From Mesaphorura yosii (Eukaryota > Arthropoda > Collembola > Poduromorpha > Tullbergiidae): a DNA stretch of 64,000 bases. Below, in pieces: positions 1-64,000 of the stretch. The first letter of the stretch is position 1. Every line of letters begins with the position of its first letter. A program made the position numbers and the translations under genes. The notes beneath the pieces are model-generated. The model saw nothing but the letters and a program-made list of their open reading frames with translations, did not search any database and was not told where the DNA came from. Where the stretch lies: positions 1 through 64,000 of the forward strand of contig WIXG01000128.1 of NCBI GenBank assembly GCA_009869945.1. Direction: 5' to 3'.

Positions 1-31
1 TTGACCAGCGGATCCCAAATATGGGGCTGTC

Positions 32-593
32 ATTGACCGAAGCTATTCAGCGGAGTCGTTTCAGTTTGGGGAGTTCCCTCGTCAGTCGGCCGGGATTCCC
101 TTCCTGGTAGCGGCGGAAGAGACTGGCTGGCATGCTCGATGAGGTTTGTTGTCTTTTCTAATGCTGCAAGACGAACGAGACCGTCAATTGCCCGCGTTTG
201 GCTCGGCTGCAGGACTTGGCAAACGTTGGTCGCCAAAAAGGCGAGATTGTAACCGAAAGTTTTCAGTTTGAAAACCGGTTTGCGAGACTAAGAAGCTATG
301 GCCCTGCTGAAGTTTTTCTTGCTAGTGGCAACAGATGCTACTGTCATATCGGTCAACGCTGCGAATGATCCCGTGAAGTGAAGAAGGTGTTCAAGGTTGA
401 CGATACGCCCCTTCGCATTTGTTCCGAAAGTCCCGATAACTTTCTTTTCATCGTGTCCCGTGAAATCTCGCATCTCGGAAGTGTTATTTCGAAGCGATAC
501 AAGTGTGGAGGCTGGAAAGCGTGAGGTGGAGACTTTTGAGTGACTAATCACTTTGGAATTCAATGCGAGAGTCGTTTGCAGCGAAAATCCATG
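32..593 (-). pseudogene. Unidentified decayed-looking reading frame
   Basis: On the minus strand one frame stays open from about 593 down to a stop at 30-32, interrupted only by a TAG at 285-287. That is about 188 codons with one internal stop, more than expected by chance in this DNA. There is no convincing ATG at the start. The translation has mixed composition and does not look like simple repeat; the part below the stop contains the run VCQVLQPSQTRAIDG. I do not recognise a family. It could be a remnant of a transposable element, a broken exon, or chance. No splice sites clearly bypass the stop. Confidence 0.2.
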
Positions 594-2123
594 CTAATCG
601 GAAAGTCGATGTGGAGGAGTCGATCACCGAAGCTTGCCACGTTGCATACACGTTTCATTGCACAGAAAGGAGTTGGAATTCGTATCAGTGCTTCGGGTGA
701 TTGGAAATGCTGACGACTATTGGAATGCCATTCCGGAGACGGCGGTGCCTGGTTTCTTTCCCTTACATGTGCAGGTTGGAGATGAAAAGTCGTTCTTCTG
801 CGTGTCGTCTCCCCGAGTTGTAATGAAATGGACCGAAATTGTTGTTCTCAAGAATTTCCAAACTTTATTCGGAATAAAAGAATTCAATTCGCGAGTGTCT
901 CCTCGCGAATGTTGTGTCGTTATTTTTCTCGTCTGGGTCTGGAATTTTCAATCAAGTCATTTCCAACTCCCGCGTCATCTCGACGAGGACGAGATGAAGT
1001 GCACCGGGCCCGCTCCATCAGAATTTCAGCTTAATTTGAAAATTATGAAGTCAATTTCGGGAAGGAGAAGTTTGGGAGTGAAATTGAATAATTTGGGATG
1101 TCAACTCGGCACGGCAGGCGGATGGATCCAATTTGCTTTCTTCATGCATTTCATTTCATTTCATTCTCAATCGCACGAAATGAGAATGACAACTGCGCTG
1201 GAAGACTCAACTTTTTTATTACCTCATTTGGCCATCCCGCTGGAAACCACAAAACTGCCGCCCAGCTGGCCTTGTAAGCAGAAAATTAATTGGCAAGTAA
1301 ATTGGTGGAAGCTGTTGCCCACGTGTCAGCGTGAAACAGCGTGAAAGGTGTGCAAATGAAGTGCTGAAAACCCAAGGAGGAGCAAATTGGAGAAATTGGG
1401 CAAATTGAGGCATCAGTCAGTTTGTTGGCATAAATATTTGAGTGCTTTTCTGAATTCAATTTGGGATGATGGAATGATTTATGAGGAGCAGGCCGAGAGT
1501 GTGCAGCATTTCGTTATTCGTTCGTTCGTTGGATGCGGTGGAAATTAGGAGCCAGACTGGGAATAAAATGAAACCAGAGCAAAAGATGGAAATATTCTGC
1601 ACCACACGACTGTGCTGCGGATGCTGCTTGGCTTGGCTTTCAACGCCAACGCATTTGTGAAACTTTTCCTGATGCTGTCTTCGGAGTACTGCGCTGAGGT
1701 GAAAGAAGTTTGAGAGTGCTGCTACGCTACCAGCCGACGAAGCTGAGTCTCTGAGCGACTACAAATCATAATAATTCATTTTTATCAAAGTAAAAGCGTC
1801 TTCATCACTCAGCGCATCTCTCCCTCGACCCAAAGAAAAGCAGGAACAGCCCGCACTTCAGAGCCGCCGAGAGTGGAAAATCTGTACAACGCAACGAGCG
1901 AAATACTGAAACGCGAAATACTTTGAGCTGTTACTGCTGTATTTTTTGTATTTTGCAATTTGCTGCTCGTGCTCTGAAAACAAAATTCGCACCCAAAACA
2001 GGCAGACGAAAACGAAAGCACGTGCGTTAAAAACATTAAATAACGCATGTTTCCATTTCCAGGTCGCCGTGTAATTGTGGGTCGGTCGCACGTGGACTCT
2101 TACAGGGCACAGCGCAGGTTGAG

Positions 2124-2157
2124 GGCACTGGAAAGTGCTTTCCAGTATTCCAGTGCC
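2124..2157. repeat. Nested inverted repeats (alternative hairpins)
   Basis: GGCACTGGAA (2124-2133) is the exact reverse complement of TTCCAGTGCC (2148-2157). Inside it, ACTGGAAA (2127-2134) pairs exactly with TTTCCAGT (2139-2146) around a 4-base loop. The two stems share bases, so they are mutually exclusive folds. Function unknown. Confidence 0.7.
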
Positions 2158-2662
2158 AGTAGGCATTTTTCCTAAATCACGCCCAGGTTACGGCAGTTGT
2201 GAGTTCGAGTTGCCTGCAGGAAAGCCAATAAAGCCGTAATTGCGGGTTCCGCAGAAATTATTGCCGATTAATGTAATTTGATATACCGAGCTTATTGGAA
2301 TCGGCTCCGGTGGCCGTGGTCGAGGACGAGGGCAGTGCACAGAAGCCGCACAACCACCAACGACGCAAATCAACTTTTATTGCACGGAAGACGGAAGAAA
2401 GTTGGGATAAAAACTTTGGGCGGGCAATTAGCGAGCAGTTTGGAGTCGGTAAGCGGTAATTACAGGAGTCAGGATCAGAACCTGCAGCATCGGCTGTGGT
2501 AGCGGTGGACATTTGCTTTGCTTAGTTGCATAACAGGTAAATGTTTTCATGACACGCAACCTTCGGAGCTCGGATCCAGTGAGCCACCAAGCCACTGCAC
2601 GGCGCGTGGGAAGAAGCGGTTAAGACCCATAACTCATGCGCTAATCGTGCACGTGCGTTCTG

Positions 2663-2678
2663 TGCCTGCCTGCCTGCC
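2663..2678. repeat. TGCC tandem repeat
   Basis: Four uninterrupted TGCC units. One of many short arrays of this tetranucleotide (or its complement GCAG) scattered through the noncoding DNA of the window. Confidence 0.8.
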
Positions 2679-5600
2679 CGTCCGGAATGACTTTGTTAAT
2701 TGGTGTTTGATTTTCGTTCGCGACGTTTCTAATTAACGAAACAATAAAATAATGAAGTAGCCACAAAATCACGAAATCAGGAGCGGCGCGAGCCTCGTCT
2801 CGTCTCGCTTTTTGGGCCGTACTGCGTGGGTTACGAACGGGCAGGCAATAAAGCAGATGGACACGATAAAAAGAGGAAAACATGACATTTATGCATGCTC
2901 GCATGCCAAACCAGACGAGCGACAAGTTTATGGGCACGACAAGTGCGAAGAGCGAATAGCGAATGGGTCTTGCTAATGAATGAGAAGAGAAGAAGAAGAC
3001 GCTCTGGCGACACTTGTCTTCATCTCATTTCGCCAACACACGCCATAAATCACGGCACGGCTACGTTGAACCGCTGAGCGAACATTCCAGAAATCGTTAA
3101 AATTAATTTTCAACAACTTCGTGGAACCTTGAAATCAAGAAGCAAGTTCAAGTTTAACGACAGAAAAAGTGGATTTTTAAATACTTTTTTGCTGCGATCG
3201 CGGCTCTGAAATATTCGCAATTTCTTTTAGAGTGGGCGGCCTGCGACTGCGACGATTACGAATTACGATTTCGAGTCCAGGTGCAATAATTCACTCTTCT
3301 GCCTCTCAGCAATGAAATGTCAGTTGGCAGTCATTAAAAGTCAGCCTGTCTGGCATTTATTTCTGTGCTTCTCCGAGACGAAATGGCAGACTGTCGCCTT
3401 GTCGGGCTAGCAATTTTGAGGGCAAAGAGACAAGATGCTTGCAATTTATTTCGTTGTGGGTTGTGGCGAGAGAAATTTGCTCAAACGGCACGTTTTGGTA
3501 ATCTAATAATAACACGAGACATGCAAAGCACTTTACGCTCTTCTCCAAAGAAAAGCCCCGAGTGTCGAGTTGTACTTGCGTTCGGATGCGCATTAAGCAC
3601 AAAGCCCAAATTTACTTGTTCGTGTCTGGAATGCACAACTCCACGAGTTTACACTCCACTCGCATAAAGTGCGAAAACATTAAAAGCAATGAGAATACGA
3701 AGATTAAAAAACAGACAAAACTGCTGGTTGCTTTTTGTTGCAAAATTCGTAATTGCTAATTTCTCAATTGGAATGAAGGCGAATTGGCGGCGGTCAGCGC
3801 CATGAATGAGCAAAGGCAAAGATCCGTCTGTGCTTCTGTGTAAAGCCAAAATATGCACTCACCGTTGAGAATGGTTGCCTGACTCCATTTGACTTCATTT
3901 GAAGAGATTCGTTGCTGTACACTCTACCGGATTTCTTGATTGCTGGACTCCCTGTACTTGAAAATGTTAAAATGTTCAATGAGTCTGATTGTTTGATTGC
4001 TCATTGCTGTCTGTCCTGATTTATTTCTACCTTTCTCTTTTTCGTCTCGTCAGCGGGCCGACGGCAGACGCAGCAATCGGCCGAAATCGAGCAGAGCACA
4101 GCACATACTTCAATTGAACGAGAGAGCGTACGCGTAATTTGCTGATACTTCAAGCATCTTTTGGTATCAAGTGCCCAGGCAGGCGGGCGATGTGAGCTCG
4201 TTTGGAGTTTGTTGAGGTGCTGGCGGGTTCAAAGTTCTGGAGTGTCAGCAGGAGTCTTAATTTCTGCTGCCAAACGCCACGCCAAATACGAAAGGTAAGC
4301 ATTTTCATTCGCTTTGATGTGTGTGGTGGAACAAATTGGCCTCGCGCGCGCCTCCGCCGGCCACCTTTGAAGCCGAATCCACTCAAAGACTGCCTGCCTG
4401 CTCTCTGCTCAGAATGACAATTTGCGAATGACGAGCGGGCGGGCAACAAACACGAATACGACGCGGTGGCGGCTCAGCTCAGCTCGGCAGTGCAACCATG
4501 AATTAATTATTCGACGTGTCAGGACCCTCTTTGTGGTCGTGATGGATTCGACTCCTCGCGAAATTCATAAAGGAAAAATGGGAGATCAATCATGCTGCGA
4601 ATTACCGAACAGCGTCAGCGTGCTAACGACCGGCTAAAGGAACAGGAGTTCGTGTGGAGCTTTTGTGGTGCGGAGATCAAGACTGCCCATAAATCAACGA
4701 ACGAATGAATGTGAGCGTCGAGCAACGGCCCAAATTACAATGAACGAGCACGAGGCGAGGTTGACAACAATCGAGCAAGGCGCTGCCTGATGTAAATGTA
4801 AACAAATTTCGTGAAAATTGCGCACTTGTACTAATTAATTAATTAGTATGATCACCTGGTTGATTGTTCTGTGAATCCTCAATTCCTCAATTAATGAGCA
4901 CTTCATTCATTCAGTCGTCAGTGAATTCAGTCGGTCAGTCGCTGTTGCAATTCGCAATTGCAATTGGCAATGAAGAAACTCGTTGTGGGTTCGCAGAAGA
5001 GGAAACACGCATGGCCACACGCTGCGCTGAGCCGCTGACCTCGCAGTTCATAGCTTCTTCACTTCTTCGATGAGCTGACTCTGACTCCACTGATACGCCA
5101 GTTCCTGGAATTGCACTGCAGGAGAAGGCTGCGATTTGAAGGCCACAAAAGGTGAGGACACTTTTATTTTGACGTGCTGCTTTTGTCGAAAGATTATAAT
5201 ATCATAAATTGGCGTTGCATTTTCATTTAGCGAGCACGAGCGGTTTGAGTGTAATAAACTCGCTCCTGTCAAAATTATGCAAGAATTTATGCTAATTTCG
5301 GGCTGCGAAGTGAAACACACAGAAACAGGAACTTGCCGCACGGCTTATGAAACACACACGGCTTGGCTTGATTCTTGGTTCACAATCGTCCTGTGAATTG
5401 TGCTCGTCTTAATTTATGTTTTGTGATAACATACGGCCGCGCATTAAAAGCGGGATTAATCCCCGCTTGGTCCAGAGTCCAGAAGATGCGAAACCTACTT
5501 ACTTTTGTTGCTTATTAAATCCCTCTCCTGTGGATTAAGAATCCTGCTGGTTAATCCGGGTCCAAACTTGATGAATATTTAAGAAGTTCCTTAAGACGAA

Positions 5601-7372
5601 GGAATTTTAAGAAATGTTCGAAACCGCCAAGGCACGCCAGGTCACGTCCGACATTTTAATCCCGCACTCTCTGCGGTAAAAGTTTGTGTCCAACTTTTAC
5701 TAGTTGCCTAAAAAACGAGCATTTCACAGGAGAATTCTGCCACGTTCGCGTTCTCAGCAATCAACAGCTCAGGGCATGAAGAATTCCGGAACTGAGCAAA
5801 TTGTAAATCGCAAATCGCAAATGGGAGCCTTCTTCTCGTAAAGTATTCAACATTCCAACTCCGAATTAGTCACCCGTCGTCGTCTCGTGTCGAGTTGACA
5901 AATGCACGTGGATGCGAAAACAAGTCGTGGAATTAGCGTGCATAATGCAGGCTAATGTCGGTCTTTGCCCGTCTGCGTCTGAAACGGTGGGAATGACCCA
6001 CAAAGCACGTCCGCACGTCGTCAGCTGCGAGGAGCGTGAGCGTGAGTGAGTTAGGCGATTGATGTCCCCAAAACTTGGTCGCAGAGCAGTCGTCTGAACG
6101 ACACTTAAAAACCCCAATTATGTCCGACCACAGACAATAAATCTTGTGGGAAGGAAGTTTAGCACTAAAATTTTCATCATAATGAAAGAGTCCGCCACCA
6201 CAAGAGGAGGACGCGACGCGAAAAAGTCCTCGGAAATTAACATTCCTCGCATCTCGAGCCTCGGTCTGCAGTGCAAGAAACTCGACAACTCGAGTAATAA
6301 AGGGTGCACAACATCATACACTCTGTTTGGGCGCAATAAACGCGGCACGGGAAAACATAACAATAAAGTGACTCGAATTCCTCTTCACCCGCCTTTGGAG
6401 AAAGTGACTCGTTTTCTTCACCTGCGTCTGTTTAGGATTCATGAATTCACATCTCGCAGCGGCAGCATCTTGCATTACGACGATGGGACTCGTAGTATTT
6501 GTGCTAATCCTCTGACCTCGTGCATTATTTTTCACAATCTCTGTTCATTGAAGCTCACATTTTTGCTGTCTTCATGCATGCATTTTGACAGTCCCTCCCA
6601 TCGAAATCCGAACCCGAACCCACTTCACGCCCGCACGCATTTGACGAGCACAACAATCAACAGAAGCAGAAAACTCTGTTGATGCAAAATGCGTTCAGCA
6701 TTCAGCGGAGAAGAGATCGAGCATCGAGCATAATGAATGGAAAGGCTGAGGCAGCTGTTCTTTTGCCTTGCATGGAGGCATCAGATTGCACTGAACTTCT
6801 TTTTCATTGTAATGAGCTTATTAGGGTTTGGGACTTGGGCCCGATTTAGTCTGCCTCGTTTTCTCTGCGGAAAACGCGGAAGCGTTGTTCATTGCGGTGC
6901 GGTGCGGTACGCTGGTGTTGATGTTGATGAGGGCGATGATTTGGGAACCGAATTGAGTGAGGCGAGTCGGGCACATGGAGACAGAATGCATGGAGTGGCC
7001 GGGTTGTTGGCGTTGGCGCTGCTTGGAGGAACCGAGACCGAGTTCCATGCGGATCAACGCAAAGCAGGTTGCGTTAAGGAGTGCGTTGAGAGTGCGAGTT
7101 GTGGGAGGCTAAAAGCGGCACGGCACGGCGTGGCGTGCCGTGGCAGGCAGTTGAGCAAGCAGGCAGGCAATGTCAAAGTATTATAAAGTTGGGAAATAAA
7201 AGAGTACCTCCAACCAGCAGGCTTGGTTTAGTTGGTTGGGTTCATTGCATTTCGAATGGCAGTGTCTGTACCTCAGAGCTCAGTCAGTCCATCGCCGGCA
7301 AACAACCAACAACACATTCGCCATTCGCATTCACTCGTCATCCCATCTCAACAATCACAATCAACGCATCTT

Positions 7373-7392
7373 CTGCCTGCCTGCCTGCCTGC
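7373..7392. repeat. CTGC tandem repeat
   Basis: Five perfect CTGC units in noncoding DNA; the same word as the arrays near 2663, 13857 and 19641. Confidence 0.85.
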
Positions 7393-9350
7393 TGAACACG
7401 ACTGAAAGTTTTGCGAGTTGTTACGCGGCCAGTGGCCAATTAAAGCCGGCTGATTCATCGTCGGAGAGCAGAGCATAGCTCAAATTCGAGTTTAGCGAGC
7501 GAGCGTACGCGATTTTAGTCTCACATACCCACGAACGCCGCTTCGACTGTCGAAACTTGACCATAAAACGGAGGACACGACAAAAGTGTTGTGATTATAA
7601 ATAAGGTTCATTACAGCTGACAGCCAAAACAAGCCCATAAAATCCAAACTCGATTAGGTTAATTCCTCTTTCTGCATCTTCCTCGCATCTCTTTCTTTCC
7701 ATCTTACATGTGCGTGTTGATAATTTGAGGTGCGAGCAAGACAATAAACATAAACTGACTGCCACTGCCAGTGTCAGTGCTCAGAGTGCCAGTGATAAGC
7801 GAATAATCGTATGCAAATCAATTCAGGCGCAAGACACAAGTTCTCAGATTTAAAAGTCTGATCTCTGCTCATTTGCCCTTTGATTCTTGTTTAAGGCAAG
7901 CAAACCAGCAAGAATTGCTTCGCTGAGTGCGTGAGACTGACGTGTGGACGCTCTCCATTTGACAAGCCTCGTTAAAAAGTTGTGCACACAGATCGCAGGT
8001 CACCGGATGAATGAGAAGACGCTCTGAGAAGAGAAGGTAATCAGCAAGACGCGTCTTGCGACCGAGTTTGACTTTGTACTTTGTGCTTGTTTGGCTTTGA
8101 TGGGAAAACTCCTGCAGCTGCCCTGCGATTGGCTCCTGTGTTTTATCTCTATTCTCTGGATATGTGGGCCATAAATAATTTGTGCGATTGTTATTGCCAA
8201 TTCCTTTGTTTGAAGTTTATGCCCACAACATAAAAGTGTTCATTCCCACTTCAGAGAGGTAGGCAGAGAAATAAACTCGGGGCCAATAAACACATGTTTG
8301 GTTCGACATGCTAATAAATTGCTGTTATACTTTATCGCGCACGATTCCAATTTCGCATTTCACAGGCAATCTCTTCACTGCGCTGCTGCATTTCGGGTTT
8401 AGGTTATGGAAGGTGGCCGCCGTGATTGTGGAGAGGCCGAACAATTTCCTGCCCTGCCTGCCTGCTCCGAATCGGTAAATCTCAATTTCCAGACAAAGGA
8501 TAATTCACAGTTTAGGATTCCGGGCCCGTGTGGGTTGCAACTTCCGGATTTTTGTGCCTCACGCACTCGCAATTCAAATTCAGCGTACGACGAGGATGAG
8601 GATTGGCCTGGCCATAAACTTCTGTCGCTGTCGCTTTATTGCTTTGTGCCCCGAGCCACACCATTAATAATAATCAATGCGTTTTCTTGTCACCATAAAA
8701 TTTGTCTGTTTCGTATTTCATTTCGTGCACGCACTGGAAATATTGCTTTATGGAATAATGAATGACAAGCCGCCGGCCTGGGTGCGTGTGCGTGGCAATA
8801 ATTCAGAAGGCCGATCGGTCAAAGCAACAACGGCAATAGCGAGCGCACTCGTCACTTGAACAAATACTTCGACACAAACGAAATCATAAGAAATAAAAGA
8901 AACAAGCCGCCGCTGTGAAAGTGAGAAGCACAAAGGAGTTTGTTTCTCAAAGAGCCATTCCTCTTTGTCTGCCGCACGCACGCACAGCAAACAGCAATTG
9001 CGCCCTGCTCATGTCTCATCGAAGCAGAAGCCATAAGCCACGATCCACGACAACGGCATGATTTGTATCGAAATTGATTTCGGTGCTCGTGAACAGACAA
9101 CAAACGGCAGAGTGAAAGCGATAACGCATAGTCTTGTCTTGGTTTCTTGGCTTGGCTTCTTTTGAATCCCTTTCGTGTCGTGGTTATTGGCGTTATTCAA
9201 TCTCAATAATATCGAATTTCCACAAACAAATCCGTCTGCAAGCCAGAATTGTAATATGAACGTTTCTTGTCTGTCTTCTTCCCGTGCGCAATTGCCCAGA
9301 ACTGTTTTGGTGCTGGATAAACCTGAGGCTGAGTCAGACCGACAATTCCA

Positions 9351-9394
9351 CGCGCAGTGTGCGCCACTGCGCGCGTGGGACTGCGTCCCACGCG
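9351..9394. repeat. Two overlapping perfect GC-rich hairpins
   Basis: CGCGCAGTG (9351-9359) pairs perfectly with CACTGCGCG (9365-9373) around a 5-base loop. Immediately after, CGCGTGGGAC (9372-9381) pairs perfectly with GTCCCACGCG (9385-9394) around a 3-base loop. The stems share two bases. The 5' flank CCA plus the first arm also resembles the start of the second hairpin. No gene lies nearby, and no transposon end or terminal direct repeat is visible. Confidence 0.75.
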
Positions 9395-12300
9395 GACAGC
9401 GGAGGATTTGGACTCAGTTAAGCGAGTTCGATGAGAATGCGATGTACGAAGAAAGCGGGGCTCAGACGGAGAAGTGGGAAAATGGTGGGATTTTCACGTT
9501 GAAACGGAAACAAATTGCGCTGTGTTGTGTGCAGATCGCATCAATTTCAATTGCCGTTGGCTGGTGTTGCTACCCAAAGCCCTTTCCTTAATTTGAAGAT
9601 GGCAATTGGCAATCAATAGCCGAGCCGAGTCCATAAATAGAAATGCACTCTCCCGTCTCGCAGCGCAGGTGCGCGTCAGGATTTATGGCCGGCATTTGTG
9701 ATTGATAAGCGGCTTCAGACGCAACACTTCACAAACCGTTATTTAATGCCTCCGATGCCACCCACGCAGCAGCTGGCAAAAGCAAAATGTGGGGAAACTC
9801 AAAATTTGATGTCCGGAAATTAAAGACGTACACAAAACACAAACTAAGTCAATTTCATTCGAAGTGGGTTCCATTTGGTTTGGCTTTAAAAATTAAATAA
9901 TTTGCGTTTGATTGTGGCAGTTTGTTTCGTGACACTCGCTTTAATTAAAGTTTCATGCACTGGGGCAGGTGTGCACTGTGTGTCAGAGTGAAAGTAAAAG
10001 TGCACGTGCAAAGTAAACACCAAAGCACAGGGCGGCAATTTCAGCAGTACGTGCGAGTGCCAGAGCCAAGCCAAGCCAGCTGTGAGCCAGCCGATGCAGT
10101 CTCGCATTCGCAGTTCGCACTAGAAGGAAATGACACGAATCATAAAAAACGAACGACGAACGAACTGCATTGCCTTTCACGGACTTTCACGTGGTCGTGC
10201 GTACGGAAATCGAAACATGTGGCCACTGCCGCCACGCAGGCAGGAGGCAGGCACGGCACGGCAGGAGAAAGTCGAGACAGGAATTTCCGCCGTACAAGAA
10301 ACGGAAATGTGTTGTGTGCACTCGCACTCGCCATCGCCAATCGAGTACCGAATGTGACTGCAAGCATGCGGAAGTTACCATTGCCAATTTTCGCTTTCGC
10401 TGGCGGCTGGGTCGCGAGTACCGAATTTTCTGTTTTCTGTGTCTCGAGCACGTGCCCGTGGCTGGCTGGCCACATTCTCCAAATATTGAATTTGCATTAG
10501 CCGCAGACGCAGCCGAAGCATCGCATTGTTTCCTTCCAAAGACAGCTGCGATGTCGATGATAACGCGAAAGGCGAATAATGCGAAATGCTGCTGCTCGAG
10601 TGCATTCCTTTTCTTCTCTTCCAGCAAACAAGCTATGCAGACTACGAACTCTGGAGAAATTTCTGCTGCTGCTCTGCTGCTACGCATTAACAAAATATTT
10701 ATCTCTCGTAATCGTCAGCATATTTGCCATTTGCGAGAGGCTCTTCAACCGCTAAGCGCTGAGCACCAAGTGCTAATGCTAATGCTATGCGAGGGCAGGA
10801 GACCCTAACTCAAGGAGGCCGTGCTTTCACTGCTTTCCTTCTGTTTGCCTGTTTGCTTTCGCGTCTTTCGTGTCTCTTTTGTGTTCCATTCATGTTTACG
10901 AAGCGTGGCGACGGAGCAGATGTAAACACTACGGCGCGGCGGCTCCCTGAACACAAGACCGATTCATAACTTTCACTCCGCGTAGCCAGCGCGTGTATAA
11001 GATGCTTCCCGTCGTCGTCGCGTAGTCACGTCGCGCCCTAGCTTGGAAATAACGTGCAAACTTGCGTTCAAAGATGCGCTGAATCTCAAAACTCAAAGTG
11101 GCAATGGCATTAATGATTATCCTTTTAATCTGGCATCCTACACTCAGCAATTACGGCAGTGCAGCGACGACAAGCCTGGCTGGAGTTTAGAGTCTCAAGT
11201 CTCGACACGCGAGAGATGCAAATCTAATTTGGGAACATAAAGTGCGTCTCACGTGTGCTGCGAGAGTCAAAAGCAGTAAAGCAGCAGGCAGGCACGGTGA
11301 AGTACGCATTTGGGAAAGCTCAGTCCTACACTGTCGTGCCGCGAGGAGAAAAGTTTCTGGGAGTTGACGCCTGCATCTGATAAGAAGTCTTCCGAATCCA
11401 TTTCTCTTCCTTAACTCGCGTGTCGCGTCTGGAAGGCAAAGGCAGGGAGCAAACTCAACTATCAACTTCATCAACGTCAGATCTTTATTACGCAATTAAG
11501 CGTGCGGGACTGAGAAATGAGTGCGTGAGCGACTTAAACGGTACAAATGCGTGCCGTGCCATCTCCGACGAACACTGAACGGCGCGGCTGATTCAATTTG
11601 ACGAGCAGTGAGTCAAATATCCGATCCACACTTGAAAACCGAAATGAAAAACTGTCTCGGAGAGGAAATCTGCTCAATCACGGCGAGATTCGGGAGAAGT
11701 TTTTCTCCTGGCATATTTTGTGCATGTGCATGCATGCTTCAAGTGCTTGATTCTCCGGCTTCTCGTGCTTGGAAGGTCGAAAAATCTGCTATTTTCCCCA
11801 AAGTTTGTTGAATGAGAGCGAGGAGACGAAGTACGAAAGCAGGAGGCAAAGCACGGAGCAGACTTTGTTGCAGGCATTATTATTAGAGCATTAGCGAGCG
11901 TGGTGGAGGAGCGACTGAAGCGGGCTGACTGGGCTCGGGCCTTGGTCTCCTTCTGCCTTCTGCGCTGGCATGATAAAAGAGGAGTGAGAGAGTTATTGCC
12001 GCAGTCGTCCGCCCGTGTCTGTCTGGCTGCTGCATGTTTCATTCGATTTCTTGCGCTAAACACCGAACAACCGCTACAGCCACGGCGGCAGGGAGAAAGT
12101 CGAGAGAAATGAATCTCGTCCTGCCTTGCACGTTTTATTAAACTTTGTCTAACCTCTGCTCGACACGGGCGCAGCAAAAGATATTTTTGAGGGTTTTCTC
12201 GTCTGCTCCCATTTTTCGTTTCGAGCCCACTCTCTTCTGAGTTCTGCCTTTCTTTCTTTTCGCTTCCATTCGCCACTCGCAGTCTGGAGCGAGGGAGACA

Positions 12301-13146
12301 AAGTTGGCCCTCAAAGTGTTCGAGTTTGGATTCGCAGTCTCATTAGCCTAAGCCTAAACTCGCAAGTGTAAGACAGACAAGTGCTTCGTGCTCGTGTTGC
12401 TCGCTTTCACTTCTTCCTAAAATTCCCGCAATATTTCCGAAAAACACACTGGAGAAAGTTGTGACATATTTTTCAACGCTGTGCTGCTGCTGTCAATACT
12501 CGAGAACGAAATAGGCAGAAAATCCGTGCACATGCCGCCGGAATACATTACGACACGACGATCCGGCAAGCAGCGGGTGCGTGGCTAAGTGACAGTGCAA
12601 ATTGACGAATTTCCTCCGTTAGCGTCCGCTCACCCAAACACTTGAAACTCGAGACGCTGGCTCGCGTCAGCCATCGAATCGCCGAAATGTCGGCCGTGAC
12701 ATAGCAAGCAACATTCCATATTTTGTGGTGGGAATTTTTGCGGAGAGCCCCTTTTACATTTCACTGCTTCGTCGCTGAATAATTCAATGCTCTGCCCGCC
12801 GTTTTGGGTGCGGGCGCTCGTATTCGGGTCACCTTGCCTTTGAGAACCTGAAATCAGTAGTATTTTTGTAGTAGTAAAGTAACGTGACAATAAAAATATA
12901 CGAAAGACGAAGAACGACAATAATTCGCAACGTAACGTAACGTGTGACAATAATCACTATCAGGTGGAATCGCAGCAATCGCAATCAGCAATAATTAACA
13001 CAGCACGCTCAAACACAAATAGCAGACAATAAAGACAATGCAACGCGACAATAAACGCACGCACTCCTTCTCGGTCGATTTTAATGCCTGCCTGGAAGTT
13101 TGTGTTCATCAGTATTTGACAATAATAAAAAGTGGAGAAACTGGAA

Positions 13147-13206
13147 ATGAGTGCTCAACGTGAAATTCTTTGGAATTTTTCCTTTGCAAAAGAAGAGAAA
13201 CCGAAG
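13147..13206 (+). CDS. Tret1: Proposed first coding exon of the sugar transporter
   Basis: Twenty codons from ATG to a GTAAGA donor at 13207, phase 0, with a purine at -3 of the ATG. The encoded start is hydrophilic and ends KEEKPK, as expected for the cytosolic N-terminus before helix 1. The next recognisable exon at 22422 begins in phase 0 at the start of helix 1 and needs such a partner. It is the best candidate I found, but other upstream exons cannot be excluded without RNA data. Confidence 0.4.
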
Positions 13207-16200
13207 GTAAGATGCGGTGTGTCTGCTTTCTCTTTGTGCCGCGTCTGCAAAATGCAAAAAGCAAAAAGTGAAATGCGGAAGCGGCTGTCAGTCAGCGGTG
13301 TAAACACGATAGCTCCTCCGTTAAGAGAACAAGACAAAGCCGGAGTCGGAGTTGGAAATTGGAGGGAGCGTGAAGGACAGGTTCTCATTTTCGGTTCAAA
13401 ATCAATAAATTCGTCTTGTGTGGTGCATTGCCACTGCCACTGCGGAGGAGAGGCGACTGCGACTCTCCACGGACACGCTGCCGCTGCGATGCTGGTGCGG
13501 TGCAAGGCACGGCACAGATTGGGCGCCTACGGCGAGCAGACGGCAACACGCCACGCTATGCGGCCACGCCACGAGGAAGTTGCGTATCGCGTTGTGCCGA
13601 TGGCAAATAATAAAAACCTTTAAACCCTTAAAAATGGAGGCAGACTAAAGCCCGGATTCGGAATTCCAATTGTGCTGTGTCGAGTGCGCATTAGGATGCG
13701 GGTCTGCCCCGCTCGCTTCGCGTGGCGTGCGATCTGAATAACCTTGCAGCGCAGACTTCGCATTCAATTTCGCCTGTCTCATTCTCCATTGTTTGTACAC
13801 AGCGTTTGACGGAGACGGAAACGTGCTCACTCGCGGAGAGAAACGCCAAGCGCAGAGCAGGCAGGCGGGCGGGCAGGCAGGCAGGCTCAGTTCTCTCCAG
13901 TACCAGTTCTCAAGGTGGCCTGCTTCCCTGCCTGCCTGTTCCAACTTTCATTCTCCTTTTTCGTTTTTCCTCTCCGTCCCATGCACGAAGCAGCGCGAGC
14001 GAGCAAGATACAATTTATAGTTATAATATAAAACGACCCTGGAAAAATTCCATTTCGCCAAAACTTTTTCTGTAACGCTCTCGCATTATGTCGCTCACTC
14101 GAAGCGGCGGCCTGTCCTATCAAAATACCAGCATCTTTTAATTTCACTTTGCTTTGCTTTGCTCCTTTTGTCGCTCAACTCTTTTCAATTGGCAACACAA
14201 CACACGAATACACGAGACACGACTTTCCTTGTCCCTCACTTCAATTAAGGCATCTGAATAAATTTAATTCCCCGAAAGACTCCGTCCCGTCAAATTGTGC
14301 GTGATTATTTGGCTTTTGAGGGTTTATCGCAAATTGCAAATCCTCGCGACGGTAAAACGAATAACGCGACCGGATTCGCAAATTCACATTCACAAACTCG
14401 CATTTGCATTTGGCCGACCGTGCTTGGCTTTAATTAGTGTCTGTGTTTATTCAATAATAAAGTGTCTGACTGACTTCTCGAATTTGATTTAGTGGCATGC
14501 GGGATGCGGCTTTTTGCTTTTTATTGCATGCAAAACACTCGTCTGTGCTTTTGCTTTTGAGAGTTTGAATGATGCGACGACAAAATGAAAATGCGAGCGT
14601 TGACAAGAAGCAATGTCATGTTCGTGTTCTGTTCTGCGTTCTGCTTCAGGCTGAGCTGCGTCGTGTTCAGAGGCGAATAAATCTTCTGCTGCTGGAATAA
14701 AAATGTGTCTGACGACGACGACGGGGGTTGACACGGCACGGGCCTCTTTCTCCAGGCACTCGTAAATCATTCCGCAGAGAAAGCAATACGCAAGCAAACA
14801 AATCTGCAGATAAAGCACGACGACACGACGACCGACTCAAGTCTCAAGTGCGATGCGATTCGGAATAAATTTCGACGTGCAAACTGCCGTCGCCGTCACC
14901 GTTCCAGATTAGAGTCATAAAGAAGCCAGACCAGAGCAAAACGACGCCCGGATTTTAATCTTTGTGGTGCGGTGTCGAACGGGGAACGGCAAACGAACGG
15001 GAAAAATTTAAATTGACTGCTAGCACGTGCCTGAATGAAGTTGTCGTTATCGCCTTGGCTTGGAGAAGGAAGCTGTTTTCTGGCTTACCGTGCCGTGCGG
15101 CCGTCGTTGAGAGACGAATTTCGAGATGCGATGTGAGTTGAAATGAACGGACGGGTGGCTGCGTGAATGAAATGTGACAGTCGCGATAGCATCTCGACAC
15201 GTCGCGTGGGCTGCCGCTGCCGTGGCTTGCGGTTGAAGACACGACATGCTTCATCGCCGCGCGTCGAAGCACGAGAAATTCGGGCAGAGGCAAAGTGGCG
15301 CTAAATTATCGGTGGCAGGCATCAAGGAGCAGCACTTAAAGAGTAGCGCAGCGGACCAGAACTGCAACAAATTGGAAAAATGGTCGATTTGCAACTGACA
15401 AATGCGTGTTTCTCCTCTCCGTGCTGTGCTCTGCCTTTGCTCCGCTGTTTGCTAAGAGTGAATGATTGCTCTACTCTGCTCGGCCAGAGCAATAAATTTG
15501 GACAAAGTCAACACGAATTTGCCGTTGAATAAAATATGAGGAGGAATTGCGAAACAAATTCAAGTGGACACACTCACCAATCATCCGCGTCCACAGCGCC
15601 TTGTCTTGACACTCATTAACATGTGACGGGCACATAAAAAGAGACACGGCGTTTTGTGAAAGAGTATGAATCTGGCTGACGTAACTTGCATAAATCCTGC
15701 TTGCTGCTTGTGTGTGACTGGAAACTCAAGCAGAAGAGATTTTGGGCACAAAAGATCATTTATTCAGGTTCGCACGTGCACAGATGTTTGAGACATTTCA
15801 TCAAACTGAAAACGGTGCATGGGGTGCTCAGCAACGAGCATTCATATTTTTCATATGTTCATGCTTCGCATGACGGGGAGCTGAGCGGACAGTTTTGCAT
15901 ATGTACCCATGCGTCCATGTGTGCTGTGTGCAGTGAGCACTTTGCCTGGCTAGTGGGCACTGTTTGACACGCAATTAATGATCTTCCGACATAGTAAATA
16001 AATACAATAAGTACAAGTCGGGTTCCAATTCCAGTGAAAGCTTGCCTTCTGCCGTGATGCTCTGTTGTGCTGTTTCCTGGCTCCGAGTTGTAATACCATC
16101 CTTTTCATTCTTTCGTGATTCTGTGCCGTTTGTCTAATTACATTTTCAGAACAAAAGAACTGCGGAAGAGTAACGTTTCGCGTAAGCACATAAACAAGGG

Positions 16201-19200
16201 CACAACAGCAACAGCACAACCGAAGCCCGCATCTCATTTCAGATGTAATGGGAAGCAGTAAGAAGAGATGCAGCGTGGTTCCAGTGAAAAGTTGAAAAGC
16301 TTGCTGTTCTGTTCCACATACTGGAAGCATGGAGGATCCATCTCCGTCTGCGTACGTGCAGCCGAAATAAGGGCAAGGTCATCCGACGCAGAAGCCCGTA
16401 CTCCACGTCCGCCGAGGTGCAATAATTAATTCCCGCCTCGCCGACTCGCTCCTCACGAGACAAATTAATCTCTACCCTGCCCTGTCCTGTCTTGTCTATG
16501 CTTATGCTTAGCTTCGTTTCTTGCATTGTCGTTCTGAGCCATTAACTCGAGGCCTGAGCCATAAGCCATAAGCCCTTCGAGCATCAGAACAAAGGCGACT
16601 CACTCGACTCGTCTGGCCCGTGTCTTGACAATGGCTTTGCCCTGCCGTGTGGTGGATGCATTTCCAAGCGTCAGGCGTAAGCCGCAAGCAAAGAAATGGA
16701 AAGAAATCGAGCTTGGTGGAAAGGGAATCAATAACCGCGTACCTCCGCCAGTCGAGCCTCTTATCGAGACTCCGCAAGCTTCGCACGGCTCTCCAGAAGA
16801 AGCCAACGTCGTAAATCTCTTATCAAACTCCATTACACGGGAAATGAACGCGCGGCGCAGCGACCGTCTTCTCGTCTCAGGCAGAGAGTAGACGAGACTT
16901 ATGCTCGAAGATGAGGATGAGATGAAAGTGAATTCTGAGCTGTTGCCGTACTGCTCTCGAGCGCTGAAATGCTGAATGCAGGCACTCGTCTCCGTCGCGT
17001 TCGCTTTTGTTTTTGTCGTGTTGAAGAGTCGTGAAGACTTTTGAATTCCAGCCGAGAGTCGAGTCTCGTTTCATAAGAGCATTATCGTCACCGCCAAGCC
17101 GGTGCTCCAACGTAGGGAGGCACGAAAGACGAAATCCTTTCCACTACGCACCTTCGTTTTGTGTTGAGATGCTCGCAATCCAAACCAAAACCAACTTTAT
17201 TCATGAACTCATAATATTTGACTCTTTCTCTGAGCGAATAACAAACGAGCGTGTGCAGATTTCCAGGAGTTTTGAGTTTTGTGCTCTCCTTCAACTTTTT
17301 CCTATAAATCTTCATAAACCCTTGCCGTCGGAAACCGAAGCTGGGGACGAAGAGTCACCCGCTCACGAAACTGCGAAATGCAAAATGGGATGCAAGATTT
17401 GCCGCCTGAAACCTGCTGTTTGTTAAATTGGAGTTCGGAGTCGAAGGCGAGTCTGACCTTGTAAACATGGCTTTGGCTTGGCTGCCACTGCCACTGGCAC
17501 GTGTGAATGTTGAGATCGACGGATCGTGATCATGAATAATTAATTAACGCCCGGTTCAAAAGCAGAATCTTGCCGAGCCGAATCTTTATTCATGGCGTGT
17601 CTGAACCCGTCATTCGTCCGTCCTCCGTCGTCTTTTCTCTCAACGAGCGGCAGCGCTCTCGTTTTGATTACGCTTAATGAAATTCTTCTGTTCCGTATTT
17701 AGATTCCTTCCACCACATTTGCACCTCTGCTATGCTCTCCGCTTTCATATCCATTTCACTTCACTGCATTGCTCGCTCCCATGTTGCCAATTCTTTGCTT
17801 TCTTGTTCAGGTTCTTTGAGGGTGAAACGCGAAAACAGCCTCAGCGAATGCGAAGTGATGACAGAAATTTCTGAAACAGCGCGCTTCTTTTTGCGGTTAC
17901 TTTTGCGGCGTTGGTCGCAGTTTGATGGGCGATTCTAATTCCACAATAAATTTTGATTACAGGGACAAGAAGAAGACGATTCTTGGGAGACATGGACAAT
18001 AAAGATTAACTGCCGCTGTTAACGTTGAAGACGCAGACTCGCAGACGTTTGTCGGAGCACCACACATCAAAGTCGGTCGGCGGTCCTTTGTTGGCCGGAG
18101 CCAACAGCCACAATCGAGACGACATCGGGACAGAAGTACAAGAAAGTAGGCCATAAAAGGCAGTAAACGTAAAAGGCAGTAAACTCCGCGTGGAAATAAA
18201 ACTTGGGTCCCATCGCCCATAAACACAAACAAACACCGACAAGATAACACCAGACAACGACAGAAACAAGAAGCATTTCAAGGAGAAGAGCGCTGAGAAC
18301 TCAGAACGCATTTGCATCTGCCAAGTCGAACAAAACTGGAAGTAAAGACAAACGTGTGACATGAGAAAATAAGAAACCAGCGACCAGCAAACACGTTGTC
18401 GTCCCTGCCTGGGCCGGGCCATAAACAATCAAACACTAAAGTTGTTATTTGTTTGATCTTTGCATCTCTGCTGGGATGGGCACTTTGAGTGGCGAGATGC
18501 GATGAGATGCGAATGCGACGTATGCCAGTGCCAGCCAAACCCAACTCTAAAGCCAAGATGCCCAACTTCTTGTACGCGATCCGCAGCAAAATCCCACGAC
18601 ACTTCACGCAGGTTCGTCTCCGTCTCTTCTGAAATTACTGAATCGCGTCATTAAGAGCTGCCTGTGCCTTCGCCTTTGCCTTTGTTGACTTAGCGCAGCG
18701 CAGAGATCAAGGCAAGGCTATAATTTACCAACACCAACACGTTGTTTGCTGTTTAACCTTTGGTTTGAATATCAACGTCAACGTGTATCGTTTCGTACTC
18801 GTTCTCTTTGCATTTGCCTTTGTGCCCGCAATTTAATAACCTCGTGTAAGGCGATATCTCCATCGGCGCGAATGCGGGCGCTGAGTAAACTCAGCACAAC
18901 CAAAGCGTACGTACGTGCGTGCTGTGCGATGGCGATGAGTAAACAGCGTAAATTAATACGTGCAAAGTGCCAAAGTGAGATAAACTCCACTAAACAAACT
19001 CTTCTGTGCATTAAACACGAGTGTCGAGCTGAAGGCTCGGATTTCACATTCAGCCAGTCGTTAGTTTTGTTAATCGACCAGAACACGAACGCGAGTGCGA
19101 ACGCGAATGCTGAAAAGAAAAGCACCACAGAGGATGGCGCAGTGAAAGTTAATTGTCAAGAACGGAATCGTCCAGTTGGTGTCTGATTAGCATGTCATTG

Positions 19201-22200
19201 CTATCGTTGTCAGTGACCTGGAGGCAAGATTCGCCTCAGGCAGCACGGTGGAGTGAGTCAGCTTTGATTTATTTGCGCTCCTCAGCCCAGTCGCCCTGAA
19301 ACAATTTCTCAAGACGCGAATGTCGCTATAAATCTCGAGGCCCGTCCATTAACACACGCACACGCGCCCGTTGGGCCCGTCCGAATGTGGAGCAGTCGTA
19401 AATCTGGGCGGATGGGCAGGCAGACGGGCGGATAATTTCACTTTTGCTCGACGTGTGGAAGATGCGGCGATGTGAGCATCGAGCTAATTTCTTTTTGATA
19501 GAATGCGGTATTACTGGGGATTAAACAACACCGGGCGTAAATAAATAATGCGATACGGGCGAAGAGCGCCGAGGCAGTGGAAAAGTTAATCAATGCATTG
19601 GTCTGTACGCGTACGCGGTGAACGAGTGATTAGAGTCGTGGCAGGCAGGCAGCAGGCAGGAGAAAAGCGAGATGGATTATCATTTATCATTCATACGCCA
19701 GAAATGCTTTGCTCTTAAAGTCTGTTGCTCTGCAGAAGAAAGGCTGGTGGCCTGGTTGGCTTTGAGTTCTCGAATTCCCTCATAATGTGAATGCGAATGC
19801 CATCAGCGAGTACGCGTAAGCGTAATCCGGTCCATTACACATTATCGGCAAATGAACGGGAAAACGGAGAGAAAAAGGGAGAAACAAAAGGCTAAAAATG
19901 AGGGCTTTGTGCTCTTCTGCTCTGCTCAGTTCGGCCGGATCGAAATTGATACTATTTCAAAGCCTCGCGCATTCGACTACGACTCGTTCGGAGCCGAAGA
20001 AGCCGAATTCGTGTGATTCAATTTTCCCGTGACACGGCAGTGGCAAAGATTCGCTTCGGTCGCATAAATCAGATTGGGCTGGCTGGAATTGGCTGCGAAC
20101 ACGAACTCCTCACTTTTCCAATGCCTGCTCTTCTGCACTTACTGCGTTGGGCGTGCTAAAAAAGTTTCGAAATGAGTCAATTCCACATTTACGCAGGCAG
20201 AAAAGAAGAAGAAAAGAGAAGGGAGAAGTCCGGCTCGAACAAAGTTACAATTACGGTCGACTCAGGCTCGAGTGACAAGGCAGCGGGCAGCAGGAACGGC
20301 CGGCCGAGGTCCCAAGTCGAGGATCAAAGCGTGCTTTGTCTTTTATGATCCATTTCACAAATTTTTATGTCCGCGTGAACGCGAACGAAATGCGTCTTGT
20401 CACTAAAAAGAGAACTGTCCCGTCCTGCGAGTCCTGACGAGTAATACAACACGGCTACGCTTCAAAGAGGAGATAAAAGTTGGTTCACAGTTCACACTTT
20501 GCAGAAGAGCAGATGAAATGACCGAACGCATTCTCATCGCCATCGCCACTGCTCTCTTTTATTACGGCACTTGGCCAAAGAGCCTCTGATAAAATATTAA
20601 TGGAAAACCGACATGCTGTTTATTTTAGTCTCGGAGCACTTTTAACCTTAAACAAATACGCGGTCGACCGTCTCTTCCACACTCGAACAGCCGCAAGCGC
20701 ATTCGCTCACAAATCAAGCAGCTACATCGACATTTGCATTGTCAGCCAGTCAAAGTTCTCGTCATCCTCCCACTCGCATTTCACAGAGTTCCACAATTCA
20801 ATTATGAAATTCTGGAATTACTCAATTACCAATTATTCATCAGCGGGGAAGCTGCCGTGCCCATGACTTGACGTTAATGTAATTAGGCTGGGCGCTCGCT
20901 CGCAGAAATCTGTGAAGATACTATTAAGTAACTCAGCAACCAGACCAAAGTAGGCCAAGCCAGGCCAACACTTGAATCATGTGATGGGATGAGAAATTCA
21001 TCTCACTACAAACAGTAATTGAGATTGAGGAGATTCACCTCCCAATTGAGAATTATCGAGCAGCCCGGAATGCGAAAACAACTTTCTTTGAATAAGCTGA
21101 GAAGCTTCGGGAGTGAAACTTCAAAGTCCGCGTCGGAAATAATTAACACGAGGGCTTCCGATTTATTCCTGCTATCGGCTAATTTTATGGGCTGAAAGCA
21201 AGCTTGATTGCTTGAAGATGTGTTGTTTACTCGACTCACTCGATAGACATTCGATTTGATGTGAGTTCTGAATTCTGTCTTGCTGAGTTTGGAAATGGCA
21301 ACGAGACTCAGAAACTTTGCTTTACGCAAGAGAGCACTAAAAACGTGCGACTTGAATCACTTGAGCACAGGCCCGAGTTTGGAGGAGTTGTAATTAAATT
21401 CTTCTGCAAAATTCAGTTGTTTAATATTGAACAAAGTTTGTTGGCCATCGCAGCAGTTATAATTTACGATCGATAGCAGTCGCGTCGGAGTCCGCATTGG
21501 AAGCCTACATAAGCGTAAGTAAGCGTGTTGGAGTCGTTATAGTAAAGAACTGCCATAAAAACAAATTGGTTTCATTTCCTTGAATAAAGTAAACATTTAA
21601 AAATGCTGCCTAATCCACTTTCACTGACTGCAATGCCTTCTTGGATTCAGACGAGTCGTTCGTTTGTGGACGAGCTCCATAATTCTGGCACACGAAGGCT
21701 CAATAATTCAGAGACCCGCAGAAGTTTCGTGCAAACAAAGCCATTCGAGCCTGTCTAATTGCCTGCGTAATGATTTCTTTGCTCTGCTGGCCACTCCAAT
21801 TTGTGGAATATGAATGCCAACGTGCCGTCCACTCTGGCCAGGTCAGAATAAAAGCGCAAGACAAAGCACATAAAACTGATTTACTAATTCGGGTAGAGTA
21901 ATTCGACTTTCCCACAAACGCAAACTGGAAACAACTGCGACAATATGCGGCTTTTTGGCATAAATTCGCCATGCAAAAGTTCTGAAGCGCAAGGCAAGGC
22001 AACATGAAAAAATGAGTATCCAATTTGGAGCAAATTCTGATTGCAAAAGTTGCAAAAGAATCAAAAGATTGCAGAGTGGATGCTGACCGTGGCCTCCAAA
22101 TTCTGTTGTCGACGTTGTTTTGAGTCGATGGGCCGAGTCTGCACGCGTTTGGCAGCACGCCAGACGCGCGCGGGTGCGAGGAGCGCCGCAGAGCAAAGAG

Positions 22201-25200
22201 CATGTGCTCACGAGATAATTAATTCAATTAATAACGACCCACAACAGAAGAGCTTAATTTCGGCGCTGCTCTGAAAGCCTTCTCTTCCATTTCGCGCGAG
22301 GTGATTATCAAATGAGTTTTGAATTCCTGCACTGCGTGTTCATTAATAAAATGCCATGAATTCATGATTCTCTTTTCACGATGCTGACTCTCTTCTCTTT
22401 TCTGTGTTCGTTGTGTTTCAGGTTCTGGCGACTCTGGCGGTGAGTCTGGGTCCGTTCGCTGCGGGGCTGGGGAAGGGCTACAGCAGTCCGGCGCTGGCCT
22501 CGCTCCAGGAGTCAAAGGCCAGCACGTTCGCCGTATCTCCGCAAGTAAGTCAAATAGTCAAAGTAGCCAAATCACTCCGGTGACTCCAGCATCGATCACA
22601 AAATCATCAGTCATGTCCAGCCAAAGGCACAGGGCACAGTCGTGGTCGTCTCGTACAGCAGCAAATAGCAAATTGAGTCATTACATACCACATTAGTCGG
22701 CTTCCAGGAATAAAAGGCTTAGCGTGTCTAGACACAGAAAGGCATCGCCAGGAAACTGCTGCCAAAAGCTGTTGAAGTTGAAAATGTGAGGGCATTGAAG
22801 TCCGAGTCTGCCAAAGAGCGAGCTGCCAACTGCCACGTGCAGTGCAGGGCAGCAGGTTGAATAGAACAATGGTGATGATGAAGGTGGAAATAATGAATGG
22901 CTCGCTCGCACTTCCGACGACCCGTCCGCCGTCCACCGTCTTTGCGCTTTTACTTTTCACTGTCCAATCTTGTCTGAGAGCAGCGGCGTAAGAAGGAAGA
23001 TGGTCCAATAATGAGAATGATTACAGCACACCGAGAAATGGAAACTTGGAAACTGCCGTCTGCTCTTCTGCCTACGATCTTCGCATTCACCCGCATTCTT
23101 CCGCTCCGTCAGTTTTCTTCGCCCTTTAATCATCATCTCCATCACAGCCAAACCTTTTAAAATCTCCACGCAGGCAGGCTACAACTTTCAATTTCATTGA
23201 AATTGCGTCCAATTCCTTCTTTTCACAGCCTGGCCTGCCTGCCAGAGTTTAAGTTTGCAACTCTCTAAAGTGCCGAGCTTCTTTCCCGATCTGAATACTG
23301 ATGAGGAAGGGCATTTGGACATTACGCTCTACGCCTGGCCTCGCCTGGAAAACTGGAAACCCATAAAATTCTATTGAAAGTTATATTATTATGGCATGTC
23401 TACATCTCGAATATTTCCTTTTCATCGCTAATCTCACACACCAGCCAGTCAGCCAGCGAGACAGCTCCTTCCACTGCTGCTGAGCGCCGAGGGCAGTGCC
23501 AATGCCAACGCGGGAGTGCCAATTGTCAACTTTCACCACGGCCACTGCCTGCCTTAACAATGAACGAATGAACGAAACGTGTGTTTTCCGAGATGTGGTC
23601 CCGAGGGACACAAACACATTGTCGACAATGTGCAGCACTGCTCCGTTGCTGCATTTGCAACACAAAGAACTAAGAACTCCAAATGAGGCCATTTCAGGGG
23701 GCAACGAATCGAATGAGGGTCTTGGTCTCAGTCAGCCGACTTTTCATTTCATTACGGCCAGACTTTAAAAGAAACAACTCCTTCGCTGGCTGACTTGCTG
23801 GGTTGTTGACTCGTCAATAACAATCTCTTCTTCCTTCGTCTGCCATTTGCCATTTACGTGCCGCGTGCGTGCTTGCATATTTCGTTAATCTCCGAAAGTA
23901 TCATCGTCATCTTGACTGCTGTCTGGAGAAGAAGCTCTGCATCCAGCTGCTTTCTGCTGTGCTCCTTCAAATTGGCTGGCCCGCGCCCGGCCTGGTTTCG
24001 TATCTCCAGTCAAAAGATAAACATAAACATTGAGAAATATTTTTATTTTTAGGAGACGGCAGGGCTTTCGGGCAATCGCAATGAAAATGAAATCTAGACA
24101 TTTGAATGCGCCGCGCCAGACGGAGGCAGAGACTCGGTTTAGTTTAGCCTAGAGTAGAGTAGACTGATGCCATTAGTTCACCGAACTGCCAACTGCGCCC
24201 ATTAAAAATTGGAACTCCTGCTCAACTCCATTAATTTTATTGCAAGAGTCAAGTTCCCGTTGCTGTTGCCGTGCTGCTGCTTCCTGGACAATTTCCTGCT
24301 TGTCTCCACCGAGTCGATCGCACGGATGAGCACGGCAGCAGCCTCGCATTTCATTTCCAAGTCGAGTCCAACTCGTTTAGTTGGTCGGTTGGTTGAGAAA
24401 GTTGTGTGCTCGTGAAATGAAAAGGATGATGAAATTGTGGAGAAAGCAAAAGTCAATTACAGACAACGAAACGAAACTGCATTTCATTCGTTCGTGTGGC
24501 CAGACAGACGCAGTTGACAAAATTAACTGGAAGACGAGTCGAGTGGGCAACGCGACTTACGCGACAGGGACATGAATTGCGAGTGTCTCCTGTCTCGTGC
24601 GTGCGGCCAACCGGAAGCGAAAGTTGTTGGTTGTTAACGGACAATGTCAAGTCCCGACCCGAACTCGCTCTGCTCTTGACTTCGACTTGCTACAGGGGCA
24701 GGCTGGCAGGCAATGGAAACGAGCGTCGGGGGACAAAGTCTAGCCCAAGAAATTTATAATCTCGTCCTTTTTCATTTTCTGTCCCCCATTTGCCATGCCA
24801 TTTGTAGCGATGCTTATTAAACACATCCTCGGCAGTTAAAAGGACGATACAAAGACTTTCTGCTCCGCTGCACGCACGCAGTGAAAGTGAAATGAGTCCA
24901 GGCAGAAACAAATGCAATCAAATTGCGTTTTTATTCAAAACCAGCAACGCTAACGCACGGGCTCAGGCCGAGTCTGCCTGTCTTTTGTTATTGCTCTCTG
25001 CTGACTTTCTCCCATTAAAACGCTGGCGTAACTGCAGGCCATTAACTCTGCGAAGTTTGCGACTTTGTCACGCATGAGGCCAGAATACACGTGCTGGAAC
25101 ATTTCTTCCTTTGTGGCTGGTTTCTTGCTGATATTCAATTATTTTTATTGCAGGAGGAGTCCTGGGTGGCCAGTCTCAGTCTGCTGGGCGCATTTTTCGG

Positions 25201-28200
25201 GTAATTTCATCCTTCATATCGGCCAGGCAGGCACAACTTTGTAGTTAATAATGTAGATCATTAGCCACGATGTAACTTTCCTTTTGTTCTTTCTCCTCCA
25301 TTTATTACTAAATGCTCCTGGCTCCATTGTTCGCAGTTGTCTGGTGGGGGGCTTCATGCTTCAATTAGGAAGAAAAATGTCGCTCGTAATTGTGGCACTG
25401 CCGTTCTCCTGCTCGTGGCTCCTCACCGTCTTTGCGCAGCGCGTCGAGATGATTTACAGCACTTCCTTTATTGGAGGCTTCTTCTCAGCAGTCATTCTCC
25501 TCGCAACCCAAGTAAGCCAACATCTCCATTCGACCAATTCCATTCTTCCATCAGTCTCGACTGAGCTCGATTAATTGCGGTCCCTTTGCTTAGGTTTACG
25601 TGAGTGAGATTTCGCACCCTGAAATTCGGGGTTGTCTGAGTTCTGTGCTCAAGATATTCGGCTACCTGGGGCACTTGTGCTCCTCCGCCCTGGGCGCCTT
25701 CCTCGACTGGCGCCAGCTGGCGGCCTTCGCGGCGTGCGCCCCGATCGCCTTCTTCGTGGCGGTGCTCTTCGTTCCGGAGACTCCGAGCTTCCTTCTCTTC
25801 CACGGGCGCGAGGAGGAGGCGTCCAAGTCGCTCCGGTGGCTCCGTTCGAACGGGGACGACGTGCATAGCGAGATGGAGACGCTGCGGGGGAACATCAAGG
25901 GCAAGAAGAAGAGACTGATTCCGAAATGCTCACTTCAATTCACGCACCTCCTCTGCATCACCTGCGGACTCATGTTCTTCCACAAGTTCTCGGGCGTCAC
26001 CGTGTTCAACCATTACGCAGTCTCCATCTTCCAGCAGGTAAGCCCCAAAGCCTCTTGCCTTGCTGCCCCTGCAGTAAATACACTCGACCCTCAATTGTCA
26101 CTCGCACAGGTGTACAGGCGCTCCATCAACTCCACCTCCGCCTTTGCCATTGAGTCGGATGATTTTAATTTGACCGCGTCTTTGGTACACATACATTCAG
26201 TTTATGATTTCTAATACGTTTGTGAATCTCGTACGCCTTTCCATTTAGGCCTGTTTTGTTTAATTTTGAAAGGATTTCCCTGTCTCGCTTGAAAGTAGCC
26301 ACTCGAGTCTCATGGTTAGCCCATTCTTTTATCTTTTGTTTGTGCTTTTATTTAATTTTGATTTGACAATTCGAAGCGTTTGATCACTGGCCCATTGATG
26401 GACGTACCCAGCCCTGTCCAATTGACACGCATTCCCGTTAACTCTCGTGTGTATCCATTGTTTAGGTTTTTGGGAGGTCTTTGAATCCTCACGGAGCCGC
26501 CATCATCGTGGTGTTTCTTCAGCTGCTGGGGTCCATGACTTCCGGACTGCTCATCGACACTGCAGGTACGAAGCACTCAATCGTCGAGGCCCCATTCGCT
26601 CCACCGACAAGTCAACAGTTCATGTGTTTGTTTGCAGGGCGGATTCCGTTGCTCACGATTTCGACTTTGTTCATTTCTGCGAGCTGCTTCGGCTTCGGAC
26701 TCTACAATTACATGGAGGCGTCCCTCCCGCCGTGGAGCCCAGGCTTCGGCTCTTCCCTCGGTTGGATCCCACTCACCTGCGTCCTCATCTTCACTCTCTT
26801 CTTCTCAATTGGTAACACCGCAACTGCCCACGGTGCCCGTATGGTAAACATTCTGGCGCTAAATCTGTGATTTTCTTGGCAGGGATTGGACCGATTTCTT
26901 GGTTGATGGTTGGCGAGCTGTTCCCTCTGGAGTACAGAGAGTTCGGGGGCGCCATTTCGACAGCGTTCAGCTACGCGTGTGCCTTTACGGCAGTGAAGAC
27001 GTACGTGGACATCAACCTACAGATCGGTCTTCACGGGACGTTTTGGGTCTATGCAGGCGTCTCCATCGTAGGCCTCTTCTTCATCAGCTGCATCGTCCCG
27101 GAGACGAAGGGCATCGAGCTGGAGGAAATGCACCATCCGTCGGCACCTCCGACCATCATCTTGGGCGCCACGCCGCCCTCGACGCTCCGTACAGCGAAGT
27201 ACGGCTACGGCCGACACTCGACGAACGTGAGCGTGAACCCCGTCGAGAATCACCTCCTCAACCTCCGCCAGTCCAACGACAAGAAGCTGCTTAGCTCCTC
27301 CTCGCCATCGCTCTCCTCCGCCACAGCCAAGCAGTCGTTCATCACCTCATTCAGCAACTGTCCAAACATCCTTGCGAGCATCAAAAACTCCTCCGACAAC
27401 TCGTCGCTAAGCAGCAACCTGCGGAACTCGAATCAGCACAGCTTCCCACTCAAGAATCCTTCGTCGGAGATGCACATCAACAACCTCAACTTGAGTCCTT
27501 CGATGATGGCAAAGATGCACAACATTTCTCCGACCGGACAAATGACTCCACAACTCGAGGAGGAGTACCACAACAGATTTGGGCCGCCACAATACCAGTC
27601 GTACAAGCAGAATTTGGATAGCGAGAGTCCTCCGCCGTTCTCGTACGACCAGGCGCGGGCACTGAGCATGCTTGCCAGGAGCCATGAGTCAGAGTTTGAG
27701 CGCGAGGCGTACGCGTACCGCAGCCACAACCACCAAGTGCCGCTCCCACCGGAGCCGTACCCACACTTTTACGAGTTTGACGACGATACGGAGACGATCA
27801 CCACCAACGACATCATCGACAAGTACGACAAATTCCTGCTGGAGCACTACGACTCGCTCTGCGACGATGACGAGACGGAAACGGCGAGCGAAGCAGGCGG
27901 ACTGACGAGTCTCTACGACGAGGCGTGCAGGTTCGACCTCCAGCCAGCGAGCAGACACTCCTACCCGGGCGGCGGCAAGTATCATGACGACGACGATCCG
28001 TATCAGGGCGAATATCATAGCAGCTGCAGCAGCGGGAGGGACAGGAGCACATATCACGTGGCCAGCTCCTTCGCGCCCTCCGCACATCCGCATCAGCACC
28101 ACGGCTACAGCCCACTCTTCCGATTCGACCCACAACCGCACCAGCCAGCGCCGTCGTCGTTGTTTGGACGGCCGTCTTCCAACTTCATCCACCACACCCA

Positions 28201-28267
28201 CGCAGACGCGGCCGCGTACCTCCTCCGCAGCAGCGCCGGCCGGCCGGGGGCTGGCACCAACGTCTGA
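13147..28267 (+). CDS. Tret1: Tret1-like facilitated sugar (trehalose) transporter, MFS/SLC2 family
   Basis: A predicted 12-helix plasma-membrane uniporter of the sugar porter family, closest by motif to arthropod facilitated trehalose transporters. Exons: 13147-13206 (proposed), 22422-22544, 25154-25200, 25337-25511, 25594-26037, 26466-26565, 26638-26811, 26883-28267; all phases match, giving about 835 residues. Visible family signatures are LGRKMS after helix 2, YVSEISHPEIRG in helix 4, PETPSFLLFHGR after helix 6, DTAGRIPLL after helix 8 and PETKGIELEEM after helix 12. The usual helix-7 QQxxG motif is changed (KFSGVTVFNHY), so the substrate is uncertain. The first exon is inferred: ATG at 13147 begins 20 codons ending KEEKPK at a GTAAGA donor, in phase with VLATLAVSLGP across a 9.2 kb intron. 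After about residue 460 comes an unusual tail of some 375 residues rich in Ser, His, Pro, Asp and Tyr. Family assignment is firm; the first exon is not. Confidence 0.85.
13207..22421 (+). other. Presumed first intron of the sugar transporter; no other gene seen
   Basis: If the first exon is right, this 9.2 kb is intronic. I see no exon of a known family on either strand. It holds GCAG-type short arrays (13857-13884, 19641-19660) and AT-rich and GC-rich patches. Regulatory elements may lie here, but none can be identified by eye. Confidence 0.45.
13857..13884. repeat. GCAG/GCGG tandem array
   Basis: Seven contiguous GCRG tetramers (five GCAG, two GCGG). A run of the complementary word, CCTGCCTGCCTG, lies at 13927-13938, so the two could pair across about 40 bases. 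Confidence 0.85.
26110..26184 (+). other. Possible optional or relic exon in the sugar transporter
   Basis: Between the helix-7 exon (ends 26037) and the helix-8 exon (starts 26466), a good acceptor (CTCGCACAG at 26101-26109) is followed by an open phase-0 segment. It begins V-Y-R-R-S-I-N, against V-F-G-R-S-L-N at the start of the 26466 exon. A weak donor (GTACAC) follows at 26185; 75 nt would add 25 residues, including an NST glycosylation sequon, to the helix 7-8 loop. Without a donor, the frame stops at 26212-26214. The normal loop length in this family is met by skipping it. Confidence 0.25.
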
Positions 28268-29360
28268 CAGGCGCTCGTTTGAACAGCCAGCAGGCAACTT
28301 CGCCTTCAGATGAACAGCTTCCATTTTGGTTGTGGCCTCGAATCGTGATTGTTGATATCACACTTGTTGATATTTAAGCAACTGATCTCTATCATCAATT
28401 AGCGTACCTGTTGCATCATGCTGATATCATAACCATATTCATATTTTGTACTGCGTTGAACTCTGACGGATACGGAGAGCGGGAGTATTCAATTCACCCA
28501 TGCAATAATGCAAGGCCAGGAGGGGAATCGAGAAAAGATAGTTTAGGGAATGTATTCACTGATATTAACGTATCATGTCAATTGGAGTCACAATTAAGTT
28601 TGGGTACGGTTAACAAACAGGGTGCAAGGCGCGGCGCTGAGTTGTAGAATTTAAGAAGCAGTAGAAACACACGCTCGTTCGGAGGGAGTTCAGCAATTCC
28701 AATTAATTAAATTTGAGTCGATGACTTAAATCGACCGAACCGACACTGGTGAGTATTCCAAGAGCGCTTCCATGTAATTGTAAGGTAGAGTTAAGCACAT
28801 AAGACACAAACGAAGACAATAATCAAGTATTCGGACACGCGTCAGCATTCTTCTGCCAATTAGTTAATTGTCTACGCAGAATTACTGCTGTGGCGCCTTC
28901 CAACCGTCGGGCCTGTGCACACAATAAGTGGGACGCGGTCCTTTAGTCCTGCTTACTCTAGCAGTCATTATCAGCTCTAATCTCTTATCAATGCAACTGA
29001 TCTTATCAACGTCTTACTTACAATCTTCTGCTTATCAGTACTTTGAACTGCCCCTGCAAAACGCAAACAAAATGCACAACTTTTCATTGTAATGCAGTGC
29101 AAGAATCTTATTTGAAATCTGACGGCGGGAGATTTCGAAAGCAAATATCAACCCGACTCCAGACTTTAAGTGCACAGTTTAAACTAAATTAAGAACTTAT
29201 CTAACCAGATGCTTCGAGTAAAAGTAAGTTGATAGCTTTAACGACGACGGCAAGTTGGTCAGTCGAAGTCGAAATGCGCGATTTGTGATTGTGATTAACA
29301 TTGGCGTGTGCGTGTGCGTGCGTAGTTCAATTCGCCCTCAATCTGAATTAAGAGTCTAGA

Positions 29361-29366
29361 TTTATT
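29361..29366 (-). terminator. Poly(A) signal for MED20
   Basis: TTTATT on the plus strand reads AATAAA on the minus strand, about 150 nt beyond the MED20 stop codon. Confidence 0.5.
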
Positions 29367-29432
29367 CTGAAAGTGCTATTGCTATTCCTAAGTAAAAAAT
29401 TGTATAGACAGACTCAGAAACGCCATATTATC

Positions 29433-29438
29433 AATAAA
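29433..29438 (+). terminator. Poly(A) signal for the sugar transporter
   Basis: AATAAA about 1.17 kb after the transporter stop and 75 bp before the end of the convergent MED20 coding region. Confidence 0.5.
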
Positions 29439-29512
29439 AATACTAACGACACAATTCCTAAGCGGAGTTGATAATTCTTTTGGACCGTCCACTTCCGATG
29501 TGCGTTAATGTG

Positions 29513-30565
29513 CTATCGGATCCCGCTAGCTTTCCTGAAGGCTGTGAACTGGTCCAAATACTGGTTCATCGTGTCCAGGGGCGTGTAAATTTCCTTCATT
29601 CGTGACTGTGGAGTGCCAAATATAAATGGGCCAATTAAGAAGGATTCGAGATTACCCATTCTCCTCAACAAATGAGAGCTATGCATTCGTACCAGCAATG
29701 TGCGCGGCACCGCGGTCACCGCCTGATTTCCAAAAACGCCTTGCATAAACTCCATCAGCAAATCCCAGCAGGATTCAGCGACCAGGCAGGGTCGGTACTC
29801 AACCTACAGGAGAAGAAATTAAATGGTCAAACAAGCATTGGTGGTCGGAGGTCAGTGGAGCTGTCGATAAGCTTCTGATCATTCAGCATATCTTAAGAAG
29901 GTAGATGGAAACACTGAGGGTACCTCCACAAGAATGCCTTTGAAGTTTTGGGACATGACCACACTTCCCAATTTCACGATGAAGTCTCCCAACTCGAATT
30001 TGTGGCCTTTGGACTCAATCTTGATTTTTTTTGAGGTGTAGGTGGGCGCCATCTTCGCCACCAGCAAATCAAACAAGTTGTCGGCAACCAAATGCACAAT
30101 TTTGTAGCCCGTCGGCTGTTGTAATGGGGCGTTTGAAGCTCCAGGTGATGGAAAAATTGGGACTTCCAGCAAAGCGAATGTGGACACGGGATATTCCGAA
30201 TTGTGCAAAATGTTCAGCGTCCGACCCGGCACCTGCTGGCCTGGGCCCATTCCTGCCAGAAGAGAAACCAAGATTAAGCAGGGCTTATCGGAGCTCGCGA
30301 AGTACACGTTTCTGCTTCACATACCGGGAATGTTCACGGTTGATCCGTGCGCATCGCAATCCACTAAGAACTGACCCGTTTGAACTCCTCCGAGGGTAAC
30401 CAGTCGTTTTGTCAGCAGTTCTATTGTTCTAGCTCCAGTCAATCCATCCTTGACAGGGTACGGCTGTAATCTGTACATGAGCAAGACAATAAAATTACGC
30501 ACGCAACAAACGCAGGCGCCGGGCTCCTGTTTAATGTAAAAGAAATCTTACATAGACACTCCCAT
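29513..30565 (-). CDS. MED20: Mediator complex subunit 20 (MED20/TRFP)
   Basis: Head-module subunit of the nuclear Mediator complex that bridges activators and RNA polymerase II. Four exons on the minus strand: 30565-30552 (14 nt, M-G-V-S and the split Ile), 30470-30325, 30252-29924 and 29803-29513, giving 259 residues; introns are 72-120 bp with GT-AG ends in matching phases. Family hallmarks are the start MGVSILQPYP, the TIELLTKR and GQFLVDCDA segments, LHNSEYP, a KIESKG loop, then FIVKLGSVVMSQNFKG and VEYRPCLVAESCWDLL, ending in SGIR like human MED20. It is somewhat longer than human MED20 (about 212), mainly through an insertion after STFALLE (Pro/Ser/Gln-rich). Its 5' end lies about 0.8 kb downstream of the RagC/D stop on the same strand. 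Confidence 0.95.
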
Positions 30566-31355
30566 CCTGGGTGTGGTGTCTGACCAAACCAGATGTGCGT
30601 TAGGTTCACTTCGCTTGGTCCTGAAATACTTAATACACAGGGGTTAACAGAAATTTGGCTTCAATTGTCCGATTTTAGGCCGGTCCGGTCCACACAACTC
30701 AACAAACTCTCAAAGGTTTAAATTTTGCGGGCGCATTTTGACGATCGACGCGACGGTAAATTCCTTTGTCATCTGTGAACGTTAAAGCGGAAGAAGTTGC
30801 AACAACGCAAAGGTTGCTTCCGGTTTGTCAACGTCCTGCCGATGCTTATCTTTTCATTTTATTATATTTCAATAAATTCAATTTATGTTTGATGATAGCA
30901 GTAGGAAATTATGCAATTGATTGAGAGTTCAGCATCACCACTCTTCGCTTGTTTGGCACAAATTGAATTTAGATATTCAAATCCAACACCACTCCTCGAA
31001 CAAAATGGAAATTATTGATAAACTTATCACCCCATACAAGACATGGGATTTCCTGAAGAAGTAGCAACTGACTGAGCGTTGACGTTGGTTAAATAAATAA
31101 GCTGAACTGATACAAAACAGAAATTGCGACGACCAGCCGCTTAAAATATAAATTATAGTTAAAAAGTAAGGCTAACTAAACACAAGTCTAACGCCATCTG
31201 TTCATAAGGCGTAAGGCACTGCATCAAAGGTTAATCATAGCTTGATTATATTTTTTATACCTAAAACTAGAGTAAGGTTGTTGCTGATCAGCTCTGGTGT
31301 GGTTTCTCCGCTTGATGAGCAGGAAGAATGGCCCGGAGGCGGCTAAGCATAGATT
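30566..31355. other. Spacer between RagC/D and MED20
   Basis: About 790 bp between the RagC/D stop and the MED20 start, both on the minus strand. It must hold the RagC/D 3' UTR and the MED20 promoter and 5' UTR. I see no further coding exon. Confidence 0.6.
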
Positions 31356-33118
31356 TTATGGCGGAGACTCGGCCTGCTCGCTGGCTGCTGCCTCGGCCTT
31401 GAGCGCATTCGCACGGGCTTGACTTTTCCTGACTTCAAACACCTTCTGAATACCCTGCCTGAACATGGCAAAGTTGTAGTCGATCATGCCTACAAAGAAA
31501 TTGCACATTAGACAGAGGAAACGGGAGAATGCTTGATTTGGTTGCTACCTTGTTTTTCCATCGCGTCGTCTCTGAGGATGCAGACGAGAGCGAGGAACCT
31601 GTTGACTTCTCGGAGGAGGAGGATGGTGCCGTTGTTGAGTTTGATGGACGAGTGGCTGTGCTTGTCGAAGGCAGGAGTCGAGTCGTCCGCCGCGCTGAGT
31701 CCGTAGATGCTCGACACATCGATGACGACGTCAATCATATCACAGCACAGTTCGTAGCTTTGCATGTCTACCGGCGATGAGTCTGTCGCGATGTAAATCT
31801 TGCTCACCACGTCGAAGAGGAAAGCTTTCTCGATCGACGAGTTTGAAATGAAAATGTTCAGCAAGTTTTCCAGCGTCGGAAGCTGCGGAATCAGTTTCTG
31901 CACCACTTTGGAGAATGCTTCGAATATCGAGTGGTCGTAGATGGAAGTCAGGTGGAAACTTAAGTGCACCTGCTGATAACCTACTCAACCACCAGAATCA
32001 GACAATTAAGGTAGAGAATAAATTACTTCATAAATCGAAGCTTACCTGAGTCAATTAACTGCTCTGTAGCACTCTGGTGGATATCACGCTGTGTTTCCAT
32101 TTTATAGTCCTCAGATAAACCATCCACCTAAACACAAATTACAATTCGTTAAGTGAACCAATGAAGGGGTTAAAATAAACAGTTCCACTCACTTTGTGTA
32201 TAAAAACTTCAAAATTTATTCGCGGATTGCATTTATAAGCCCTCGTCGCTGTTGTGTGCAGGCGATTGAGCGCTTCCATGTAATCGTCCTGAAGAATGAT
32301 GAATGCCAAAGGTTATTGGGGTATGCATATGTCTCTTACATGTTGATAAACCTGCGTTTCGTTTGTTACCTGTGCATCAATCACGAATATCAGAGCTCCA
32401 CATCCACCAAAGATCATGTCAGAGTCGAATGTTGGGTCGAAAAAGTCAATTTGGCCCGGGAAATCCCAGATATGGAATTGGACGAAGGAGGAGTTTGTAA
32501 TGTCCTCTTTCACTGTACGAGCAAAAACAAAAGCCTTTAGCTGATTAGTACTTGTGCACTTGAATGAAAATTCACAAACCTATTTTGATTGTGGATTCCA
32601 GGAACAGAGTTTCATTAGGAGACATCTTATGAAACACGACCTTCTGAATCGAACTCTTTCCACTCCTGAAACGAACAAATAAAATGCGGCTTGCAATTAT
32701 CTTCTCACTTCGAACGTATTAAATTGATCCAATTAACCTTACCTCCTGAGTCCCATGAGCAGAATTCTGGGTTTCACTTCCCCTTCGGTGTTCAGCAACG
32801 CTCCGTTTGCATCCGTCGATGGTTCGTTGTCGTAAATGGGAAACCCAATTTCTTTTGGGAAGGAGCCACCGGGTGTTTCAGAAAACTCGCCTCCTTCGTT
32901 CTCATCAACCGCTGCACCCGTGCCATTGTTCAAGACGTCGACACTGTTCCCGGACGGCAGTGGTAGGTTCTCATGGTGGGGCTCCTCGATCTCTTCACTC
33001 TCGCCGCTCTCAACAGAATCCATCTCGTCATCATTTTCTGAGGACTGATAATAAGTATCTTTTAGCATAGTTCAGCCCGATATAATCTAATCATCTATCC
33101 AGCAAGTCAACTTACCAT
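31356..33118 (-). CDS. RRAGC: Ras-related GTPase RagC/D
   Basis: Lysosomal Rag GTPase that pairs with RagA/B to recruit mTORC1 in response to amino acids. Eight coding exons: 33118-33116, 33044-32743, 32665-32580, 32512-32370, 32288-32193, 32127-32046, 31980-31549 and 31489-31356, giving 425 residues. All phases agree. Residues 2-93 are an acidic, Ser-rich extension typical of C/D types. G-domain motifs: P-loop GLRRSGKS (99-106), FLEST switch I, WDFPGQ (146-151) and HKVD (209-212). The C-terminal roadblock-like domain includes [33 protein letters not shown] and a final FEVRKSQAR region. The exon-7 acceptor was chosen at 31981 because it alone restores frame and gives [10 protein letters not shown] at the family's normal spacing. 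The first coding exon is just the ATG followed by GTAAGT. An in-frame ATG at 33068 lies inside that intron, a less likely start. Confidence 0.95.
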
Positions 33119-34535
33119 GTTTGGATCCGTTTCACGTAATTCTCTCAGAATTTCTTAGTAAATAGATGGCCTTATCTTTTGAATAATCCCTTTGATTTTT
33201 GATAAGGTGGGGTCTGCAAAATGGATGAGAATTTCTGCTTCAAGTCCAGTTCGAGTTCGAAGAATCTGCGAATATTCTGGAGTAGTGTAGTGGAATTATT
33301 TGATTTGGTCATGTGAAAGTGTCTACGCCTTTCGAATAAATGTTTTTGAGGAGACTTTTGCATTCGAGCGAGCTGTCGTGTACACATAACCAAGCAAGCT
33401 GAGCTGAGCTCGAATCAAACTCGAACTCGGCTGTGTGAGTCACATGCTTCGACTCACGAAACTATTCAATTCATTGCGTTTGTGTACGGTTAACCCAACA
33501 TGGGCATACACACAGGCACTGAGCACGGGCTCTCGCTGCTGGAGTGGAGTGGAAAGTGTGAATCGTGAATTCTGAATAAGTAGATTTGAAATGTAATTGT
33601 AATTGAGTTCTATTAAGTTACGCAAGAAATAATAAGTTCATCGTTAGCGTTAGTAGTTAGCACAGCGGCAGGCACAGGCACATGCAGAAGATCACGCAAG
33701 CAACGGAGATAACTACGAAAGGCTTGCTGGTGGAGGTGGGAAATGACCCAGTTAATTTCACACTCAGTTCCATCGTCTCATCTTCATCTCATTTATAAAT
33801 CTCCTTTCGTCTGCGTATAGGGAACGTCTTCAGAATAATTGGAGTAGCCCATAGCGTAATTGCGCCGCAGTGGTGGAGGTGGGGCAGTAATTGATTCATT
33901 GGATATGACCAGACTTCAAGAATAACTGATCGCTATCACTTTTTTGTCGATTACTGGGCATTACTTGTAAATTAGGTAAGTTAAGTTGCATGACACATTA
34001 GAGTCTCATTCTTTCGTGGCCGATAGGGCTCTTAGTATAAATTGATTTTATGCGCTTCATTGTTCATTGTTTCAGCTTCAAAGATCAACAGCCGATGACC
34101 AAAGAACAATGCGGACGCGCTCAACCAAAGCTAAAGCGCCTCTTCGTCCTGTTTCAAGATAATTGAAAGTAAGTGATATATTAACCAAGCACTTAGCACT
34201 GGTAGCAAAGTGTCTGGTAGTGGGAAATTTGTTAATGTGAGTGGAAGATTTAAGATGTACGGTACACATATTAGAGTAATGAGAAGTGAGTTTGTAACAT
34301 TCAAGTGTGCAAGACTGCGAGACTCGACAGATTATTCAAAAGAGTGAAGAGGTCAAAGGTCACACTCGTTTCGTCATCGTCTACGTCGCGTGGAGTAAAC
34401 CCGGCCGTTGGCGTCATATTTAGTTCAGATAAATTAGAGACGCACGCAACACACGCACAGCTGAATATTGATTCCTCTTTCTGTAGCCCCAGCCGTTCAT
34501 TACACGGCGGAACAGGGCCGGGAAGTCGCCCGACA
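33119..34535. promoter_or_regulatory. Divergent intergenic region between RagC/D and the folate carrier
   Basis: The two genes point away from each other across 1.4 kb, so both promoters and 5' UTRs should lie here. No TATA box is obvious. The frame of the carrier's first coding exon stays open upstream of its ATG to about 34305, so a spliced 5' exon cannot be excluded. No other gene seen. Confidence 0.5.
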
Positions 34536-35968
34536 ATGAAAGGATTCAACTCAAGCGAATTCGCAAATACCTTGACAGCCTTCCCCCAGCCGGTGGCTAG
34601 ACCACAGTTGTTATCGGAGTCAGCAGAATTTTCTAGTCCAAAGCCTAGTACTTTAACTCCTCGACCTCAGCTGATGTCCTACCTGACCACCAAAGAACCC
34701 GTCAAAGCCAGCACGTTAGCTTCCAGCGTCTCATCACCTTCAACATCCCTGATGGCCTCATCGGCATCTTCTTCTCCGCTGATTGGTTCATCGGGTTCTT
34801 CGCGGCGCCCTCACTTTTTGTCACATATACGAATGGAGCACCTGGCAGCAGGAGTGACGGGAGGAGTTGTTTCGACGCTGGTGCTTCATCCCTTGGATTT
34901 AGTCAAAATTCGCTTCGCTGTGAACGACGGCCTGACTTCGAGACCGCAGTACAACGGACTTTACGACGCCTTCAAGTTGATTTGGAGAACGGAAGGAATC
35001 CGAGGTCTTTACAGGTGAGTCTCTCAATTGCGTCAATTGTCCTTGCCTTCCTGCGGTATGACTTATGGAAATTGACAAATAATGCGAATTGTGTTTGATT
35101 TGAGCAGAGGAGTGACGCCAAATGTGTGGGGAGCCGGCTCCGCGTGGGGTTTGTACTTCTTTTTCTACACGGCAATGAAAGACTGGTGGCAGGGCGGCGA
35201 TACGCGAAAAGACTTGGGTGCCTCCAGACACATGGTCATTGCTTCGGAAGCGGGTCTCGTGACGCTCCTATTCACAAATCCCCTGTGGGTTGTGAAAACC
35301 CGCCTTTGCCTGCAGTATGGCGTCTTGGGTCCTGCTGCCACGGCCACGACTCTTGGGCCAAGTAAGTCGAGGCATTTAATTTCAAACCCCAATAATTTTC
35401 ACTACCCTTTTGCTCAACCTGAATTAAATTTAATGCCACAGGCGGCGCTGTGCTGTCGACGACCACGTACTCTGGCATGCTTGATGCACTGAGGAAAATC
35501 TGGAGGATGGAGGGAATCAAGGGGCTCTACCGAGGCTTCGTGCCGGGCATTTTCGGCGTCAGTCACGGAGCCATTCAGTTCATGACGTACGAGGAGATGA
35601 AGACGGTGTACAACCAGTATCGCCTCCTGCCTATCGACACCAAACTTGTGAGTATTGACCAACTACTCCACCACCATAACATTGTAATTTAGCGTTTGGC
35701 GTATTTGCAGAGCACAGTGGAGTACCTCACGTTTGCGGCTGTGTCGAAACTGATCGCAGCCGCGACGACGTACCCTTACCAGGTGGTGCGAGCCCGTCTT
35801 CAAGACCAGCACCGCTCCTACGCCGGGGTGATGGACGTGATCCGGCAGACGTGGAGGTATGAAAGAGTTCGCGGTTTTTACAAAGGCTTGACTCCGTACC
35901 TCGTTCATGTGACGCCAAACATCTGCCTAGTATTTCTAATTTATGAGAAGTTTACTAGAAGTAGTTGA
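34536..35968 (+). CDS. SLC25A32: SLC25A32 short form with alternative last segment
   Basis: If the donor at 35857 is not used, exon 4 runs on (35711-35968) and gives 398 residues. The read-through segment is not random: [18 protein letters not shown] and the following residues to FLIYEK align without gaps to the distal exon's [18 protein letters not shown] to FVVYEK. So it encodes a second version of the last helix, ending FTRSS. In the short form the Asn and Arg of PNLIRV become Tyr and His (His379 for Arg379). A poly(A) signal at 36458-36463 would end this transcript before the distal exon. The coding similarity is seen directly; use of both forms is inferred. Confidence 0.7.
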
Positions 35969-36754
35969 TACTCGTGAATCTGTTAATTTTCTTGTGTTAG
36001 CTCGTAGAAGTACACAGGTAGGCAAGCAGTTTTTCTCTGTACCTGTTTTAAATTATTCGGATAGTCTCTGAGCCGATTCTCGCGCAAGAGGAAGCGCAGT
36101 AATAATTAATTGAAAGGCAAGACTTTCTAATTGAAATGTTGTTACCATTCCCTTTCCCAACTTTCCCTCCTTCGTCGCTCGTGTCTGGAAAGATTTCTCA
36201 GACTAAACGATTTTAAAAAATGCAAATAAGAAACACGTGGAGATACGAACTCATGTTTAAGCAACGAAGGATAATTTATTTGTAGTAGATAACACGCGCT
36301 TATGCGCTGCCGAAACTGTTACATTAGTGATCCTTGGCTGAAGTTTTTATGTCAGGCTCAAATATCTGATTCCAAAACTAAAGTGATATTTAGTTTGATG
36401 TAAGTTCGTACCAAACGGCTGGTTCGCGAGGTTGTCTTTGTCTTCCATTCGTCCTGAAATAAAGCTCGTGCACGTGCCAATTTTCAGCGCCGACTGATCG
36501 TAGCTTTATTGGCTCTATTTGTTCGACCTGCTGCAAGGTTAAAGTTGCATCCGTCTAAAGTCGTCTTGTTTTTGTTCCGTAGGGCCGAAGGAGCTCGTGC
36601 TTTCTATAAGGGTCTCTACCCAAACCTAATTCGAGTCGTTCCAGCCACGGCCCTCACCTTTGTCGTGTACGAGAAAACATCAACGTACTTTGCCACCCTC
36701 AAGAAACGGCTCCTAACAGAAAGCGAAAGCAAGCCAAGGGACAGTGACCAGTGA
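34536..36754 (+). CDS. SLC25A32: Mitochondrial folate/FAD carrier (SLC25A32), long form
   Basis: Inner mitochondrial membrane carrier moving folate or FAD. Exons 34536-35014, 35108-35361, 35442-35647, 35711-35856 and 36583-36754 give 418 residues. Three mitochondrial-carrier repeats are visible with signatures [10 protein letters not shown] (118-127), [10 protein letters not shown] (from 217; the Trp is typical of this subfamily) and [13 protein letters not shown] (334-346). The repeats end in [16 protein letters not shown] and GARAFYKG. The last helix reads [21 protein letters not shown], very like human SLC25A32. Residues 1-99 are an added Ser/Thr/Pro-rich N-terminus absent from typical carriers; ATG at 34536 is the first in frame, but initiation further in cannot be excluded. 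The donor at 35857 (GTATGA) competes with reading through exon 4; see the short form. Confidence 0.92.
35969..36582 (+). other. Short-form 3' UTR / long-form last intron
   Basis: Noncoding 614 bp between the alternative stop and the distal acceptor (TTCCGTAG ending at 36582). It contains one AATAAA 119 bp before the acceptor. Nothing else recognised. Confidence 0.6.
36458..36463 (+). terminator. Intronic poly(A) signal for the short carrier form
   Basis: AATAAA 490 nt after the short-form stop and upstream of the distal last exon, as expected for a composite terminal exon. Confidence 0.5.
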
Positions 36755-36955
36755 ACTTGGCTTTGGCTCCTTTGTGATAATTGAGCAAGATGATCCTAAG
36801 CCCCCGATGATTTCTGTTTCTCCCTCGAATCATGACAAACGTACTGAGGCTCACAAATCCATATTTTATTGTGCTATTTAATACATAATTTCGTAGTGAA
36901 TGAAATGCAGAATGCAAACCCATGAAATGTGACAAAGTAGTTCAAAAAGTACAAA

Positions 36956-36961
36956 AATAAA
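36956..36961 (+). terminator. Poly(A) signal for the long carrier form
   Basis: AATAAA about 200 nt after the long-form stop codon. Confidence 0.55.
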
Positions 36962-37454
36962 TCCGGCGTTGTACGCATTCTAGCATCGTTTCTTGCGTTG
37001 TTAACTTTCATAGCTGAAGTGCCATGTTGTATAAAATCGTTGCATTTTTCTTTGATGAGTCAATTATTCGTGAATTCGTCACAACGACTTTTGCAGACAA
37101 TCGAATATTCATTCATAAAACTGAGTTGCCGGCTGCAAGTGACCATTTGCGGAAGCGAAAGCGCGCTTTAATCACTCCTTTCAGCACTTCTGGACAAACT
37201 GCCAACTCCAACTCGCCAAGATAAATGCAATTCGCAATCGTTAGCGTTGAAAGCAAGACCCGTCAGAAAAACAATTTTATGAGGTTGCAAAAGGTCAGCG
37301 CTTGAAACTTTGTTGCAGACACATAACAGCAGCAGATTACGACCGATTCCTTCAATACTGACTCTGCCGGCCTGCTGTGGGTGATCATGAATTACAGGAA
37401 TGAAGCAACATCACAGCCCAATAAAATTCCCAGTTGCTCAGTCTCAACAGGCGA

Positions 37455-37627
37455 TTATCAGTCAGTGCGTGTTCAGTACGCGTAATTCCGCAACGCGAAA
37501 CGCGAGTTGTTCTAGTGCGGGTGCACCGAGCTACCTAGTCACAAAGTGGTTGGGTCAGCAGTTTCCGTCTCCGCACCGCAAGATTTCGGTGACCTCGTTC
37601 TCAGCATTCCTTCCTTGAAAATTGCAG
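37455..37627 (+). promoter_or_regulatory. Possible promoter and 5' untranslated exon of the ceramidase gene
   Basis: ATCAGTCAGT at about 37457-37466 matches the arthropod TCAGT initiator. It is followed by about 165 nt with no long ATG frame and a strong donor (ATTGCAG|GTGAGT) at 37628. A noncoding first exon spliced to the ATG exon near 38.6 kb would fit. Judged by eye only. Confidence 0.3.
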
Positions 37628-38691
37628 GTGAGTCATGAGTCTTGAACGCCTGCCATGCAATCAGAAGGCAGTAGAATGCAGCAGGCCACCACCACCGTCA
37701 CAGCAGCGGGTCAGAGTTCACCTTGCGCGTGTGCGTGGTAGCATTTGTTGAGAGGCTGGCCGCTGGATGTAGGCGAGTTCGCACTTGACATTAAAATGCG
37801 ACAAACACTTCAACAGAGTCACTAAAGATAATGACTGCCCAGTAGTCTAATTAACTTTGCACCCTAAATGCTTTTCGAAATCAGAAAACGTAAAGCACGG
37901 CTAAATATGCGACAACGACAGCGACAGCGACAAATGAAAGGGATAGAAGCTGATTGCATTACATCATGGTAAGCATTTAATTTTGGCTTGTCAGTCTTTG
38001 CATGTCTTTTGGTATTCCGGGTCTCTCAACACGCCACCCAAATACCTGCTGACAGGCCGGCATCTGAGTTTGATATTGATTAGATTGCAATTTCATCGCT
38101 TGTCTCATGTGACAAGCGACGTTATTGATGACTTCGACGGACAGGCATTGATAGCTGTGACACTGACTGCCGTCGCTCGTCGCTGTCAAAAGTCCTCCGG
38201 AATGATGATTTCGCAGACCAGGCCAGGCAATGAATTCAGTAGTTCAGTAGTCGAGGTTCAGGCAGCAGAATTGTGAGCAGCGTGTCAGCTCAGCGCCTAG
38301 CGTGTTTCTCGAAATTAATTGCGGTTGCGATTGCGAGTTGGTGTGAAAAATTGGCTGCATTGATACGCGCCTACATAATACGAGCTCTGTGCTGACCTGT
38401 AGTTGGCATTGGACTCGGAAAATAAACGTTGAAAAAAGTTGCTCCACGGACGACGAGGTAGGCGAGGCGGAAGTCGAAGGTCACCAACAATCAGCCAGCA
38501 GGAGCAAAAATCAAAACAACACGACGACGACGAGAACAGTGACTTAATTGTGTCTCCCAGTGCGTAAATTCCCTTGCTAAGTTGATTCCTGAGTGGCTGT
38601 GGCTCGTAATCAAAGCCAGCCTTTAGTGACAGTTTCGCTGTTTCTGTTTCATCAACTACAGCCCCGAGCTCGAAGTTGCCAATTGCCAATC
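37628..38691. other. Presumed 5' intron and leader of the ceramidase gene
   Basis: About 1 kb without a recognisable coding segment between the proposed untranslated exon and the ceramidase ATG. It includes a short CGA/ACG-rich run near 38521. Confidence 0.4.
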
Positions 38692-41600
38692 ATGGTTCCA
38701 AGCACACACTGCCAGAGTCCCGCTCCCGCTTTGGGGCGGCTGATTTTCATGGCCTCGTGCACTTGCTTGATTCTGCTGTCCATCGCATCCTCCTCGAGAG
38801 CCGACACGGTGTACCGTGTCGGAGTGGGCATCGCTGACATCACGGGCCCATCGGCAGAAATCGGAATGGTGAGTTGGAACTTAAACAGTTTAAACTGCCG
38901 GTGACACTCAATGCGTCACCGGAAATTTCTTGGAACAGGCTGCAAACAACAAACACTGACGCTGCGCTGGCGGGCAGAGTCTCACAGTAGCGTACGCAGC
39001 ATGAGGAAAAAAAGCCGTTTATTACTTCAAACTTTCAGGAGTTTAGCTCGTCAAATGTTATATCAGATGCCACCATCTCGTTGGGGCATGTTTACGACTT
39101 ACAAGACAAAGTTTGCCGTCATTCTTAGAACTAGTACGAACTATGAAACTAATGACACTAACTATGAAACTAATAACTATGACTGCTTAATCCTACTTCG
39201 ATTTCTAAGGTTCAAAGCATCTTAGTTTGCTTTCATGGTCTCAATGAGCGTAGGTTGCTTATTAAAGTTGTTACTTGAAGAGCGTTTCACTTGCCTTGCG
39301 GCGCTACTCGTGAATTTCCATTTTTCGATTTCCATTTGCCAATTATCGTATGCCGGAAATTAAGTTGGGTGCCCCTCAGCCATTAAAGTCGTTTGCGACA
39401 ATAAATATTGTGTATGCTTTTTCAGATGGGGTACGCGAACCCGGCTCAGTCGGCCAGAGGGATCCACACAAGACTCTTTTCTCGAGCCTTCGTATTCGAA
39501 GAAGGAGGCTCGAGAGTGGTCTACGTGTCGGCCGATATGGGAATGATCGATCAGTCCGTCAAATTCAAGGTCAGTGAGCTCTCTTCACACGCTGAAAATG
39601 CTGATTGCCGTTTGCCTTCGCTCTTTGCTGGATTATTTGCTTTGATTCTGCTCTTGGCTTTGCAATGCCGCTCCGTCCATTATTCTTTATTGTCCCAAAC
39701 ACATGTTTGGAAGTCGGAACTCAAGACTAAATGACTCATAACTTTAATTGGGCAAAACACGCGGCGCTTTCATGTCATCCGCCACAGCCTCAGCAAAATC
39801 AGACGGAGACCGAGTTCTGACGTAATTCCAATCCAATTAAAGCGGTTTAACACATTTTTTCGTCGATTTGGAAGATTTCGAGGAGACTTGCAAGTTGGCA
39901 GACTCAAAAATTCAGACAACTTTAAAACTTTGGTCAGCTGTTCTATACAGTTGCACTGTGATTGAAAGCTTGAGCTGTAATCTGTTTGATAAATTTCCAA
40001 CCATGAAGTTTCAGGATCAGTTGTACTTTTTAAATTTGGCTATCAATGTCGTTCTGCTGCACTCCGTCGGCCTCTGCACAGGTACGAGCATTAACACTTG
40101 ACTAACTTAGTCAAAGTTCCGCTTCACCTTCACTTTACTGATTCCTGTTTCGAGCCCAGCAAGAGCTGACGGAGAGGCTGCGACGGCAGGGGCGGATGCT
40201 GCCACTACGGCCGCTGCTGCAGGAGCTGACGCAACAACGCAGGCTGTGACGGATCTTTCCGCCCCAACGGACGTCTCCGCCACTGGTAATCCGAGTGCAG
40301 ACAACTCTCAACCGCAGCAGGCTCAGCCGGTCAGTCAAGGGAGCGGGGGCTACTCGGGCCCTACGGGGAAAGGGGGCATCGATCTGCTAATTCGATTCGA
40401 CTACTTCAAAAAGAATTTCAAGGTTGATGCTCAAGTACGTGTCACATTCCACAAATTCCACTGTGTGTGCTTAATATGAGCGAAGTGAAGGACATGACAG
40501 TGGTAAAGACAGTGTAACTGGCTGGAAGCTGGAGGCTGGCTGGCTCTGACGTGTGTCGGTCCCGAGATCATAAATAATCGCACTCCCGGACGGAGTAAAA
40601 GTAATGGAGTAGTGAATTATCGGGTCTCGTATTACATGCTGTAATGCATAATCTCGAATGTCACTGCCACTGCCATCGAATTTCGCATTCCGGTCGATTA
40701 ATCATTGCTTATTGCATTACTCGGTTGTGCACTCGCAGGGGAACAAGAAGATCGGCTACACTCACCAATGCCAGTACGTGCCCGACAAGTGCGCGAGCAT
40801 CACTCCGCCAATCACGCGGTCCTTTGCGAGACAACTCCTCACAGCAGACCTGGCAGGGTTTGAGGACTGCGTGAGAACCAGTGTCAAGTATTCACGACTC
40901 TCCAAACCTCAGTTTTCGGCGCTCGTCGCGTTCACCTTCAACATGGGGTGCGACCACTTGCAGAAATCCATGCTCCTGGAAAAGCTGAACGCGGGCAACG
41001 TGAAAGCGGCAGTGGCCGAGTTTATCAAAAACGTTTCCTTTGGTGGTAAAACATATCCTGGCCTCGTGAAACGAAGACGCGCCGAGAGAAAACTCTTCTG
41101 CGCCAAGAAAGCCTGCAAATGAGGGCCGATGACGATGATCGGATAAATCTTGAGCCTGATCTTCGATAGTTTCAATGTGAACGAAACAGAATTCCAGAAT
41201 CTTGCCGCAATCGATTTTTTGTCAGAAATAAATGAGCACATTTGTTCATGTCTATTCGACCATGAATTTTTGTGTCGGGTCATTTTCGTTGTTTAACAGT
41301 TGCTGGGTTCAAATATCAAATAGGTTTTCAGCTTCTTGGTTTTGCTCTCTGCTCAAAGCTTTCGCGTGCTTGTTCTTAATGCTGGCTTTACACCAAGTAA
41401 TAACGGCCTTTTGCTATTTGCTTTCTTGGGCAGGTCGTTGAAGAATTGAAAAGGATTTATGACGACAACGTTTACCACGCCAAAAACGTGTTGCTGAGTG
41501 GCACGCACACTCACTCCGGACCCGGCGGCTACATCCAGTACCTCCTGTACGCTAACACTTATTTAGTAATTCCCCTTCCCGATGCGGTGTCCCAATAAAT

Positions 41601-44600
41601 CTTCACCCCGGGTTCATTTTGTTCAGGTACGGCATCACCACTTTGGGATTCAGCTCCAAGAACTTTGAGGTCATTGTCGACGGAATTGTCCAGAGTATTG
41701 AACGAGCCACGAAGAACCTACAGCCTGGGCGCCTGTTCATCAATTCGGGTGAACTGCTCAATGCGAACATCAACAGGAGCCCGTACGCGTACGAGCAGAA
41801 TCCGGAAGAGGAAAGGGCACGGTAAGAAAGGCGCCTTGTAGCGTGGCGGCGCGGAGCTTGAGGAATTCATGACACTTGAGGTTTGGGTGTTTACATTTAC
41901 AGGTACAAGTACGACGTGGACAAGGACATGGTGCTGCTTCGGGTCGAAGCGATCGACGGCCACCCACTCGGATTGATCAGCTGGTTCCCGGTGCATCCCG
42001 TCTCGATGAACAACACCAATAGGCACATCTCCGGAGACAACAAGGGCTATGCCTCCATGCTGTACGAGTACAAAATGAACCCCGAGTCACGGCCTGGCAA
42101 GGGCGACTTCGTAGCCGCGTTCGGGTCGAGCAATCTCGGCGATGGTGAGCAACGGGCTTGTCAACAAGTCCTTATCAGTTTGCCATTTTTATGATTTTGT
42201 GTGCCAATTTGCAGTGTCGCCCAACATCATGGGTCCACGGTGCATCAACACCGGACTGCCTTGCGACTACATCACGTCCACGTGCGGAGGCTTCGTACAG
42301 AACTGCATCGCCTTCGGGCCTGGCAGGTTCGGAGACATGCTCGAGAGCACGGAGATCATTGGGCGGAGGCAGTTTGAGAAGGCGGAGGAGCTCTTTGAGG
42401 ACAAGGTCAGGGCGACGCAGATCACAGGCACCGTGCAGCACGTGCATCAGTACGTCGACATGACAAATGTCAATGTAAGTCTTAACCCGCTTATTCCGTC
42501 GATATTGACGTTGGTCGGGTTTAGCTTCTTAATTCGTAATTCTTGAGCGTTGTACAACAGGTAACGTTAAGTAACGGGACCATAAAGACCACGTGCCCTG
42601 CAGCGCTGGGATATAGCGTAAGTCCTACTTGCCATTTGGCGCTTCAAAATCATTGTAAAAAGTAGACAACTCATTACTCGCCCATTTCCAGTTTGCAGCC
42701 GGAACAGTTGACGGCCCAGGCGCCTTCGACTTCACACAAGGTGCATTTTCAAAATGAGCATTTGTTTGGCTATGCTATGCTATGCTATCGGTGTTAAAGT
42801 GTTGATTTTTGTTGCTTGCTTCCCGTAGGTCAACTAACGGGAAACGCATTTTGGGATTTGATCCAGGAACTTTTGCCGTACCATCCAGCCTCTGCGGAGC
42901 AACAGGCGTGCCATGCGTAAGAGAATACAACGGGCTTCCCGCATTCGTGACGTGACACTCCGACCGTTTGAATCATTGGCCTCGTGATTTCTTAGGCCGA
43001 AGCCCATTCTGCTGAACGTGGGGCAGATTCCGATTCCATACCCGTGGATTCCGAGCATCGTCGAGACGCAGATCCTCAGAGTCGGTTCGCTGTACATAGT
43101 CGGAATTCCTGGGGAGCTGACGACCATGTCGGGGCGACGCCTGCGCGAAGAAGTCGCGGCCAAGATCAAGAGTCTTGAGCCGAACGACCCGGAGCCGCAC
43201 GTTGTGATTGCGGGTCTGAGCAACGTGTACACGCATTATATCACAACATTCGAGGAGTACGCGGTGCAGCGGTACGAAGGAGGGTCTACCATTTACGGAC
43301 CGTACACGCTCATGGCCCACCAGCAGCAGTTCTCCAAGCTGGCAGAAAGCATGCTGAAGGTGAGTCCTCCTGGCAGCCGAGCGGCGTACGCCCTGCTGGT
43401 TGACTTAAAACTTATGCCTTCGGCCTTTGCTTTGCTGTCAGGGTGAGAATTTGGCCGACGGGCCGACGCCCCCGAACCTCCTTCCCTACCAGTTCTCGCT
43501 TATTTCGCCCATTATCATGGATGCTCCGCCACCGGGCAAGAACTTTGGGGATGTGCTAGTCGCTCCGAAGGATGTGTACACTCTCGACGAAACTGTCACG
43601 GCCGTATTTGTGGCTGGGCACCCTCGCAACGAAGCCTTGCGTGAAGGGTCGTTTTTCCTGATCGAACGAGAAGATGAGGCAACGAAGAAGTGGGAAGTCG
43701 TGGCCACGGACGCTGACTGGAGTACCAAGTAAGCAATAAGCAACCTCATAAACATAACTGAAGGGCTTCTTTTAATTAATTGAATAAAGAACGCAGGGCA
43801 AACATTTGGCCAGTTGAGCCGGCCGCATAACGCCCGCTAGCGCTGGTAGGGACGTAATGTCGAAGCACACATACATAATTGCCAATGTAGAGTGAATGTT
43901 CGTTGAAAGGAGAGCATCTGCGCCTATTCTTTAGAGATTAGGCAACAATTCAGTCGTGGTGATTAATTACAACTTCATATCCGAAGAAAGCAAGCAGCTT
44001 CTCGCCGTGTCGTATCTCCTTTTCTCTTTACATTCCGACTGCACTTTTTTGTGTACGCTTCTGCTTCTGTTTAGTATCTCCGAACTCCGAAAGTCTCAAG
44101 TCGAATTCTCTGCTCGCAATAAATGCGAGCGCGAATGTCAACAGGAAACGGAGACAAGACAATGTGAGAATGAGAAAGAAGCAATGGCAATGGTAAAGGG
44201 AGTGTTTCCTATTAATTAATCATGGCATGGCTCAAGTTTGTCTGCTTGACTCAACAACAGTCTGACAATTCACTCTCGTCTCGTCCCTGTGTTTCAGGTT
44301 CACGTGGTCTCGGCCGACCCCGCTCGGGGCTCAGAGCACCATTTCAGTGGAGTGGAAGACGGACGCGAGCACGAAGACGGGCAGCTACAGAATCAGAAAT
44401 TTCGGCTATTACAAAGCCCAATACGGAGCCACCCCGCGACCGTACCACGGCTCCACCGACTATTTTACGGTAATGCATGCATTGCAAAGCGCAACGTATC
44501 TAAACTTGGCAGAGCTGGAAAATTTCCAGCACAATTTAAGAGAAGGAAGGAGGAAAGAAGGAAAGGATTTTGAATTTCGAAAGGAATTAACATAACAAAC

Positions 44601-45426
44601 AAACGCTTCATTTTCGCAGCGAATCATTTTTTCGTGATCTATCCAGTTTTTAATGAAGTTGAAACTTGCAGGAGTTTTCGGATCTGAAAGTCACGTCGAA
44701 AGATTTTATTCTTGGCGTCTTCTATTCCAGATAGATTTCATTCTTTTTTCTTTCACAATTTAATTTTATGTGTTGTAAAGAGGAATTTGATCTTGTTCAT
44801 TTAAGTGGAATGTTTTGTAGAGCAAAGTGATTTTGTGTGCCACTGCCTTGCCTTTTGAATTTGATTTTAGTACATTGTGCTCGTGCTCAGGTCGAAGCAA
44901 ATAGCAAATGTCATTTGGGTTATTGCGATTCTTACTTTCTTACCTGGAAGACGTAAACAACACGTGGGCTCGCTTATTTCATCTCATTTGCGCTAATGCA
45001 AATGCGAAGAAAAAAAGAAAGCAGCTTTCTTCGCAAAAACCTTCACTTTTATTCATTGAGCTTCTTAAGTTAAGCATCAAGTTTCTTGGTAAAGCGAAAG
45101 GATTTTAGTCTTCTATAAATGATTTAAATGAGCACTGCTCGTTTGTCTTCTCCCTTGTTCACATTTCACTTCTGCGATTTCCGATTTCGCACGCACGAAA
45201 TCGAGCTGGTCACATGGGATTCGCAATTCGCTGATGTGGGAATTCCAAACCCGCTATTGAAATATTTGACTTTGTTTTTCAGGTGGCGCCGACTACATCG
45301 AAGGACCTGCGGAGCGCCAACGCGGCCGTACAGGCGAATCCCGACCTTGAAAGAAGAAACACGCTGCTGAATATCTGGCGGAAAATCACACGCTTCGGCG
45401 TTGGCAAGAATCGGAGTGCTGCGTGA
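38692..45426 (+). CDS. ASAH2: Neutral ceramidase (N-acylsphingosine amidohydrolase 2 type)
   Basis: Hydrolyses ceramide to sphingosine and fatty acid at neutral pH; secreted or membrane-associated. Thirteen exons: 38692-38868, 39426-39569, 41434-41546, 41627-41821, 41903-42144, 42215-42474, 42561-42617, 42692-42740, 42829-42916, 42996-43359, 43442-43728, 44298-44469 and 45283-45426. All are in phase and give 763 residues, close to the human length (about 780). The N-terminus has a hydrophobic signal segment (LILLSIASSSRA). Expected active-site elements are present: SGTHTHSGPGGY (129-140, zinc His), WFPVHPVSMNN (His241), LGDVSPNIMGPRC with the predicted nucleophile Ser292, PGELTTMSGRR (Glu482) and NVYTHYITT (Tyr520). 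The C-terminal Ig-like domain follows. Candidate poly(A) signals are ATTAAA at 45628 and AATAAA at 45814. Intron 2 (39570-41433) contains the lysozyme gene. Confidence 0.95.
39140..39183. repeat. 21-bp direct repeat, two copies
   Basis: ACTATGAAACTAATGACACTA is followed directly by a near copy that differs towards its end. It lies inside ceramidase intron 1. Confidence 0.7.
40003..41122 (+). CDS. Secreted phage-type (GH24, T4-like) lysozyme nested in a ceramidase intron
   Basis: Exons 40003-40081, 40160-40434 and 40739-41122, phases matching, give 245 residues. Residues 1-26 form a signal peptide (hydrophobic core INVVLLHSVGLC). Residues 27-99 are an Ala/Thr, then Gln/Pro/Ser/Gly-rich linker. 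Residues 100-245 are a glycoside hydrolase 24 domain, the family that cleaves peptidoglycan: KKIGYTH (121-127), a helix with LLTADLAGFEDCV, FSALVAFTFNMGC (177-189), LLEKLNAG (197-204) and PGLVKRRRAERKLFC (225-239). Aligned without gaps to T4 lysozyme from the catalytic Glu to the conserved His, Glu11 is Asp107, Asp20 is kept (Asp116), Thr26 is Lys122 and His31 is His127. Six domain cysteines (129, 136, 162, 189, 239, 244) suggest disulfides. An AATAAA lies 105 nt after the stop. The family is mainly phage and bacterial, so horizontal origin is inferred. Activity is uncertain. Confidence 0.85.
41227..41232 (+). terminator. Poly(A) signal for the nested lysozyme
   Basis: AATAAA 105 nt after the lysozyme stop, still inside ceramidase intron 2; supports an independent transcript. 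Confidence 0.6.
42771..42788. repeat. TATGC tandem repeat
   Basis: Three TATGC units plus TAT in ceramidase intron 8. Confidence 0.8.
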
Positions 45427-45813
45427 CGAGCGTGTCGGATAAAATTGCGTGAATAGTGGACTATTGTTAAATCGCAAGTTACCACAAGTATCAGCGAGAA
45501 AGTGACGTTTCGGTGTTCATTGTTGTAAATTAGATTGTTATCCTTTTTGATTAATAATTACCGCCATGTCGTGCCATGAGTTGATTGAAAGACTGTCGAT
45601 GAATTGCGACCTACTTTTGGAGAGAACATTAAAATGAATTTATGAATTAACCAGTTTCATATTCATTGATTATTACTCAGTCATTGATTTTCCAGTTTTC
45701 CAAGAACCAGTGGATTTTGAACGCGCGTGACGATTGTATATTCAGCCGTCGGCAACTTCGTGGGATCCGAAATCCTGCTCAGAATTAGAATTCTGTTCAT
45801 TTGCTAATGACGT

Positions 45814-45819
45814 AATAAA
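45814..45819 (+). terminator. Possible poly(A) signal for ceramidase
   Basis: AATAAA about 390 nt past the stop. A variant ATTAAA at 45628-45633 is nearer; which one is used cannot be told. Confidence 0.35.
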
Positions 45820-48800
45820 ATATTATTTCTGCCATTTCTCCAAGTCGGCTCTGCCTTTGGCTTTTGTCTCCCAGAAGGAAACTTAAAATGAAGCTGCCGA
45901 CGAATGAATGAAAAGGAACAAGAAAGGCCAGATAACATTTATGAACGGTTTTTTCAAACTTTAAACTTACTTTAAAGGTTACAGTTTCACTGCGACTGCG
46001 ACACGCGCGCATCTGCACTGATTTATTTGATTCCAGTTGCCCACACACTTGACGAGACTCGACTCGACATTTAATCAAATCAGCCTACTCAGTTCCAATG
46101 CATTTTTGATGATTAACTTTCGAAGAATCGGTCTTCCAGGGTTCACTGACCATGGAAAATAACCCAAGGCGACAAGTCATAAACACCAAACGCGTCGTTA
46201 AGGACAAGCTTCATTTCATAACAAGATGACGATCGTGCTGTGCCGTGCTGATTTGGTTCACGATGCATTTCATTTCGTGATTATTTCCTGAATTTCTCTT
46301 CTCATCCGCCAAGTAATTACGTCGCTGCCACTTGTAAGAGTCCGTTTCCAGTTTTCGAGTCTATCATCGTTCTTTGTTCTTGGTATCAATAAACGCTAGC
46401 CTGTTGCTTAACCGAGAAGGGAACTCTGGAAACTTTCCATTTCACGCTCGATGATTTTCGCTCTTCATCCAGACAAGTGATTATCACTTTTCACTTTCTC
46501 ACTGCTCGCTGCACGCTGCAGCTTTTAATGCCCGCTGTGGATTGTGGGATGGCGAATGGGAGTTTGCAATGCCCTAATTAGAGGATGAGAGCAAGTGTCG
46601 GATTCTTCACGCTCTTGTAATTCTGCGCTCAGCCTACTTTTGAGTCAGACTACTCGACGGACTTCAATGAAAACATACCAAACAAAACAAAATCGGCCTT
46701 CGAGACGAATTGAAACGGGCTCGCGGCTCGCCTGTGCATCTTCACCTCGCCTCGCCTTGCAGGGAACCTACGTCTTCACCTGGATTAAATCACCTTAAAA
46801 GATGTGCACGCCAATGTCAACGCGTGTAGCAGAAAGGAGGGTGGAAACTTCGAGAATTATTTTAGGCAACATAACTCTATTTCAGTCCAATGCTCTTTGT
46901 ATCGATCATTTAATGCAATCATGGGAAATTTCCATTCTTCGGCCTTGGGTTTCCAAGAATTTGAAGCCCAGAGCGTGCAATCGCAGTGATACAGTGTCCT
47001 TCGCCACCTGTGAGATGCTCTTCCATCTTGGTATCCCGTCAATCAAACGTGGCCACTGCACGGCACAAAACACTCAACTCAGCTCTTCCTGGGATTTCGA
47101 AATGAATCTGCTGCTGCACTGCTTCTGCTTCTGCCTCGATCAAGATCGCATCAAGCTGTGCCACTTTTAATCCACGGGCTTATGCAGCTGCGGGCGCGAG
47201 CGTATGTTGTGTTGAATCATTTTAATGGCTGTCACAGGAAAGCATTTTGCAATCAATCAGCCGTGCGTCGCGCGCGCGATGTTTGGTTTTATGCTGCTGC
47301 ACACGACCTCAGAAGAAAACTCAGAAGTTGGAGCCATAATTCTAAAGTGGAATTATGATTTCAAGTGCCATGCGAAATGCGAAACGCGAAATGCATTCTC
47401 ATTCCCTCGTCGATCTTCAGCTTAATGCCCGCCTGAATTGGATGGCCGTGGCTCAGCTGCTGTTGTGAATGGTAATAGAAAAAGAGATCAGACATTCATT
47501 CTGCTGCTAATACTCTCGTCGACAGTATAAATAAAACTAGCTCGCTTACGCTTATATGTGTGAGAATTTAATGCGTTCGCATTAGCATTAAGGAAACGAC
47601 TGAATAAAATATGTGTTGAGGATTTGCACTGCCTCTTTCGCACACGCGATGCTGCGAATGCGACGCCACGCCAAGCCGCCAATCTGTCATTAGCTGACCC
47701 CGAAGCTGTACTGTGTTGGAGCCGATATCTTTGCCTTTGCTAGTTTAATGAATGTTGAATGCTGAGAAAAGCGAGAAGGAGAAGGTAAAAGCACGCGCGT
47801 AATAAAAATCGGGGTTATTTTGTTAATGGATTACTGTAAAGTTCAGGTACCACACGGCGAAATACGAAACCTGCGATATCATTCACTTTTTATAGGCAGG
47901 CGCAGCAGAACCTGTTAACCGTTAATACGTCTTAATAATAAGGCAGGCAGAAGGCAGCAGAATGCCCTACTCGAAGTTTGTTAATGGTCGGAGTTTCGTA
48001 ATGGCCACGCGGTCTCCATCCGGTGCCCGCCGCCGCGCCACCTGAACATGACGTCAGCCAAGGCACGACTGGATTTGTATTGAATGGCTAATGAAGAAAC
48101 GCGAATGAACGCGATCGAGCCGGGGACACATCGCCATTTGCATTCAAATACTCACAAATTTACGAGGCTGTTGAAAACTATGGACGCAATTACACCAGCG
48201 ACACCGCCAGCAGCGCAGCACCAGCAAAGGCCTTGAAAGAAACTTGTTCTCGGAATAAAGTCGTTTAACAACGTCTCTCGCACGGCCTTTCGTCTTTCGC
48301 CTTTACTGCCAGTCTGCTATGCTGAACCGAGCAATGCAAATTCTGCTACGCTCCAGGTACAACAGATTCAAGACGAAGAAGATGAAATGAGGTGGGCATA
48401 ATTTCCCAACTTCCGGAGTGCGGACATGCGGACTTTCTTTTACTTGCTCATTTATTCGCAAAGGAGCAAAGAAACAAGAAACGAAGACCTTTGCGTTCAT
48501 CTTTTCCTCATCACATCGTCCGCCGGGATCTTTCTTGATCTCTGCTGCTCTGTTATTTTTTGGAAACTCTGAATTATGTATGCGGGCTGCGCTGCGCTCT
48601 CGTTTTAATGAGTTGGGGTTTCTGAACCCCTCATTTGCCGAGACTGGAACATGTTCAGCTTTGGTTCGTGCACTCGTCAAAGTGGGAAGCTTAAATTTCT
48701 ACTTTCCATTCATTCGACAATTCCAGCTAAAATCTGTCCGCCGCGCCGTGCTGTTACAATTTTACACAGACGCAACCGTAAATGTTACTTGACCACTTCG

Positions 48801-51800
48801 CTCGCCTTCGCCTGCTCGACTTCGGTGGCTTCATCGCCGGAGCGGATGCGTGTTCCACTTGCGGGACGGCACTTTCTTTCGCCACGCTGCTCATTTGCGA
48901 AGGAATACGAAATGAATTTCTATTTTTGTTTTGACTTGTCTTATCTTCTCTCAATTAATTATCTCGACCCATTCAGAAATTCGTCATTCGTCATCGTCAC
49001 ACAAGAAGCCGCACAATTCCGTGAGGTTCTTGGAACAAAGACGCGATGACGCAGCGCGTAGCGGCTGACTGGTAATTCCAGTCTTTTTGTGGCTGCGCTG
49101 CGCGGCGATGCAAAAAATTGTGTCTTGTTTCTTGCTTCTGGCATTTGTGGGGCTGCTGCGAAGTTTAGAAGATTTAATTAACTGTGATCAAACTTGATTA
49201 AACATCAATTATATTCAGCGTACTATAAAGCACGTACTTTTCATTGACAAGAGAATCATTTTGACATTCATTTGAATTAATTTTTAATTAGCTTTCTTCA
49301 TTCTTCCATCTCCTGGCTCTGGTTTGCGTCGTCTTCTGTGATATGATGCTTCAGCAAGTTAATTGCTTGCTATTGAAAGTTCAGACTAATTGACGCTGGA
49401 ACGTTGGCGTCCCAGCGCGTGCTGAAGCTTGTTTCAGTCTCAGGCTCCGTTACACAAATTTCGGTTCAATGCCAAAAGAAAAGTTTAATAAAGGCTGCTC
49501 CGGAATTACAATAAAAGTCACATGTGTCCGAAACAACGCAGCAGCAGCAGCCCAGATCAATTAAACTTGAATATTGCAAGTTGCAAGGTCTTTGCCACAT
49601 CTTCTGAATCTTCGTAATCGAAGAGAATCAGCTGCTCTCGCAAATTACGTGCGGGATTAGTCACCTGGGACTCCATTCGCTCGGACTCGAAATTGCGGTT
49701 CGGAATTTGCATAAACAAGAGCGAATCTCTCATCTCTTCCAGGCGGACAAGGGGTTTTCCAGAATTATTGCCACGGTCAATCGCAATCGCACGGCCAGGT
49801 GACGTGATTGATTTTGGAAGATTGACCTTATCGGAAGGGGATTTGGAACTCGTGTTTTGATTGTGACGCATTTGCATACCCAAAATAAACTTCGAGGTTT
49901 ATGAGCGAATAATTCCATTTGGGAATTAAGGGCAACACTACTTCCCTTTATGTAATTGTCTCATAATTTCTTGACGCAACGCTCATGGTTGGTTGCTTGA
50001 ACTCGAATGAACTCGACCGACTAATTTTGAGGCAGAAGAGCCAACCGCAAAAGCACTTCACGTGCTGAGTAATCTCGAATCTGTTGCATAGTTGCATTGG
50101 GGGACGGAAAACGCACTCACCTTTGACCTCCTCACAAATCAAAATCTACGACATTTGCTGTTTTATACGACGAACGAAGTCAAATTGGGTCGGCGGGTGG
50201 TGCAACTCTTTGCTGTTGCTGCTACTCGCTCAAGAAAACAAATTGCAGGATTCCAAGAAACGGCCTTTGGCCTTTGCCGCCCGACTGCGCTCGGCGCGGA
50301 AGAGCAGGCAAGATTAGAGCCACCGCACTGCATTTTTAATTACCGAGGAATTAAAGCCTGTTACTACTTTCATGAACGAATCGAATAAATTACAAGTAAA
50401 CAGGAGAAAATTGCAAGAAGGGTATACCAAGAAGACCAGGCCTCTTTCGAGTACTCAGAGAGAGGCGTACAGTGTTTTGCAATGCAGCCTGGCACGGCGA
50501 GCACGGGCGCTTGTTTATACGAGCAAAGCACAACCAAGTTTATGGAACCGGGCAAAGCAAGGCAAAGGCAAGAGTATAGAGAAAGCTCGACTCCGGCTCG
50601 GATATCTGCTTTAAGCAAAATCAAGTTCTGAGACTCATTCAGTCAGTCTCTCCAGTCTCAATCGGTCACCGTCCAAACAAGAAACGAGCAGCGGCAGCGT
50701 CCCGTTCCTGCTAATCATCGTGCTTGGCTTGAACACTAGTTACACGACCATCAAAAAGTTTTGGCCCAGCATTCACCAGTCGCCAATCGACACTCTGAAA
50801 TTGCCAATTTGGCTCGCGTCGGTGTGTTTCTTGCGTAAGTGCGAAAAGTGTCGCTTCGTAGGATTTTTCTCCCAAAGGGGAAATTGAGACACGCTTCTGT
50901 GCCGTGAAAGTGGTACTTCGAGGCGAAACACCTGCATTGCAACGCAAGCAAACGCCGACGCTCCTCCAGCAAGACTTCAACGTTGCGGCGAGTAAGTAAG
51001 AAAGAAACGCTTTTCGAATTATTGCATGCTTCGTGATAAATTCTCGCGTCGAGGCTATAAAGCTTCTGAATTCTGAATTCTGGAGCAACAAATTCCATTT
51101 CCAGTTGAAAGCGTTCTAATTGCTCCAGCTCGCCTGCGCTGTTTGGCACTGCTGGCCAAAAAAAAACAAATTGGTCGAGCACGACGTGGAGACGGGCATT
51201 TTTGCTGAAAGAGCATAATTGGAGTGCATATTTCAGCCGTTTAATTTGCTTTTGGAGTCTAATGGATTTTTCAGCAAAGTTTATCGTGCGCTGTGCGCTT
51301 TGGACTTTAGCTTTGTAGCAAGTCTCTGATTGCCACTGCATGAATGCATGCACGAATGCATTACAGAACAGAAAGAAGCAATAGCAATAAAATATTCCGC
51401 CAGAAGCACTAAACTAAACAGATCGCGTTCACTTTTACATTTCCACCGCCGCGCCGTCGCGTCACTTACGCTTGCTTGCGATTTTGGTTCCATTATGCAA
51501 AATGCAAAGTTGTGTTCCATTTTAATAAGGACATGGTTATACAACTACAACAAACGGCATAGGCACAAAAATAAACGACTGGACTCATTTTCGCTACTTA
51601 TCTCCAATTAGTGGACAAACACAATACATAGGATCTGATTCCTTTCAGTCACATACCGTTCATTGTTCACCTTCCAGACATAAATTTTCCATTCGCGAAA
51701 TCGTGATATGATAATTGCATGAATTCCAGACACTTTTCCAAGCACAGACACGGAGTAAAATTTCCCGAATTTAAGATCGGGTTGGATGCAATTCATTTCA

Positions 51801-52266
51801 TTCGTTTCGCTTCATCGCCTCGTGAGTCGCAAGCATTGCATTTGCATTCCACTCATATTTAAAAACGTACGTACGAAAATGGTGAGCCATAAATTATGCC
51901 AATTACACTGCTCGCTTCTTTCTTACGCGCAGATTCGGAAAGTGCGGACGTGCATCTGGAACTCAGTCAAGACCAAACTGAAATCAGCAACCAACGCCAA
52001 GAACTCAAGTTTACAATGCGAAGTGACTAAAATAACACTGCGCATTAAAAATTCATTCGTGTTCAGCTGCTCGGGACTGCATTGCAAGCCGAACTTTAAT
52101 TTACAGTGAGAAACGAAAGAAGAAAAGACAAAGCGCCCGTACTATCGAAGGTGCTAATTGACTGGAATTTGAGAACAAAAGAACTAAAAGAAGCAGTTTA
52201 GTGCAAAGGCAAAGTGCCGGCCGAATTCCAGCGAATTCACGAATCAAAGGTTTCAATTTTTCTTAG
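45820..52266. other. Intergenic stretch without a recognisable gene
   Basis: About 6.4 kb between ceramidase and the peptide receptor. Open frames are short, lack family motifs and overlap on both strands. It should contain the receptor's promoter and any untranslated exons. No tRNA, rRNA or transposase domain seen. Confidence 0.6.
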
Positions 52267-52500
52267 GTTTGTGTGTCTGGGGTTTGTCGGCTGAAGCTGC
52301 AGTTGAAACTCGAGAACAAATTGTGCACAAAAGCAGCGCATTCAGCACTCAGTTTCATTGCATCTTTCTCTTATTTCTTCCGGTCCCATTTCGATTCCTG
52401 TTTCACGCACATTAAGGACGACGGCAATGAAGTAGATCAGAAGAACAGATCTTTTGAGATACGTGCTCGTGCCCGTGCTTGTGGCCGTACTACTTTCTCA
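52267..52500 (+). other. Probable 5' untranslated part of the receptor's first coding exon
   Basis: A pyrimidine-rich acceptor (TTTTTCTTAG ending at 52266) precedes the receptor ATG by 234 nt. The frame is open upstream of the ATG but has no other in-frame ATG. An upstream untranslated exon is implied. Confidence 0.4.
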
Positions 52501-55500
52501 ATGTCATCGTCATCGGCTTACAGTGAACGGAGGAAATTATGGATAGCGCCAATACTTCATGAAATGATAACGACGTCTTTATCGCCGGCGCCATCTTCGT
52601 CTTCGTCCGGGTCCACGTCTTCATCTTCCCTTGGCATTGGCCTCGACAATAACAATGCTTCAGTCTCCAGCGGCAGCGACGGCAACAGCAGCGCCAGGGC
52701 GTCAGTGTCCAGCAGAGGAATGACTGGTCGAAATGCGTCTGCGTCGTTGTCGTCCATCATTTCGCAGGTGCTTCTGTCACCAATGGTCGCCTCCTCTTCC
52801 GCCTCACCCGACTTGTCTTTCTACGAGCTCGACCGCGGCTCCCGGACCGCCATTCTCGGGCACGGAGCCACCACTGCAATGGGCAGCGGCTCTCTTTCGA
52901 TGCCCGTTGACCCGCTCCTAGCCGAGGAAGCCATCGACGCTGCGGCCGCCGCTTCGACGGGGAACGGAACGGACTTCCACTGGCCGATTCGTGACCCGTT
53001 GTACATTGTGATTCCGATCACGATCATTTACATTCTGATCCTTATCACGGGGCTGCTGGGGAACATTGTGACGTGCGTGGTGATTGTGCGCTCGCGGTAC
53101 CTCCACACGGCGACCAACTACTACCTCTTCAGTCTTGCCATCTCGGACCTCCTCCTCCTCCTCTCCGGACTTCCCGCAGAGATGCACACCATCTGGCGAC
53201 GTTACCCCGACGTCTTTGGCGAGGTCTTCTGCGTCGCGAAGGGGCTCGCCTCCGAAACCTCTGCCAACGCCACCGTGCTGACCATCGCCGCCTTCACGGT
53301 GGAGCGCTACCTCGCCATCTGCAAGCCGTTCCTCATTCAAAAGTGGCAGAACAAACTCTCGCGCGTCGTGCGACAAATCCTCGTCATTTGGGTCATCTCT
53401 GTCGTCCTCGCCGTCCCGCAGGTAAGCAGCACTTAATTAATTGATGGGCATCTCATCTTTTGACAGGGCAAAGGCAAGGGCAGTTTGGCCGGCTGTCCCT
53501 CCGATTGCGAAGATTAATTGTTAATTGGCATTTCGAAGCACTTTGCCGGATAGCGTGTTTAATGGTCCTTGTCAGGAAATAAAAATTGTTTCTGGCAACC
53601 ATTGGCAGAGGTTCATAAGTTGTGGCTACACTAACTCAATTTCTGTTTATATAAATGACAGCTGTCACGCTGTCAGACAAGCAAGTACATGGATTCATTC
53701 ATTGACATTGAAGTGGCTTTGACTGTGATTGTGATTGGCTGACCGCCGCCCTGCCTTATCAGGCTTTGACTTTGGCAGCCTGGGACGGTATTCGTCGTGC
53801 TGTTGTTATTTACTTCGCGTGCAACGTGCAAGGCCAAACATGTAGCAGGCAGGCAGCCAGCGCTTTGCTTTGTTCGCTTTCGGGGGACTCTCATTTGCAA
53901 TTCGAATCAGGGCAATCGCAATCGGCAGGACGCTCACAGTAAACGAAAGTTATGCAATAAATCCGGCTGCATAAAAGAACTTTGCCTTTCATTTCATCGA
54001 CGCGTGTGATCTGGTTAAAAATAAAGAACGACATTTGCCATTTAACGGGCGTTACAAGCACAAAGTTGCGTTGGGCATTAATTATTTTAATGAGTGAGTG
54101 TCATCATCGAACTTTCATCAAAGCGCTTTTGATTCCAATGGCTGGCGGTTGAGGCAGGCAGGACAACTTCCGGCCGCGGCTGCAGCAGTAGCGAATTCCT
54201 TTCAGAATAAACCTAATAAACGGGTAAATAGACGACTGCCACATGGCGAACATTGGGAAGTGACCAACCTCAAAGCAAACAAATTAAAATTATTAACATT
54301 GAGTAAATTGACTGAGTTCCCACCGGACTCAAATTCCAGTGAACTCTCCAGCGCCATCGCCATTGCTTAACTCTCAATTTATCCCACGTGTCCGCATTAT
54401 AAATTAATTTTTCATCTCGCAAGAGAATGTCAGGGTAGTGCAATAAATTGCAAAGGGCAGAATGCAAAATTATCCGTGCGATCGTCGTGCCTGCGGCTGT
54501 CGGCCAGCAATCTTATTGCGAATGCTCCGGGAACAGCAATGCTGGTTCCCGGGTTTATCAGTCGATATGGCTTAGGCTGAGGTCAGCGCTTTCACCAACG
54601 CGACTTGACTTGTTGTCCGCCACAAAACAAGATTAGCGTCAGTCGCCACTGACCGACAGCGCAGGCAGAGGCCTGGCCTTTATTGTAGGCAGTCGGCAGT
54701 TGATTAATTACAGTGCTGCGGGTAGAACAAAAGGCGACCTTCTCCAGGCGCAGGCCATCAAGCGCTTATGGCCGTGGCGTGCATGTGCGTTATTGTCATG
54801 GCTCTACTATCGATTCCTCTAACTATCCGTGGCTGATTCCCAAATCCTGGCGAAAGCAAAGCTTGTGGGCCGTGCTGTGCTGATACCGCACTTGCTGTGG
54901 GCCCGCAATCACACACGCGCAGGCAGACAACAAAAGAAAATGACATGACAGGCGCATATTTTTCACGGCAATAATCGCATGTTGGCCAGAACGCCAGAAG
55001 AAGCCTGCCAAGGTGAACAAATGTGATACCCGAACCCGATTTATTGCATCGCATTTATTACGGCACTTTGTTCGCTGTTTGTTCGCTGCTCGCCCCAATT
55101 TTGTTTTATGAAATATTACTGTGCCGACTCCGATTGTTTGTGTTGTGCATTTAGCGACCGCGACTGCGACGGGCAAAGGCGGGTCAAAGCGAAAGAGAAT
55201 TGTAGCAAAAGTTTCTTAGCGTTCGGCTGCCTGCCAGAGGCCTAAAGAAAATGATGAAATTGACATTCAAATAACTGATAACATGTGTTTTACGCGTCGG
55301 TGCGTGCACGTGGACACGCATTTGCATGTCATCCATGCAGCAAACGCTAATCTCAATCCGCCCGACCCGGCTCATAAAATTGGAGTGCACTCATGCATGG
55401 GAAAAAGGAATTGAACCCGTATAGACAATTTTGAATGAAATTCCTGTGTCCTCTTACACATTCCTCGCATTCGCATCAAAGGTGCGCTGGAGCTGCTGGA

Positions 55501-57076
55501 GAGCATCTTCCTTTCATTACGACACAAAGATAAAATTGATAACCATTTCCATTTCTGTTGCTCAAAGGAGACGAATTGGAACTCAAAAACAAAGAGGTCC
55601 CTGAAAGCACTGCAAAATCAAATTTTCTTTTGGAGATGGCAATGAGAATCTTTTTTGCAAATGCCTGGGTTCAAGTTCACTATTTCCAGTTTTGCATTTC
55701 GCGTGAAGCAAGAAGCCGAGTTTGAGCTGTCCTCAAACCAAAACCTGTCTGCTCGTGCATATTATGTTCGTTTTCTGTTCCGTCGGGGCAGACAGCTAAT
55801 AATTCCAGGTTGCTGTTAGCCTGATTGTAATATTTGTATTAGAATTCCGGCAGTACCGTCGCCTATAAAATCGACGTGACTGGAATGCCGGTCACCTTCG
55901 TACTGTACTACCTCAGTGTTTTTTTTTCAACAGTTGGAAAATTGCCCTGTTCATAATGCTGTAAGCTTACGAACTGACGTGTCCGTCCATTACGTGTCCA
56001 ACTCCGATTTTTCTTTATTAAGCGAAATGCGAAACTGCGAGCACACTCCAGAAGCCAGTGCAACGGCAACAGCAACAAAGCAGCACGTGCATTATTGAAA
56101 AACACGGCTTTAAAATTGTGGAACAATGTAATAAATGTAATAGGAGTAGCAATAAAGTTGGATGGAACCACGCACGTCGCGGCGGCTGCCCAGCGGCAAT
56201 TCGCGAGTCGTGAAACGTCAAAACATTACCAAAAGAAAGTTGAGTTTATGAGAGCTCGCGTGGGAGTTGCTGTTCAGGTGAAACACTGCTGAAACTCATT
56301 TCGGCAAATTTTCTTGTCCAGGCCAAGTGGGCTCCATCATTCTGTGTGTTTCGTATCTTTTCTTGCATCTCCAAATTTCCTGGAACACGAACACGAGCGC
56401 TGGAAAGATTTTAATAAGAAGCAGGCCGAAAGAATTCCAAATGCAATTTGTGTAATGCAACGCAAACGCAAGAAACAACACGCTTTGAATGCGAAATGAG
56501 AAACGACGAAATTACGAGAGTGTGCCTGCCACGCCTTCCCGTCTTTGATTTCAGGATTTCATTTCTATTTTAATAATTCGACGGCAAACGAAGTTAAGTG
56601 CATCAAAACCGAATAAAATTTAATGAAGCACTTGTAGTTTTATGATTCATCGAATGGCCTAATCAATCCGAAAGCGAGTCAGTCATCAGACAGACGAATG
56701 AAATGCTAAATGCTGTCTTTTCTTTTTGCAGGCTCTCCAGATGGGTCTCGTGTCCAGGCCCATCAACGCCTCGGAAGAGGTGATGATTTGCAGCGTCAAA
56801 CAAGTGATAATCGAACATTCCTTCGAGGTAAGCCGATTTACCAATTTACAAATTCACCATTCGCATTGGTGAATGCATTTGCATTATTGTTTCCATTTCA
56901 GATTGCCACTTTCCTGTTCTTCGTGGGTCCGATGATCCTCATCACGGTGCTGTATTGCTTAATTGGCTACACGCTGTACCACTCGAGTCACGTGAACGAG
57001 TCGAAGCTGCGCCTGAGAAAGTCGCTGAGCAGTCACAAACGAGAGGCTGGACAGCAGCGCGTTCTCAAAATGCTCG
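52501..57076 (+). CDS. CAPA/pyrokinin-type neuropeptide GPCR (neuromedin U receptor family), 3' part missing
   Basis: Class A receptor for PRXamide-type peptides. Exons 52501-53421, 56732-56827 and 56902-57076 encode residues 1-397 and one base of codon 398. Residues 1-160 are an unusually long Ser/Ala-rich extracellular N-terminus with several N-glycosylation sequons. Helix 1 (about 168-193) has GLLGN. Helix 2 has SLAISDLLLLLSGLPAE, a strong family signature. Cys244 should pair with Cys327 in the second extracellular loop. Helix 3 has SETSANATVLTIAAFTVERY, with ERY in place of DRY (268-270). Helix 5 reads IEHSFEIATFLFFVGPMILITVLY. The third intracellular loop starts after this and ends at a GTGAGT donor (57077). 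Helices 6 and 7 (WAPFHAQR, NPxxY) are not found up to 64000, so the gene probably continues beyond the window. CAPA and pyrokinin subtypes cannot be separated on this part. Confidence 0.88.
53422..56731 (+). other. Receptor intron 1; nothing else recognised
   Basis: A 3.3 kb intron with GT-AG ends in phase 0. It contains a GCAG array near 53848 and an imperfect hairpin at 54527-54552. No nested gene seen. Confidence 0.7.
54527..54552. repeat. Inverted repeat with one bulged base
   Basis: CCGGGAACAGC (54527-54537) pairs with GCTGGTTCCCGG (54541-54552) apart from one extra G, around a 3-base loop. It lies in the receptor's first intron. Confidence 0.65.
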
Positions 57077-60000
57077 GTGAGTGCAACCATTCAAAATTTA
57101 TGGCTACTTTGTACTTTGCTAATTACTCTACTCCACTTCACTTGGCCCAACCAGAGTGATTGAATTTATGCAGATGGCTTGTAATTATCGAAAGCGACTG
57201 AGAGCAATCGCTCGAAAGCAATTTATGCGTTGATTCGCTGTTTGACCTTCAAGACGAAAGTTTTCATGCACGGCCACCGCTACGGCGCTTTAACGCTTGA
57301 GCCGAGGGCGAGTTGGGCCGCTGCCAAGAAAAACTTTTTGTGTCTTCGCACGCCGCTGTCATTCGACTGATTCGACTGAGAATTTTCCCATTTCGCATCT
57401 CGCATGCCAACGTGCTGCGATGCTGTGTTAATGGACGAGGATCCGAAGGACGACACGGCGATGACGAGATTCTCGTGTCTGATTAGAATTTATGATTCAT
57501 AAAATGCAGACTTCCGTCGTCCCCGAATCTGGGTTAACTGTCACTAGCGAATTTACGCACTTAAACTAATTCAATGACGAAACAGCGAACTGCGAAGAAG
57601 GCTGAGATCTGACAAATCATAACTTTGTTAACTATTTTGAGATTCATTTCTGTTGAAAAGGCTGTGTGTGTGTGTGTCAGGAACTCGTTTACGTAAACAA
57701 TGCCGGTGTCCGTCCATCTATTTGGATCTGCCCAGAATAGAAAAGGAAACATGATGCGCGATGCACACTAATTAATAACAAAGTTTAGGCGAAGTTCACC
57801 TCAGCTTCAGACTGACAGCAAACAAGAACAGTTTTTTGCGAGACCACCCACTGTGCAGAAATTCTTTCCGATCTCATTAAACAACTCGGGGCAGTCCGCG
57901 AACAAACTTTCCTGTATTTGATTTCGCTAATGCAGTGGTCGTGGCCGTGGCCGTGTGTGGGCAATGCAGCGCATCACGAAATGGTGAAATGGAGAAATGA
58001 CCGTTCGCTCTGAAATGCTAGTTCGCTCGGTGGGTTGTCGCTGTTGCTGTTAATTAGACTTGTAATTCGAATCATCATATCCAAATTAGAATACACGTGG
58101 CGTACGCAAATTGGCTGCTTGCAACAGACGTGTGTAATGTGTAATTAGGAGCACGGAAAATGACTCGAAATGACTGAAAGTGACATGTAATCCAAAGCCA
58201 AAGGTACAGTCAAACCTTCCCAGTGCTCTGGAAGTTTTGAAAGCTATTTTTGTAAAATTCCATCAAGTCGTTAAATCGGCAACAAATCCGCACGCTGCCT
58301 GGCTGGCTGAAATGGGAAATGTGCCCGCACCCGCACTGAGTTGTGCAATGAATGACGACTCGATCGTATCGCGTCGGGCCCAATTTTCCAAAATGATGCG
58401 TACGTATTCGAGTGTTCGTACGTGCATGCAGCCTACAAGTGGGAAATGGGACGGAGGAAAGCAGAGAAAGAAAAATGTCCTTCAGATATCAAATTACGAG
58501 CGAGATTAGATTGCGAATTGCGAATTGCGACTGCGATGATCGGCCGCGATATTTGAATAATTTATAAATGACACCCGTGCGGCCCGGCATGATGTGGGCA
58601 GCGCGAAAGCGTGATGCGGTTGTGGTCACGGCCTAGTGAGTCTGAAGAGGCTCAATAGGCTGTGTGAAAGGCAAAGACAGCAGCCGCATTCACATTCGCA
58701 CAAACACGAGGCAAATTTCTTACGTACGTCTGCATTCGTCGTTTGGCGTCAGCAAACCGGGAGATAATGCGGGAGTAATCGGATTTTATGCCCTCCCCGT
58801 CGCTGCGCTGCAATTTTATGTCTTTTTATTACGCGTGGAAATAGAAATAGAACGCAGTTCGAGAGACAGAAACAATATTCGTGATAATGGGTTCATCAGC
58901 ATAACGAACGACTCCAGGAAAAATACCGGACACGGACGGACATCAGATCAAGCACGGGCATTCGGGCACGGGTTCCGACTCCAGGAAGCCATTTGCCATT
59001 TGCAGAGATCCGAGTCTAATGATAATGTGACCAACTTTTCGAATAATCATAACAGCTAAAAACAACTAATACAAATAGCTCAGCGACAAAACAATCGCTT
59101 CGCTGATGAAGAATAAACATAATTTTGGGGAAAACAGATTTCTAGTCCACAAAAGCAAGAACTTCCTCGTCTTCTTGAAAGTTGTCAAAGGACAACAGCT
59201 CGACTGGCCTGATTGTAGAATGCTGAAAGCTAAATTCAGATTTATTTCGTCAGCTTATTCAAGCTCAAGCCGGCCAAGTCAATCACAGACACGAATCAAA
59301 ATCATTTCTTCTCGTTTCAATACAAAATACTAGAAGGCAAGGCAGGGCAGAATAATAATAATGGCAATGGCGATATTATTCGCAACACGCGACTGTGACT
59401 GCTTTGTTTTGCTGTGCACGCATTCCGAAATCGCAGAGCTAAAATTTCCTACCCATTAACCTAAATTCGAGCGCATTATGCAATAAATTGCAAAACATTG
59501 GAAAAAGATGCTCAATTTCCGGGAAAAGACACAGGAATCTCTCCTCCTACTTTTCGGACACGGTCGCTGGTGAAAGTGAAATTGTTTTCTGAAAATCCCT
59601 TCTTTAACACAGTCACACAACCACGCAGTCGCTTTCAAATTCCTTGAGTCTTGAGTCTTCGAGAATCCCCTCGAACGAAATTATCCAATTAAACCGGACA
59701 ATAATTTGGATTACAATTACAGCAATTACAGCGATTGTACTTATTTAATTGGAGGGAATGCGAAATCTCGCAAGAGTTTCATGGCTGAAACCTCGTTCAA
59801 GCCAATTACGGCCGTAAACACTAACAATTATGTGAGTAATCAAATTGAGTCCGCACAGGGCAAACACAAATCAATGGACGACTCCATAACGCAACTGCTT
59901 CATTCTCTTCATTCACTTCCATTTTCCATGTTTACTCAACATATAAAAAGATACACGAAAAAGTCATTTGATAGCTTGTATTTCGATCTGACTGGCAGAG

Positions 60001-63000
60001 AAAAGAGAGTCAGCGACGGCAGCCATTCGAAGACTTGCTTGGTCTTTCCCAGTTCGCTGCCTGTATTTTATCATTTTAGTAATGTCGTGAACCAGAAGCA
60101 CAACTCGACTGAGCTTGGCTTGGCTTGTGTTTTTGCCTGCCTGGACCGACGACCCACACTCACGCCTGCTTTCGACAGCTGACTGGCTTTGGCTTTTGGC
60201 ATTGGCATTCGATTCATGAACACCGGACTCATGAGCTCGTTTTTGCTGTTATTGTTGCTTTCTCCCTGCTGACCACTTCTTTCCTGGAAATGAGAAACGA
60301 GTCAGCCATGTCAAGTGCAATAAAGCACTTTTAAAATAACTTGGATTCATAAAATATGTGACTCGCTGGCATGGCAGGGAAGAGAAAAGGTATGTGGCGA
60401 AGTGGCAATGTGTGTGGTTTTGTCTTTGTCTTTGTGTGGTGGGTGTTTGTCGTTTCTCGTTTGAGTTTGCAAATAAAAGTGTCAAGTCGGGTCTCTGCGC
60501 CCGCAAAACGCTTTTTGTTCCACTTTGTTTCTGTGCAGTGCAGAGAACGAGGATATGAGCCCGGAATACATTAATACTAATAGGCTAAATCAACAGGGTT
60601 GCGTCAGATATTTACAACAACGGCAGAGCACAGCACAGCGGTGTGTTGTCACCGAGTAAATTACCATACTTCACTTTTCATTCTCGTAAACACGAATTTA
60701 ACTCTGCTAATCCGAGATCGAGCTACACCGCCACATAGCCACCAGTGCCCACTCGACCTTCGGCCGTCCGTCCAAGGTCACTCTGGCATTGGCCGTAATT
60801 TTCCAGCCTGTCATTTCAACGAGGTCCAAAATTTATGTGTCTCGGCCTGAGAACACTGAAAACTGAAGAGCATCCGCTGCCATTTCGGCCATTGTCTTGT
60901 GAAATGTGTCGCCAGTGAAAAGAAACTTGAATGAACAAAAGTTTGAAGAAGAGGCGAAGAATCTGCTGCCTTGTGCAAGTGCGTAGTTGACTTTTCAATT
61001 AGGAGGCTCAGTTTCCTTTCTTCTCAATCAAATTGATGAGAAGAATGATTTTGATTAGAATTGAACTGCAGCTGCATCGCATGAACTGAAATCGCCTTGT
61101 TACTGTCCTTTTTTCTTGATTCTTTCTTCTACTCTTTCATTTCCGATAAGCAAAGATTCTTGTTTAAATTACTTTTGTGCGATGCAGATGACAACCTTCT
61201 TTCTTTTCAGTCAATTTCCTTCGTTCATTCGATCATTTCATTCGCATGGCTTCGATTCGCAATTCACAATAGTAAAGTCAATAGCTCGTTTCCTGTCCAA
61301 ATAAAAAGTGGCGGAATGAGCGTTGACCGCCGTGGAAGATGACAAGCTGGCTTGTGGCAGGGGCGTTATTTTGATTGGCGGGCGGGCGACTCTCCTGCGA
61401 TCTCGTTGCTGACACCGAATTTCGGGTCCGGCCGTCATGCATGCCAAAAGAAAGAACGGGCCATTAAGTTTGCGAACTGCCGCGGTGGCATCCTTGAACT
61501 TCAGCTCCTTTCCACGTTTGACGTTTCCAGGATGTGCTCAAATCAGTGCCCGTGTCATTTCACACGCTGATGCCAGCAAATGCTTGCTGCATTTTGTTTG
61601 TGGCGACTCTGCCAAGATCCACATCGCCTGCTGACTCGATCGAGAACAGATGCGAATTTTGTGCTTCGGCCTGTTATTTTGACATAAAAATAATTTTGAT
61701 GGAAAAATGAAAGGTTGGCTGCTCGTATTCTCGTATTGACTTCGGCTTTGTTAATTTTGATTACATCATGACATGATTTAAGAGTAGCAGCATTACGCCA
61801 CGCCAATCGTTAGTGATCCGTGCTGCCACTGCGATTTTTTTTGCATTGCTGTTTCTTTCGCGATCTTGCATTTCTCCGTTCCGTGCCCAATTATGGGCCT
61901 CCGAGCAGGCTTGCAGATGTTTCTCATCATCTTTGATTGGAGTGAGTGAGTGAATCATCACCGTGCCTGTCGCGTGCATAATCCGCTATTGGCTTAATTG
62001 GCAGACGAGCATCACCACAAACAATGATTCCAACCCGTGTCACTTCATAACACCATGTCAGATGTTATCTGCTCTGGCGCTCTGCTCTGCTCTGTTTATT
62101 CATGTCATTCAAAAACCATACAAGCGAACAAGTGAAAAGTGCAAAGGCGACTGTGTAGTCTCATTCGGGAAAAGTGCAAATGTTGCTCGTAAATCAGAAT
62201 TTGATGGTGATTGTGCGTGATCAAAACCCTTCACGTCCGCGTACTAGCACACTTCATGTCACGGATTGCTGCTGCTGCTTTTGTTTCCTGTGCTTCAGTA
62301 TGCAAATGTACGCTACGCGTGTATTTGCAGGCCCAGTGGAATTGAGATTAATATCTGCCAAGACAGCCCGCTGTAAAACCAACACCACACCGACAACGAA
62401 AACAAATCCCATTTCGCCATTTCGCCTTTCGCGGTTTCAAATGCTAATGGTAATGGCAGAGTAGCAGAATAGTAGAATAGCAGAATTATTAATTTTTCCA
62501 GTTCGGGTTTCACAGCGCAGCGCATGTAATTTAAGCTGCACGCGCTCGTAAAACACATTTCATTAATGACGGTCTGGTTGGATTCCTTTTCGGCAATCAA
62601 TACTCATATTCCAGAATATTCGAATTATTAGAGCGACGACGTGCGCAGGTTAATTGCATGGCCCCATGCACCTTCGGTTGGTGGCAGACTGGAATACGGA
62701 CACGGACATCAGACTTCCATTTCATTTTTCCTGTCTCCAGCTTCCTAGCTTGAGTGAGTTGTGAGTTCCGGTTCAGGGCAAGGGGCAAGGCCGCGCACGC
62801 GCCTTATCGCAGCATTACATCTTTAATGCGCAATAAGATGCCCTGCCATTTTGTCGTGAGATGATGTACTACCAGCTGCTGCTGGAATATGGAGTGGAGT
62901 GCATTTGTCCTCATTTATTGTGATTCAAGTGCGTCTCGGAACGATAATAAACTTGCGAAGACAGGAATTGAGACTTTTATTAGCGCAAGTAAAGTAATAA

Positions 63001-64000
63001 ACTCGTGCTTCGTGCAAGAAACGAGCGCAGCATTATCGCGTTTCCCTCGTCACCACTTCAGTACGAAAGCGATTCCGCAGCCGCCCGGCCCGGATTGCTC
63101 GTCCAAAGCATCGCATCTCGCCGTGCATTATCTTTTTATAAACTTTTTCCTCGCGTCGACTGTTGTCGCATTTATCATAAGCACAACCAGCCAGCCGCGG
63201 TCGTGGCCGTCTTCGTGGACGACAAATGACACACGAGAGAAAACTTCCAGGTCTGTCTGCATCAAACCTTCCAATTCCAAGCTTCTAGATCGGAGCTGTG
63301 ACGATGACGCTGACGACTTTCGGCAACCGGCAAGTTTCATAAGCCTGAAGCCTGTAATTTTCTAGATATGTGTACTGCGCTTTCACGTTAAATGAATAGG
63401 ACCGAGTCCATCTGGTTGTCAGATTGGCGGTGCCGTGCAGTCTGTGCTCTGGTTCCTGTCTAGACAATTCAGACGACGCGACAGATTGTCAATGGCAAAT
63501 ATCGTATTTGAAAGACGTCGCGAAAGCAATCGGCACGGGAGCAGGCTGGCTGGAGTGGCTTACTTCGCTGTCTCGTGGAAGGGATTACTTGTGCCATCCG
63601 TCCTTTGTTAGGTACGAGCAGGCCAAGAGTAAGAATTCGAATGCGAATGCATTTGGTATAGAATTTGAGAACTCAGTTTCTTTCTGCCTCGCTGAGGCCC
63701 TTGGGATTCGGGCATATTTTTAGGACAAACTACGTACAAGCGTACACGATACACAATTCGCGACAGACGAGGCACGAGCTAGCTTGCCCGTTTCCTTTCC
63801 GAGAAGGAATCATCTGCCATTTCCCACTGGGACTTTATATCCTTTAATAATGCTTTTTTAAGGAGCGCGTGGCGTGGGGCGCGCTGATTCTTGAGTCTCG
63901 CGTCTGCGTCTGGTGCAATAAACGCGACGCCAGGCTGGATTTGCCACTCAATTTCGTCGCGTCACCTCGTAAGCTCGGACTCAGCCAAACCGCTGCTGCC
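57077..64000 (+). other. Probable receptor intron 3 running off the window; no gene seen
   Basis: It begins with the GTGAGT donor of the helix-5 exon. I looked for exons encoding helices 6 and 7 and found none. A TG dinucleotide run lies at 57663-57677. Other open frames lack recognisable motifs. Confidence 0.55.
57663..57677. repeat. TG microsatellite
   Basis: Seven TG units plus T. Confidence 0.85.

What the first reader, a model, noticed from the sequence alone, without database searches (positions are those of the whole stretch)
40003..41122. Phage-type GH24 lysozyme gene nested in an intron of a neutral ceramidase
A complete spliced gene with signal peptide, linker, GH24 domain and poly(A) signal sits on the same strand inside ceramidase intron 2. 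GH24 is mainly a phage and bacterial family and reports in animals are patchy. The introns, signal peptide and cysteines show it is domesticated rather than contamination. A secreted T4-like lysozyme in an arthropod would suggest immune or digestive use after horizontal transfer. Same-strand nesting also makes the host transcript pass through the lysozyme splice and poly(A) signals.
Basis: partly seen in the sequence, partly recalled or inferred. Interest (0 to 1): 0.85.

Follow-up and report, generated by a model that had tools for sequence, protein, structure and literature searches.

The report
Intron-nested, probably inactivated animal lysozyme
A small invertebrate, probably a springtail, carries a secreted lysozyme-like gene inside another gene's intron, but its cell-wall-cutting residues have been replaced and it has become strongly positively charged, so it probably no longer cuts bacterial walls and may instead bind them.

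Summary
The gene is real: exons 40003-40081, 40160-40434 and 40739-41122 splice into 245 residues with a hydrophobic N-terminus, an Ala-rich linker and a GH24 domain (Pfam 3e-27), on the same strand inside ceramidase intron 2 (39570-41433). GH24 enzymes use Glu-X8-Asp/Cys-X5-Thr; this copy has Asp-X8-Asp-X5-Lys. Of 140 homologue rows, Glu stands in 128 of 129 filled and Thr in 129 of 131. Of 24 near-invariant columns it departs at six, five of them in the active-site lobe (p=0.007, regions chosen afterwards). Its domain is the most cationic of 132 compared. Its cysteines tie it to secreted eukaryotic GH24 (springtails, gnats, mites, fungi), not phages, though tree tests leave its branch open. 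The one other GH24 gene found in the genome has an intact triad and an SH3b-like tail, and is also intron-nested. Best reading: an old, domesticated GH24 relative, probably catalytically dead or crippled, acting if expressed as a cationic wall-binding or antibacterial protein. Expression and activity are untested.

The parts
40003..40081 (+). GH24-like gene exon 1: ATG, hydrophobic N-terminus (putative signal peptide)
   Evidence: splice and translation; hydrophobicity
40160..40434 (+). exon 2: acidic Ala/Thr/Ser-rich linker and the start of the GH24 domain, including the positions of the catalytic Glu and Asp
40739..41122 (+). exon 3: remainder of the GH24 domain and stop codon
   Evidence: PF00959 hit at 40733-41086
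40399..40401 (+). codon GAC (Asp107) where GH24 enzymes have the catalytic Glu (T4 Glu11; AcLys Glu64)
   Evidence: residue numbers of T4 and AcLys from PMC8228626 Table 3
40426..40428 (+). codon GAT (Asp116), retained at the catalytic Asp/Cys position
40748..40750 (+). codon AAG (Lys122) at the catalytic Thr position
40760..40762 (+). codon ACT (Thr126) at the otherwise invariant Gly of the GYGH motif
   Evidence: Gly in 131 of 131 filled rows
41227..41232 (+). AATAAA poly(A)-like signal of the nested gene
39570..41433 (+). ceramidase intron 2, host of the nested gene
   Evidence: in-frame exon joins
38692..38868 (+). neutral ceramidase exon 1
39426..39569 (+). neutral ceramidase exon 2, ends in phase 0
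   Evidence: PF04734
41434..43326 (+). neutral ceramidase, further exons (span of the PF04734 matches downstream of intron 2; only the first 119 nt were joined in frame)

Best explanation
This is a host-resident relative of the secreted, cysteine-bearing GH24 lysozymes found in springtails, gnats, mites and fungi. It has lost the GH24 catalytic centre (Glu to Asp, Thr to Lys, Gly to Thr, with further active-site-lobe changes) but kept most near-invariant positions of the C-terminal lobe and the cysteines. Shown: gene structure, nesting, triad replacement, high positive charge, and absence of the SH3b-like domain that the genome's other GH24 protein has. Inferred: it is expressed as its own transcript, is secreted, hydrolyses peptidoglycan poorly or not at all, and acts by binding anionic bacterial surface polymers through its strongly cationic domain (net +17, pI 9.9), with the acidic linker possibly shielding or spacing that charge. 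It would then be a non-enzymatic antibacterial or recognition protein, working beside the intact GH24 copy on contig C144.
For: Alignment to the solved AcLys (6ET6) and fungal 8B2S, without a gap across the triad, places Asp107, Asp116 and Lys122 on the Glu, Asp and Thr positions (6ET6 Glu64/Asp73/Thr79 from Table 3 of PMC8228626). Of 140 homologue rows: Glu in 128 of 129 filled, Thr in 129 of 131, Gly in 131 of 131. Departures from near-invariant columns cluster in the active-site lobe, 5 of 8 against 1 of 16, one-sided p=0.007. Highest net charge of 132 domain rows of at least 120 residues, +16 against a mean of 2.1 (s.d. 4.7) and a next-highest 14; linker pI 4.05. Open frame, GT-AG introns, poly(A)-like signal. 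A relative with intact triad is in the same genome. [quoted passage not shown]
Against: No expression, secretion or activity data. Asp at the Glu position could leave residual acid catalysis; a search for an assay of this change found no paper in the held library. Long branch (1.13) and no close orthologue found, so purifying selection could not be measured and a young pseudogene with a still-open frame is not excluded. A further core position in the C-terminal lobe is also changed: Asn where 140 of 140 other rows have Trp, Tyr or Phe; it fell below the 90% rule and so is not in the 5-of-8 against 1-of-16 count. The two regions compared were chosen after seeing the data. The leader is less hydrophobic than the paralogue's. 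High charge alone does not show antibacterial action: active homologue-like rows reach +14 (P0045, P0101), and T4 lysozyme is itself basic (recalled).
Confidence: 0.58

Rival explanations
1. An active secreted lysozyme (immune or digestive) in which Asp107 serves as a weaker general acid and the Lys is tolerated.
For: Strong PF00959 score; second catalytic Asp kept; cysteines kept; Asp is a carboxylate.
Against: Glu in 128 of 129 filled homologue rows and Thr in 129 of 131; the motif Glu-X8-Asp/Cys-X5-Thr is said to occur in all published structures of the family (PMC8228626, passage); three further near-invariant active-site-lobe positions changed.
Confidence: 0.2
2. A decaying duplicate: recently unconstrained, not yet broken by a frameshift or stop.
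For: Lowest retention of near-invariant residues of 130 comparable rows (18 of 24; next 19 of 24); a conserved aromatic of the C-terminal lobe is Asn; no close orthologue found; no SH3b domain.
Against: Full open frame over three exons with GT-AG sites, hydrophobic leader and poly(A)-like signal; near-invariant changes cluster in the active-site lobe; all six cysteines after the leader stand at aligned cysteine positions of the C144 protein.
Confidence: 0.17
3. Exon 3 serves as an alternative terminal exon of the ceramidase transcript, giving a ceramidase N-terminus fused to part of the GH24 fold.
For: Ceramidase exon 2 ends in phase 0 and lysozyme exon 3 starts in phase 0, so that join reads in frame.
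Against: The gene has its own ATG, hydrophobic leader and stop; lysozyme exon 2 starts in phase 1 and would not be in frame after ceramidase exon 2; a phase match is expected one time in three; the fusion would lack the segment with the Glu and Asp positions.
Confidence: 0.05
4. Independent acquisition of this copy from a bacterium, phage or fungus, separate from the C144 copy.
For: AU tests do not reject grouping with the bacterial/phage-like rows (p=0.136) or with the arbuscular-fungal rows (p=0.374); the best-scoring database hit of the whole product is a protein labelled Acaulospora morrowiae (P0001, 46%).
Against: The free tree puts it in a 98/89 clade of 30 rows with springtail and gnat proteins; cysteines match the eukaryotic type, which speaks against a bacterial or phage source but not a fungal one; a phase-1 intron just after the leader is shared with C144, although such introns are common at that spot (recalled).
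Confidence: 0.15

Closest known systems
Secreted GH24 proteins of springtails, sciarid gnats and Dermatophagoides (source names) and gall midges (PMC8455502, passages)
   Same: GH24 domain, leader, conserved cysteines; arthropod genome; fungus-like relatives
   Different: The six named arthropod rows aligned here (P0017, P0023, P0033, P0038, P0050, P0054) have Glu and Thr at the triad; some carry an SH3b domain. The window copy has neither, and has an acidic linker and high positive charge. Gall-midge proteins were not aligned.
Fungal GH24 muramidase of Trichophaea saccata, 8B2S (PMC10394673, passages)
   Same: Best-scoring solved structure, E=2.1e-20; eukaryotic
   Different: Has an N-terminal SH3-like wall-binding domain and Glu and Thr at the aligned positions; the window copy has a low-complexity linker instead
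Insect c-type lysozyme-like proteins BLLP1/ALLP1 (PMC8071013, passages)
   Same: Lysozyme relatives without the catalytic residues; non-enzymatic antibacterial activity reported
   Different: c-type (GH22), a different sequence family
SpmX of Caulobacter (NCBIfam NF051871; PMC5347347, passages)
   Same: Lysozyme-like domain reused, with no lysozyme activity detected by its authors
   Different: Bacterial polarity factor that keeps the Glu; the window score (45.6) is far below the family cut-off (700); the intact C144 protein scores alike (48.6) and BgtA scores higher for both, so the match is not specific to the window copy
Bivalve co-opted phage lysozymes (PMC5303276, passages)
   Same: Animal GH24 genes with gained introns
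   Different: Reported as phage-derived and antibacterial; not aligned here. The window copy has a replaced triad and eukaryotic-type cysteines

Membership tests
GH24 (Pfam PF00959) by sequence | profile match above curated cut-off | tested here: met
   95.8 bits against cut-off 22.3
GH24 as an active muramidase | catalytic Glu-X8-Asp/Cys-X5-Thr | tested here: not met
   reads Asp-X8-Asp-X5-Lys; motif from PMC8228626
GH24 as an active muramidase | peptidoglycan hydrolysis | not testable with these tools
   needs purified protein
Secreted eukaryotic (arthropod/fungal) GH24 type | conserved domain cysteines | tested here: met
   five window cysteines in the cut domain, C over filled rows: 28/28, 28/28, 28/28, 28/28, 26/28 in springtail-type rows; 10, 8, 8, 10, 9 of 10 in AM-fungus/Basidiobolus rows; 7, 7, 7, 7, 6 of 7 in mite/Bradysia rows; 12/12 for the first four and 0/11 for the fifth in lichen-type rows; 3/52, 3/7, 11/65, 10/64, 4/65 in 65 other rows; 18 rows not grouped were left out
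Springtail/gnat GH24 clade | grouping in a tree | tested here: inconclusive
   98/89 support in the free tree, but of five AU tests only the lichen-type grouping was rejected
Springtail/gnat GH24 with SH3b | C-terminal SH3b domain | tested here: not met
   no SH3 hit at E up to 1. The C144 protein has a weak one: 19 bits, below the cut-off of 27, with matches to solved SH3-like domains 8B2F, 8B2G and 8B2H
SpmX | NCBIfam equivalog cut-off | tested here: not met
   45.6 bits against 700
Non-catalytic lysozyme-like antibacterial protein | antibacterial action without hydrolysis | not testable with these tools
   inferred from triad loss and charge only

The most novel reading that the evidence does not exclude
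An animal GH24 pseudo-lysozyme: a horizontally derived wall-cutting enzyme turned, inside an arthropod genome, into a secreted, strongly cationic non-enzymatic antibacterial or wall-sensing protein with an acidic shielding linker, expressed from within a ceramidase intron. It would be a GH24 parallel to the c-type lysozyme-like proteins of insects.
Probability: 0.4. Interest if true: 0.65.

Novelty: new variant of a known kind. Interest (0 to 1): 0.5.

Why it matters
Acquired antibacterial enzymes in animals are easily presumed to keep their old activity. An acquired lysozyme that has lost its catalytic residues while keeping most of its fold positions, beside an intact relative in the same genome, would give a clean pair for testing how acquired enzymes change function. 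It also warns against naming such genes 'lysozyme' from a domain hit alone.

Tried and rejected
Rejected: contamination (ceramidase exons with introns flank the gene on both sides). Held unlikely: a recent phage gene (introns and eukaryotic-type cysteines; a viral-contig scan with single-sequence patterns, which finds only close relatives, matched 12 stretches and confirmed none). Rejected: an expanded array (one other GH24 place found by a family search and a protein search; more divergent copies could be missed). Led nowhere: the search for close orthologues with the whole product (only the 7997 candidates sharing most words were scored; best-scoring hit 46% identical over 62%) and with the domain alone (10 hits, best-scoring 43% over 92%); Rfam scan of the window, 0 matches; paper searches on E11D, on non-catalytic insect lysozyme-like proteins and on SpmX with GH24, 0 papers each. 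Five AU tests did not settle the placement. Structure prediction was not run: the tool takes proteins read letter for letter from the window and this one is spliced; alignment to solved structures answered the residue question.

Full report
WHAT IS THERE. The window belongs to a 93.0 Mb, 1127-contig assembly (contig C128). Exons 40003-40081, 40160-40434 and 40739-41122 join with GT-AG introns of 78 and 304 nt into one 245-residue frame. PF00959 matches residues 109-234 at 3.1e-27, and five PHROGs endolysin families match. The flanking ceramidase exons (38692-38868, 39426-39569, 41434-41552) join in frame, fixing intron 2 at 39570-41433; further PF04734 matches run to 43326, two of them with a stop read inside the match, and were not spliced by me. 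AATAAA sits at 41227.

THE ORGANISM. It is not named. The genome's other GH24 protein is 64% identical to an Allacma fusca (springtail) protein over 98%, with Orchesella and Folsomia proteins lower in the list; it is 78% identical over 99% to the unnamed P0010 and 81% over 74% to the unnamed P0018, and sits among such unnamed rows in the tree. A springtail is likely but unproven, since a gnat protein (P0033) shares the clade.

THE CATALYTIC CENTRE. phmmer aligns the product to 6ET6 and 8B2S without a gap across the triad. Counting along the 6ET6 alignment, residues 107, 116 and 122 fall on Glu64, Asp73 and Thr79, which Table 3 of PMC8228626 lists as that enzyme's putative key catalytic residues (passages read). 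The window has Asp, Asp, Lys. A MAFFT alignment of 141 domain rows (window, C144 and 139 proteins: 9, the 120 listed of 218, 10) gives, among the 140 other rows, Glu in 128 of 129 filled (the exception, P0061, has a gap at the Asp column and looks poorly aligned there), Asp in 107 and Cys in 19 of 130 filled, Thr in 129 of 131, and the Gly of GYGH in 131 of 131. All 128 homologues with the three sites filled have Glu; none reads Asp-Asp-Lys. The set was gathered by word-sharing searches and is not a census of GH24.

WHERE THE CHANGES FALL. Of 24 columns that are filled in at least 100 rows and at least 90% uniform among the other rows, the window keeps 18, the lowest of 130 comparable rows, the next keeping 19. 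Because the columns were chosen on the other rows, the window is handicapped in that ranking. The distribution is less affected: 5 of 8 such columns in the N-terminal active-site region are changed against 1 of 16 in the rest (one-sided Fisher p=0.0069), with the regions chosen after seeing the data. Against a clean picture, a position that is Trp, Tyr or Phe in 140 of 140 other rows is Asn in the window; it lies in the later region but is only 86% Trp and so was not counted.

CHARGE AND ARCHITECTURE. Residues 94-245 have net charge +17 and pI 9.9; the corresponding part of the C144 copy (24-180) has 0 and 6.9. Among 132 domain rows of at least 120 residues, the window included, it is highest at +16 (mean of the others 2.1, s.d. 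4.7, next two 14). The 66-residue linker has 18 Ala, 7 acidic and 1 basic residue and pI 4.05. The C144 copy has a C-terminal SH3b-like domain, below Pfam's cut-off but matching solved SH3-like domains 8B2F, 8B2G and 8B2H; the window copy shows none. The window protein has six cysteines after the leader, each aligned to a cysteine of the C144 protein. The five that lie in the cut domain are shared with eukaryotic rows and rare in the 65 other rows, except that lichen-type rows lack the fifth; 18 ungrouped rows were left out of this count. The 28 'springtail-type' rows include one gnat and many unnamed proteins, and the groups follow the tree.

ANCESTRY. A 92-row tree (of 141: rows of at least 120 residues, with P0067-P0129 thinned to every fourth plus named ones) places the window, on a long branch of 1.13, in a 30-row clade (98/89) with springtail-type and gnat proteins, next to arbuscular-fungus and Basidiobolus proteins. 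Five AU tests, on groups named after the tree was seen, give p=0.417 (with the springtail-type rows without Bradysia), 0.374 (AM fungi and Basidiobolus), 0.31 (mite-type), 0.136 (bacterial/phage-like) and 0.013 (lichen-type): only the last is rejected. The cysteines are therefore the firmer evidence for a eukaryotic type, and a separate fungal source remains possible. Both GH24 genes have a phase-1 intron just after the leader.

NESTING. Both GH24 genes found are inside introns: the window copy on the same strand as ceramidase, the C144 copy antisense in an LRR-gene intron (L001 870-2235; frame continuous across it). Two of two is suggestive but too few to interpret.

CONTEXT. The genome also gives c-type lysozyme matches (10 places), i-type (5 places), no GH25 at E up to 0.001, and a second ceramidase on C70. 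Places are exon-level matches, not gene counts. The host thus has other lysozyme families besides GH24, which lowers the need for the window copy to be an enzyme.

HOW IT PROBABLY WORKS. Shown: the sequence facts above. Inferred: secretion, folding with disulfides, weak or absent hydrolysis, and electrostatic binding of anionic wall polymers. Lys122 beside Asp107 and Asp116 might ion-pair and close the catalytic water site; this is inference. The precedent for non-enzymatic antibacterial lysozyme-like proteins in insects is c-type (PMC8071013, passages). For reuse of a lysozyme-like domain without detected activity it is SpmX (PMC5347347, passages), found through a weak NCBIfam match that the intact C144 protein shares.

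PRIOR ART. GH24-like lysozyme transfer to gall midges with fungal affinity, and presence in Bradysia and Dermatophagoides, are in PMC8455502 (passages); bivalve GH24 in PMC5303276 (passages). PMC13389597 (passages) reports a chimeric gene cluster shared by springtails, gnats and mites; in its main text 'lysozyme' occurs only in the reference list. The listings of ten paper searches showed no report of a non-catalytic animal GH24; the library is open-access only and I read passages of nine of the listed papers.

Noticed in passing
L001:1328-2175 (own genome C144): The genome's other GH24 gene has an intact Glu-Asp-Thr triad and an SH3b-like tail and lies antisense inside an intron (870-2235) of an LRR gene, so both GH24 genes found are intron-nested.
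   Followed up: yes
proteins P0001, P0042, P0045, P0047, P0048, P0053, P0055, P0058, P0059 against the springtail-type rows: Proteins labelled as from arbuscular fungi share a cysteine-bearing GH24 type with springtails, sciarid gnats and mites, which suggests transfer among soil eukaryotes; direction, and contamination of the fungal records, were not tested.
   Followed up: partly
own genome C70:52824-54428: A second neutral ceramidase whose matches lie in a long frame of 552 aa with one stop read inside a match; apparently intron-poor, unlike the window's.
   Followed up: no
own genome C328, C297, C535: c-type lysozyme matches inside open frames of 441, 449 and 500 aa, longer than a usual c-type lysozyme (recalled); possibly multidomain.
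   Followed up: no
window 25594-28267, 34290-35018, 52267-53436: Open frames that look like parts of a sugar transporter, a mitochondrial carrier and a seven-helix receptor (recalled motifs; no family search run).
   Followed up: no
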